From Siniperca chuatsi (lineage: Eukaryota; Chordata; Actinopteri; Centrarchiformes; Sinipercidae), in the NCBI RefSeq assembly GCF_020085105.1, contig NC_058055.1:28341872-28405871 (forward strand): a stretch of DNA of 64,000 nucleotides. The letters run 5' to 3'. The position numbers and the translations under genes were made by a program. Below, piece after piece: positions 1 to 64,000 of this stretch (the first letter of the stretch is position 1; each line of letters begins with the position of its first letter). The notes below the pieces were generated by a model that was not told the DNA's origin, made no database searches, and saw nothing but the letters and a program-made list of their open reading frames with translations.

Positions 1-434
1 TATATGTGTGTATAAATATGTATATATGTATGTATATGTATATATGTGTATATATGTATATATATGTCTATATATGTATATATGTGTATATATGTATATG
101 TGTGTATATATGTATATATGTATGTGTATATGTGTATATATATATGTATACACGTATATATATGTATACACATACATATGTATATATGTATATATGTATA
201 TGCATATATGTATATATATGTGTGTATATATGTATGTATATGTGTATATATGTGTATATATATGTATATATATGTATATGTGTATATATATGTATATGTA
301 TATATACATATACATATATATGTATGTGTATATATATATATATACATATATGTATGTATACATATATGTATATATACATATATATAAATATATATATATA
401 TATACATATATGTATATATATGTATATATATGTA
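1..434. repeat. TATATG/TGTATA microsatellite
   Basis: The first 434 bases alternate TATA, TGTA and CATA units with almost no other sequence. Long open frames on both strands, made only of Tyr, Ile, Met, Val, Cys and His, are artefacts of this repeat and are not genes. The left end of the array lies outside the window. Confidence 0.95.
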
Positions 435-1844
435 TTCATTCAACCTTTATTTGAATCTGGAGTAATCACTTAGGGTCATTTGAATATAACAGATGGAAAT
501 AATTGTGTTATTATGAAATAAAAGTCCTTTGAAAAACGTCCTTTTTTTAAATAAAAACCTGTTTATTTATCTGTTGAACTATATTGAGTCATTTATTTAT
601 TTATTTCATAGCCATATTCATTTATTTAATATTGAATAAAATGGCTTTCCATAATTGGACCTTGAGTTAAGATTTAAGATTACGGTCAAACATGAACTTG
701 AGCTTGTGTACACAGAAGCTATAGATACATATAATTACACACAACTATAAATAAATCAATAAATACAGATTAAGCATAATTACAACCGTTCGTTTACGGT
801 GAAGCGACAGAAAACCTGTTACAAGAACAACATGAAAGGTGTTCGCCTGCACGTGGCGCAGAGTTTGGACTGTTTCTGTACTTCAGGTTCTTACATTTAT
901 GCTTTTTAAAAGACGGCGCCTTTACATAAGCAGGATGTGAGTGTTTCTGAGGCTTCCTGTGTGAAGCTTTTTTTTTTTTTTTATTCAACATCTATTCTAT
1001 AACCTTTAATAAAGTGAGGATTGAAACAGAGCAAAATGAAAAGCAGCACCAGGTGTTCAAACATCAACACAGGTGTTACATTTCTGTTGTTCAAGCAGTT
1101 TGCAGCGTCCGCAGCTCCAAAGCATCTCCGGAGCGTTTAGCCTGGAGGACAGAGCCCAGCTGATCTGACGTTTGTGTTTAAGAAGCTCTTTCTGCTGCCG
1201 TTTTATTTCTTTGGGTCTTGTTTTCGTTTCAAAGTCAAACACTGAGGTGAAATGTTGTTTCATGGAAACTATCTTGTGTTTTATTATATTGTCCGTCCTG
1301 ATCGTAGCTCTGTTTTGTGCCAGGAGCTGTTTGTAGGCCTGTACTGACACTAAACAAAAGACCTTAATGTACTAACACATAAATAAAAGACCTTATTGCA
1401 CATGGAGTTCAGAAAGGATATAAGATGTTCCCCTCCATCTCATTTAATAACCAGGTGGTGTGATTGCACACAGATGTGTTCAAACTAGCAGAGAATAACA
1501 GTCCAGCTCCAGAAGCTGCACTGCTGCACAGCAGCTGCAGGTTTGAACCACCGGGGGGAGCACCTCCCCACATTTACTCACTATAACATCAATGAAAGCA
1601 CACTTGGATCTGTTGTTTGTTGTCGATCAGGACTGTTTTCAGTCCCAGGGCAGCCACACAGAACAAAACCTCTGACCTCTGACCTCCCAGAACATGAACA
1701 CACGTCTGCACATCACATCACATCCGCCAACAAAACATTACACAAGATCTGAGCAGCAGCAGGTTTAATACTTTCATACGAACAAAGATGAGACATCGAC
1801 ATAACGGCCCGCATTACTCCCCCTTCCTGTGCGCAGCAGCTGGG
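435..1844. other. Intergenic, AT-rich; weak minus-strand frame
   Basis: No gene is firmly supported here. A minus-strand frame of 97 codons (1057-1350) has a Lys/Arg-rich middle and a Cys-containing end. Minus-strand AATAAA-like sites lie around 975-985, so a terminal exon of a small unrecognised gene is possible. Together with the YY1-type motifs at 2969-2992 it could form one minus-strand transcription unit, but no splice path could be established. The rest is low-complexity AT-rich DNA. Confidence 0.25.
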
Positions 1845-2966
1845 AAAACTGTCCGACCGACAAAATAACAAACACGGACAAGTTCTCCAGTACTGGAAAT
1901 TAATTTATAATCATAATGTTTCGCCCCATGATGCACCTTTATGGAATAACAGGTGTACACTGACTCTTTTCCAAACACCGGGCTGAACAGGGTGCAATGC
2001 TGGTTTTACATTTACTGGATGACGCCGGTAATTTACTTCAGTATTCAGACTTCATTCACAAATATAATATTATTTGTTCTAATCAACAGTTTACACAAGT
2101 CATCAATGCGATTCCACGAGCTGTGATTGGTTCTGTTAAAGGTTTCTGGATGAACACACTCTGCTCCCCGACTGTTTCCCTGAACTGTTCAAAACTTTTC
2201 CTTTTTAGACAGAAAATGTAACAACAAGTTCTTAAGATCCGTTTTGTCCAACGAATGTTTTCCTTTAAGAAGACGAAATATTATGAAAGGTTTCACCAGT
2301 CAGAATATAAAAAAGTTCAGATGTAACTGTTTAAAACTTCCTGTCCCGCCCAAAGCTAAAGAGCTACGTTTCAAATTGTTAAATAATGTTTATCCATGCA
2401 AAGAATTTTTACATTCAAAGTTTAATATTGAGGACAATGTTTGTACTTTTTGTTTAGCTAACACTGAAACAGACGAGCTTCTCTTTTTCTCGTGTGTTTA
2501 TTCAAAGATATTTTGGGATAGTTTCTGTATTTGGGCTCATCAAAACAACTCGGGTGTCCGATCTTTCGATTACAATGATGTTAAATTTGGCGTTGTGCTG
2601 GAGGACAAATCAAAAGACTTAACAATTAATAGTATGATTGTTATGGCAATTTTTTTCATTCACAAATGTAAATTTGGCAACATTAAACCTTTATTTAATG
2701 TTTTTATTCGTGATATAAACATCATTCATCATCTTTAAAAGAGTCTTTGAATGTCTGTAAATCTGAACGCACTCTGGCCGTGTGATAATCTGGAAGCTCT
2801 TTCTTTGAACCCTGTAACTCTGTAATTACGGCTTTCTTTGTTCTTGGTTTCATTTTTGTTCAATTATTTGACCTGCTCTACTTGAAATATTGAATGTTTA
2901 ATAAGACTGTATGGTTTTTGAAATAAATACAAAAAAAACAAAACAAAAAAAAACTGTCCGACCGAC
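1845..2966 (+). mobile_element. 5'-truncated L1/Tx1-like LINE with 17-bp TSD
   Basis: The 17-bp sequence AAAACTGTCCGACCGAC occurs at 1845-1861 and again at 2950-2966, bounding about 1.09 kb that ends in an A-rich tail (about 2930-2950). This is a textbook target-primed insertion. Inside, the plus-strand frame 2244-2738 (164 codons) reads like the C-terminal zinc-knuckle region of an L1/Tx1-type ORF2: PPKAKELRFKLLNNVYP, then a C-x2-C pair and a downstream Cys, then a tryptophan. Upstream, 1890-2230 is the same ORF2 region broken by stops. The endonuclease and most of the RT are missing, so this copy is dead. The perfect TSD indicates a fairly recent insertion. Confidence 0.85.
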
Positions 2967-2995
2967 CGCCATCTTGTCGCCGCCATCTTGTCGAC
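2966..2995 (-). promoter_or_regulatory. Two YY1-type motifs, possible core promoter
   Basis: Two copies of CCGCCATCTTG (minus strand CAAGATGGCGG) lie about 14 bp apart. AAGATGGCGGC is the classical YY1 initiator seen at housekeeping promoters, where it often contains the start codon. On the minus strand the first ATG here opens a short Arg-rich frame, MAATRWRSVGQ, which the LINE inserted at 2950 interrupts. If the LINE is removed, the frame continues across the pre-insertion site. A former minus-strand 5' exon is an inference only. Confidence 0.35.
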
Positions 2996-3736
2996 CTTCC
3001 AGGCAGAGTCCGCTCGTAAAACGCGACTTCTTCTTCTTCTTTGAAGTCGCTTGAAAAAAAAATCGCGGGTTTTCTTTGGGCTTGTTTTAAAAATATGGTC
3101 TTAATTTAAAAAAACACTTTTATTTTTATTTTTTTTTACATTTCTGGTCGCTATTTTCTCCCCCAATGCAGTGATTGACACTGTCACAGCCTCACGAATG
3201 ACGTCAGCGCTGCAGTGTAATTCGCCCACAAATCCCTGATCCCGCCCCCTCCCCTCCCTCTCATTGGAGGAAAGTCAGCGTTACGTCAGTCACGTCGCAG
3301 CCTCACCGCCTCTGGATTTACTGGGGTTACTTCCTAGTTTATAGTTTTATTTTTAGACCTTCCTTATGAATATATTTGAATTCACTAATATGTACTCTTT
3401 ATAATTAAACAATAATGTTAATACAATAGTTTATAGGCTGGTTGTTTCTAATTAAATTTAAACATCTTTCATTTTAGAATGAAGCCATTATCAGTGGTGA
3501 TTTTTACATTTAATTTGTACCAAATAATATTGACTACTCTGATTTATTCTTGTTTTGTTTTTTTACAGACTGATTACTCACAAAGCGTGACATCCAATCA
3601 CATGTTGATCGGATGTCACGGACTGTATCAATACTGGGCTTGTTTTTGAAGCTGCGGCTGCGTATTTCTCTCGCGAGAGTTGGCAACGCTGTTTCCAGGC
3701 GAGGAGACGCAGCTCGCGGGCGAGCCGATTGGTTCA
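2996..3736. other. Intergenic upstream of pyrin/OB gene 1
   Basis: No coding sequence is seen. The stretch has A/T homopolymers and then a GC-richer, CpG-containing part (3590-3780) running into the gene 1 promoter. The frame 3534-3737 on the minus strand has no recognisable content. Confidence 0.4.
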
Positions 3737-3740
3737 CACA

Positions 3741-3830
3741 TTAAAGTGAAAGTGAGCGCTGATTTGGGCGCGAAAGGACGGGCTAAACCATTGTTCACAT
3801 GAGGAGGGGGTGAAACTGGATGTTATCAGG
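3741..3830 (+). promoter_or_regulatory. IRF/ISRE-like promoter of gene 1
   Basis: AAAGTGAAAGTGAGC (3743-3757) is a near match to the IRF consensus GAAANNGAAA. The block GGTGAAACTGGATGTTAT follows at 3809-3826. The same two elements, in the same order and spacing, stand in front of gene 2 (11712-11723 and 11769-11786) although nearby bases have diverged. This suggests a retained, interferon-responsive promoter. There is no clear TATA box; transcription probably starts downstream of about 3830. Function is inferred from sequence alone. Confidence 0.5.
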
Positions 3831-3839
3831 ATTAACAGT

Positions 3840-4067
3840 CAAAGTTGGACAAACGTAAAATATTTGATTATTTAAAAAAAAAAAAATCTCTCCACATATA
3901 TTTTAGCATTTATTCTAGATAAGCAGGACAGCAAGCAGGTTGTAGAACAGTGTTTAAGTTGGTATCTGCCACCTACGTCACTGCATCCAAACAAACAAAG
4001 ACATTTCAACTTCCCGCCACTGACTGAATTCAACTTCAAGGCAGAAAACAGTGACGAAAAGGACAAA
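3840..4067 (+). other. Non-coding first exon of gene 1
   Basis: This stretch is strongly similar to 11815-12048 before gene 2 (for example GTTTAAGTTGGTATCT versus ATTTAAGTTGGTATCT). Similarity continues into a shared splice donor, ACAAA|GTGAGTATT, at 4067/4068 and 12048/12049. The coding exon acceptor lies just two bases before ATG in both genes, so the 5' UTR must come from an upstream exon, and this is the candidate. The 5' end is not defined by the sequence. Confidence 0.55.
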
Positions 4068-4549
4068 GTGAGTATTAATTACAAAGAATTTATTGATTTC
4101 TTGTGAACAATGAATCTACTGTGAGATTAGATCCACAATAACATTAATTTCAGAGCAAACGCTGAATTCGTGGCTCGTGACTCATTTCAGGATTGATCTG
4201 TCCCGTGCAGCAGGAAAACATTAGGTAATGTTACAGGATGAAAGGTGCACATGGTTCATTGTTTGTGTAGTCTTGTCTGGAGTGTTTCTGCCACAGGTTC
4301 AAAGTCTTTATTTGTCAAATGTGCAACTATATATATATTTTTTAAAAGACAGCTAAAACAATATATTAAATATTAAAGTTAATAAAATAACGTTAACTTC
4401 CTGCCAGCTCGGAGGTGCTGTCTGTTTTCTGACTATATGCTCTTGTGAAATGATTTCTGAACCTGTTAGGACACAACATACAGAATACTGTATGTAATAA
4501 AACTACTGCTTACCCAAACGTGTCAGTCTTGAAATACATATTTTAACTG

Positions 4550-4925
4550 GCGTCCGATCAGCTGCTTGGTTTTGCTGACGTAGAGCAGCAGGTTGTTCTC
4601 CGAGCTCCACCCTGCAAGACTGTTGATCCCCACCCGATACGAAGTCTCATCGTTGTTCGTAATCCGGCCGATGATGGCGGTGTCGTCCGCAAACTTCACC
4701 ACGGAGTTGTCTCCGTGTCGGGGGGCTGCAGTCGTGGGTGTACAGCGTGAACGGGACGGGGCGGAGCCCGAGTGGAGGAGGCGCGAGCGCCAGTCTGAAC
4801 CGTCTGGGGTCCGTTTGTGAGGAGGTCCAGGATCCAGTTGCAGAGTGTGGTACTCAAGCCCAGAGTCCAGCCAGTTTCATGGGGAGAGTGCGTTGAATGC
4901 TGAGTGGAGGAGCGTACAATGGACA
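4550..4925 (-). mobile_element. Rex1/Babar-like reverse-transcriptase fragment
   Basis: Read on the minus strand, this encodes scattered pieces of a non-LTR reverse transcriptase: LSTTLCNWILDLLTNGPQTV, then VKFADDTAIIGRITNN with the catalytic ADD motif, then SENNLLLYVSKTK. The order matches Rex1/Babar-type elements of teleosts. Frames shift several times, so it is an inactive relic. It sits inside intron 1 of gene 1 and explains why that intron (1.2 kb) is longer than its counterpart in gene 2 (0.5 kb). Confidence 0.75.
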
Positions 4926-5286
4926 TGTTCAATTAAAGTACAAGCACCTAGAAACTGTACATGAATAAATGTGCTTAGTGACGTTATAGACAATTAAAAG
5001 ACAAAGTTGACATGATCGGTCACGTCTCCGACGATGTGTTGAAAGAATAACGTTTAAGGAATAATATTAGATGATATCTTTATTACATTACTGATGTCAG
5101 AATTCAACAGTTCAGCTACACCTGCCTCGTTTCACAAGAGCATGTCGGCAACAGAAGAGAAAACTGTGTGAACAGCGTGCACTTTGAACCTGAAATAAAA
5201 CAATACAAGGTTCACGGGCTGACTTTCAACTTTGATTTGAGGGCGTGTTTCTTACACTTCTGTTCTGTTGTCTCCCTGTGTGTCAG

Positions 5287-8200
5287 AGATGTCGGTTATT
5301 TCAGAGAGAGAGTGGAAACGAGCTCTGACCTCCATCCTGGAGGAACTGGAAAAGCAACAGTTAACTAAGATGGTGGACTGTTTGGAAAAAATCCCCCAAA
5401 GTCAGAAGACTGGCAGGTTCAAAGAAAATCTTCCCCGAAAAATCATTCAGCACTACGGAGCGGAAGAGTCCGTTTCTGCAGTCAACGCTGCCATAGATCA
5501 GATACCGAGGAGGGACTCTGTAGTCCAGGACCTGCTGCGCCCCTTTGTGGACAAACTGAACAACAAACAGGAAAAAGAGAACAAGGGTGAGTTCATACGA
5601 TACGTTTTGAATTGTTGGTTTTGGTTCCAGAAATACTGGATCCCCGAGGATGTAGATTTTTGACAGACACACTTTGATATTAGGGTGAAAACTGAGAATA
5701 AGTGATTGTCTAAGTCAGATTTTATTTAGTAGAGACGCCTCTGGCTGCAGTTAACAGCCTCGAGTCTGTGTTACTACAAAACGCCGTCAAGCTGAGGCAT
5801 GTTCACTGAGCCGACTGCAGCTCTCCTGAAGTCCTGAAGTGTGGACTCTGACTTGGCAGCTCCAGGACTGGATGCAGATTCATGCTTCTGCTTCATAAAA
5901 ACATCGTTGGCAGTGAGAATGTATGGAAGCACACTGCGGTCACCAGGACTGGAGACACTGCACACGTCACCAGTTGTTCCTGGAGCGGTGAAGTGGAAAT
6001 TGTGCCTTACATCTGACACCTTCGTCCGTCCTTACAATAACAAAACATGTCAAACGTATCAGTTTTAAAATGAAAAGAGCCGCGCGGTGTTTAAAACGCA
6101 AAATATTGACTAAAGAAAGTGCAAGTGTTCACAGTATGAGGAACGCGTGTCCTGCCGGAGGGCGGTGTTTCAGACATTAGGAGACGCTCCTCCACTGTGG
6201 CTGCACGAACTCGACTGAATTAAACAGGACAAATCAACTACTGTTCGGTGTAACTTCACCATTTCTGAAAAATGCCAAAAGATCGACTCCACCTGAGGAA
6301 CGACGGACACGACAGCCGAAAACTGTAGAATGACGATTGGCTGAGTCGTCGTAGACGAAACCAGTTTGTGTTGATCTCAGTTGTTTTTGGAGAAGGGTGA
6401 CGTAGAGCTGAACAGTCTGTGTTCATGTTTACATTTACGTTTTTCAGGGAAGAAGAGGAAACGCGATCCAGACGAGGAGGAAGAAAGGTCTGCAGCAGGT
6501 GGGTTAACAGGCCGAAGGTGCAGCTGACACCTTTGGTCTCAGGTGGTGCGTTTAAAATCCTGGGTAGTTTGTGTTATTGCCTGCTATTATCAGTGAAGGA
6601 AAGTTTCTGGTAATAATAAAATTGTACTCAGTTAATATCTGAGGTCTGAACACGGTGACGTCACTTATCTAAATCACACAAACGTTTTTATTTTACTGAT
6701 GTAACGTCTACAAACATCAGCACTAAGTGAAATATATTAGCGTCTTCTCCATAATAAAGATACGCAGCCCCCTAAAGGTCACGGCGCGATTCTTTTAGGA
6801 CTACTTTTGCGTTCCTCGCGATACTTTTCTTCTTCTGTTCCTTCTGAGCCGAATGTCTACTTCCGCCGAGCTGCTCCAGCGCGACGCCTCAGTCTGGACC
6901 AGCTCACTGAACTTTACTGTGACCTGGACCTGAAGTCTGCTGATGTAGTGCTGCTGCTCAACGGGCCTGCACGCTTGTGGAATCAGAGGAAGCAAACTTA
7001 AAGGAATTCTTAGGTCGAGAAGTTTCTGCAGAAGAAAGCAGGACGCTGATCTGCAGGACGCTGATCTGCAGGACGCTGTCGGCTTCATCGTGAACACTTC
7101 CTGTCCTCCGGACTGTGCTGGACCCCAGAGGGGTTCACTGAGGAAGAGGAGGCGTCTCCAGAGGAGGAGGTACAGATGTGCAGCTGAATCTACCTCAAAG
7201 CTACAGTGCTGTATCTGTATGAGTCAACAAACAAGAATGCGACTGTAATGCTGCAGGCAGAGTCTGTGGTTCTGGTTCTGTCCCAGACAGGGTCTGTGGT
7301 TCTGGCACAGACAGGTACAGCAGTGAACCGCCTGCAGAGACACATCAGGGCCCTCTGTCCTCTGCTCAAAGCAAATCAAAGGAGGCTTCAGTGCTGGAAC
7401 AGGTTTTGGTAGAGGTGAGGAGCAATAACTGATGTTCCTTATACAAACAGAGGCCTGATCATGTTCTGCCGGGTGACGTCATATAAAGGTGAGGAGTCCA
7501 TTAACAAAGCTGAAAGCAGCGACCTGAGACTCTCCACACGGCCTTCCACTACAGACAGACGTTCGGCTCAGGAGGAGCAGAAGAAGAAAAGTACCGCGAG
7601 GGAACAAAAAGTCGTCCTCGGTAGTTCTCGCCGTGACCTTTAGGGGGCTCCGTATAAAGAAGTCTGCAGTGGGTTCTTTGTGTTTGAACTAGCGCTGATG
7701 ATAATCAGCACTTGCATCTTGCCCCTCTCCTGCTGCTGCAGAGCTTTAGACTAGGTCCTCCAAAAAGGTCTCAAATTCAGAATCCAGTTCCAGGTTCTTG
7801 TGATCACCTACAGATCTCTGCAGGTCTCTGAGCTCCTCTGATCAGGGTCCGCTGGTTGTTCCTCGATCCAGGATTAATGAAATGAGATCTGTAACTAAAC
7901 CGTGTGGAAACACTGACTGATGTTTGTTTCTCCTTTTTTAAAGATCAACAGGAGAACTGCCGACCTGACACGGTAGGAGTTTAGGTTAATACTGAGTCAG
8001 TCGCACTGGATATGTAATGCAATATATTTTATCTATCGGCATGAGACAACACATTCAGAACGTCACAGCAGTAAAATGTTTTAAATATAAATCGTGTTCG
8101 TTATTGGGAACTGAGCACTGATGAAATGTTTTCCAGGAGGGAATCGCTCGTACTTGGGTAAGTGCTTTTTCTCTGACTTCTCTTTCACTGCTCACACGTT

Positions 8201-9450
8201 TTGACATTTATATGTTGGTATTTATGTTACTTTGATGGAGAGTTGTTTCTCTCCTTTGTGTGCAGAGGATATTCATCCGTGAGCTGAGATCCAGCGGTGA
8301 ACTTCCTGAAAAAGCCATTGCTGGGAAAGTTGTTAAGAAATCGGGGCTGCGCTCGTATCAAACCAAAGAGAAAGTGAAAAGGTTTTTCTTTTATGTGGCG
8401 GTCGCTGACGAGACAGCCAGCGTTAAAGTGATGGTATATGGAAAAAAGCGCTATGAAGAAATCAAGGAAAAGAACTTCTACACGTTCAGAAAGCTAATTA
8501 AAGATGAAAAAGGTTTTAAGGTGATCGAACAGAGCAAAGTGTCACAGACGAGCTCTGTTCAAGTCCCAGAAGAGCTCGAGATGGAGGCTCAGGAGCTCAT
8601 TTATTCCGAGAGCCCAGTTTACACCATCGCCAAAGCCAAGTTATCTGCCGAGAAGACAGCAGTGAGTGTTGAAGGCACCGTTACAGAGGTGAGTTCAAGA
8701 GCTGTTTCACTGCTCTGCACTTTGTCTTCATAATATGAAATCTATCCTTCAGTTTGACTGGAATTTAAGGTGCCGTATTAATGTATATGCGTAGCCTTTA
8801 ACAGAAAGTAGAGGGGGAACTCAAACCTCGGGCTCTTGCTTTGTTCAGGTCGACCCCGAGGTGCGCAGAGCGAAGACGACCAAGAGGCAACATTTCCGAA
8901 TGAAAGATGACACCGATTCCATCGGGATCTGCATGTGGGATGAAAACACCAATCAGTGCAAAGATTTAGCAGTTGGAGACGTCGTTAAGGTTACCAACGT
9001 GAAGACCGGGCATTACCACGGAACCGTATCACTGAGCTCAACTGGATTCACCAGAATTCACAAGGTACCTGCAGAGACCTCTCACTTTATATCACTTTAT
9101 AAGCGGTTAAACCGCAGTTATTAAATGCTTTTGAAGGTATTTTTCAGCGTTTCCCGAGCCTTGACTGTTGATGTCAAACTGTCTTGTTGCAGGTTCACAG
9201 TGCTGGCATCCAGAACGTGAGACTTGAGATTATAGGAATCATAAAAGCCATCAAGAAGGAGACTCACCTGGAGGCAGAGTTCGACCTCCAGGTGCACACG
9301 TTTGTTGTGGCTTCTCGACTTCTGGCAGAGGCGTTTGGCTTCAAGCTGGAGGGGGATTTTAAACAGAGGCTCCTTGATAAAATACCATTTTCAGCTGATG
9401 CAGTAATAAAAGGAAGTAAAATTACTAAAATTACAGCCGTTCAGGTGTGA
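5287..9450 (+). CDS. Pyrin-like, tandem OB-fold (HIN-like) protein, gene 1
   Basis: Coding exons are 5289-5586, 6448-6498, 7944-7972, 8137-8157, 8266-8688, 8849-9064 and 9193-9450. All junctions are GT-AG and in phase, giving 431 residues. Residues 1-99 look like a pyrin/death-fold domain (EWKRALTSILEEL, QHYGAEESVSAV, IPRRDSVVQDLLRPFV). A linker with KKRKRD (101-106) is a likely monopartite nuclear signal. Residues 134-274 resemble HIN OB-fold 1 (GKVVKK, FFFYVAVADETASVKVMVYG, GFKVIEQSKVSQ). Residues 275-346 resemble OB-fold 2 (FRMKDDTDSIGICMW, VGDVVKV). Residues 347-431 are an unassigned beta-rich module. Start: the only ATG after the acceptor that opens the pyrin fold. Probable role: nucleic-acid sensing with death-fold signalling, by analogy with mammalian IFI16/AIM2. 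The OB-to-HIN link is pattern-based and needs profile or structure comparison. Alternative: an RPA/SSB-like OB protein fused to a death fold. Confidence 0.75.
6448..6498 (+). other. Linker exon of gene 1 with basic NLS-like run
   Basis: This 51-nt exon has phase 1 at both ends, so it can be duplicated or skipped without changing frame. It encodes G-KKRKRDPDEEEERSAA. The basic run followed by acidic residues resembles a monopartite nuclear signal. It occupies the place held by four 63-nt exons in gene 2 and is only loosely similar to them (shared first Gly, small and charged residues). Confidence 0.65.
6760..7655. mobile_element. DNA element with ~110-bp terminal inverted repeats
   Basis: The left end ATACGCAGCCCCCTAAAGG and the right end, reverse-complemented, ATACGGAGCCCCCTAAAGG match. 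Similarity continues inward for about 110 bp (both strands show AAGGTCACGGCG, CTCGCG(A/G)TACTTTTCTTC and TGAGCCGAA). The 0.67-kb core holds short repeats (GGACGCTGATCTGCA, three times at about 7043-7080) and no transposase frame. It is a non-autonomous transposon inside an intron of gene 1. The target-site duplication could not be fixed, so the superfamily is left open. Confidence 0.75.
7785..7885 (+). mobile_element. Short L2-like LINE scrap
   Basis: The stretch reads like the C-terminal end of an L2/CR1-type RT (VITYRSLQVSELL, then a stop, then a Ser/Gly-rich piece). It is similar in kind to the better preserved copy at 30759-31140. It lies in the gene 1 intron before exon 7944-7972. Confidence 0.4.
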
Positions 9451-10432
9451 CCGCGGGTTTACAAACAGTCACATCTCTACAAACATCTCATTTTCATCTC
9501 GCGGCAGCGGATTTATTATCGACTTAGAACAGAAACGTGGTTTTATATCTAGACGTCGTATTATATCTGTAGTTATTATTCCTGCTTGAAGCATAATGTT
9601 TAATCAGCTTTTGTTTTATGATTTATACGTCCGTGGAGGCCTTTTTCTTTACAGTTTTTCTCAAAGCACGACTCGTGTCCTCAAAACTCTACACACAAAT
9701 CCATAGTTGGACGTGTAAAGTGTACAAACAGGAGAAATAATAGTACTGTAAACAGTCATTTAAGAAAAGTTAGGCTGCGTCCTGTCTTCAGTACTGGGCG
9801 CTACTGTTAGGTTGTACTCTCGGCATTTTAGCAGAACCGGTCCAGGTGGTTTGTACGCGAGGCATTATATCTCAAGTACCAGTGTTAGTGTGTTAACAAC
9901 TGCAACGTCACCCTAACTTCATAACGTGGAATTGATTGTATTGGGTTTGTAAGCATATATAAAATATTGTGACACATTTTCTCCACTTGTTCTGGGTTTA
10001 TTTCGTCTGTCTGTTGTGGCACATTTACATTAATGTTCTCAAAATGTTCCTGTTGACGTATGTTCACTGTCCCCCGTTAATAAATAAATAACCACAGATG
10101 TTGCATGATCACGTATGCACGGCACGTTGAATTCAGCACAGAGAAATAATGTGGAGATGTTTATTGAAACGGAGAATCTTGTTATTAAGAGAAAAAACCT
10201 TGTTGGACAGAAACATTTCTGTGGACAGTGTGAGGCTGATTTCTGGAGTTTATAAGAGTCCTGCTGAACCAAATCCACACATTTGGTCACAATCATGAGG
10301 CAAACTACTCCACACACACACACACTTCCTTGTCTTTAGTGTTGTCTTGCTGAGCTGCAGTGGCGGGACAGTAAACCAGGAGGGTAAGTTTGTAAAGACT
10401 TAAACGTACCCACGTGATTTGTTGCAGCCTCG
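9451..10432. other. 3' flank of gene 1
   Basis: This holds the 3' UTR and spacer after the gene 1 stop. It is AT-rich without domains. Plus-strand AATAAA occurs at about 10079-10090 (overlapping copies). On the minus strand AATAAA near 10157-10162 could serve the frame at 10433-10714. No other feature is seen. Confidence 0.4.
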
Positions 10433-10714
10433 TTAGATTAAATTAGCCAACAGGACATAAAGCAGTAAAACCCATCTGACTATAAACGTAAAAGAAAGCA
10501 TTTCCATTCTCTTAAGAAACTTTTTGTCCAACCAGAGCGTCACTGTACCGTCAAATATCTTGGTGTTAATCTCGACACCCGCCTCCACAAAGTGCAGAGA
10601 GCGTTTCCATAACTGCACGGCACTCATCTGTATGAATCTGTCAACTACGTAAGCGCCCGATTCCTTCTTCACTTTGTGCTCTTTTGCCGAGACATAACGA
10701 CGAACCAGAGCCAT
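10433..10714 (-). CDS. Small tail-anchored-type protein, unrecognised
   Basis: An uninterrupted 93-codon frame from ATG at 10714 (context GGTGATGG, a good Kozak match) to TAA at 10433. Codon use looks coding, with many CTG, GTG, GAG and AAG. The first 70 residues are basic and soluble (MALVRRYVSAKEHKVKKE..., then SAVQLWKRSLHFVEAG). The last 20 or so (FTFIVRWVLLLYVLLANLI) form one hydrophobic segment, as in tail-anchored membrane proteins. I do not recognise the family. A TATA-like stretch lies on the minus strand at about 10939-10951, and AATAAA lies 270 bp downstream of the stop. It could be a real one-exon gene, one exon of a larger gene, or a decayed retrocopy. Confidence 0.4.
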   Translation of the reverse strand: MALVRRYVSAKEHKVKKESGAYVVDRFIQMSAVQLWKRSLHFVEAGVEINTKIFDGTVTLWLDKKFLKRMEMLSFTFIVRWVLLLYVLLANLI

Positions 10715-10959
10715 CACCAACGAGCTGACCCTCACACCCGCTCACAGTCACATTTCTCGCTTCTGACTTCGCTGTTTTCAAACCTCCTCACACCGTCGGC
10801 AGCAGTCATTGTGGATCGCTTCATGCTTTCAGTGACCACTTCTTTCAAAATTCACTTTATCACTCAAACTCAAAACTCTGCATTTACACTCCATTTCGTA
10901 TGGAGGATGTTTTTTGGTCATAATTCAAATTATAGGTCCAAATATATAAAATTTTAAGA

Positions 10960-11700
10960 GATCAAATTCAAAGAGATTTTTATTTTATTTTATTACAGTA
11001 CTAGGAATAATCAGGCCATAAATGTAAAATGAAAAAAAGTGACATTTAAAGTGGAAATGCTCAGACTGAACGCTTGAATTGTAAAGATGAAAGTGAAAAA
11101 GAGTTTTTTTTGCACTTCCACTTTTAAATTTTGCATTCGTGCATTTTGGATGTGAGGTGAACTGTTGTGCCGAGCCGCGTGTTTCTAAAGAGAGCCGACT
11201 GAAGAGTTTTGAAAAAGTGAACTACAGAGAAATGTCAAAATAATTACGGTTCTTCTGAACTAAGATTTGGAATAAAATCCCATATCGCATTAGAAACACT
11301 GCCTCCTCTTCACAGTTTAAAACAGTCACAAGTGTCAGCTTGGAAAACAATCTACAGGAAACTGGATTTGACTACACGAAATTTCATCTCATCATTTATA
11401 AAAATCATAATGTGCTTATTTTAAAAGGTACGTAACATGTGATCGTACAGAGCAAAGCATGAATGTTTCGACCGGGTCTTGATTCTGAAAACAGTGTCCA
11501 GATGACTACGACTGAAACCTTTTCTACCATATTCCCAAAGGTCATTTCGGTTGGGGGGACAAAAATCGGCGAAAGACAATGCAAATGAAGTGAGTCAGCG
11601 CAACAGCAAGCAAAACCTTTGGTTTCAAAAGCTGTTTCAAAAGTTTTCGGATGTAAAACTAAACTTCTGGATTTGCATTAATACATTTTTAATCACAAAT
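10960..11700 (+). other. Intergenic with possible LINE fragment
   Basis: Part of this stretch (about 11240-11410) has an open plus-strand reading with IWNKIPYRIRN and SQFKTVTSV, a pattern typical of the far C-terminus of CR1/L2-type LINE proteins. The similarity is weak. Otherwise it is AT-rich without genes. Confidence 0.3.
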
Positions 11701-11704
11701 TCAT

Positions 11705-11790
11705 TTTACTTGAAAGTGAAAGTATTCAGTTCAGTGGGCTAAACCACTGTTCAGTTTGGGGGGGGGGGTTGAAACTGGATGTTATGAGGA
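11705..11790 (+). promoter_or_regulatory. IRF/ISRE-like promoter of gene 2
   Basis: GAAAGTGAAAGT (11712-11723) fits the IRF consensus GAAANNGAAA exactly. It is followed by GGGCTAAACCA and, after a G run, TTGAAACTGGATGTTAT, all shared with the region before gene 1. The element is better preserved here than in gene 1. Interferon control is an inference. Confidence 0.55.
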
Positions 11791-11814
11791 TTAATAGTCA
11801 AAGTTGGAAAAAGT

Positions 11815-12048
11815 ATTATAATATTTGACGATGAAAAATCTCTCTCCACGTGTTTGAGCATTTATTCCAGATAACTGGAGCAGCACGCAGGTTGTAAAAC
11901 ATTATTTAAGTTGGTATCTTCCACCCACCCCCACTCACCCACCCACCCCCACCCACACACACAAACAAAAACCCCAAACTGCCCTGAGAGGATAGACTGC
12001 CATTAAATCTCAAAGAAGAAACAGCCTGTGGTTGAAGAAAGGGACAAA
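11815..12048 (+). other. Non-coding first exon of gene 2
   Basis: This is homologous to 3840-4067 and ends at the same donor, ACAAA|GTGAGTATT. It contains a CCCAC/ACACAC simple tract at about 11930-11965 that gene 1 lacks. It probably carries the 5' UTR, spliced to the pyrin exon at 12551. Confidence 0.55.
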
Positions 12049-12550
12049 GTGAGTATTATATTGGCCATAATTAAAGACTTTATTCCTAATTTCTTTTGAT
12101 AAATGAATCCACAGTGAGAGACGATCATTAATCACATTAATTACAGAACTAAAAATAAACTCGTGGTTCAAACAAAAGGAAGAGTAAAGAGTCTGAGAGG
12201 AGATTAGCCGTTAATGTTCTCACTGTTGCTGTCTTCATGGTGACTGACATGACTTATCTTTAGCCGCTGGATTTGTTTGTCTTGTAAAGCAGAAGGTAAC
12301 ATGAAATGTTATTAAAAGGTTGAAAGCTGAGGACTACACACGAGTGTCAGCTGCAGGGCTCGACTGGGACAAAATATAAAATCAGCCAGTAGTAATAACA
12401 GTAATATATGGTGTGGATACCTGAAAATAAACAGGACAACGTCGTTGCTTGAGGTCACTGTTGCAGTGTGAGGTTTCCTCTTTGCTAGCTTTGTCGTCAT
12501 CAACCCTTCAGGTCTCGGTTTTTACTACAAACTTTGTCTCTCTGTGTTAG

Positions 12551-15500
12551 AGATGTCACTGAGGATTTTAGAGACAAAGTGGAAAACAACCCTGACCGCC
12601 ATCCTGGAGGAGCTGACCGAGCCACAACTCGGGAAGCTGATGTTCAGTCTGGAGAAAATCCCCCGTGGTGTGAAGAATAGCGAGGCCAGAGAAGGGATTC
12701 CTCAACTTATCATCCAGTACTACGGGACAGAAGGGTCCATCGCTGTAATAGATAAAGAAATGAAGAACATACCAAGGATGGACGCTGCGGTCCAGGACCT
12801 GCTGCGCCCCGTGGTGGACAAACTGAAGAAACAACGCGAGAAAAACAAAGGTGTGTTTATACGATGAGGTCCAGAGAGGCTGCCATAAGACTGAAGTCTG
12901 TCTGTTCTCGCTGGGTTTCCTCCCAGTCGTCTGTGGTATCTGCACCGGACGAATTCTGCAGAATGTCTTCAGCTTTACAATAAAAGCCCAGTAGATTGTT
13001 CTGTTTAAAACATCTGGCAATCAGCGTCTATGAAGAGACATTTTAACACACAAAGAGGCCGAGCCATTTCTGAAAAATGCACAGAGAGATAATCATTTTC
13101 AATTTGTGTGCGTTTCTTTCAGGGGCGACGAGCAAACGTGCAACTGACTCGGGGTCAGCGGCCAAGAAGCCGGAGGCTGCAGCTGGTAGGTCAACACGCA
13201 CACACGACTAAAAATTACTCAAGGTTTCTATCGATGCTTTGTTATTAAGGTTACATGCACAGTATTAGCGAACACTTAATAATTAGAACTGCACCGTCTG
13301 GCATCACCTTAGCTGCACGTGATTGGTGGAACAAACGGAAATCAATGAATGAGAAGGCAGGACGGTTCTGATTGGTTGTTTCTTTTTTTACATCAGTTCT
13401 AAGTAATATTAGACTGACGCTCTCTGGCTGATAGAGCGAGAGAAAAATATAACAGCGTCACTGTTGAGCAGCTACAACAGGACACACTGTATGTTACTAT
13501 AAGATAAGTTAAAACTAAGAAAGAAAGAAACAAACTCCATATTTTTTTTAAATGTTTCTTTCAGGGGCGACGAGCAAACGTGCAACTGACTCGGGGTCAG
13601 CGGCCAAGAAGCCGCAGGCTGCAGCTGGTAGGTCAACACACACACATGGATCAGAGACTGACTAAAAATTACTATCGATGCTTTGTTATTAAGGTTACAT
13701 GCACAGTATTAGCGAACACTCTTAAAGAAGAACAAAATGAAGACTTTGGAGTGGCCTAGTCAAAGTCCTGACCTGAATCCTATTGAGATGCTGTGGCATG
13801 ACCTTAAAAAGGCAGTTCATGCTCGAAAAACCCTCCAATGTGGCTGAATTACAACAATTCTGCAAAGATGAGTGGGCCAAAACTCCTCCACAGCGCTGTA
13901 AAAGACTCATTGCAAATTATCGCAAACGCTTGGTTGCAGTTGTTGCTGCTAAGGGTGGAGCAACCAGTTATTAGGTTTAGGTTGCAATCACTTTTTCACA
14001 CAGGGCCATGTAGGTTTGGATTTAGTTTTCCCTTAATAATAACAACCTTCATTAAAAAACTGCATTTTGTGTTTACTTGTGTTATCTTTGACTAATGTTT
14101 AAATCTGTTTGATGATCTGAAACATTCAAGTGTGACAAACATGCAAAAAAATAAGAAATCAGGAAGGGGGCAAACACTTTTGCACACCACTGTTTACTGT
14201 TCTGCTACAACCATCCTTGCATTTTGAACCGATGGAACAACAATTTTCAGTACAGTCAATAAAATCATGTCGCGCATGGGATCAATCCCCCTTTGCACAT
14301 GGGTTCTGCGTTTGGCCACTCCCGCTAAACTTTCTTTGACTTTATGACTGACCAAGGCTATAAAAACTTTTCTTTCAGGGGCGACGAGCAAACGTGCAAC
14401 TGACTCGGGGTCAGCGGCCAAGAAGCCGGAGGCTGCAGCTGGTAGGTCAACACACACACACGACTAAAAATTACTCAAGGTTACTATCGATGCTTTGTTA
14501 TTAAGGTTACATGCACAGTATTAGCTAACACTTAATTAATAATTAGAGCTGCACCGTCTGGCATCACCTTAGCTGCACGTGATTGGTGGAACAAACGGAA
14601 ATCAATGAATGAGAAGGCAGGACGGTTCTACGGTTCTGATTGGTTGTTTCTTTATTTGCATCAGTTCTAATATTAGACTGACGCTCTCTGGCTGATAGAG
14701 CGAGAGAAAAATATAACAGCGTCACTGTTGAGTAGCTACAACAGGACACACTGTATGTTACTATAAGATAAGTTAAAACTAAGATAGAAAGAAACAAACT
14801 CCATATTTTTTTTAAATGTTTCTTTCAGGGGCGACGAGCAAACGTGCAACTGACTCGGGGTCAGCGGCCAAGAAGCCGCAGGCTGCAGCTGGTAGGTCAA
14901 CACGCACTGATCCACTTAAGGAATCAAATACTATCACGTGTGTCAAACATGAAATCTGAGTTTGTCTGGAGGAGAAACTTCTGTTAAACTGATGAGCTTC
15001 ATGAGATCAGTAGCTGTGATGGCTGTTAACAGGGAACCCAGACAGCGCTTCATTTAATTAGCTCCGCCTCTTCGGTCTCGTTACTAATGCCTTTGCACAT
15101 ACCGCCGTGAAACTACAGGCCATAGTGTTTTAGTGCAGCTGGCCTGCAAGTACTGCACCCACTGATATCTGACTGCTGAGCTGTGAGGTCACAACGGCAT
15201 CATGTGACAGTGTGACGCCCATCCTGTCATCATGTGTCGCCATGGTGAAGCTTGTGAAAAGCTCAACACAAATCATGAAGGCCAAGTCAGGGGGCCGTTC
15301 AGATGTCGCGTCTAAAATCGCGTGGGGAAAACGCCAGCCGCGCCATCGTTTTATCCAAGGTGCTTGGGAGGTCGCGCCTGCTGTTACCAAGCAACCGATC
15401 CAAATCACAGTCAGTCCTAATGAGTTGTATCTCTTCCATCTTCAGTTACTTCAGTTTGGCTGACCTTTCAACCGGATGTTGTGACGTCTTTGGACGGAGG

Positions 15501-16907
15501 GTGAAGCAAGTCATGTGAAGCCGGTGCGCGCGATTTTTCCATCTCGGTGCGCCGCCGATGCGCCCTAAAAAACAGGCGCGTCGCAACGAACGCGCGCAGC
15601 GTCGCCTCCATTGAATATAATGAATTTGTGCCCGCAGAAGACGCGATGTCTGAACGGCCCCTTAGTATATAACCAAAACCCACCAAGCAAATCGTGTTCA
15701 TGAGATCCACTGATGCTGAAGACTTTACTGCAGTTGTATCTGTAAAAACACTGATGTTTGTTTCTTCTTTAAAGGTCAACAGAAGAGCTGCCAACCTGCC
15801 AAGGTGAGAGTGAGAGATCATAATGAATAATCCTCCGCGCACACACTCAAAGTTTGCTCCTGTAAACAGATTCATTCAGATATTTATTTATTTTATTTTT
15901 TTTTTTTACCATCTCCTTTTGTATCCAGAAGAAAACCCTCAGTAATCTGAAGGGCAGCAGTGAACTTGGCACAAAAGCCAGAGCTGGGAAAGAATCACAA
16001 ATCAGATTAGAAGTCGGTGTTAAAGTGATGGTACAATGTGTCTCGTAGAGAGATAACAGATCGGTCTTACAGGAAGCAGAGGTGGAATCCACTTGAGGTT
16101 GTGTAACCTGAAATGTGAAATCCATCGAAGACATGACACCAGATCTGAAAATTAGACCGATGACAGAATCAGTGCAGCTTTGCAGAGTAACAAAACTGTG
16201 ACAGTTAATGACTTTGAGGCAATCTTTCCAGTCGTGTTTTAATCGTGTGGTGCTGGTGTGTTCAGATTGATCCTGTTGGACAGATAATAGATTTGACCCT
16301 GAAACCACCTGAAATCTCCGAGGCAGTTGCAAGGACTTCCTTTATACTGATAACATCCGTTTGATTTGAGTCATAGATGTCTCTGTTCTGTGAGCTGTTA
16401 AACATGGTGTGCTTCACACTGTGAAACCACAACATCCCCTCATTTTTTCCTTCATGGCCGCCTCCGTGCCTACTTGGTTTGAGATGATGACAACCGGCAA
16501 CCTTGATCGGCGATGTCACCAATGATGGTGAAACCTTACTCAAAGTGGCACCCACTTTGGGAACCAGTGAACTACTTTATCAGAGTGGTTTTTGTACTGT
16601 ACTTTTCAGCACGTCCCAAACCTTCACCATGAATTGTCATTCTGTCTTCATGCAGGTTCAAAGTGCTGCTGTCCAGACTGGTGTAATTAAAATAGTAGGA
16701 ATCAAAAAGGTCAATACGAAGAACACTCACCTGGAGGCAGAGTTCAACAGCCAGCTGCAGACATTTTTTGTGACATCTCGGCTTCTGGAAGAGGCATGTG
16801 GCTTCAAACTGGAGGGTGACTTTAAAGAACGCCTCGTTAGTAAAATGCCGCTCTCAGTAGAAGTTGAAATAAAAGGGAATAAAATTACATCCATTAAAAA
16901 GATTTAA
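12551..16907 (+). CDS. Pyrin-like protein, gene 2; OB folds degenerate
   Basis: Tandem paralogue of gene 1. Coding exons are 12553-12850 (pyrin-like, residues 1-99, with [19 protein letters not shown]), four linker exons (13123-13185, 13565-13627, 14379-14441, 14829-14891), 15775-15803, then 15929-16048. The last exon aligns with the start of OB exon 1 of gene 1 (SSGELPEKAIAGK versus [20 protein letters not shown] versus GVKVMVQC) but has an internal deletion and stops with TAG at 16046-16048. The product would be about 232 residues without OB folds. No OB2 exon is visible. The final exon 16656-16907 is intact and phase-compatible, so skipping the stub gives a 276-residue pyrin-linker-C-terminal isoform. 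Likely a pyrin-only-type regulator or a gene losing its ligand-binding half. Which splice form is made cannot be told from DNA. Confidence 0.65.
13123..14891 (+). repeat. Four-unit tandem array of a 63-nt linker exon
   Basis: Exons at 13123-13185, 13565-13627, 14379-14441 and 14829-14891 each encode [17 protein letters not shown] then E or Q then AAA. All start and end in phase 1. Units 1 and 3 have GAG (Glu) and units 2 and 4 have CAG (Gln). Introns after units 1 and 3 are near identical; unit 2's intron begins the same way and is then cut by a Tc1 fragment. The pattern says a one-unit duplication was followed by duplication of the two-unit block (period 1,256 bp). Confidence 0.85.
13722..14193 (+). 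mobile_element. Tc1/mariner transposase 3' fragment
   Basis: The stretch carries the end of a Tc1-type DDE transposase: [20 protein letters not shown], then a frameshift near 13810-13830, then [15 protein letters not shown] and [15 protein letters not shown] with a stop. The 3' UTR and a terminal sequence AGGGGGCAAACACTTTTGCA follow. The 5' half and its terminal repeat are missing. It lies in the intron after linker unit 2 only. Confidence 0.85.
14892..15774 (+). other. Intron of gene 2 after the linker array
   Basis: Between the fourth linker exon and exon 15775-15803 there is 0.88 kb without a recognised domain. Open frames at 15130-15518 on both strands overlap each other and show no family match. 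A GC-rich, CpG-containing part at 15500-15650 may be an old transposon. No further linker copy is seen. Confidence 0.4.
15929..16048 (+). pseudogene. Degenerate OB-fold 1 exon of gene 2
   Basis: The frame [20 protein letters not shown] and the later GVKVMVQ match two separated parts of the gene 1 OB1 exon (8266-8688). About 80 nt between them are missing, and TAG ends the frame. The acceptor TATCCAG is preserved and the entry phase (0) agrees with exon 15775-15803, so splicing into it would truncate the protein. The rest of OB1 and the OB2 exon are not recognisable in 16050-16655. Confidence 0.7.
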
Positions 16908-17849
16908 AATTAAACAAAAAATGTTGGTTTGTTTTGTGTTTTTCGGCGGTGGGATACTCCCAGTGCTCCGCCTGGTGTCGCATGACTGTCTGTCCTCTCC
17001 GCTTCCTTTCTGTTTAGCTTTTGTCTTATTAAAGAGCCACTTGTAGCGGTCGACCCTCTCCGACTGTTGAGGCCTTTTCATCGAAACGTGAGCTTCAGCT
17101 GAGTCGGTTATTGCAGGTACTTTTGGTAGCATTGCCAGGAGTTGCATATTTAGCCAATTTTGACCAAAAAGTTCCAGGAACTATGGAGACAGAGTGACTA
17201 AACTAGGAACTAAAATCCCTTTTGTAAATTTGTGTCCGCCGCCTCTGAAGAACCGTGAAGAAAATTAGGCCGATGAAGATTAAACGACGACGGGAGGGAT
17301 CGAAAACGCTTTTCAGATTTTTCTGTAAATTTGGTTGGCTGGCTACAGTCTCCACAACAGATGAGCAGCTGAGTGTTTGACGGTTATTTATTTCTGTTTT
17401 ACAACGCGACCGTCATGAAACAGTCAGAAAATAAATATCGCACTCTCCCCTAACTTGGCCTTACTTTGTTTTTAATGCTTACAAACAACAATAAATGTCC
17501 GACCCTCGCCCTAATGACTTCCAGTCGCACCACGACCTTCCGGCACACGAGGTTCTTTGTCCCATCGAAAGGTTTCTGCAGTGGAAACACCCTTTACGTA
17601 AAAGTGGTCGGTTTTTTAAAACAAAGACCTCTTTTATTCAGTTTAATTTTAATCTTAATCTGTCCGTTGCCCAGCAGATTTGCGTTAAAACTTTTCAAAA
17701 ACAATGAACACGTTCAGCACATCGTCATCATCATCAACGTCGTTGAGATTTCTGATTGTTGACTCAGACTTTGTGTTTTGTTAGAAAGTAAATCTCGAGA
17801 TCCAGAAATGAAATGAAAAAACAAAAAGATCTGTTTATTTCTACTTGAC
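16908..17849. other. Spacer between convergent gene 2 and NUP98
   Basis: This holds the 3' UTR of gene 2 (plus-strand AATAAA at about 17430 and 17489) and spacer. Open frames on both strands here have no recognisable content. The NUP98 transcript ends from the other side at about 17850. Confidence 0.4.
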
Positions 17850-20156
17850 TTTATTAAAAAATACTATCAACAAAATCATCAAGAAACACACACACACACA
17901 AATCAGTATCCATCCATGTAAACTACATACATACACTGTTTAACAGGAGAAAAAACAGACATCATATAGAGCGTCCTGTTTGTTGAGAAACAACTAAACG
18001 GATTTTACTTTGAAAAAAAAAACAAAAAACCCAAAAACATTGTTGGCAAGCTGACTACAACAAAAACACAAAAATCAATCAATCAATCTATAAGTGAAGG
18101 GTTTCATTCCAAAATACTTCGCATCCAATTTATTAATAATTAAAGGTGGAGGATAAAAATGACCTGATATTCCCTGTTTGAGTTTCCAAAAATATACAAT
18201 ATTTATATAATTACATGCAGTGAAATCTCTGGTTGGCAGCTCGATTTTGGAGGGAAACTCTTCACTTTAGAAAATCTGACGACCAAACGGTAATGAAACG
18301 CTAACTTAAAAAAACAAACAAAAAAAAACACTTATTTGTTGTTTATCTCTGGTTTACGTGCGCACACACACACACACACACACACACACTTCTGATTTAC
18401 ATTCAAACCAAACAGAAAAACAAGAAATCTACAAAAATAGACCATTAGGCATTTTACACTTTGCATGTTGAGCATTCGTCTGAGTCGTCTCCAAAAAAAA
18501 AGCAACTTTGTGCACATTGAACCCGGCTGTACGACGTCACCGCGTGTCTTTAATATTAAGATAATCGTCTTTATTCACATATGAACAGATGCTACTGTCG
18601 CACTACGCTAAGCTAACAGCTGTTTTTACTTACTTATATTAAACCAAATCTTTGAATGAAAACACAACGAGCAGTCAAGAGATCCTCCCCACACACACGT
18701 TGTCAGATCTAAACCAATAACGCGGAGCTTTCTTTGGGGGTCGGAGGTCAAACGAGTAACTGAGGGAAACATTTACACGCTGACGTGCACAGTGTCGTGC
18801 AGTTACAAAGGCGCCATTCAAACGGAGAAAGAAACTGTCAAAGAGGGAAACAAGCCTGTTTTTGGGGGCATTTCAAAATAATAACCAACAATAACAGACC
18901 TTGGAAATGACTCCTGAACATCACCAGCTCAAATAAAGTCATTAACTCGTCATTTTAAAAAAAGGACCACGCCAAGTTTTAGCTACGAGAAAAGATTATG
19001 CACGCTTCGTATTTTTGGTGACCCTTTTTCCTGGCGTCCATTGGTTACCATTCATTCCTGCATAGTATGGAAATCTATTAGCAGACTCTTGAAACTTGAG
19101 TTTTGTCATCCATCACAGTGAACTTATCTGTATTTATAAAATATATAAAAGAAATCTGGACACTGCAGACGATCCTTGAAGACTTTGTGTTTAATTGTCT
19201 TATTGTTTTAGAGGCACTGTGAGTGGGTTGTACCATGAGAGCAAAGAGATTAATTCGTTTCTGTCAGTGCTACATTATCTTTACATGATGCGGTTTAAGC
19301 AAGTAAATTATTTCAGAACAATAATGAAACACTGACGTAAACGAACGCAGTCTTGATGAGAACACGGACCAAACAACTGAAGCAAGTTTCAGTCTGCTGA
19401 GTGATTTTCATACAACACAGACATGAACAGAAACCAGTAGATTCATTCAGACGTCTAAAACGTTTCGGCTGGCGGCCCCTTAAGACGACCCCTCGTCACT
19501 GGATCATCAGTCCCGACCAGTTCTACCAAAGAGTGACTCTTTTACTCGTTTTATTTATTATTATTTTTTAAATTTGAGGTCAAATAATTCACCAGATGAA
19601 AGTCTGAAAAAATAAAAAGATGATCTGGTGAAACAAGTTGATTGTAGCGTCAATCATCTTGGGACCCCGTAGACTTGTGTTGTGGCCCATTTTGGGGTCC
19701 AGAACCCCCCAAAATTTTCACCTGTGATAAGTACGTGAGACTTGTAGTAAAGAAAACCTGGTGGTTTAAATTAGGAGTCACTTCGTGTCACTTACTGTTG
19801 GTTATCTTCTCAAACGCTCCCCTGAAGCGACACGCAGATGATGAGGAATGACATATCGAAGCTTTGTGTCTGAAAGCCCTGAAGAAGCTCAAACAGACGG
19901 CGTCCAAAACAGAACCTGTAAACTCCAGGTAACCGCCAAACTGTTCCTCTCCTCGGCTGACGACTCGCAGAGACGAGACGAAACGAATCGACTTTAACTC
20001 ATCTTTGTTTTTACTTCAAGATGATCAAGGTTGTTTCTTTTTTGCTCCCTTTTCTTTTTGGAAAACGTCAGAATTTCATGATGTTTGAGCAGCTGAAATT
20101 TCAAACACGTAAAAGACCGTTCAACATGTCCGCCCTGCCGCTCCTGTTCTGCGCTC
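17850..20156 (-). other. NUP98: Probable NUP98 3' UTR
   Basis: Minus-strand AATAAA at 17850-17855 (TTTATT on plus), and a second copy near 17834, follow the NUP98 stop by 2.3 kb with no intervening gene. The region has a (CA)n run at 18361-18390 and A/T-rich stretches typical of a long 3' UTR. The exact poly(A) site is inferred. Confidence 0.45.
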
Positions 20157-23100
20157 TCATTGGCTGACGATGAGCTGCCGCAGGTACGACTGCGTGAGGC
20201 CTCGCAGCTCCTCCAGCGTGTAGTCCTCCGGCATCGGCAGGCGGGTGATGTGCGGCGCCAGCTGGGCGAGCGGGATGCTGAGGGAGTCGGACGCCGCGTC
20301 GCCCTGCTGCAGGCTCAGCACCACGCGCAGGATGTTGGCCACACGCTTCGCCATTTCTGCATGGAGGAAGGAGGGGCGGAGGGTGAGGGAGGAAGGAGGG
20401 GCGGAGGGTGAGGGAGGGAGGAGGGGCGGAGGTGAGGGAGGAAGGATGGGCGGAGGATGAGGGAGGAAGGAGGGGCGGAGGGTGAGGGGCGGAGGGTGAG
20501 GGAGGGAGGGAGGGGCGGAGGGTGAGGGAGGGAGGAGGGGTTTTCATTCTCAAACAACAACAACAACAACAGCTGACTTCACCCACCTACCTGAACTACC
20601 TGATCTGCATACAAACGACTAGGAAGCCTCAGTCCTGACCGCCTCCTGCGCGCTCTCGTAGCGGCGTGACGAGTCTGTCTACCTCTTCTGAGAGCAGCTA
20701 CTCTCTCAACATAACGTCTCTCTCGTAAATGAGCTGATTTTCTCACGCAATTGTGTGTTGCTTCATACACCTGCAGCCTTGTGTCTCTCGAGTCGTGGCA
20801 CTTATTTTAGAGGATTCCTCCTCGATCTACTGTGGCGTAACTGGTAGTGCAACATGAAAACAGCTACTGTTAATGGATTTTGTCACTCCTACTATACTCT
20901 GTCTTATTTATATTTGGGTGATAATTGTGCTCCAAGTTTCAAAGCTACAGTTCCCATAATTTGGGGGCTTTAGGTGATGTATAATGCAGCAACTGACACA
21001 GTGAGTTAGCTGTTAGCCCGTCTGTAAGCCTGTCTGTTAGCCTGTATGTGTTCACATGTAGTCAAACTGTCCCATTAAAGCAGCCGAACCAGCAGTCAGC
21101 AGCTCCTGTCTGCAGTGGACCCGTGGACGGACAGGCAGCTGTCTCTGGATCACTGTGAGACTGAAGGAAACTTAGAAACAGCAGGATTCTCAGGCAGGTT
21201 CTGCAGCCGCTTTCTTCTCTGGTGTCTAAGTGGATTCATAAGGTTTATTCTGGACGGACGTCAGAGATCATGATCTCCTCTGGAAGTGTGAGTCGCACTG
21301 AACGATTCGATGTGAGTTTCCCCCCTTAAGTTACTCAAGTGCAGCTGACTGCAGCTTCAGCTCACCTGAACCTTTTCTGTTCGTATAGCCACGGCGGCTC
21401 AAGTAAAGCCAGAAAACCTGCCTGGCTGCAGTTTCAAAAAGCCCGTCAGATAAACAGGTTAAGCCGGTCAGCCGGTTGTCGCCGGTTAAACTCGATTAAA
21501 CTATGACCTATGACCTTACCTGATTGGGCGAGCCGGTCTCTGGCGGTGCTGCAGGGCAGAAGCTCGATTCTGCTGCACAGGGACGTCACGTCGGTGTAGA
21601 GACGCTCCAGCTCGTAACCAGCGTTCTCCATCTGGCAGAACACAAACACCGAACCTCAACAGTCCACACATCACTTCTCCGTGTTGCAGCGGTTGAATGT
21701 AGCTCAGTACAGTTACTCAAGTGCAGTACAATTTTGAGGCACTTGTACTTTCATTTCTAAATGTTTTCATTTGACGCTGCTTCGTACTTCTACTCCACTT
21801 CAGAGGGAAATACTTTTTACTCCACTACATTTGTCTGACAGCTTTAGTTACTTCACAGATTTTACATACAAGACATATCACTTTATAAAATATGATTATA
21901 GGTCGAACAATCTATAAGTATATAAAGCAGGTAAAATCCACCTCGACCAACTCCAACATTACATGCGTCAACAATAATGATCCAATGAACTCTAAGTACA
22001 GTTTGTTAGCAATACTTCTGTGCTATCGCTACTTTTACTTAAATAAAATAACCTGAATACCCCGGCTGCCATCTCCTCTTCATCTTTCTTTAATTCCCGC
22101 TCTCGTCTTCACCCTCTTTGATGCCGCTGCTCATCTTGATCGTGTTAGTTGTGGAGGTTTAAACAAACTGCAGTGAGATCTGATCCACAGACATAACTTT
22201 GCTTTTACTGTCTCTGTATACTGAGCAGTGCGGCCGCCTCCGGTTCATTCGTGTTTATTATAAATAATGAAAACAAGGTACAACCTAACTAACCAGAACT
22301 ACCCACAGCGACTTCCTGCATCTACTTCACAATAAAAGCCCCGTAAATTCACTTTCTTTGCTTTCTTCGTTTCTAAGTGTTGACTTTGCATTAGCAGCAT
22401 GCTAACATGTTAGCCTGTGTTCATGTCGTCACTCGAGCGCTTTGGGTTCTACTCTTCTTCTTCTGTCTTATCTCAGGTTTACGTTTGTCGTCTTGCGCAG
22501 GAGGACCATCACGGTGCCAAAATGACCGTCCATTTTCTACTTTTAGGAAAACTTTATTCTAAAGTGAAATATTTGAAGTTTTGAAGCATTTAGAAAGACA
22601 CACAGAGACAGCGTCGGTACCTGCTGGATTCCCTGCAGCGTCTTTATGACTCTGATGTAGTCCAGGTAAACCCTCCCTGCAGTGTCCCAGTCCTGGATGG
22701 TGGCGCTGTGTTCAGGGACCGCCAGCCCCTCCAGGAACTCCAGCAGGTAGTCGTGGTTGTCGTTGATGATGCAGTCTACGGGAGGGACGAAAGACAGGTT
22801 TACAGAAATTAGAAGCTCAATAAAATAACTTTAAAAAAGTCATGGCTTCCATAAAAGATCATGGTCGGACTCCCGCCCTCCGAACTCTTTACAGCACACG
22901 GAAACTCATTTTTAGATTCAAAGACTTCTCCAGAACTGACTTGCACCCAGAGGGGGGCAGGGAAGGACCATGGACATTGCCCTGGTCACCCTCATTTTTA
23001 TTTTTTCCAAATCAGGGACATTTTCTGCACTGATCTGGACAATTAAAAAATAACTGAACACTAAGTTTGCATATTTGGCTGTTGTATAGGTGTCTGTGTT

Positions 23101-26100
23101 TATTTGTATGTTTATATGCGCATGAAAAGGTAAAGTATGTATGATGAGCACACATTTACTATGTATTTTAATCTGTAATGTGTCTTTAATTTGATTATAG
23201 TGTCACTTATATTTATTAATTGGACTTTTGATTAATTCATGTAAAAATCGCTGCAAAAGATTAATACTAAAAGTTTAGATGAAAATCATTTTAAAAAGAC
23301 GATTAATACCACGAATCAGATTCTGTTTTCTTGTCACAACAAACCAGTTGAAGCTGATCTGTTTGTGTGTTTCTAATCATCTTCACTGCAAAATACTCTC
23401 AGAGTTCCTCAGAGTCCTGACCTGAGGCCAGGTGCTGGATCAGCAGTCGGTGACACTGGCTCCAGTATCCGGCCCGATACAGGTGCAGGGCCTCCTGATG
23501 TCTGTCGGCGTCTCGGCGGGCTCGGACGGCCTTGGCCTCGTGGATCCACTGCTCCGGGATCAGCAGCCTCTCGGTCAGGAAGCGCTCCCTCTGCACCGAC
23601 TCGTCCGTCTCCTGCAGGGGGCAGTGGAGGGTCAGCAGCTCCCGCACCGCTCGCTCCCGCTGACTGACGACACGCAGACAGAAAGATATCACAGTTAGAG
23701 TCGTTTCCTCTTCAGGGAGGAGGAGATGGAAGTTAACGACGGCCGTGAAACAAGTTAGAAAAGACGGAGAGTCAGAGAAAGAGAGGGACGAGGTAGAGAG
23801 AGACTGAGTCCAAGTTCTCCTCTCTACGCCGCGACACCAAGTGATCAATATGCTATATATCGGTAGTAGTGTTATTATATTTAGTATTTTATGCAAATTG
23901 CCATTCACCAAATGTAATACATGGATAAATCTTATACGTGTACGTGCAATTATGCAAGATATGTAATGGCTCATTTATCCAATTTAGACTTCGTCACATA
24001 TCATAAAAAAATCCAATACTGCCATAAAACAGTCCTGCTGATTGATCTGCAGCATTGTCCGCAATGGACTAATACACACAGAGACGATAAAGAGATAGGT
24101 ACCAACGCTTCAACAGTAAATATTTGACCGTAAAGTACGTATTGTCATACGTTACTGAAGATTTCAACTCCTCAAGCGGATTGTTCGGAGACAAACGGGG
24201 GGGAAATGAGATGAGATACGGCTGCAGCAAAGAATTATTTTCATTACCGATTAGCCTATTCGTGACTTTTCCATGAACCGATTAATCATTGAGTTTAAAA
24301 TGACATGAACACCAAAGTAACCAAAACCGCAAATCTTTAGTCTGATCAGCAACCACCTGCAAAATATTAATTTCATGTCAAACACTGAAAAGCAAATTAT
24401 GTTGACAGTTGTGAAGCTGAAGCCTGCAAATGTTTAGTATTTTTACTTGAAATATGTAACATGACGATGAATGATTACCATCATTCCCCCCCATCAACTA
24501 ATTGATTACGTGTGATCGTTTCAGCGCCTGTTCGCCACGTCGAAGTCACCTGACCGGTGTTTATATTTAAACACTGGAACCAGATGTTTCAGCTGTTTCT
24601 TCTGCGACTGAAAATTCAACAAAACGGTAACAACTTCGTCCGTAATTATCAATCGTTAAACTCATGAAGGACTTCTGAGGCAGCAAACATCTTTATTCTC
24701 TCTGATGCAGCTGATGGAAACTTCTGCGTCTTATTGGTGTTTTATTTTACATTTAATTTCAAGTTTCTGTGACGTTTACTGGCCGGGCGGAGGAAAACAC
24801 AGCTAACATAAACAGCTTATCCAGTTTCACGTTTGTAATTAAAGAAGAGGAGCTGAACGTACGGGTGGTCGGGGATGTGCAGCAGGATGAAGACGGCCAT
24901 GTGCCAGAGGCCGGCGCTCTCCAGCTGCGCGGCGTAGCTGGCGTGGAGGAGTCCCTGCCGCGAGGCGCTCAGGTGGCTGTAGTGCAGCGCCTGCAGGACG
25001 CCCCACAGGTGCCAGCTCAGGCGGTAATCCAGACGCTCCCAGGTGACCGTCAGAGGGTCCAACAGCTGCTGCAGGCTGTAGTGTCTGCAGGAGGACACAC
25101 AACTGAAGCATTAAAGCAGCATTACGCTGGTTTTACAGTTGCAAAATGTCTTCTGTGTCTCTGGAGGAGAAAACAACCCTGATGATGACGGGGGCCTGTG
25201 GAAAACGTGGGTGTTTATCAGACAAAGATTTAGCTGCATTAGCATTAGGCGAAATGTAGGAGCTAGAGCTGCAATCATCAATTAACTGTTTGGTCTATAA
25301 AATGTCAGAAAGTAGAGCCAAATGCCCGACATGTCTTCAAATGTCTTGTTTTGTGGGACGAACTGTCCAAAACCAGCAGATATTCTGGTTTCTGTCAGAT
25401 AAAGAAAATCCTCACAGTTCAGATCCTGGAACCAGAGATTTTTCGCTTGAAAAATGATTTAAACAGAATTGTTAGCCATGATCTGTTGATTGACTAATCA
25501 GTTAACTGACTAGTTGTTTCAGCTCTAACAGGTTTATTTGGTTTAGTCTGACCCATATCAGGGACTAACAGTGGATCTCTCGGCCTCTGCTGCACAGATT
25601 GACCGTTCTTTTAATCATAAGTACAGCTACGTTATAGAAGCGAGATACTAAATCACCCTTATTTACTGAAAGTTGGGGAGGACAAAGTCTGCGCAGCTAC
25701 TTTAGCCGTGGTTTAACCCGAACTGGTCGCGTCTGAGGTCACGACGTCCGATTAATTCCCTGAATGATCAACGACGTGACTGTCGGACAACTGGATGGTT
25801 TTCTGGCGGGTCAGAAATTTCTGCAGTTCTGAGATCAGATTTTTTTTTGGCTGCTGCCAAAACATCCGTTATTAACCTTTAAAAGACTGGAGTAATATTT
25901 TACATTTACAGCCGTAGTCTTTACTGAGACGAGCGGTCAGATGTTTGTATGTGCTGACGCTGGAGAAGCGGGGAATCTGAATCTGATGCTGATTAATGTC
26001 AACAGAGACGTTAAAATGTAAAGTGGACCGAACGTCTTCTGATCTGATATTTACCAGAATGATATTTTATCATTCTGAATGTTGATACTTCAGTTAACCA

Positions 26101-29100
26101 CAAGTTTGGGGTTTTTTACATTTTCTTGGTGCTGTGAAGCTGAAGTTGAACCTTTTGCCACTAGATGGCATCGCAGTTCAAGCTAACGCAGTCTAACATT
26201 CATGTGTTGACTTTTTGTTGTCTGCCCTCATTCGTGTCAACATAACGGACCACCGCGCCGCTCAGCAGGCTCGGGCTCCTGCTGCAGACAGGTGAGTCAG
26301 GCGGCTGGTTTACCTGTCACTGTAGAGCTTGAGCAGGTGGAAGCAGAGGTCGTGCAGTGGCCGTTTGGACTCCTCCTCCTCCTCCTCCATGTCCGGCTGC
26401 TCCGCCTCCAGGTACGGAGGAAGGGGGGCGCAGGCGTACTTCCCCCCCTCACATGAGCCCTGCAGGACAGAAACAACCACAGCGGTCACTAGACTCTCTC
26501 ACGCTGTTGTGATTTCAGCTGTAAGAGTCATATAACAACATCGCCGGCCTACGGACGGCATGCAACAGCAAGAGGAGACAAGGTAATCAATGAAGTATAA
26601 ATATCATGTGACCGCAGGAAGACCGCAGCAGCTCACCTGGAAGGCGGCTTCGTATTTGGCGAGGGCGTCGGCCACGGAGGCGGTGGGAGGCAACATGAAC
26701 CAGAGGTGGACGGCCACACAGCGCTTCCAGTCCAGCTCGGAGCACACGTTCACCACGGAGTCAGACGACTGCCACACCTGCAGGGACGGACAGGAAACGC
26801 CATCAGCATCAAACTACAGAGTTAGCCGAGTGTCGAAGCGTTAGGCGTAAACCGCTCAGGTGAGTTGTTTACGCTCATGAGCGAGAGGCAAATTATGTCT
26901 CTGGGTCTTTGTTGTCCATTTGAAATCATTTTAACCACATTCAGGCCAACAACAGCTCCAACACACATAAAAGGAAATAGTTTGACTTCTGATTATTATA
27001 AATATTGATCCTTCATTTCTCAAGTGAATCTCTCGGCACCTGTGAAGCCAGTAAATGTCAGCAGTAGTATTTCTGTTTGCATTTCCTTTCTCTATCAAAC
27101 ACAGGAAATAAATCAAACGTCTCGTACAGGTTTGCCGGCGAGCAGCGCGAAGATGCGCAGCCGTTCTTCGGGCAGGTAGCAGTCGGTCTGCATGCGGTTC
27201 CAGTCGGCCAGCTGGAGGGCCAGCAGGTCCCGGCAGTACTGAGAGCCCATGGCCTGAGACAGCAACAGGGACAGACGGTGGTCTCCTGGGGACAAACAGC
27301 TGCGCGTTAGCAGGTCATTCTTGTGACTGATGCACAGATGCATGCTTTTACGGCACGTCTACCAGGTGCAAACATTACTTTGTGGAGCATTTAATCCATC
27401 TATTTATTTTTCATAAAAACCCTGAGTCTAGTTTGATATTTTCTGACTCTGCAGCAGAACCAAACCAGGCTAAAGAGCTTTGACAATGAAATCTGTTCGG
27501 CTTCTCTGCGCCATAAACCAGCTCTCGTCTTTCTGTCTGCAGTTTCTACCACCAGTTTCAAACCTCCCGCTCCTCACCTTCCTTCTGTGCGAGTCGACAC
27601 GCCTCACTGATGCGGTTTCCCGTCAGGTAGCTGAAGATGGCCTCTGTGTGGCGACCCTTCCCCGCCAGCGCCACCTCCTCCTCCACCCTGCAGGTGGCTC
27701 CGCGGGACAGCCAGGCCGAGAAGGTCCGCCTCCTCTCCAGCTGCTGCTCATACTCGCTGTGCGTCTCGACGTCCGGCTCCTGATCTGCGGGGCCCAGCCG
27801 GCCCCACAAGGCCTCACACAAGGTCCAGACCTCGGCCCAATGAGCCAGGAGGGCTGGAGGGAGAGAAATGGCAGAGTTATGTCTCTTGTAGTGTTAAAAA
27901 GGTGGGAATTGAGATCCCAGGAAGTCAAAATCTGCTTCAGTTTCTCAAACTTGTGTTTCTGTTCCGCGTCCTGAACGCCGCGTCACTTACGGTCTGCGTC
28001 ACCCTGCTGGTGGTTCAGTTCGGTGATCCACTCGGCGTACTCGTGCAGCGCCGCCACGCCGGCCTGCGGTCGAACCAGAGGGCAGGCGGAGGCATCTGTG
28101 GTGTCGACAGTGCTGTGCTTCAGACAGATCTCCAGGGGGCGCTGAAGCACCGCCTGGCTCTCCTCCTCCTCCTCCTCCTCACTGATCTTCACTGCTGGAG
28201 GCTCCAGACCCACCAGCTGCTCCAACACCACCTTATAGGGGCTCTCAGTCAGCCTGCAGGAGACGGCAGCTCAGCTTAGAACCAGAAACCATGTTTCCTT
28301 TTGTGTGTCCGATTTATGTTCACATGTAAACGGATCACACTTTGTGATTATTTGTGTCCCGATACACTTTGTAGTTATTATTTATGTTATCTATTAAACT
28401 GTAATAGTAACTGCAGTGTTCTAGTTTTCTTTTAAGGACTTTTCACATGAGATTTGAACCGCCTTAATGTGTGGATTGTACATCTTTCACATATCTGATC
28501 TGTGGTTTTACCTGTGGTAGAAACATCTGTGACAGCTGACTTCACCCCCCAAAAAAATCCTTTAGATAAACAGTTATACAACTTTCATACATTTCCACGA
28601 GGGACATTATCACAGATTTGTGCAGATCTATCACGTGACGTCCAAACAGTCAAGAACAAACAGTTTTCAGTCTATGACAGATAAAACGTTATTGAGAAGG
28701 CACAACGAAAACAAAAAGTTGTTTTTTCTCTAATAAAAATGTTTTCTTGGCTGAATAATCCCAGCATGACCGTTATATTTTGTAATGTGCAGTCCAATCC
28801 ATGATTATGTAAAACTGCAGGTGTGTGTGTCTTACGGTTTGCTCCTGGCAGGTTTCGGCAGGAAGCTGAAGTCGGTTTTGGCGATCGGTTCTTGGTGGTC
28901 GAGGTTTTTGGCCAGCGGTGAGCTCAGCAGGTGGCCGCAGTGTGCCAGCGTCCAGCCGGGACCCCACCCCACCCGAAAGGAACGGCCCGCAAACAGCCCA
29001 GCGTCCATCAACAAACTCCCCTGCAAAACGACGACGGCACAAAACAATTATCACTTTGGAGAAATGTTCCAGGGGTGGGGAGTCTTTCCACAACATCTGA

Positions 29101-32100
29101 GTGAAGCAGCGATTACAGAACAGCATGTCTGAATGTTTATGATTATGAATGTTAATTCATGCTAAATGTATTTTTCTCAAGAGGAGGAGGAAGATTTGAT
29201 GCATTTTATTCGCTTCGTCTGCCGTTACATTTCCATTAAACTGTTGTGCAACTTCAGAAAACCGCTGCTAAACGAATCAGTGCACGTTTCCGTCCACGTG
29301 AATATATAGTCTCGTATTCAGTAATGACACACGGCGAAATCGTAGTTACCTGGATGTAACTCCAGGTATATAAGCACATGTGTTGTCCACCGTCACTATA
29401 TCACAAAGTGCACGAATGTAGAGCGAACTCTGACTGGAAAGCGACATCTTTGTTCCTTTCTGGATTTCTTTGTCTGCGTCGTTGCTGATGCGGGTCTGTG
29501 AAGCCCAGCCAGACATCATACGTATATAAAACAAACCGAGTACCAACCTTCCCCCGAGTGACCGACTCTTTGAGGGGGACGGGGCCGCCCAGCCGCCGGA
29601 CGCCCACCGTCCTGACCGAAGGCTCTGGAGTTGGGGGGGGGAGCAGGAAGGATGAGGGGCCCGGCCCGGCCCAGTGCAGCGGCCGGGAGGGTTCGGCGGC
29701 TGCCGGAGACGCCCGGGACAGAGGAGGGCGGGGAGAGTCCGACAGCTGGGAGAGGAGGCCAGAGGTAAAACGAGCCTGAAGGAGACCACCCACTGCAGAC
29801 AGACAGAGAGAGACAGATTTGTTTCATGTATTTTCTCATCGTCAAGCAACAGTTTTGGTGATGAATTTATTGTTTAAGTCATTTATCAATGAAACAAAAG
29901 CCAAACATTCTCTGGTTTCAGCTTCTCCAATATGAGGATTTGCTGCTTTTCTCAGTTTTAAGTCACAGTAAACTGAACCTCTTTGGGTTTTGGACTGCTG
30001 GTTGGACAAAATAAGACATCTGAAGACGTCACCTTGGACTCTGGGGAACTGATTTTTCACTGTTAAGATGAATCAATAGTGAAGCTAATCATTAGTTGCA
30101 GCCCTAAAATAAAGTACATTTGAACTCAAGGAAGAGAGAGACAGAAAATGACTCTTAAAATCAAAAAATCCCTTCACCCCTTTGACAGATATGACAACAA
30201 GTTCAATACTGACTGATAGAAACATCAAGAATTGGAGTGATTCTTAAACGTTTCTGCAGAAAAGAGTAGTTTCATGCCCCCCCCACCCCCACTGTACAAT
30301 AACTTATAATGTTATTGAAATAAGATGAACCGCACAGTTTCTTTCCGCTGTGGAAATCAAAGTGTTTTTAGTCACGAAGCTCGAGAGCAAATAGATTTCT
30401 TCATATATTCTTCAGTTTTTTAGTAACATGTTTGATTGATGATAACAAAGTTTTTCTTTTGGTCCGAGTCAAAAACATGTTCATCTCGATTACTTTAGAC
30501 ATTGTTTCGTTTTGCTGGATAAATCTCGTTAAAAAAAGGTTCTGTATACGAGATTCTGAGCATTAACGTAGCAGCAAACAACTATTTGCTATGTAAAGAT
30601 ATAACGCCGTCCTGAGCAGTGCGTTGTCATCGCAGCCTCTCTGTGCCTTGTTTTGGTGAAACTGCTGGCTGTGAGCAGAGCGATGTAACGGCGGTTTCTT
30701 TTCTCATCTAACTCCGTGAATTAATGGTTTATTTCGACCAAACCGGAGCTGGTGACTGTTGGTGAACAGTGGAAAGACTAACATAATCCCTTATGAACCT
30801 TCACGTAGTCTGAGATCTTCGGGCAGGGGTCTCCTGTCTGTTCCTGAGTCCAGGATGAAAACTAAGGGGGACAGAGCTTTGGCCATCAGGGCCCCGAGGC
30901 TCTGGAACAACCTGCCCGAAGACATCAGGCTGTCTGAGTCAGAGTCTTCGTTTAAGTCTCGTCTCAAAACACATTTTTATCTGAAAGCAGATCCTGATTT
31001 TACCTGAACTGTTTATTTTATTGCTTTTCTGTATTTCATGTGTTTTATTTCTTTATATTTCGTCATTCACTGTGTTATTTTATTTTTCTTGTTGTGAAGC
31101 ACTTTGTTTTGATAAGTGCTCTATGAATAAAGTTTTATTATTATTACAACAAAGACGGTTTTGGTGAGTTTTATTTAGTTTCTGTCCAGTTTGAATGAGC
31201 TGTGTTTTACGATGATCTGCGAGGTACAATTACTGTTTTTTTCAGTGGAGTCTGGTGCAGCGTAGCGCCCATTTGTTTTGGTCCTAGATGCTGGTGCTGT
31301 AGTGCCACATTTAGTGGCAGTGAATGTCGCCCACAGCTCCTTTAAAGGTTTTTGCTAGCACCAGATTCTTAAATTCAACTATTTTTTCAGTATAGTTTCA
31401 GTAAAAGATTTGTGGTGCAGCAAGAAATGTTGTGATGAGAATGATGCCGCCAGAGTTCAGGTGGCATCCAGGACTGAATTATAGCTGAGTCTGCAAGTCA
31501 CCAACATTTCTGATGATTGATTATTTGAGTCACTGGGAAGCAAAGACAACAAAGATTCTCTCTTGTGTTTGGGTTTTCTGACTGTTGGTTGGGAAACTTA
31601 ATGTTGGTCGATTAATCACAAAAGGTAACTGTCAGATTAATCAATGAGCTGCAGCCCTTGAGTCAACACAGAGTTCAGAGGAAACGCTGAGAGCGAGTTG
31701 TCTGAACGCAGCATTAAAGCAGCAGAGCATGAAGTGGACTTGCTGCACCCTTCAGCACTGAGCTCAACCCCCAACTGCCCTGAATAACTAAAGGCTCCAA
31801 AAACAAAGAGGAAGTGGACGGAGGTCCGTGTTTCCTACCGGAGTGTCGGCTCTGAGCTCCCGGCACGACGAGGCGAGGGGATGAGACGTTAGCGGCAACC
31901 TTCATCGCTCCCGGATCCTGGAACATGTCGCTCTCCTCCTCGTCCTCAGCAAACAGAGACGCCTTCATGATCTGCCGACAAAACACGAGATTCGACGGTT
32001 TTATTCCGGCGGCAGTGTGACGAAGCGATGCACTTCCTGTTTGTGGGCGAGGACTGCAGCTCTACCTGGAGGGTGTGCGGGTTGATCCCCAGCGAGGACG

Positions 32101-33161
32101 CTATGTTGCTGGACGCGGAGACGCCGTCGTGCTCCGCAGGGATCAAACCTCCGAGCTTCCCGCCCGTCGTGTCCATCTCCCCCGCCAGCAGGTCGCTGTC
32201 ATCCTCTCCTCCCAGCATGCTCTCTGTCGGGAAGCTCTGGGTGATGTCGGCCATGTCGCTGTCTAACTCCGCCACGCCGCCCGGGTGATCCACGCCAACA
32301 GTGGACTGAAGACACACACACACACAGTAAGAATGGGCTTAATGTTGGAGGTCAGGCAGACCAACTTAAACGCAGTTAGGTTGAACATCAATGACTTAAC
32401 GTCTTTTCCAGCTCGTTCTTTATTAAAACAATCTGAGGTTTCATATTCATAGAATCTATGAACGACCCTTTGTCATTTTCGCCTGCCTCGCCGCTCCCTG
32501 GACAGTTTTTATGGCTCCAGGAGTCCGACAGTTGATAGAGGTCGGGTGTTTTATTATTAAAATACTTCCGTTTGTGTTCCGACAACATTAAAAACTACAA
32601 AATTAAAAGAGTTTAGCTCTGCTCAGCACAGTAAGTGAACTCCTCACTGGAAGTCAAAATGGAAACAAAACACAACTCAGGACTCAGGACACCAATCCTC
32701 CAACCAGCACAGCTTTTACTGTAACTTATTACCACAAAGAGAAGCTGTTCTTCACACAAACTTCACAGACCAAAGATTAAATGTCATCTTCATTAACTTT
32801 ATTGGTTTCTTTCAATAATTGCATAATGTGAAAAATAGTACAATTTGTGTCACACATCTTAAAAAGCAGGTTAGCGTCTAAAATGTTTACCCGCTAAAGA
32901 AGTCTGACAGTTAAAGTTTATGTCATGTTCAACATCAAGTTTAGTATAGTTGCTGTTTATCAGAAAACACAAGAAGCGCATTATAATATACTAATATAAT
33001 AAACACCATGAATATGAATTCCTTAAGAACACAAACCTGAAACACAACAAACGTCTGATCAGATAATGATTAGTAGTGAAAATACTTTTTCTTTGCTGGA
33101 CTCGGCATTGAGACATTTTCTACTGTTAAGTTACAATGTAAGAACATTTCCCAACAGGTAC

Positions 33162-33196
<35 letters not shown>

Positions 33197-36100
33197 AACC
33201 TAACAGCTCAAAGTTATAAACTGCGTTTCCTCGGGTTCATTCAGCAGAGACGCAGAGCACGAAAACTACACTGTCAGTTTTATTGTTATTTAAGAAACGT
33301 TCACCCGTCGCACTCTTGATATTTAAGATTCACTTAGTGATGATAATAATAATAATAATAATAAAATAATAAAAAAACCTGTCCAAAGACCAATTTCAGC
33401 TCAACAACTGGCACCAAAACAAGCTCGAGATGTGGAAATAAGACTCAAACCAGCACCGTAATAAAGCCACTTGTCCCAACATTTAGTCCATCTTCTCTCT
33501 CGCTGACCGATATCGCCTCCGCCTCGGTGTGAACACGTTCTGTTTCAACTGCAGACGCCAAAACTGATGTTTGGCTATTAGTTTAAGTCATTTTTAAGCA
33601 AAATGCCCACAAATATACTGCTTCCTACCAGTTAAATGAGAGGATTTGCTGCTTCTCTCTCTTTTATACGACTGTAAGCCGATTATCTTTGGGTTTAGAC
33701 GTCATCTTTAGTTCTGGGTAATAATAAACGTCACGCCAACAACAAGAACAGAAAATAAATCCTGCAGTGTGTCCGTCTCTGTTGGCTCCTTCAGGTTTCT
33801 GTGCGCCCTCTGTCTCGATTATCTCAGTTCGATGTTTTCCGGCTCACGTACAGCTCGCACGTCGTTCAGTTTGACGATATTCTGACACCGATTAGCTTAA
33901 AAAGACTCTAATAAACTCAGAAACAGCTTCCACCTTTGCAACCTCAGTTCTCTGTGAAAACATTAAATATTTCAGTTGACTTGTTGACTAATTCATACAA
34001 AACTGATCGCAATTGGGTTGGTGCTCGTTAAAAAAAAAAAAAAAAAAAAAGCTCCTATCCATAAATGAATGAATAAATGAAATATAAAAACTTGTGGAAA
34101 ACTCAGGATACTTGCTTTGGGATTAGCGTAGTGCACGAAAACACTGAAATCTAGAGAATATTTAATGTTGTCAGAAAGGATAGAAAGTGTCGTTGCAGAT
34201 GAAGCTTTCATGTTTTTGCAGCTGCATCGATTCTCTTAACTCAAATTAAAAATGACCTGCTGCCACCAAACAGCTGGATACAAGCAGAAGTTTGAGTGAA
34301 ACGCTCCTTTAATCATCTCAGGTGTGTCAGTGAGGATGATGATGATGATGATGATGAGTGTTGATGGGCGCAGGCTGCTCTACCTGAGCCTGTGGCGCCG
34401 CCTGCTGCTGGGAGGAGTGAAGTGCCTGCTGCAGCCTGGAGGGAGGAAGGATCATCATCGTCTTCAGCTTCTTGGGGTCGGTTTTGGGCGGGACGTCCTC
34501 CTCCTCGTCAGAGTCCTGGAGGCCATATTTGGAGAAATGGGCCACCTGAGAGAGGGAGGGAGGAGTCAGTTACACCTGAGAACTACATGACCGTGATACA
34601 CCTGAGCAGGTCGTCGAAGAACAGCTACATCTGAGACTCGTCATGGCTTCCCTTGTTTTCGTCTTCCAGGTTTGACTTTCCAACAGTGTGGCTCACAAAT
34701 GGGAAGCTCCGACTTCCATGTTGGAGTTTGGAAAGTCGAACACACAAACAATCAACACAGTCGCTGGCGCTCGATATTCACTGCGACGGATGAATGGATT
34801 CGTGGCCAGCGGGTCAGAAATCTACTTGCCCGAAGTCAGTTTTTACTTGCCCCTATGCAACCGGTTTTATTTATTAGCGGTTATGAAATAACAACAAAAA
34901 CTGAAGTTAACCGTCATGTTTGATCTTTATAAATAAATGAATCAGAAAAGGTCGGCGTGTCACAGATGCAAAGCAATAAACATTCTTGCATATCGAACAC
35001 GGTTTATTGCACTCGCAGTAACGAGCGCCGTTGTCGTCAACTGGAGTAATCTCCACCCGTCTGATCAGCTGACTGCGCGCGGCGTGCGAGCTCAGCCCGT
35101 CTTTAATGGTTTAGCCCCGGGGCCCGTTCAATACCGGGTTTCAGTACACCTCCCGATCGGTACGGGCAACTCTCAGAGACCACCACTTCCATCATTCTTT
35201 TTTGCTAGATTTACTCGCCCAACGTGGCATTTTACTTGCATTACTGACACAAAGACCCTTTGATCTGTTTTTTTTTTTAAAGAATTATGACCGGGACCCA
35301 TACTGAGCAGGACATTTTAAAGTTGAAAAATCTTCCAAACAATGTAATGGGGACACTGTTTCAAGCCTAATGTTGCAATTTCTTATTACTTATTGGCCGA
35401 CATACACACGGACACCGACAGACCTGCAGTCAGCGGATGTCGGCCGAGCTCCGGGGTCCTTCAGCTTCATCGATCATGTCAGCCAAAGTAAAAATACAAC
35501 TTTAGGCGACACAAGACGATGGACTTATCAGATGTAAACCACCTAAGGTTCATTTTTCCAAAAACCTGCGAGAGCAGCAGCAACTGACCTCGAACACCCA
35601 GGATCCGGTCTCAGGTCTGTACTCCAGGAAACGGGCTCCCTGTTTGCGCGAGGCTTTCTCCAGCCGACCCTCGTAGTTCATCTCAGCCAGACGCTCGGGG
35701 CTCCTGATCTGAGTGCAGGTCGTCTTGTCGTTTGGCCAAACGCCGTCCAGAGTCACCTCTGCCCGCCTGCAACCAAACGGGACCAGATTACCAACATATA
35801 ACCAGGCAGCCTGAGGCCATTTTCCCTGCAGACTACCCAATGACTCAACTATTACAAAACATTTTCTCATGACACACTGATTTCAGAGTCCCTTGCTTCT
35901 CTTGGTCTCCCCCGTCACTCACCTGTTAAGCCCCTCCCCCTCTGGCGGCTTGTTTTTGTCGTCCGGGTACACGATGACCTCTTTGCGTCTGAAGTGGACA
36001 ATCTCGTCGAGGTTCAGCCCCGTCACGTTCACCTCGCCGGGGAAGAAGATGGAGCCGTAGCCTGCGAGGGCCAATCAGAAAAATCATACGCGTCGAGAAC

Positions 36101-39100
36101 CCGAAGCAGGTAAACTGGAGTTGATCTCTTTTTAACGAGCTGATGTGTTTGCGTGCGAATAAAACGCTGCTCATAAAAGAATCATAAGGCGTCAGTTTCA
36201 AGGAGCTTAAATATCATTAAAAGTTTGATTTGAGGTGGTAATGCCGCTACTGGGAAAAAGAAATTAAATGTAAGCGGCGTTACCTTTCCTGCCAACAGTG
36301 AAGTTCTCCACCACGCACTCTCCGTTTTCGTCCACCATCTCAGCCAGATCCTCCATAGACGGGATGGTGTAATATCCGACGCGGTTCAGAACGATGCCTG
36401 AAAAACAGGAAACAGTATGTGATGCATTTATTCTGCAGCCCGTCAGGAACAATCAGGGTCGTTTTTAAACATAAATACAATTTCTGACTGGAGGTATTGC
36501 TGCGTATTTCGTCCTCTCAACGTTATTGTTCCAGTAAAGGAAATCTTAACACGTCTTTTTTTCCACTAAAGGAACTGAACGACCCACGAATGACGGTGTA
36601 GTCATTGTCTCTGGCTCTGCTGTTGTTTCCAGGGTTAGATTTAAGACTTTAATTTCAGTAGTAAGTAAGTAAGTAATTAGCGGCATTAAGCAATAACTTA
36701 CAGGCGAATGAACACAAATAGTTTGTGTTCTTAATGATTTAATTTACTTACTTGCGCCGAGCAAATGAAATCGCGTTCGAAACATCCAATCTGAGGAGAA
36801 GCTGCAGTGCGTGCAGAGGTCAGGCTCATCTATGAAACCGGAGCTAAGCTAGCTTTCATTTCCTGCGGGCGTTGTCGACGCAGCACAAGCGGACCGAGTT
36901 TGACAGGTTGCGTCACAAAGAAACCGTCGGAAGAGAATCACGAATGGAAGGATTATCTGCTGCCTTTTCATTTTTACTAGTTAATGTTAGCTAGCTATAG
37001 GCCGCCGCTCAAAGGCTACCGGCAGCTACAGCGGCAACTTTTAAGGTGGAATGTTTTCTTGCATGTTAGGTTAGCCGTGAATCAGTCGACGCACCTTAAA
37101 TGTCAATGTGACAACTTTGATCGTTCCCTCTGTTTGTACTGGTTCTCTTGCATGACGTACGCTGTGCAACATCAGAAAATAACGATTCATGAAATCCTAC
37201 TTCCCATGTCTCGGCATTTTTAAAGACTTTTGAAAGATAGATTCAAGACATTTTAATACCAATTAAGGCCTTATTTTTAGTGAGTGAGCAAGCAAACAAG
37301 CAAGTCAATCAGTCAGCCCCCCCCCCAAAACAGTTTCCAGCAACACGTTTTCAAACTATCAGGGAGCTGACTGACAGTGATATGACAGGTTAACATGTTT
37401 GGTGTAAAGGATCCCACAGAGGCTGACCGCGGTGTGAAAGTGTTTGCGTCTGACCTGCTGGGTGAGGAGACTGTTGGGACTCCTGCTGCTCCTCCTCTCT
37501 CTCCTCCTGCAGAGACTCCTCCCCCAGAGACGCTGACACGTCCTCGCTGCTCAGCTGAGGATAAAAAACAAAGTAAAAATCACACCGGAACATTAAAAAA
37601 AAAGACACAATCTGACAATACATGCACTGTGAACTTGGTTGGAAGTTGGGACATTTGAGCCCATCCCTGTGTGTTATTAGAGCAGCGTGGCTCCTTTAAG
37701 GAGCAGGGCAGTGCGTCGTGAGTGTGCGGGCGAGCGAGCGAGAGAGAGAGAGTGGTTGCACTCAGAGCAGACAGGTGTTGGCGATCGGAGCAGAGGGACA
37801 GGTGAGCAGTGAAGTTGTCTAGTGGCAGTAAACGTAGGTTACATTTTGCCCATGAATAAACGCTGCAGCTCCTCAATACCCAAAACGTTCCCGTGTCTTT
37901 GTTCCCAGCTGCTGGTAAAAGTGAAGGCGGTCAAAGTGAAGTCTTCCCGGCGCTTCACGACCACGGTCCGAAAGCTGCAGCAGGAACGGTTAACACTCCG
38001 CTTAAGTTACCTCATTAAGCCGATCGCATGATTCAAGAAAATATTTTAAATACTAGTCATAGACTCTTATTAGCTTTTTACTCGCAAAGCTTTTATTGCA
38101 CTTTCAGTACACAAGATTTTACTCGCCGGGGGGGGGCTTCAAACTTCAGGATTTAAACTGACGTCCGCTTTCTTCATCTACAAGGACATTCGGACCTTCT
38201 AGATTCTTCCTACTGAGTCTTTATTTTTACGTTTCTGACTACAAACTATCTGCCGAGTGTGAAAACTTGGCCACAGCATCTACAGGTTTTCTAAGCTGAC
38301 GATACAAACTCGTCTCAGTGTTCGTATCAAAATATTTGAATATCTCGACTCTGAACAGAATATTAAAATAGATGTCAACGCTCCCGGTGCTGTCTCACTG
38401 TCCTCCATGCAAATGCTGCCTCTGTTTATCAAACGGTCACCAGTTACGCGCTTTTGGGAACCAACATTGTAACCTGAACAAAAAAAAGGTCCAGATGAGA
38501 TTTGAGGCTGCTGACCTCCAGCCCGTTCCTGGCCGGTTTGTGCATGTTGAGGTCGCAGATGGTGTCCTGCAGGCTGGTCTGGGCGCGCCCGTGAGGGATC
38601 GGCTTGGCGATGGGGTTGACGTAGAACTGGGTGACCTCCGGGTCGTCGTCTGCCCGGCTGCTGGGGCCCGGCACCTCCCTCAGCTCCTCCTCCTCCTCCA
38701 TATGACTGCAGACAGGGAAGGGGGGGGAGGCACTGCGTAATTAAAACATTATCCACAGTATTCAAATTATCATACAACTAATCAACAAACACATTTGACA
38801 ATTAAGAAAAATACTTATTTGAATTAATCCATTATGGTACCAGGAAACCCATGAAATGTTTGATTCTTATGAAGGAAAACAATAAATTGTTTTCCATGAA
38901 AGAATCAAAGTGTCAAAAATGCACATGGACGTTTTCTTAAAAAGTGAGGTAGTTGTGCCGTCTCTGTTTAAATCCCCCTCCACGTTTTAAAATGAGTTTG
39001 TGTCCATATAGCGGGTTTTTTCCTGAGCGCCGTTGTCTTTACTCAACCGTTCCCGGCGAGGAGAGATGCGGCCGCCCGAGCAATTCGAGCCGAACATCTC

Positions 39101-41658
39101 CTCACTTTTCAGAAAGGCGCTGGTGTCGTCTCCGTCGCTCCTTTTCAGGCAACCAATCGTATGTTAGATGGGACGGGACTCGTAACCAAGAAGCGTGCGT
39201 CTACCCTGAGCTTTATGATGGTCAGACAGAAACTATCATAACAGAGACTCATTTGTAGGAGCAGATCGGCCGGACGCTGAATGTTGCTGGTGAGTTTATC
39301 CGCCTCGCGCGTTGTTAGCTTGTTGTTAGCTGTGCTCTGTTATCGTAGCGTTTTTTCTATATGGACACGAGCCCTAACAGAGCCTGAAGCGTCACTACTG
39401 TTGCTATGGTTACCTGCAGTTTAACATGACTTGAGCACTGATTTCGAACAGCAGTTATACTGGTTGACCAGAGCTGTTTGACGTGAAACACATGTATGAT
39501 TTTAACAGACACCAGACAGCCAATCACAAAGCAGAGATCTCTGTGTGTGCGTGTGCGTTTAGACCTGTGTCCGTTCTGCGGATACTCCGAAGGTGAGGCG
39601 AGGTCGTCTGTCTCTTTGTTGATTGGACTGCTGTACTGACTGCTGTTCAGGTTCTTCAGCACAAGTTTCTTGATGCTCTTCCTGTGGACAAAACGCAGTT
39701 CAGTGGGGCTTTATCGTCACGGGAAACAGACGTTAACGTTGCCAAAGCAAGTGTGAAATAAAAACATGAACAGAAGAAACGTGCTGTTAAGATATACATA
39801 ACATAAACATTAGACAAAACACTTGTACTGTGACGCTGCTGTCAAACACTAGGACTGTATTTGAGTGAAAGTTATTGCACTTTGTTTTTGAAGTGATGAA
39901 ACGTCAGTTAAGCACCTGCTGCAGGTGAACATGTTAGATTTACCACGTGATCTCACAAAAGCACTTTCATACTCAAACAGACACCGTTGCCATGGCGATC
40001 GGGTGGGTACCTGGGTACGAAGGCTCCGTTGGTGAGCGAGGGCTCGTCATCATCCAGGCCGTCGAAGAGCTGCGACTTGGAGGCCCCCGATGACGTCAGC
40101 GCTTTGGGGCGGACTCTGGTCGCAGGTCGAGGGGTCAGCTTGTAGTGAGTGGGAGTGGTCAGAGCCTTCTGGGCCGTCGGATTGGTTGGTTTCAGACGCT
40201 GTCAGAACACAGACAAGTTGTGATTGGATACTCAAAATGTTTTGGTGCTTTGGCCACAAAATCAGCACAACTGTGTATTTTATACCTTTGTTTAAATCTT
40301 AATGTAGGTTTCTAAGAAATGGTGCATTTGTAAAGCCTCAGTTTTGTTTTTTTGTCTACCATTTGACCATGACACATTTGTCAACATGATGTCAACCTTC
40401 AGCGAGCATCTTGATTAAATGAAGGTCACGTGCATTGCAGGCTGATCTGTCTTAAAATGTGCAAACGTCAACAAAAAGCACAAGAGCAGCCGTCACAGCT
40501 ACTGAAGACAAATTACAACAGAAACACGGTGACTAAACCAGCAGACTGCAGTTACGTCACGCTCACCTCCTCTTTCTTCTTGGGGTCCGACAGCTGATTT
40601 CTGAACAGCGGCGAGTCTCCGTACGGCGAGTACGCCAGGCCGCTGAGCTGCTGCTGAAGCATGGCCTGCTGAGCGGCCGCCGCGCTCGGATCTGTGAGCG
40701 CTGGAGGAGAGACAACAACAATCAACAAGCAACGCAAATAACGTCACGGCTCCACCTCCACTGGGAGAGAAAGGTCAAACATACCACAAACGCTGCGGCT
40801 ACAGTCAAAATGAAACAAAGAGATGATGTCGTTTGATTTGACGGGAGAACAGGGACGGTTTTAAAATACGGGCTGGTTTTAATGGTTGGAGTTTAAATTC
40901 CCACCAGCTGGTGCAAAAACACTTTTCCAGGAAGGAGAAGGAATAGCACACAGGTGCATGGTATGATAGCTGGGATGAGCTAAAAAAAGGTCAAATCATT
41001 TTTCTTTTCATGTGACATTAAAAGGTGAAGAGACGTCTGTGACTCCGGCTGCTGCTTTGTTCAGAGTAAAAACGGTGAAAAGTTAAGATTGTGCCGTGAA
41101 CGCTGATGACCAACATGCATCAGTAACTTCATCCGTTAGTGTCCAGCTGCTCACCGACGGGTTGCTGTGGAGCTCCAAAGCCCAGGGTGCTGGCTCCGCT
41201 GTTGAATCCAGTCGCTCCGAACGTTCCCATCGTTCCCAGCGTGGCGCCCAGTTTGTTCTGGTTATTCCCAAACAGAGACATCTGTCCTGTGCCCACTGCT
41301 GAACACACATACAGTAATGTATTAATATATCTGTGAGGACTGTCTCGCAGTCACTCCTCAGCCTGTACTTTGTTTTGGCGGTGTTACTGCTTGATTGACA
41401 GGTACCTGCCTACTGCAGTCAGCCTTGGAGGCAGGTTAACTAATAGTTGATTGACAGAAAACTGATCAGGTAATTGTTGAACTCGTTTATCCAGGAAAAA
41501 TGCAAACTTTTTGTTGCTTCCAGCTTCCCCAATGTGAGGATGTACCTCTTTTCTGTTTTACATCGTTGTAAATTGATTATTTTTGCATTTTGGACTGTTG
41601 GTCGGGCAAAATTAACAACTTCTCCTTTCACCATTTATACACTAAATGATTAATCACC

Positions 41659-41689
<31 letters not shown>

Positions 41690-44600
41690 TAAAAATTAAA
41701 ACAGCCCTAAAAGAAACCCAGGGTTTTGTCGAGGAAACCTGTTCGCACAGTTGGTAACCTTTCTGAACAGGCCGTTTGTTCAGTGTTTGAATGGTCAACA
41801 TGTGTTTCCACGTGGACTCCGTCATTACTGTAACTGTATGCAACTGTATGCCTCTAAAATTCACCTCGCGTTCTGTCTGAACTCAAAGTCAATGGAAAGA
41901 CTTAGACGAGTTCGATTTGCGCTTATTCCCGTGCTTTATGACTACAAACGTACAGAGACGAGAGGAAAAAGAAGCGAGCGTCTGTGCAGACGGGACTGTC
42001 CAGTAGCTGTTGCGGAGAATCAGCGCAGACTGGCGTGAAAACATTCGCTTTGCTTTCTGTCTGACTGCACCTCATGAAGCTGCAGGCCAGTGTCTGAAAA
42101 CTGACACCAGGGATTAACCCACGAGAGTCGGTACGTGGTCTAACATAAGATGAAAACACTTTTTTATTTGTCTAATTATAAACGCTTTGTGATTTTGTTT
42201 TTTAAACATCTGATCTTTTTATTCTTAGCCCCGTGTTTAGAACTAATCAGTCTAACTTTAGGTGTGGGGGTCATAATCGGCCACTCACAGAGACACTGAT
42301 CAAAGAGAAATAGATGAATTAAACGATACTAGTTGATTAATCGAAGCAACATTAAATTTGAAATATTATTCAAGACTAAGAAAATCAAAGGGTTAACCAA
42401 TCAGGTTAGTTAAAGTTTGTTAAAATAATAATGGCTACTTTTGTGCAACTATTCGATATTTACCGCCGTGCACTTGTTTGCTCATTTGTATCTTTGTTTG
42501 TTTATTTTTCATTTTCTTCTTTATTATATTTCAAAATACTGTGTGTATGTGTTTCTTCTGTTTTGTTTTACATGTGTAACTATGTCCGTATTCCTCCTGG
42601 AGTGGTCAAGTCTAAAGAAGTCAAAGTAGGGCCACAACTAACGATTATTTTCGATTAGTTATCGATTAGTCTATAAAACGCCAGAGAAAAAGGGAAAAAT
42701 GTCGCTCACAACCTCCTAAAGCCCACGATGTATTCAAACAGCTCGTTTTGGCCAACCAAAGGTCCAAAACCCAAGCTGGAAGCTGGAACCAGAGAATGTT
42801 TGATATTTTTGCTTGATAAATGATTTAAAACGATTATTATTTCGATTATCAAAATAGTTGCAGATTAATTTTCTTATTTTTCTTATCGCACACATCCTGA
42901 TTTTAGCCCTGTATCGTCATTTAATCCTTCCTGATGTCAAGGTTCGTCCAGTACCTGTTCCGAAGCTGGTTCCCAGTCCAGTCCCCAGTCCTCCAGTGGC
43001 CGGCTTGTTCCCAAACAGACTCCCTGCAGCGGGGTTTGCACCAAAACCTGCACCGAGCGAAAAACCAAAAAGTTAAACGGTAATGTAGCCTGCTGCTGCG
43101 ATGACCTTGAGCCTAAGTATTTCCCTTTGCTGCGTTATAAATCAACACGCCATCCGTCTCCGCCCCGAACACCGGCAGACTTACCGAAGGTGGAGGTGTT
43201 GGTTCCAGCGCCCAGCGCGAGGGCGGGCTTGTTGCCAAACAGCCCGGTGCCGGTGCCGGTGCCAAAGGACGGGGCGCTGGTGGTGGTGGTGCCAAACCCG
43301 GCCGTCTTATTACCGAATAAACTCTGCTGTAATAGACAACACGCACACACGTTAACATTAACATGACATCCACTCAGTGACTCATCACATCAGTGGGCGT
43401 GTGAGAAGTACTGGGTCAGACTAACGTAACCTCCACTAGGTTACGTTCTAAAATAAATAACCATGAACCAGCAGCAGAAAGTCGCTGTGCAGAGGGGCGT
43501 TCTGCTTTTACAGTCTAGCTGCCGCGACTCCCTCTGGTCAAAGTGAGGTCATTAAAAGGTCACAAGTTATAAAATGCTCCTTTAAAATACCAACAGCAAA
43601 GTTTTCTAATTGGACACTGACGCTGCGTTACCTCGAGTACACATGCATATAAACGTTTACCACCACCACGTCAGGAACATGTTCATGACCGCAGCAGCAG
43701 TGAGCAGTTTCCACTTTTTTGTTCTATCTGACAAATGATAATATTTTTGGTAATTCTGTCTGACATTGATAACGTCTCCAGCAGTGAAACTGGGACTGAA
43801 ATGTTATTTAGAACTACAACAATATAGCTTTTATAACTAAACGTGACTCAAACACCTGCAGACTCTGAAAAGGAGATACGCTCAGATTTTTGACACTGAA
43901 ATTTAGAAAACGTGGAACATTAACTGGCACGACATTTTCACGTAAGTGAATCCTGTCACACTGTCTCCTCAGCTGACAACTACTGTCAGAAAAGTAGATT
44001 AAGTGTATTTATTAACTCTGTGTTAATCTATTAAGATGAAGTTCCTGTTCTGATGCTGACTCAAACTGACTGATTGGGAACCCCACATTTGTCCCATTTC
44101 AAATCATCCCTGGTTTGTACCTGTGTGGCGACGTTCCCAAATCCAGTGTTAGTTTGGCCGAACAGCCCGGTGGCCGTCCCAAAGCCGGTGGCGGTGCTCG
44201 TCTGAGCAGCGCCGAACAACCCCCCCGCCGGCTGAGCCGCCGCCGTGTTCCCAAACAAACCCTGAATCACAGGAGAGGACCGGTGTGACAAAACATCCTC
44301 AAGACTCAGACTGAGGAGTCAGTGAGTTTTAAAACAGTTACGAAGTGACAACATGCTGCATTAATACTGAAGATCTTTGATCTAAAGAAATATTTTCATC
44401 TTTTTTCTACTCCTGAGGAGTCAGACTCACGAACGCACTGTTTTGAGTGCAGCTTGAAATGGTGTTCGGACTCTGAGCTTATTACTGGATTGGGGGGAAA
44501 ACTTGAAAATCTTGCTTCTCTGTCGATTAGGGAATTTAGCAATTTATCCATATTTTTAAAATCCAGCAGGTCAAGGCTAATCTCACAGTTTACCAATCTG

Positions 44601-47600
44601 TTTGTGTCAAAGCTGTGATGATGTTTACCGTCTGTGAATTTTGTATCATCCAGCTGTAATTCATCTTTGTTTGCACATTTTCTTTACTCATATATTACTG
44701 CTGTTTTTCCAGCACAATTTCAAGCTGCACAGTGACGTAAACAGGACGTCCGTGAGCGTCTGACGCTGAATTTATACTGTAGATTTTCCCAAGACTTGTA
44801 GACACTTAAGCTACCAAAGTGCTAGTTAGCAAAGAGGAACAAAAATGATTCCCACCATGCTGCTGGTGTTGGTCTGTCCCATAGTGTTGGTGTTGCCGAA
44901 GGAGAAGCCGGTGCTCTGTGTGGTGGTGGCCTGACCGAACGGCTTGAAGAGGCTGCCGGCTTGTTGCGGGGGCTGCTGGCCGAACAGACCGCCTGCCGTC
45001 GTGCCGAAACTGCCGGCAGCTGCTAGAGAGAGGGCAAACACACAGCGTGTTGCTCCACCAGCTCTAATTAACACACTCATTTTTGGGTGACATGTAAAGT
45101 GATTTTGCAACACATTGGTAACTAAAACAGAACCCGAGAGGTTGCGAGTCGCCCTCAGATGTTTGAGCTGACTCGGGATCAGGAGAACGTCAACACTGCG
45201 GCGAGACGATGAGCCCCGCCTGAAGACAAATAAGCAGCTCCTGTTTCATTTCCACTCACTTGCTGGTCCGAAGGTGCTCTTGTTCTGTCCGAAGGAGAAG
45301 CTGGCGTTGGGAGCGGAGGAGCCGAACAGGCCGGTGGTGGCACTGGACGTGGCCGTGGCCGGTCCAAAGAGACTGCCCGTCCCCGCAGCCATCGGGTTGG
45401 TCGGGCCCTTCCTGCCCGCCTGGTAGTCCTCCAGCCTCAACTCCTGCAGGGGGACACGTGAGAGAAATGGAAAAACTGAGAGAACGCAACAAGTATTGGG
45501 TCGTGATCTTAAAAAAAAAAAAAAAAAAAAAAAAACAACCATGAACTTTTCAACAAACTTTAGTCCAGTTTCAACAGACAGCTCGGAAGAAAAAGTATAA
45601 ATAATATGTAATTTGTTAAGCTGTGAGTAGAGGAAAAGTACGCTAGCCGCTAATTTATGCAGTGTAACACGCCATAGGCTTAAACTAATAACGGTGACTA
45701 GCAAAAAACAATTGTTTTGTCTATGAACCTTGACTATGCCCCCCACTCGACTGACGAAGGTTCAGTCAAGTCACGCCAATTAACTCTTTCTAAAAATTTG
45801 ATGTTGCACACATTTCCCCGACAGAGACGCGTGAATCCCTGCGTGTCGGCCTACGAACTCACCTCCAGGGATTTGTTCTCATACTCCTTCATGGCTGTGA
45901 TGCACTGGTGCTTGGTGTTGATGCTCGTGGTCACGCCTGCTTTCACCATTGTGTCACTTCCTGTTGGAGGCTGGGGGGGGGGGAACGTATGAAGTGTAAA
46001 ATGTACAAACATGCTCAAGTGTCTTGGTCTCTGTTTGACTGTTTACACATTTCAGGGTCAAAATTTTTTCATTTTGTCTATTATTTCCACAGTTTGTTGA
46101 CCAGTTCGAGCATTTTTTCGTTAAAAAACACAGCTCCATACTACATACTCACTGCATACAGGCTGTACTTTATACTAATCTCTAGAAATCCACCAGAAAT
46201 CAACATACTAACTATTTTATACTGACAGAAAATCACACAAGTGCTGTCACTCGTCAAACTGCGACTTTAGATTGCAACTGCCAATTAAACTTCAAATAAA
46301 TGTGCAGTATTTTGTGTTTTCTGAGGTTCCTGGAGCTTCACCACCATCCACAACTAGTTATAACGTTTTCCAGCTGTGAGCAGCGCCTCCGTATATTGAG
46401 CATTGCATTGTGGGGGAATAGGGTCCATTGACAACACACTCAAAGCCCGTTTAGAGGTAGCATGTAGGATGAAACTGGGACGCAGCTACAGACAGCACTT
46501 CCCTTTACAGCAGGAAGTGAGCTCCTGCATCCCGTCGTGTGTCCACTGCACCTGAAGTACTCACGTTGAATTTTACAGTTGTTCCCGGCTGCTGCGCGGC
46601 GGAGAACCCCGAGCCTCCAAAAAGGGAGGCCGTTCCACCAAAAGGGTTGGAGGTGGTGTTGGTTGCCCCAAACAGCCCGCCACTGCTGGTGCTCGTCCCA
46701 AAGCCTGGAGGACACGGTGGGAGGGAGACTTCTTCAGGCCGTTCAGACGTTTCATTAGATAAACAAATCAAAGTGACAACTGGACTGAGCAGTTTGGAAA
46801 TTGAACTGTAGCACTGGAGTACTGCAATTCAACATTGTTTACAAGTACACACTTATTAGAAATAATTTCCATATTTCAAGCATGAAGATGCTGCATTTGT
46901 GTGGTTTCATTTCATGCTTGTTAAATTAGTACTACTTTACTTTATATTCTCTGTATTTCTTATAATATCTTAGTTTCTGATCTTCACCTCTGTTCGTGGC
47001 TATTGTGATGGACCAAACAGTTTTTCCTCCTTACTGAACGGAGTTCAGAAAAAAAGTTTGAACTTAATAACAGTCAGCTCTTTTTGAGGTCCCTACTGGA
47101 CAAATTCAGAAGCAGGTTTTCATCTAATCTGATAACACAAAACACACATGAGGTGTGAACTATACGCCAAAAACAGGGACATTAGGGGGGTTCTCACTTC
47201 CAAAAGAGGTGGGTTTGGCGGCACCGAAAGCATTGTTCTGCTGGGAGAAGAGCCCGCCGGCGGCGCCCGTTCCGGTGCTGCCGAACAGGCTGGTCGAAGT
47301 GCCGCTCGCCGCACCAAAACCGAAGCCGGTGCTGGTGGAGGAAGTTGCCGGCTGGCTGAATGTACTGGACCCAAACAGACCACCTGGAGGAAAGAAACGG
47401 GGACAGTATTTTTACATCTTTTAAAGCTAACTTATTTTCTATATAGATATAAATTTTTTTTGTTGCATGGAAATCATTGACCTGTCTTTAACAACTTGTT
47501 GTTGAATAAAGGTTTGAAAGATCTAAAAGCTCATTGAAGAGCGGATTCAGACACTCTGCAGGCAGAGGTCGTCTCAGCGTGTGAAACCACATTCCTCCAG

Positions 47601-48853
47601 ACAGGAAGGGCTCACGTGTGCAGGACTGAGACACCGAACAGCTAAACAATACAAACGTCTGATTGCTTTTTACAAGAGCGAATGAGACAAGAGCTGACAA
47701 ACCAGGTTTATTCTGTGTGGGACCAAACAGTCCTCCAGCGTTGCTGGTGGCCCCGAAGGCAGACGTCCCAAAGCCTCCTGTTGTCCCAAAACCTGCGTCT
47801 GCAGTTACAGAGGTCATGTGAGGAGAGGACGATATGACACATACTGATGCTTTTAAAAATCACCTGCTGAATAAAAACCTGGAAACTCTCCCAGACTGCA
47901 TTTCACTAACAAGATTAGATCGAGATGTTTAGTTTGTTCGTCTCATCATGGACCGGATCGCTGACTCGTGTTAGGGCTGAATGATAAAACCAAACATCTA
48001 CATCGCAGGAAAATGTCAGATTCACCTCAGAAAATATCAGGCATCGATGTGCTCTTTCATTTGCTCATTCCCAATATGTTCGTACTGATTAATGACAATA
48101 TGAACAGACTTCTGGACTGAACTGCTGTGCGATTACTGGGCCGTACTTCTGTGGTTGTTGTAGGTATTCTGTTAAATTCAGGGTTTCACTCTATGAAATG
48201 AAATATTAAACCTCAACCTGCGTGATATTTGCTATTTCACACAGCAAATGCCGAGCGTTCAACGAGCACGGCTTCTGTTTGGACCATCATCTACTGAAGA
48301 TGTGTCGGGATCCGGGCGGCTTACTACCTTTGACAAACAGTTTCCTGCAGGAAAACCTCAAATGATACGATATTCAGATAATTCATTTAGTCAAAGATTG
48401 CAAATATGTACATTTAGGTGCATAAGAATAAAGTCCGTAATTCTCAAAATTCTTCATTATTATTATTATTATTATTATTATGCAGCCCTAGTCACAGTGT
48501 GAAAACCTCCACACTTTTTGTAATGAATTTAACATAACTGTTCACCGCTTTCAACACTGTCACACGGTAAAAAAAACAATCTGCTCCATTAGCAATGATA
48601 TTTGATGAATGATCATTTCAGCCATTACTGTGTAAATTTAGTCAGTTTGAACATTAGTTTGCTATGAACGCCCAGGAGTCAGAGAACGTAACTGACGGAC
48701 AGGAAGACAGAAACTCGGGCTGGCACTGTTGTAGGTTTGAATCCCGGAGTTTAAATAATAAAAAAACCACTTACTTTGCTGACCAAAGGTCGATGAGGTG
48801 CCGAACCCCCCCGTCCCTCCACCAAAGGGAGTACCAAATGACTTGTTGAACAT
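20157..48853 (-). CDS. NUP98: Nuclear pore protein Nup98-Nup96 precursor
   Basis: Thirty-four coding exons join in phase to about 1,837 residues, close to the human precursor. Downward from the ATG: 48775-48853, 47703-47798, 47198-47383, 46565-46704, 45863-45970, 45260-45443, 44856-45022, 44121-44261, 43185-43323, 42955-43047, 41155-41295, 40567-40700, 40011-40198, 39565-39681, 38516-38705, 37455-37554, 36284-36397, 35923-36061, 35589-35766, 34384-34545, 32066-32305, 31839-31971, 29548-29792, 28836-29020, 27991-28253, 27578-27853, 27128-27285, 26637-26777, 26314-26459, 24863-25084, 23422-23663, 22621-22775, 21520-21631, 20157-20356. The start [19 protein letters not shown] and the end LRQLIVSQ fit the family. 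The protein cleaves itself at HF|S into Nup98 (mobile FG barrier, mRNA export) and Nup96 (Y-complex scaffold). No broken exon was found. Confidence 0.96.
20357..20545 (+). repeat. GGAGGGGCGG minisatellite before the last NUP98 exon
   Basis: About nine imperfect units of GGAGGAAGGAGGGGCGGAGG type, 20-30 bp each, lie directly beside the acceptor of the final NUP98 exon (20356). On the NUP98 strand they form a long C/T-rich tract, so they extend the polypyrimidine tract. On the other strand the G runs could form quadruplexes. A (CAA)n run follows at 20556-20571. Confidence 0.9.
21685..22065. mobile_element. Teleost MITE-like repeat
   Basis: The motifs TACTTTTTACTCCACTACAT, TGTCTGACAGCTTTAGTTAC and CTTCTGTGCTATCGCTACTT match a family common in teleost introns (non-autonomous hAT-like, from memory). 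It lies in the intron after exon 22621-22775. No terminal duplication was resolved. Confidence 0.5.
30759..31145 (+). mobile_element. L2-like LINE 3' end in NUP98 intron
   Basis: The plus-strand frame 30759-31007 ends with [20 protein letters not shown] and [14 protein letters not shown], the typical C-terminus of L2/CR1-group RT proteins. A short 3' UTR with AAGTGCTCTATGAATAAA follows. It is strongly 5'-truncated and lies in the intron between exons 31839-31971 and 29548-29792, antisense to NUP98. Confidence 0.8.
32306..34383. other. NUP98 intron with simple repeats
   Basis: This 2.1-kb intron has a (GT)n run at about 33169-33194, an (AAT)n run at 33342-33366 and an A run at 34029-34050. 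One MITE copy is listed separately. No other feature is seen. Confidence 0.6.
34531..36397 (-). other. NUP98: NUP98 autoproteolytic domain and cleavage site
   Basis: Exons 36284-36397, 35923-36061, 35589-35766 and the start of 34384-34545 encode the self-cleaving domain ([64 protein letters not shown]). The catalytic HFS triad is intact. Cleavage falls between Phe (codon 34536-34534) and Ser (34533-34531), so Nup98 would be about 882 residues and Nup96 about 955. Human has Ser where this fish has Ala two residues before the Phe, outside the triad. Confidence 0.92.
34546..35588. other. NUP98 intron, unresolved repeat-like sequence
   Basis: The frame 34937-35263 has no recognised content. Phrases such as TTTACTTGC and TTTACTCGCC recur at about 38080-38130, suggesting a shared dispersed element in both introns. 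No terminal repeats were resolved. Confidence 0.3.
42955..48853 (-). other. NUP98: NUP98 FG/GLFG repeat and GLEBS exons
   Basis: The first ten coding exons encode a low-complexity Gly/Thr/Ser/Phe stretch with GLFG, SLFG and FG cores (GGLFGSS, GLFGQQ, GLFGNT, SLFGNK). This forms the permeability barrier and binds transport receptors. Exons 45863-45970 and 45260-45443 hold the GLEBS region that binds RAE1/Gle2 ([20 protein letters not shown], then KEYENKSLE and [14 protein letters not shown]), nearly unchanged from mammals. Three exons here begin at tandem NAGNAG acceptors. FG repeats resume in exon 41155-41295. Confidence 0.9.
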
Positions 48854-48883
48854 CTTGCCCTGCTAGCAGGACCGCATAAGTCT

Positions 48884-50101
48884 TCTGTTGGAGAGACAAA
48901 CAAACATATCTACTTCAGAAACGGTTTAAATAGCTGCATTCCCATAGCAACGTCCCCTCTTTATATTCTGCAGCAGCGTTCCAAAACTGACAGAAAACAC
49001 CAATGTGACAGGACAACATTTAGCCAAACGGCCCCTTTAGACACTACATAACGTCAGATTATAAACTTAACTTTAATCATACGAAGTTTTGTTATAAAGC
49101 CCATAAGAGAAGACAGAATCTAAATCTGACAGATTAAATCCCCAAACGAATAATTTAGGGGTTTTCTTTGCATATTTAAACATTTTTAACCTTAAAATGA
49201 ACTCTAATTATTTGGTGAAAAATGAATCAGTTCAGTTACCGCTTTGAAGCAACAAATGGTACGTGTGAAAAAGGATGATTACATTTACAGAGGGTCACAT
49301 TAAGTGGTGTAGGTGTCACCAGGTGTTGACCGAAGGGTCACCACTTCCTGTCACTTTCTACAAACTAAGTACAGGAGGAATCACTTTCTGTCTGTCTCAG
49401 TGACATCTCTCAGGTGGACTACACCTGAGAAGCAGTCTAAATCTTCCCGTCACCACAGATGCACGTCACTCTCTCCACACACACACACACACACACAAAC
49501 ACCTGTTGGACACTATACAACATATTAAAAGTAAAGTTTTCAAGAACCACAGACTTTATTCTCTTACAGCAGAGCTACTCCGCTGTCCAACACGTGTGAC
49601 CGGATCTGCTGTAGCTGGAGGCCAACTTTAGACTAAGTGTGAAAGGTGCTGCTGTGCAAATCAGTGGATCTTCAGCACAACGTTTAAAACAGTGAAGGTA
49701 GGCTCCGCTGGCCTGAACTCTGGAGGCAGAGGACGGCAGCAGCCGAGCCTCTCTCGGGGGTCTGACTTCCAGCTCCACGTGCAGCTACCCGGGCTGTGCC
49801 GTTAGTCAGTCCCATTAATCCAGAATCCAACATTACTGCCGGCCCCTGCTATAGTTGGCTGAGTTTACACTAGCTGGAAAACCAGCCCGTCACGGAGCGA
49901 GTCAGAGCCAGACGAGACCAGTTATAAACCGCAAGTCAACACACGTAGCGACAGCTAGCATACTTTCCGCGTCAGCTAACGCCGTGTTAGCTCTACGAAT
50001 TAACCGCACAAACCGAGCTATCAGCCAGTGAACTCTTCCTTACTAACTGACAGGGGAAGCGTTTAAGTCAATATGAACGCATACTACTATTGGACACTTA
50101 C
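48884..50101 (-). other. NUP98: NUP98 intron 1
   Basis: The ATG exon starts at 48883 after a minus-strand acceptor CCAACAG, leaving a 30-nt 5' UTR piece. A donor CACG|GTAAGT at 50101/50102 closes a non-coding exon upstream. The intron between has a (CA)n run at about 49478-49496 and no genes. Confidence 0.65.
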
Positions 50102-50470
50102 CGTGATACGGACAGTTGCTAGTTAGAAGTTAAATGCGTCAAGCTAATGTTAGCCAGCTAGCTCTCCCGCTAACTACTTAGCGTTGCTGCGTAAACGTTA
50201 GCAAAACAAAAGCAAAACAGACAAAGAACAATTGTTACTTTCACAAACATTTACCTTTAACAACGTTGTTGTGGACGTTCGGTTTCTTTATCGGCCTTCC
50301 TCCTACAATGTTACAGCTACGGAGTCCAAAATGTTTAACGATAAAAGTGTCTTTAACTAAACATCGGCATAGCCGGATAGCTTTGTCAACGAACGAGGAG
50401 GGAAAAGTGTCGAGCAGCAACCGTCATTACGCATTTTCACACGTCATGCGTCATGACGCAGACGTTGCGC
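50102..50470 (-). promoter_or_regulatory. NUP98: NUP98 first exon and core promoter
   Basis: The non-coding exon 1 ends at the donor at 50102. Upstream, TGCGTCATGACGCA (50447-50460) is a perfect 14-bp palindrome made of two ATF/CREB-like half sites, preceded by CACGTCA (50440-50446). There is no TATA box, as expected for a housekeeping gene. The start is probably between about 50250 and 50430. Confidence 0.5.
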
Positions 50471-50689
50471 GTACTGCACTGGAGCCTTCAGCTATTAATA
50501 CAGAAACCAGAAACTCACACCTATTTATTGAATTACTGGTTAATTTCTTTAATTTTATTAAAAGCGGACATGTATTCATATTTAGAAGAATACACAGAAG
50601 CTGTACAAAAATAAAACAATAACGACAATTCACGTTATTAACGCCTCCAGCCTGCCTTGGGAGGGGTTTGACAGACAAATTAAAAATAT

Positions 50690-51095
50690 AGATTCAAAGG
50701 TTTATTTGTCACATGCACAAGTAAAATGTGTGGTGTGCTCCTACCTATGTGCTAAAGGACTAGTGTGAACAATAAGAATTAGACACAAAGAAATATAAAA
50801 CATATATATAAAAAGGAAAATGTACTTTTCTGAAATAACGCATGTGGAATTATGTAGCAAACAAAACAGTGTTAAACAAACCAAAATATGTTTTATATTT
50901 TAGATTCTTCAAAGTAGGCACCTTTTGCCTTGATGCACACTATTGCCATCATCTTAACCAGCTTCATGAAGTAGTCACCTGGAATGGTTTTCAATTAACA
51001 GGTGTGTCAAAAGTTAATTAGTGGAATTTCTTGCCTTCTTAATGCGTTTGAGAGCATCAGTTGTGTTGGTATACAGTAAATAGCCCTATTCACCC
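50690..51095 (-). mobile_element. Dispersed repeat and Tc1-like 5' fragment
   Basis: 50690-50770 resembles a common teleost repeat beginning TTCAAAGGTTTATTTGTCAC. 50880-51095 matches the untranslated part of a salmonid-type Tc1 element (AAAGTAGGCACCTTTTGCCT, GTGGAATTTCTTGCCTTCTT, ATAGCCCTATT), read from memory of such elements. No transposase frame is present. Confidence 0.55.
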
Positions 51096-51570
51096 TCCGC
51101 GGGTGGTCTCATCCTTCGAGTTCGGGTCCTCTACCAGAGGCCTGGGAGCTTGAGGGTTCTGCGCAGTATCTTTGCTGTTCTGGACCGAGATGTCTGGTGT
51201 TCTTCCAGGGATCTGCTGTAGCCACTCCTCCAGTTTGGGGGTCACTGCCCCGAGTGCGCCGATGACCACGGGCACCACTGTTGCACTGACTAGGGTTACT
51301 GGAGTAGTAGCATTCCAACAGAGCCTTATTATCGCATCTCGCCCATCTCCGTCTTGTTCCAGTAGCCCATTTGTCGTCTCGATGCCCTGGTTCCCCAACA
51401 CCTGACGCAGACCTTGTTTGGCCGGGCGACGTCTGAGCCAGCATGTCATATATTCCATTGTCACTCATCATCATGAGGTAGGCAGCAGCGTGAAGGGTCT
51501 TGCCTAAGGACCCACACTGGATGATGGGTCATTGCTCATTGCGCTCCGAGGGGGATTCGAACCCTTGTTC
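51095..51570 (-). mobile_element. Internally deleted LINE with a Pol III B-box-like head
   Basis: Minus strand: GGTTCGAATCC (about 51552-51563), a perfect B box, starts the element. A 5' portion follows, with GIETTNGLLEQDGDGRDAII. A C-terminal portion of a LINE protein then follows directly, with VVPVVIGALGAVTPKLEEWL and QQIPG. The catalytic RT that normally separates these parts is absent. It is a deletion derivative and has no intact product. Confidence 0.6.
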
Positions 51571-51611
51571 CCCCGTGTGAAAGTCCCCCCCCGTGTGAAA
51601 GTCCACACACA

Positions 51612-51690
51612 CATATATATATATATATATATTTAACCTCTTTTCCCTGCTCGCTCTCTCTCTGTGCATCTGTGTGTGTGTGTGTGTGTG
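51612..51690. repeat. (AT)n and (GT)n microsatellites
   Basis: An (AT)n run at about 51613-51632 and a (GT)n run at about 51670-51690 flank a CTCTCT stretch. Confidence 0.9.
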
Positions 51691-51879
51691 TCTATGTTTT
51701 GTGCCAACAACACAAACCAATGAATGGCTTCTGGCTTGAGAGATGCCCAGTGGCATGTGACTAAATGTCCTTTCCTATGGGGACCTGGTGGCGTGCACAC
51801 ACAGATACTTTCGCGGCAAATATTTCAGGAACACTTCCTCGTGGTCCTTCCACCACTGCGGGGGATCTGATTCACTGTC

Positions 51880-52960
51880 AGCGCCAATAGACTGCGAGTA
51901 GGCAGACTACTCCGTTTGATGCTACTCTCTGTGATGTTGTAGAGGATGTTGTTGCGCTATTGAAGAAGCTTCCGAGGGTTTTCTTTTTTGGTGGCTCTGA
52001 TACTGTTGGTGCTTCGTGAGGCTGTGAAGCAGCTGAGTCAGCTGTGCCCTGGTCAGACAGCATTGCCTCCATCTCCGATATGGCTCTGCACTTGATTTCC
52101 TCCACCTTTACTCCTGCAATGTATGTTGTTTTGAACATGGGATCCACTAACGATGCCATGTCCAGCAGGTCATTGGTGGCAGGGTCAGCAAACTTTCCCC
52201 TCAGGTAATCCAGGATGGAGACTTTTATAGACAGGGTCAGTGCAATGTCATCCTCCTGAATCACAAAGATGCTGGAGTGGAAAGAGATGAAGCAGAGACC
52301 TTACATAACATACTGTGACGTAGTCATCACCTGATCACGTATCGGTGAATTCAACGAGGGGTTTTAGAGCCTTGTGCACTGACTCAAGGACTTCCAGGTC
52401 TTGCCAGGTCAGAACGAGATGCCGTGTTTTTGTGAAGATGCTCATAGCCTTCTTGCAAACAGCAACAAGGAAGAACAAAGAAAGTTCGGTAGTTGTGGAG
52501 AAGTGGGTCACATTTGCTAGCTGGTGGGCCAACTTCTCTCTCACTGAAATGTATAACTCTGGATCAAGAGTCTTAATGAGTTTTTTGAATCTACACTAAC
52601 TGGGGCCATGTCTTTGGCGATGTAGTTGGTTACTGCGGCTGTGATTTCTTTCCATTTTGGACTTTTCTTGTCACGTGGGATTGATTTGGGAAAACGAAGA
52701 AACCAGAGTCATTTGCTTCTGGGCTGGTTCTGGTTGCATTGGCGGCATTTTATTTGGTTTGGGTGGAGATGTGGAGTTTCAGGCATTCTTCATTTTGCAG
52801 TGGGTATTTCAAATGGTGAAACTAATTTGTGGTACTGCTACCTTTTGGGGCAATGGTTTTGCTGCATATTTTGCAGATAATTGTCGTTTGTTACAACACC
52901 TTGTAATACCCAAACCACTGCCAGATGATGGATCCAGTGCTATTATTTTGTCTATAAGAT
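51880..52960 (-). mobile_element. hAT transposase relic (ZBED-like)
   Basis: Going down the minus strand: a BED-finger-like start (HPNQIKCRQCNQNQP), then WKEITAAVTNYIAKDMAPV, then LTWQDLEVLESVHKALKPLV, then YLRGKFADPATNDLLDMASL with DPMFKTTY. This is the order of domains in hAT transposases related to ZBED proteins. Stops and shifts interrupt it at several points, and the dimerisation tail is missing, so it is inactive. Confidence 0.8.
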
Positions 52961-52961
52961 A

Positions 52962-53790
52962 TTAAAGACTGGTTGGCTCATACTTTCCTAAAGTTAAATA
53001 AGGACAAGACAGAGATCTTACTCTTTGCCCCCCCCCCCACATCATACTACTGTTACTACCCAGAACCTCGATCACCTTTCCACCTACATCAGACCACATG
53101 CCAAGAACCTGGGTGTTATATCTGACGCAGATCAACAGGCAGGAAAATTCCATTGTCAGGTCCAGCATCTTCCAGCTCAGAACCATCTCCAAAATTAGGC
53201 ATTTCCTATCAGCCTCTGATCTAGAAAGAGTCATTCATACACTAATATCATCCAGGCTGGACTATTGTAAATCCCTCTACCAAAGCATCTCTCAGGCTAC
53301 CATTTCCCATTTACAACTAATTCAAAACGCTGCTGCCTGGATATTAACAAGGTCCAAGAAACAAGACCTCATCACCTCTATCCTTGCATCCCTACACTGG
53401 CTCCCTGTTCATTTCAGGATAAACTTCAAAACCCTTCTAACTGTCTACAAGTCTCTCCATGGTCTCTCCCCGACATATATCTCAGAACTTCTCACCCCCT
53501 ACAGCACCAGAGCCCTCAGATCCTCCCACTGTGGCATGTTGGCTGTGCCTCGTTCGTGGGAAAACAAGGCCGGGGACAGAGCTTTTTCTATAGCAGCTGG
53601 AGACCATTAGACAGGCTTTATTTTTCTGATTCCTTGGGTTTTAAATTGTGTTTTATTTCCACAACATCTGTTTATCTCACGTGTGATTTTATGCCTGTAT
53701 GTGCATACATATGTTTGTTTTTGTGAAGCACTTTGGTGCAAAATCCAAGTGCTTTTTAAAGTGCTATATAAATGAAAAACTGAAACTACA
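52962..53790 (+). mobile_element. L2-like LINE, RT C-terminus and 3' UTR
   Basis: Plus-strand pieces read FLKLNKDKTEILLFA, then IRHFLSASDLERVIHTLI, SRLDYCKSLYQS, LIQNAAAWILTRSKKQDLI, LHWLPVHFRINFKTL. This is the standard L2/CR1 RT order. The frame shifts between 53020 and 53100. The 3' UTR ends with AAGTGCTATATAAATGAAA. Confidence 0.88.
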
Positions 53791-53794
53791 TGTA

Positions 53795-54205
53795 GCTGGT
53801 CCAATTCAGAGCTAAATCGTGGCTACACATATACCGTGTCAATGAAATGATACTAATAACTTGTATTTATCATTGACATTGCAAACATGATGTGATATTA
53901 TCCCTCTCACAAGCTGCGTAGGCAAAAACTACAATGAAACAATTCTGGCTATAAGTGGGCTACAAATAACCGGGCAGTTGGAAGCTAAATCATGGCTACG
54001 CATAGACCATGTATAAGAAATGAAACTACACACCTTGTGTTCACTGTTGACTTTGCATACATGATGGAATATCATGTAAGCAAAGCTGCAAAACTAAATT
54101 TAACCAATTTCAAGACCATTTTGGCTAGAAGTGAGTTTCACATACCCGGACTAAATCGGGGCTATATCTAGCCGAGACATTGAAATGACTTCTGTTGCTT
54201 GCTGG
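53795..54205. repeat. ~180-bp degenerate tandem repeat, about 2.3 units
   Basis: Phrases recur at about 180-bp spacing: AGCTAAATCGTGGCTAC, AGCTAAATCATGGCTAC and ACTAAATCGGGGCTAT, and ATGATGTGATATTAT versus ATGATGGAATATCAT. The units share a GGCTA(T/G)AAGTG motif near their ends. No frame is present. Confidence 0.65.
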
Positions 54206-55244
54206 GTAGTCTTGCTAAAAGAGAAATGACTGATATCATCCTGTGGAAGGCATCTAGCATGTCTGGTTGATTATGACACTTTTAAAATCTTTTTCTAAAA
54301 CATTTTTAATGCCGAGATAGCTTATTATTTACACGCATCAGTATTTATTATTATTGTATTTATTACAAGCGGCATACACGGTTATATTGCTCAAATTGTG
54401 AAAATGAAACATAGTATCCTGTCTCTCATGTTTATTTTTTGCTGTGGATTGTGTAGATCAGTACATCCATTCATTTAGAACACTTGAATTCTATTTAAGG
54501 AAATAGATCTTGTTTGGATGATCTGGCTGGATTATTATTTGTTTAAGTTGATTGCACTTTTCACGAGAGAGAGAGAACGGCGCACTGCGCTGTCAATTCA
54601 TAAGCTCAACAAGAAATGGCCTCTGCTTTCAAGCCAATAGAGACAGACAAGTGAGGCAGGAATTTTCAGCTCTACCTCACGTCTTGCCTACATTGTTGTC
54701 TAGGTTCTTCTAAACTCAGGAAATGCATTGCAGCTATGAAATTAGACAGTGACTGCATCTGCATTCTACACAGCTGGAAACTGATGTGTTGGGAAAAAGC
54801 CTGACTAAGCCTTTTTTATATAGCGCCAATGCATAACAGTTATCTCATTGCGCTTTTCCTATAGAGCAGGTCTAGACTGAACTCTTTATAATATTAATTA
54901 CAGAGACCCAACAATTCACATAGACACATTGACTTATTTAAATTTTTCCAGACTTGATAGTAGCCTAATAAATGTTGTCTTTTACTTTTTTTAGAAAAGT
55001 AAATTTTTTTTAGTCTTTGTGTATTTAAATGTTAATTCTAATTAAAGCTGCAAGCAGCTGAATGGGCCCTCGCACTGACCGCACGGCAGGGCGTGCTGCA
55101 GTTGCGGTGCTGACCGGAGGTCGGTCAAGTGAATTTTTGTGTTTTGGACACTGCACGGAGGGGTTGAATGTCACTTCCTGCATCCGCTATGTGGCGCTAG
55201 AGATCACCCACTAATTATATGTTAAGTTCCAGCATATGAAGTGT
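54206..55244. other. Intergenic repeats
   Basis: 54800-54930 resembles an L2/CR1-type 3' UTR (TTATATAGCGCCAATGCATA). 55030-55260 contains AAAGCTGCAAGCAGCTGAAT, the start of a dispersed repeat common in teleosts. No gene is seen. Confidence 0.4.
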
Positions 55245-56510
55245 GGACCACAACCTGAAAATTTCATGTAAATCAAATGATTATTGTCATGCCAGGCTAA
55301 CTTCCTGTTGCCAGTAGCAGTAGTGTAAGCCTGGGATGGTGATGGGTCTCTAAAGCTGCTAGTAGAGGAGGGGGTGGGGGCATTGCGTCCCAGGGCCGTG
55401 TCTTTGAGAGTCTTTGCAAATATCTTCACCCACACTCTGTGTAGATGGAGTCCATCATAGAGGTCCCAGCTGCCAATGGTTGAGTGGAGGGCCAGGTGGA
55501 CGTTGGGTAAAGTGGCACATCCTCTTCTGATCTCCATATTAATGTCATCAATGACATAAGGAGGGGTATCTGTCCTAGGCAGTAGGGTGGAGTCTACAAT
55601 GTGGGTGTCAGGGAACTCCCTACTGGCCTGCTCTTCCATCTTCCTCACTGCCTCAGCAGTGTCTTTATGGAGGCTGTGTAGGTCATTTGTTCCTGTGTGT
55701 ATCACCAGGCATTGAGGGCTCGAGGATCTCCTTTTTCAAAAGCTTCATTGCCTGGCCTGTGGTGCTGCAGCGTTTAGATAACACTTTCTTACCAGGAAAA
55801 TGCTTGTTCGTGTCCAGAAGTTTCCCATTAGAGTCAGCCAGCAGGACCACTTGTGGGGCTTCCTCTTTAGGCTGAGTGGAAGGAAGCTGGGATGGGCAGA
55901 GCTGGCAGCTGGTAGCTGGCTGTGTGGATGTATCAGCAGGTGCCAGGGTGTTGTTGGGTTGAGTGCAGAGCAGAGAGGGTGGGGCAGAGACAAGGCAGGG
56001 AGTTGAGACACTGGCATACTGTTCTCAGTACTTGTCATTTCAGGGACTGATGAGAGTTGGTCTGTCAGGTGTTGGACTTGCCTGGTGAAGCTCCTTTCTC
56101 TATTCTCAGCATCCTCCTTCACTTTGCTAACTGAGCATGGAGCACTCTGTTCTCCTGTTTAAGTGCCTCTAGACTTCCTCTGAGATCAGATGCCAAGGCC
56201 TGGTTGTCTCTCTTTAGCTGCTGAAGAGTATTGTCTGGGTGGTCAGACAGCCTGTCTTGGCTCTTTGAATTCAGAAAAGTCCAGCTCCAGCAGGGCCATA
56301 CTGTCCTTCAGCTGGTTGGTGGCGCTGGCAGGTGTGGGAGGAGCAGAGATTGACAAGGTGGTGGGGTTCCCTAATGGGCTCTCATCATCTTCACTGTCAG
56401 AGGGGATATTGATCCTCTTGTTGTCCACCTCAGCTAAAATATAGTTGGCATTGCCCTGGCCTCCAGCACCACAGTAAGGAACCAAATTAACTCCTACATG
56501 AAACAAACTT
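55245..56510 (-). pseudogene. Coiled-coil plus SGNH-esterase-like relic
   Basis: On the minus strand: an acidic start with YILAEVDNKRINIP, a coiled-coil-like part (NTLQQLKRDNQALAS, LEALKQENRVLHAQLAK), then VVLLADSNGKLLD (SGNH block I) and IHTGTNDLHSL (GxND block), then a tail with HLHRVWVKIFAKTLKD. Three frame changes and at least one stop break it. Esterase domains with coiled coils occur in ORF1 of CR1/L2-type LINEs, so a retrotransposon origin is likely. No RT follows on this strand. Confidence 0.6.
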
Positions 56511-56539
56511 CAAGGACTGCCTTTTTCCCTTAAGTCCCT

Positions 56540-57118
56540 TAAGACGCTCCAGTTGATCCAGAATACTGCGGCACATGTACTGATAAGAACTAGGAAAAGA
56601 GATCATATCTCTCCAATATTAGCTTCTCTGCACTGGCTCCCTGTAAAAACCAGAATAGAATTTAAAATCCGTCTCCTCATCTACAAAGCTCTTAATGGTG
56701 AGGCACCATCGTATCTTAAAGATCTCATAATACCTTATTACCTGACTAGAACACTGCGCTCCCAGAATGCAGGGTTACTTGTGGTTCCTAGAGTCTCCAA
56801 AAGAAGAATGGGAGCCAGAGCCTTCAGTTAATAATTAATATTACCACAACCATTAAATTATTATTTTTTAAATTCGATATGGAATTTGTGCTACTTTATT
56901 TTCTCTCTCTCTCTACCGGCAGAGTCTGGTTCTGCTCGAGGTTTCTGCCTGTTAAAAGGAAGTTTTTTCTTGCCACTGTCACCAAGTGCTTGCTCATGGT
57001 TGGATTTGTTGGGTCTCTGTAATTATTATTATAAAGAATACAGTCTAGATTGGAAAAGTACAATGAGATAACTTCTGTTATGAATTGGCTCTATATAAAT
57101 AAAATTTAATTGAATATT
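56540..57118 (+). mobile_element. L2/CR1-like LINE, RT C-terminus and 3' UTR
   Basis: Plus-strand frame 56553-56831: LIQNTAAHVLIRTRKRDHIS, LHWLPVKTRIEFKIRLLIYK, SQNAGLLVVPRVSKRRMGAR. The 3' UTR has TCGAGGTTTCTGCCTG, TTGCCACTGTC and ends GGCTCTATATAAATAAAATT. 5'-truncated. Confidence 0.88.
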
Positions 57119-57600
57119 GTACATGAAGACCATAAATAAAGCATTATGTTTTGCATATAATATCATAATTGTATTTTATTATCACATCACAAACACAGAT
57201 TTCATTTTAACAAAATTAATGTCTCTACTGTATATGCTCTCCCTATATTTGCTGAAATTGAAACATCCAGAATGATGCATACTGTATGATTAGTTGTCAC
57301 AATAATTGCACACTTTAGGATAAAAGACAAAGTAAAATGAAAGCTACTTGAACAAATTGTCAATCTTTTCAAATCATTGCAAGTTACACCTGTTGATTGC
57401 TTGTCAGAATGATAATTTTGACAGGCTTCTATTGGTGGATTTATAGAAATACTGACAAAACTACAAATGAGCATTGTTATTCTCAAAAAACCATTTGTCA
57501 TCTTTAGGAAAATTAGTTTTCAATTTGTTTCTTGTTCTATTATGAATGCTGGATATGCTGATTTATAAAGGCCAGATGACAGCATGAGTTTAACAAACAT
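57119..57600. other. Intergenic, nothing recognised
   Basis: AT-rich sequence without frames of note or recognised repeats. Confidence 0.5.
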
Positions 57601-57604
57601 ATAG

Positions 57605-57965
57605 ACAGGTTAATTCAATTATTGAACCCATCCTCCTGTACTGCGCCACCTATTTCACCATGCTCCCCCTTATCAATAGAAACAAGCTCCTGAAAATCAC
57701 TAACATATCTTGTAAAACAAATGGTCCCCCCACTTCCAACCTGCCATCCCTTACTGATTCAGACAACCAGTCTGCAAAAAAAAAAGCTTTTGGAGGAGTT
57801 TTGTGCCCTCAGCTATACGTGCATTAAATAGCCTGGGCACACAGTAATAAACTTATGTTGTTGTAATGTTTCTTGTTTATTTATACCTTGTTTTGAATGT
57901 TACTTTTGTGCAGACTTACAGCAAAAGTCCTCTATAGAGGACAATAAAGAATTAATCTGAATCTG
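57605..57965 (+). mobile_element. LINE RT C-terminal fragment and tail
   Basis: Plus strand reads IEPILLYCATYFTML, INRNKLLKITNISCK, a broken middle, then the tail CTATAGAGGACAATAAAGAA. It matches the C-terminal region of fish LINE proteins. It abuts the 3' end of the odorant-receptor unit. Confidence 0.65.
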
Positions 57966-58215
57966 AATCATTCCATGTATCTTAGGGTGAGAGTTCAGCC
58001 TTGGCTGGGACGAGAGTTTCAGTCGACAACATAGATGGTACACAAGAATGGGTCTAATAGTTTGGTCTCTGAGGCCATAGATAAGGGCACTCAGACACCT
58101 GGGGAGAATGAAAAAGCACACATACAAAAAATTCTGTAAACGCACAAACATTACCCTTGTTAAAAATGTTGAGCTGGCTACAAGGAATGAGTTGTGTACA
58201 GTTGAGGAGAGATGG
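57965..58215 (-). pseudogene. Duplicated C-terminal fragment of an odorant receptor
   Basis: In a different frame from the main gene, the minus strand again encodes TVHNSFLVASSTFLTRVMFV, then LYVCFFILPRCLSALIYGLR and DQTIRPILVYHLCCRLK. It repeats the last part of the receptor (TM6-TM7 and tail) with clear divergence, so it comes from a related gene rather than being a simple copy. It lacks a start. Confidence 0.75.
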
Positions 58216-59095
58216 TCTGGTCTCTGAGACCATAGATGAGAGCACTCAAACATCTGGGGAGGAGAAAAACACACACATAAAAAACAATCTGGATGCGCAC
58301 AAGTACTACCCTCGATGCAATTTCTGAGATAGCTGTGAGCAATGGGTTATTCATAGTTGAGGAGAGACTGAGGCCCAGCTGCACCAGATGCAGCAGCAGT
58401 GTGTTACGAGCCTTACGGGCTGAAGCTTTGTCTGTGGAGGCCGATCTGGCTGCTATCATCACACCAATATAGGAGGAAGTGATTGCCATGCCAGCTGATA
58501 CAAACAGAAAACAAGTATAGGCTTTGTCATAATGATCAGATATTTGCCCAAGAAACATGACAAGTGCACCAAAAAATTGTGTCATCTGCAGGCTCTCCAG
58601 GTCTTCAAATGGAAAATCTAAAAGCAAAAGAACTCGAATGAGGACATTTAGTGAACAAAAGGCCCAAACCACAATGATGGCCACTGCTGTGTTTCTGATG
58701 GTGACGATGGTAGCGTGCCTCAGAGGGTAGCACACAGCTACATATCTCTCCAGAGACATCATGACCAGTGTGAGAGGGGAGACTTCATTTGTGAGATTGG
58801 TGAACATGACAAGAAGACCACAGACAGGATAAGTCAACATTATTCTACACATAGACAGTATGTACAGTAACTGGCTGACTGCCATCTGCATAGTGTCTGC
58901 AAAAAGGAGGTTATACAGAAGAACGTAACGGGAGGTCTGACAAAACACTGGTTTACTCCTCAAGGTGAACAACATGATGACATTAATGAAGAAGAATACA
59001 CAGCACGGTACTGTAGTTAGAGTGGACAGCATCACTCTTTCCAGTAACCCCAATGCAACAGTTATGTTGGCCTGAGATTGAGTTGCGTAAGACAT
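58178..59095 (-). CDS. Odorant receptor 131-2-like GPCR
   Basis: A single-exon frame of 305 residues with seven hydrophobic segments. Typical marks: SLERYVAVCYPLRHATIVTI at the TM3/loop 2 border, SSYIGVMIAARSAS after TM5, KARNTLLLHLVQLGLSLSST before TM6, and RCLSALIYGLRDQT at TM7/C-tail. These are the signatures of the teleost odorant-receptor 131-2-like class (class A GPCR, olfactory epithelium by family knowledge). The last residues (SPQLYTTHSL) differ from the tail expected (DQTIRPILVYHLCCRLK), because a recombination event shifted the frame. It could still be functional. Confidence 0.7.
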   Translation of the reverse strand: MSYATQSQANITVALGLLERVMLSTLTTVPCCVFFFINVIMLFTLRSKPVFCQTSRYVLLYNLLFADTMQMAVSQLLYILSMCRIMLTYPVCGLLVMFTNLTNEVSPLTLVMMSLERYVAVCYPLRHATIVTIRNTAVAIIVVWAFCSLNVLIRVLLLLDFPFEDLESLQMTQFFGALVMFLGQISDHYDKAYTCFLFVSAGMAITSSYIGVMIAARSASTDKASARKARNTLLLHLVQLGLSLSSTMNNPLLTAISEIASRVVLVRIQIVFYVCVFLLPRCLSALIYGLRDQTISPQLYTTHSL

Positions 59096-59900
59096 CTCAG
59101 AGAAGCATTTAAGACATGAGAAATATTAACCTGTTGATGTCAAAGCACAATAAATCCCTTTGTGTTTGTATTCTGAGAACAATGAAAAAAAAGGAAAAAT
59201 TCTTTTAAGCATAAATGCCTGTTGAGTCACATCCAAAACCCCAAAGCATCCACATACATTTTTCCTGCACATAAAATTTGCAGGTTAGAGTCTGTGCTTG
59301 TTTCCATATAAGCAGAACTGGTCTGCAGGCTTTGCCTGGCCTCAAATATTGTATATCAGCTTTGTCCTACACCATGTTCACGTGACACCATCACATGTCA
59401 GCATGGTTAACAGCTCAGTAACAGGTGATGTAATCTCTCTGCTATTATTTCCCAACACCCTGCTCCATGTGATCACGTCTTACACAGTGTAAACTTAGTA
59501 AGTACGTAAATAAGTAAAGATTTCTATAGTGCCTCTCAAAACCAGAGTTACAAGGTGCTTCACAGGTGCACAGATTTTTGAATTTGTAAATGAATGTGCT
59601 GAGTAAAGTTGAGTTATAGATAAAATTGCCTACATTTCTGGCTGAATGTATTAAATTAGTTGTTAGTGGTTCACATGATCAGGACCAATTACCAGAGAGA
59701 AGAGAGAGAGAAGATACAAATAAGCTTACAGGCAGACACATGTAGGTTGACAGGCAGGCAGGTGCAGGTACAGATAGGTAGGTAAGCAGGCAGACAGGTG
59801 GCTCAAAAATAAAGAAACTACAATGATCTGACAACTGACTAGGGAAAAGGAGCTGGTACATGTGCTGCAGGGTTGATGAGGAAATTAGATGCACCACTGA
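59096..59900. other. Intergenic with simple repeats
   Basis: 59510-59580 has a common teleost motif (TTCTATAGTGCCTCTCAAAA). 59730-59800 is a CAGG/GGTA-rich simple tract. No gene is seen. Confidence 0.45.
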
Positions 59901-59904
59901 GCAT

Positions 59905-60190
59905 TTACAGGACTTTGGCCTAGCTCTGAGCTCAAGCCAGGTAGTTGCAGTGGTTCAGGAATCTGATTAGCATGCCTTTTGAATGCCTCCCTATGGAAAT
60001 TTTCCAGATGTGTCCAAATGGGGAGAGACACTGGAGGTACTATATATCCCATCTAGTCTGGAAACACATCAGAATATTCCAGAAGGAGCTGAAGGAAAGG
60101 GTTAGGGAGATGGGCATTTGGGCTACTTTGCTTAGCCTGCAGCCAGCCAAAACATCCCAGACTTGGATATGCCAAATGCATATTATTGTA
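59905..60190 (+). mobile_element. RTE-like LINE 3' fragment
   Basis: Plus strand encodes RHWRYYISHLVWKHIRIFQK and ELKERVREMGIWATLLSLQP, the usual C-terminus of RTE/Rex-type fish LINEs. Upstream GTAGTTGCAGTGGTTCAGGA fits the same family. The rest of the element is absent. Confidence 0.65.
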
Positions 60191-60534
60191 ATCTATTTTT
60201 CTGCATCTAGAGAGAAGCGGGATTGTTTTATTTTCTTTAAGTACTAATTTAAGATTAATAAGGGCATCTTGCACTGCATTAAGGAGGAGAGGTGTAATTT
60301 TTCAGTGGATGTGAATTTTACAATCCCACATGGAAGAACCCTTATCATTTGAATGAATGGAGAAAAGAGCAGGGCCCAAAATGCATCCCTGCAGCACATT
60401 CCTAGGATCAGCTCAAATTCAAACCATCCTCTTTAAGTTATATGGTAGCAGGGTTAAGAATAAAACATCTTTTGACTGTAATGTGTAGGGCAGTGAGTTT
60501 TAGTACAAATTTTGTTACATGTCTGTGCACCTCT

Positions 60535-61000
60535 CTTGTAATCAGGATGAGTGCATCATGGAGGGAAGATGACTGAGTGGAGAACCTAAGACTATCAGCA
60601 ATTTGATAATTGCAAGAGCAGCTACGGCTTTTAGACAAGGTGGAAGTCCTCTGTCTACAGGGTCCTGTCTGGAGGAAAAATAAACAACAGGTCTGTATGA
60701 AGCGTTATGGTGCTGAGTGAAAATAGATAGTGCAAATCCACATTTCTTGTGTACAAAGAGTAGGAAAGGTTGGTTATAGTCAGGAAGCCCTAGTGCAGGA
60801 GCTGACAGCAAAGCCTACTTCAACTTGTTAAATGACTAATCGGCTGGTTGTGAGGGTTTGGATATGTCTTGGAGTAGTGCTGCATAATCCATTATCTACA
60901 ATAACCTGTCATTCCTAAAAATGTCTTCATCTGGGACACATTTGTGGGTTTGGGCACTTCTAATATGACTTACTCTGGAGTAAGGACCCTTGTAGAACTA
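60535..61000 (-). mobile_element. Endogenous retrovirus pol relic
   Basis: On the minus strand, a thumb/connection-like stretch (MKTFLGMTGYCR, stop, then WIMQHYSK) is followed after a gap by SAPALGLPDYNQPF and RPVVYFSSRQDPV (start of an RNase H-like region). Stops and frameshifts break it. No LTR was recognised. It is an old, inactive retroviral or retroviral-like pol fragment. Confidence 0.65.
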
Positions 61001-61615
61001 GTTCACTAGCAAGGACCACACCGTCAACAGCATACGTTTAAATGATTTATTGATGAAGCAAGATTGTGTGGGAGATTTGACTCGCTGTTTGCTTGATTGG
61101 CTACTATATGTGAGGGAAGCGTCGGTGGGAAAGTAGCACCTGGGCATGACCGACCCCCTTCAGGACCCTACAGAGAGGAGGAAGGAGAGAGAGAAATGGG
61201 GTGTGTGTGGGGGGGGACGCTGCTAGATAATAATGTGTGTCCCAAATACTGGACCATATTCTGACACAATTGAGCCTTCTTTAGTGAAGTTTTGTAACCC
61301 TTCACATCCAAAGACTAGAGAAGGACAACTGTCTCACAAGCAGAGGGAGAGGCTAAAAGTCAGTCATCTACACTTTGTATCAGAGTAGAACTTCCTGGAA
61401 GATCTTTGAGATCAATGTGTAAAACACATGAAAAGATTGTAGGTGACTCTGTGTACCCTTGGGTTCATCTTTTAAGTGTATAATGTAGTCCGTCATAGGT
61501 AAATGCAAACAAATACTGACTATTTATGTAGAGGAAAAGAATGCACTGCAAAGATCGAGGTACAGTGTAGTCACGTGTTGCATGGACTGTTATACCTTGG
61601 TTTAGCTGAGATCAA
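61001..61615. other. Intergenic, unresolved
   Basis: A G-rich stretch at 61198-61220 and otherwise no recognisable feature. It may be part of the adjacent retroviral or LINE relics. Confidence 0.35.
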
Positions 61616-61734
61616 ATTACTGGAGTGAGTAAGTGGTGGGCAGGGTCCAAACAGGGCAGGCAGGACTCGGATGGGTTGATCCACCTAGCTTGTGGTCCAG
61701 AGCCAGTAAGGAGGAGAGGAAGGACCCTATCATC

Positions 61735-62225
61735 TCTGAAGTTATGAGGATGGAGCACGAGGAGTACAGGGTGAAGGTGGTGGCACAGGGGCACTGGATA
61801 ACATGGGAAAGTGTCACAGACTTCTGGAAACTGCCACAGGTACGACTCAGCTTTCTCATCAGGGTGACCTATGAAACCCTCCACTCCCCCTGCAATCTCC
61901 AGCAGTGGTTGAGTAGAGAGAGCATGTGACCTGTGTGACCATCAATGCCTCCTCCAACACACTCTGGCAGGTTGCAGGACCACACTGACACAGGGCCTGT
62001 TTAAATGCTAGCACGACCAAGTGCTCAGGAAGCTGGCAGAGGTGGTGGAGAGAAGGCAGCAAGAGGCGAGCCACAAGAGTCAAACGGGGAGCCAACAGAG
62101 GATCCTCATCCTCAGGAAAGGGAATCTGCAGATACTACCAGCAAGAGACCAGCACCCAAGCTCCTGTCACCAGGAGACAGAACAGCAAAGAAGAGCCAAA
62201 TAAAAACACAGGGATCAAATAAAAA
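61735..62225 (+). mobile_element. LINE polyprotein C-terminal relic
   Basis: Plus strand reads WESVTDFWKLPQVRLSFLIR, VTYETLHSPCNLQQWL, then in another frame LAGCRTTLTQGLFKC and HDQVLRKLAEVVERRQQEA. The order (RLSFLIRATYD-like, GCK..LTQGRY-like, RHDQVLR..LAEVLE-like) matches a fish LINE polyprotein end. Broken by stops. Confidence 0.6.
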
Positions 62226-62464
62226 TTTTTAAGAGATTTTCAAAGATGCTAATGATGTAGCCTGTCTGATTTTAGTAGGCAGAGTGTTCCACAGTCTGGG
62301 AGCTCGAACAGAAAAGGCCTGGTCACCTTTGGTCACAAGCCAGGATCTAGGAGCAGTCACTTCTGCAGAGCATCCACTGATCTCAGAGAACACCTAGGCA
62401 CATAGGGAGTCACTAAATCTTATATAATTTGGAGGGAGGGCATTTAAAGCTTTAAAATTGATCA

Positions 62465-63130
62465 GTAAAATTTTCAGAATCAGAAAGAATCAGAATCAGA
62501 AATACTTTATTGATCCCCGAAGAGAAACTCTTTGTTACAGCAGCTCGCCTTTACGTCAGTGCACACAGGAGAAAGTACTAGCAAAAAATATAATACACTA
62601 TAAAAACTATAAAAACAGGTCAGAAAATAAATTAAGTACCAGGTGGGTATAAGTATAAGATAAAATAAGTGTGAGGTACCAAGTGGGTTTACCGGTTGAT
62701 GATGATAATACGGTATAATAATACAATGTAATAATATAAGTAATAAGTAGTGGTGCATGTACTATCGCGTTAAGTGTAGCTTAATGAGGTTATTAAGATA
62801 TTGCACAGCAGTAATGGAGGTATATAATATCAATATCCATAAATAGGAAAATATTGCTCACAGAATATTGCAGAATATTGCACAATTATTCAAGTATGGC
62901 AGAGATGTAATGATCAATGTCCAGTTTAGTGACTTAGGGTCATACAGACTAACCCTTAGAGGGAGGAGTTAAAGAGTTTGATGGCCACAGCCAGGAATGA
63001 CTTCCTGTGGTGCTCTGTGGTGCTTTTTGGTGGGATGAGTCTTCCGCTGAAGGTGCTCCTTTGCTTGACCAAAGCAAAATCAGTACGGAATAAAACGGGC
63101 ATCCAGTGTAAGTTGGCTAGTTGGATGGAT
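62465..63130. repeat. Dispersed retroelement 3' repeat
   Basis: 62475-62535 (CAGAATCAGAAATACTTTAT, TGATCCCCGA) and 62960-63070 (GGAGTTAAAGAGTTTGATGG, CAGGAATGACTTCCTGTGG) are common dispersed sequences in teleost genomes, probably one element with an AT-rich middle. No intact coding region. Confidence 0.5.
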
Positions 63131-63387
63131 CGGTCAAACGCTGGACTTGGACCAGGGTGTCCCGTGTGAAACCAAAAGTCAATGTTGACTTATTTTAAGT
63201 TACGTACATAAGTTTGGTTACATATGCAAGTTATGTAGCCTTCGTAAGTGACTAACTTATCATAAAGACTAAGGTATGGTACGCATGACACTGGACATTT
63301 GTAGGATACCAGACGAACCGTTGTATGAGAATACGCTGCCCCAGACAACTCATGATGGTCGAGAGAGGGGGCTTTGCCCAGATTGGT

Positions 63388-63427
63388 GCCTTGTACTTAG
63401 GGGTTGTATTCCTCCTAAGTACAAGGC
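63388..63427. repeat. 14-bp perfect inverted repeat (hairpin)
   Basis: GCCTTGTACTTAGG (63388-63401) is the exact reverse complement of CCTAAGTACAAGGC (63414-63427), with a 12-base loop. No associated transposon or RNA gene was recognised. Confidence 0.7.
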
Positions 63428-64000
63428 ATCAATCAATGTCAGATATTTTTGGTGTAGATAAGAGATTAAGTGTTAAGTTACTCTTTAACAAAAAGGTACA
63501 GCTGCTACCTAGATAAGCAGCCAGGTTAAATTGTAAGCTTGGAGTTTTATTTGGTATCAAAGTTAAGAGCCAGGCTATCTATGTCTGTATGTTTTTAATT
63601 TTAGTTTAGTTTAATTTCCTCCCTGTATTAGTTACCTCTTATTACTGTACAAATGGCTGTGTGATTTCTTTAAAATATCTCTTTTGCACTGTCAACTGTC
63701 TCAGAATATACTTGAGTCATACATTTTACTGCAAACTGTTTGTCATTTGAATTTATGTTATTTCCTAGCCGCCCTTCCTATACTGTCTCATTAACTCTAT
63801 AGATGCTGCTGGAATCACAAACACAGTTACACAGCAGACAAAGAAAATTATGAAAGATGAGACACATAGCAGCACAGATTGGTGTGTGGGGAGGTCAGGA
63901 TACTATGTAAGGTTAGACAAAGGTTAGTTTTGGATGCAGTGAATGGTGTGAAAGGCTGGTACACCAGTGATGAAGTACTGCGTGTGTTGGCCAGGCTCTT

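Follow-up and report, generated by a model that had tools for sequence, protein, structure and literature searches.

Gene 1 of the window analysed here (a 64,000-nucleotide stretch of the Siniperca chuatsi genome) encodes a protein in which a pyrin domain (PYD) and a basic linker precede a pair of OB folds that resemble both the HIN domain of the PYHIN proteins and the DNA-binding domains of RPA70. PYHIN is a main DNA-sensing inflammasome family, and the combination of a PYD with HIN-like folds is generally described as mammal-only. On balance we favour the view that the product of gene 1 is a nucleic-acid receptor of inflammasome type, PYHIN-like and probably binding single strands; to call it a fish AIM2 would be too simple. 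The PYD-OB order is present in relatives from many spiny-rayed fishes, which suggests that a nucleic-acid sensor, perhaps one of single strands, has gone undescribed in these fishes, farmed ones included. HIN and RPA70 no longer detectably match each other, but the fish family connects them, making the origin of HIN directly testable.

Structure of gene 1 and its product

The original prediction of seven exons joining in phase to 431 residues was confirmed, and all six introns are GT-AG. By the PYRIN profile and the helices of the model, exon 1 (5289..5586, forward strand, as are all features below) encodes the pyrin-like death-fold domain (residues 1-99 and the first base of codon 100). Exon 2 (6448..6498) encodes the basic, NLS-like KKRKRD and an acidic run, while exons 3 (7944..7972) and 4 (8137..8157) are assigned to the linker from the spliced frame. 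Exon 5 (8266..8688, residues 134-274) carries OB1, the OB1-OB2 linker helix (VPEELEMEA) and the first strand of OB2, ending in phase 0 directly after VSVEGTVTE. The remainder of OB2, including an invariant Trp that is W304 of the window protein and W303 of P0001, comes from exon 6 (8849..9064, residues 275-346), and a third OB-like domain, OB3, from exon 7 (9193..9450, residues 347-431 and the stop). The product corresponds to the uncharacterised Siniperca chuatsi RefSeq model LOC122887768 isoform X2 (P0001, 430 aa) with 100% identity over the whole model, the sole difference being R134, which isoform X2 lacks. When P0001 was compared with the Siniperca chuatsi genome, at least six exon matches were obtained, all inside the window (nine candidates were scored, making this a lower bound). 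Gene 1 is a real gene.

The predicted pyrin-like N-terminus was borne out: Pfam PYRIN scores 30.9 bits on the 431-residue product against a cut-off of 22.9, with its best stretch at residues 13-76, and the AlphaFold2 model has a helical N-terminal domain followed by a disordered linker (99-130). Translated alone, the PYD exon falls slightly below the same cut-off (21.4 bits, E = 2.9e-4), and PYRIN was found in 15 of 20 PYD stretches chosen from the fish family at E <= 0.1. In profile comparison the fish PYD matches are not PYHIN-specific. The KKRKRD linker, also predicted, is found at residues 101-106. Of 43 full-length relatives, 33 carry the pattern K[KR].[KR] in the stretch from PYD to OB1, compared to a mean of 11.9 of 43 in shuffled linkers. 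Such a linker may take the protein to the nucleus.

Three OB-like barrels follow the linker in the model; in P0001 numbering they span about 136-226, 234-347 and 351-427. OB3 was absent from the original description. Its HMM-HMM scores against HIN and against RPA70-AB are at the null level, and mammalian PYHIN shows no counterpart of it.

The OB1-OB2 pair, HIN and RPA70

It had been proposed that OB1 and OB2 recall HIN. Pfam HIN matches residues 154-306 of the 431-residue product marginally (22.8 bits, cut-off 22.7) and is found at E <= 0.01 in 30/43 relatives (best 2.7e-8). The fish family gives a collinear end-to-end HMM-HMM match to 43 mammalian PYHIN sequences over 327 columns (P = 1.9e-8). 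OB1-OB2 alone scores 54.9 against mammalian HIN compared to a maximum of 21.9 among 100 column-shuffled fish profiles, a likeness that is more than chance. With Z set to 20000, an HMM of HIN recovered 19 of the 43 fish sequences at E <= 0.01 and an HMM of fish OB1-OB2 recovered 26 of the 43 mammalian ones; shuffled sequences gave 0/430 each time. In a Foldseek search with the P0001 model, the best 36 matches included HIN structures at ranks 1-4 and at rank 34. The plain pattern VPxxLxxxA occurs in 39/43 fish and 42/43 mammalian sequences. An HMM of the OB1-OB2 linker motif was dropped as evidence, its best match lying over VPxxLxxxA in 22/43 and none exceeding the shuffle maximum.

Exon structure offers a further comparison. 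The fish pair occupies two exons (5 and 6), as HIN does in mammals according to Cridland 2012 (PMC3458909). The mammalian junction may also lie after OB2 strand 1, to judge from the protein sequences; measured from a conserved Gly, it would be no more than two residues from the fish junction. When predicted mammalian proteins were compared with one another, 4 of the 15 right-hand break points fell at this putative junction and the others elsewhere.

The likeness is however not to HIN alone. In the HMM-HMM comparison the score of fish OB1-OB2 is a little higher with RPA70-AB (60.4), a profile of only three sequences of which one is DBD-A alone, and Pfam REPA_OB_2 matches 41/43 fish proteins; in mammalian PYHIN, REPA_OB_2 is found in 0/43 and PF01336 in 8/43. 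Mammalian HIN itself has no detectable match to RPA70 (hhalign 13.8, null about 14), and RPA chains were absent from the best 60 of 64 matches when the PDB was searched with the mammalian HIN profile. Pfam HIN was missing at E <= 10 from the matches of human and Ustilago RPA70-AB fragments, in searches where HMMER filters remove most matches with E higher than about 0.1. Since OB1-OB2 matches both HIN and RPA70 while those two do not detectably match each other, the fish family bridges them, and these profile comparisons indicate that the fish pair shares ancestry with both HIN and RPA70 DBD-A/B.

Residues at positions that we take to be the ssDNA contacts of RPA70 are for the most part kept: F238 is replaced by Tyr and W361 retained as Trp in 43/43 fish sequences each; F269 has no retained equivalent. 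In contrast, among ten positions presumed to be basic contacts of AIM2 HIN with the dsDNA backbone, only R311 is mostly basic in the 43 fish sequences, although K162 and K163 vary among mammals too. The modelled OB packing is apparently nearest to DNA-bound RPA70 (best VIA-align match). The original interpretation is thereby partly supported: the PYD-linker-OB order and the HIN likeness stand, but the OB pair resembles RPA70 to about the same degree, and few AIM2-type contacts are kept.

Mammalian PYHIN proteins (AIM2, IFI16, MNDA, PYHIN1 and mouse p202-p205) share with the fish protein the N-terminal PYD, the linker, a tandem OB pair at the Pfam HIN cut-off, tandem gene copies and, at the position proposed for mammals, an exon junction following strand 1 of OB2. 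They differ from it in contact type, perhaps in OB packing and in having no counterpart of OB3; the PYD of the fish protein is not PYHIN-specific. RPA70 resembles the fish protein in the HMM-HMM comparison, as the best VIA-align match and in the two aromatic positions; unlike RPA70, the fish protein has a PYD and basic linker in front, passes Pfam HIN (the two RPA70-AB fragments do not) and has no Rep_fac-A_C domain: at E <= 0.01 the 43 relatives yielded 21 families, and this one was missing.

Fish relatives, proposed function and origin

The 43 full-length relatives align across all domains with 19 invariant columns, and the full architecture recurs in 70 of 129 sequences from fishes, a set that counts isoforms and partial proteins. 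Other predicted members of the 129 show exchanged domains: seven are CARD-OB1-OB2-OB3, three PYD-PYD-CARD and one PYD-OB1-OB2-CARD, and one predicted relative has a PYD-caspase-OB arrangement. Pfam CARD is above its cut-off in P0101, P0098 and P0073 and under it in P0090. Three tuna proteins named ASC (PYCARD) in RefSeq (P0101-P0103) consist of two PYDs of the fish family and a CARD; unlike the gene 1 product they have no OB domains, and ASC is an adaptor, not a receptor. The named matches divide into acanthomorph fishes and mammals, with no zebrafish protein among them, in searches that need shared 5-residue words, so that the absence of other vertebrates is weak evidence. Viral capture was considered and rejected: 83 stretches of viral contigs matched a family pattern, and none codes for a relative.

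PYHIN is placed in mammals only by both the 2012 survey (PMC3458909) and a May 2026 paper on >150 species including fishes (PMC13253634), and a teleost review (PMC9978379) gives the AIM2 gene as not present in teleosts. We found no description of a fish PYD-OB family in searches of open-licence PMC papers.

For a receptor of the kind we favour, we infer the following route. OB1-OB2 would bind nucleic acid, probably single strands held in the classical OB groove in the manner of RPA, and not a dsDNA backbone in the manner of AIM2; the basic linker may carry the protein into the nucleus. Where several copies lined up along the same nucleic acid, their pyrin domains would meet and could seed a PYD filament that recruits the ASC adaptor, leading to caspase activation; interferon control of the protein may be expected too. 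Two of the arguments are weaker in view of DNA-free RPA70 and of the mammalian break points, and our confidence is slightly lower for that. As to origin, it could quite possibly be that PYD-OB sensors predate mammals. The fish family would then be the surviving sister branch of PYHIN and keep an intermediate state, an RPA70-like, single-strand-binding OB pair already attached to a PYD, from which the dsDNA-binding HIN later arose; in fishes PYD would have been swapped for CARD at least twice.

About as likely, instead, a PYD and RPA70-like OB domains were combined within a fish lineage, separately from the event in mammals, HIN likeness then reflecting common RPA ancestry only; a sensor role would still be possible. 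The higher score against RPA70-AB despite so small a profile, the REPA_OB_2 matches, the contacts kept and lost, the modelled packing, the split of named matches and the exchange of N-terminal domains within the fish family all fit such an assembly. Mammalian HIN, however, has a good match to the fish profile and none to RPA70, and its putative exon junction lies close to that of the fish gene. We consider it rather unlikely that the protein is a nuclear regulator, as nuclear MNDA or IFI16 are, binding DNA or RNA to restrain transcription or viral genomes and using its PYD for self-association only. The frequency of the basic linker motif and the RPA-like predicted nucleic-acid site are consistent with this, and gene 2, without OB1-OB2, could be a PYD-bearing regulator; yet CARD, PYD-PYD-CARD and the single PYD-caspase-OB model point to death-fold signalling. 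That unrelated exons were joined by eye in an erroneous gene model or pseudogene is highly improbable. The dN/dS of the PYD exon between genes 1 and 2 is near 1 (NG86 0.39/0.49, YN00 0.44/0.39), so that strong constraint is not evident, but the RefSeq models match (that of gene 2 identically) and the architecture recurs among the aligned relatives; for the fish family as a whole this reading is already unlikely.

Gene 2, the locus and upstream elements

Gene 2 (LOC122887769; 12553..16907) is a tandem paralogue whose spliced product is identical to P0104. Its exons (12553-12850, 13123-13185, 13565-13627, 14379-14441, 14829-14891, 15775-15803 and 16656-16907) encode a PYD, four repeated linker exons and OB3, without OB1-OB2. 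Nucleotide similarity to gene 1 shows that gene 2 still contains remains of an OB1 exon together with its upstream flank (15873..16033): 15873-15992 is 67% identical to 8205-8329 (E = 1.8e-10), and the short stretch 16012-16033 matches 8415-8436 (E = 0.071). The right-hand neighbour is Nup98-Nup96 (Nup96 domain) and the left flank within the window is short, whereas mammalian PYHIN genes are located between SPTA1 and CADM3 according to PMC13253634.

Upstream of gene 1 lies AAAGTGAAAGT (3743..3753), which we take to be an IRF/ISRE-like site. The only other copy in the window is at 11713, upstream of gene 2; 0.13 copies are expected, and two or more occurred in 1/100 shuffles. GAAANNGAAA was not enriched window-wide (8 vs 4.9 +- 2.1; as many in 11/100 shuffles). 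The probable end of a predicted 5' non-coding exon of gene 1 is at 4021..4067 (4021 being an arbitrary left bound), with the donor ...GGACAAA/GTGAGTATTA; this donor and its surroundings are conserved at 12048/12049 upstream of gene 2.

Gene 1 and its predicted protein

The gene at 5289–9450 on the forward strand (RefSeq LOC122887768; gene 1) had been predicted to join seven exons into 431 residues, and this is borne out: spliced from the window sequence, every intron is GT-AG and the product matches LOC122887768 isoform X2 (430 residues) over its full length. The sole extra residue, R134 (8266–8268, at the exon 4/5 junction), is perhaps an allele or assembly difference; no canonical splice site was seen that would account for the RefSeq form. 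A non-coding first exon ending near 4067 is probable, its donor being conserved upstream of the tandem paralogue (gene 2). Intron 2 carries ~100-bp inverted repeats (6760–6858 and 7557–7655; 82% identity, 700 bp between them) that resemble a DNA transposon.

On the gene 1 protein Pfam matched PYRIN (3.2e-7) and HIN, the tandem-OB domain of mammalian PYHIN proteins (8.5e-5; 22.8 bits, the cut-off being 22.7), along with CDC24_OB3 and tRNA_anti-codon OB; the pyrin domain (PYD) exon by itself scored 21.4 bits, slightly below the PYRIN cut-off. In the AlphaFold2 model (43 sequences, mean pLDDT 81, pTM 0.40) a bundle of helices is joined by a disordered linker to three barrels. The third barrel, OB3, corresponds to exon 7 and was absent from the original prediction, whose observation on this gene is overall confirmed. 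Most likely, the protein is a putative receptor acting in the manner of the AIM2-like receptors.

Relationship to mammalian HIN and to RPA70

Among 43 full-length fish relatives, Pfam found HIN in 30/43, REPA_OB_2 in 41/43 and PYRIN in 12/43 at E ≤ 0.01. For comparison, a mammalian PYHIN set was gathered with AIM2 as query: the names among the 120 listed of 192 matches were mammals, plus one MBP construct, and the 72 sequences of 330–445 residues taken from these gave 43 at 80% identity. In profile–profile comparison, fish OB1-OB2 and mammalian HIN aligned in register over 181 columns (score 54.9, P = 8.9e-8; 100 column-shuffled controls, mean 14.1, maximum 21.9), and the full profiles aligned over 327 columns from the PYD to the HIN end (P = 1.9e-8). 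HMM searches between the two sets with the HIN part reached 19/43 and 26/43 in the two directions at E ≤ 0.01, and 0/430 shuffled sequences; those with the PYD part failed at that threshold (1/43 and 0/43). The best PYD match of the fish PYD profile in the PDB was that of NLRP4 (9.9e-5), followed by five other proteins and then by Pyrin and NLRP PYDs at ≥0.066.

The profile check of HIN against RPA and SSB folds did return HIN, but RPA70 and archaeal SSB were matched about equally well: RPA70 (9.5e-8), IFI16 HIN (1.2e-7) and archaeal SSB (1.3e-7) came top together in the PDB, with weaker matches to p202, p204, AIM2 and MNDA after them. Against DBD-A/DBD-B of RPA70 (RPA70-AB) the fish profile scored 60.4 and mammalian HIN 13.8, which is noise; the size of this gap is approximate, because the RPA profile holds three sequences only, one of which covers just DBD-A, and because of the low depth of the HIN profile (Neff 3.2). 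REPA_OB_2 was found in 0/43 mammalian PYHIN proteins (the general OB family PF01336 in 8/43), and no RPA chain was among the best 60 of 64 PDB matches of their profile. Pfam HIN was unlisted for human and Ustilago RPA70-AB fragments, which are without the DBD-B end, the HMMER filters dropping most matches of E > ~0.1. Since the fish family matches both while mammalian HIN and RPA70 miss each other, it is, at the level of sequence, a link between two families without mutual recognition in these comparisons.

Contacts were compared in an alignment of human RPA70 together with both sets of 43 sequences (fish and mammalian), using positions that we take to contact DNA in RPA70 (R210, W212, R216, R234, F238, K263, F269, E277, K331, R335, R339, K343 and W361) and ten basic positions that we take to be contacts in AIM2 (K162, K163 and R311 among them). 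Fish have Arg at R210 (32/43), Tyr at W212 (41/43) and F238 (43/43), Lys/Arg at R234 (41/43), K263 (41/43) and K343 (29/43), and Trp at W361 (43/43); equivalents of R216, F269 and E277 are not mostly kept, and K331, R335 and R339 are partly kept. At the ten AIM2 positions R311 alone is mostly basic in fish (35/43), against 8/10 in the mammalian set, where K162 and K163 are the exceptions. Because RPA70-type contacts are mostly kept and AIM2-type ones mostly missing, single-strand binding by OB1-OB2 would be favoured.

Regarding the exon junction, a passage in Cridland and colleagues (PMC3458909) has two exons encoding HIN; OB1-OB2 of gene 1 is formed by exons 5 and 6. Predicted PYHIN proteins of Peromyscus and mustelids have sequence in common up to ...YVNGEFVVTK and ...FVSGIYQVHK and diverge from there on, which puts the break just behind OB2 strand 1; these are 4 of the 15 right-hand break points found in predicted mammalian PYHIN, the others lying elsewhere. 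From such break points between predicted proteins we infer a mammalian HIN junction after the first OB2 strand. The fish junction, after ...VSVEGTVTE, is two residues closer to the conserved glycine than the mammalian break.

The proposed PYHIN reading is partly supported, by PYRIN and HIN on Pfam and by the end-to-end profile match, but not by the AIM2-type contacts. As most of these contacts are absent and a HIN-type packing is only putative, we keep the fish family out of PYHIN proper and regard it as PYHIN-like with an RPA-type putative nucleic-acid site. Common descent with PYHIN and convergence are both plausible, and to each we give somewhat less than an even chance. A 2026 study (PMC13253634), where it treats its survey of >150 species, fishes included, places the PYHIN origin in therian mammals; a 2023 review (PMC9978379) describes teleosts as without AIM2 and Pyrin genes, and a 2015 review (PMC4588145) reports, of the DNA sensors that it lists, DDX41 alone in teleosts. 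We found no earlier description of the fish PYD-OB family in the open-access papers searched.

Spread and layouts of the fish family

A first homologue search of ~5.8 billion proteins gave 108 matches, and a second, with the 43 full-length members as query, gave 111; organism-named matches of both were all from fishes, save one archaeal protein at E = 2.7 in the second. Taxonomy look-up of two members placed Siniperca (Percomorphaceae) and Centroberyx (Beryciformes) inside Acanthomorphata; the remaining organism-named members are presumably acanthomorphs too. One Centroberyx member carries the automatic name gamma-interferon-inducible protein 16-like.

Of 129 fish sequences pooled from both searches, including isoforms and partial sequences, 70 are PYD-OB1-OB2-OB3, 13 OB1-OB2-OB3, 10 PYD-OB1-OB2, 7 CARD-OB1-OB2-OB3 (CARD being detected here with only five seed pieces), 6 PYD-OB3, 3 PYD-PYD-CARD and 3 PYD alone; the other 17 have rare layouts, part of them perhaps fused gene models. 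CARD lies over the Pfam cut-off in P0101, P0098 and P0073 and under it in the notothenioid P0090, and in the tree the CARD-bearing members from notothenioids group in a single clade (support 0.95), apart from which others stand in two scombrid clades. In the gene model P0099 of the notothenioid Pagothenia borchgrevinki, tallied under PYD-OB1-OB2, a caspase domain (3e-55) shares a single chain with a PYD and OB1-OB2; this may be a caspase that senses nucleic acid, or else the product of gene-model fusion. Three Thunnus thynnus proteins named ASC (P0101–P0103) combine two PYDs of the fish family with a CARD; contigs of equal length suggest that they lie on the same chromosome as the tuna OB members.

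Gene 2 and the neighbourhood

Gene 2 (LOC122887769; 12553–16907, forward strand), whose spliced product is identical to isoform X1, retains the PYD and OB3. A linker exon is present in it in four nearly identical copies (13123, 13565, 14379 and 14829), and a decayed OB1 exon survives as a relic (15873–16033, forward strand). Gene 2 is possibly a natural decoy or regulator. PYD-OB3 proteins resembling it also occur in Trachinotus, Enoplosus and Seriola, and therefore the reduced form is not peculiar to Siniperca chuatsi. A third copy was not found in the S. chuatsi genome with the gene 1 isoform X2 protein as query (nine candidates scored). An IRF-like 11-mer, AAAGTGAAAGT, lies upstream of gene 1 (3743) and gene 2 (11713), with no other copy in the window.

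To the right of gene 2, the Nup98-Nup96 gene occupies 20000–48000 on the minus strand (Nup96 domain at 24820–25110, 3.4e-24, Pfam); its FG-rich exons were seen by eye near 46 kb, without a Pfam match there. Frames at 2300–2740 and 53002–53607 look by eye like LINE reverse-transcriptase remnants, the latter having no Pfam match at E ≤ 0.01. An open rhodopsin-family receptor frame of 315 residues, weakly olfactory-receptor-like, lies at 58181–59125 on the minus strand.
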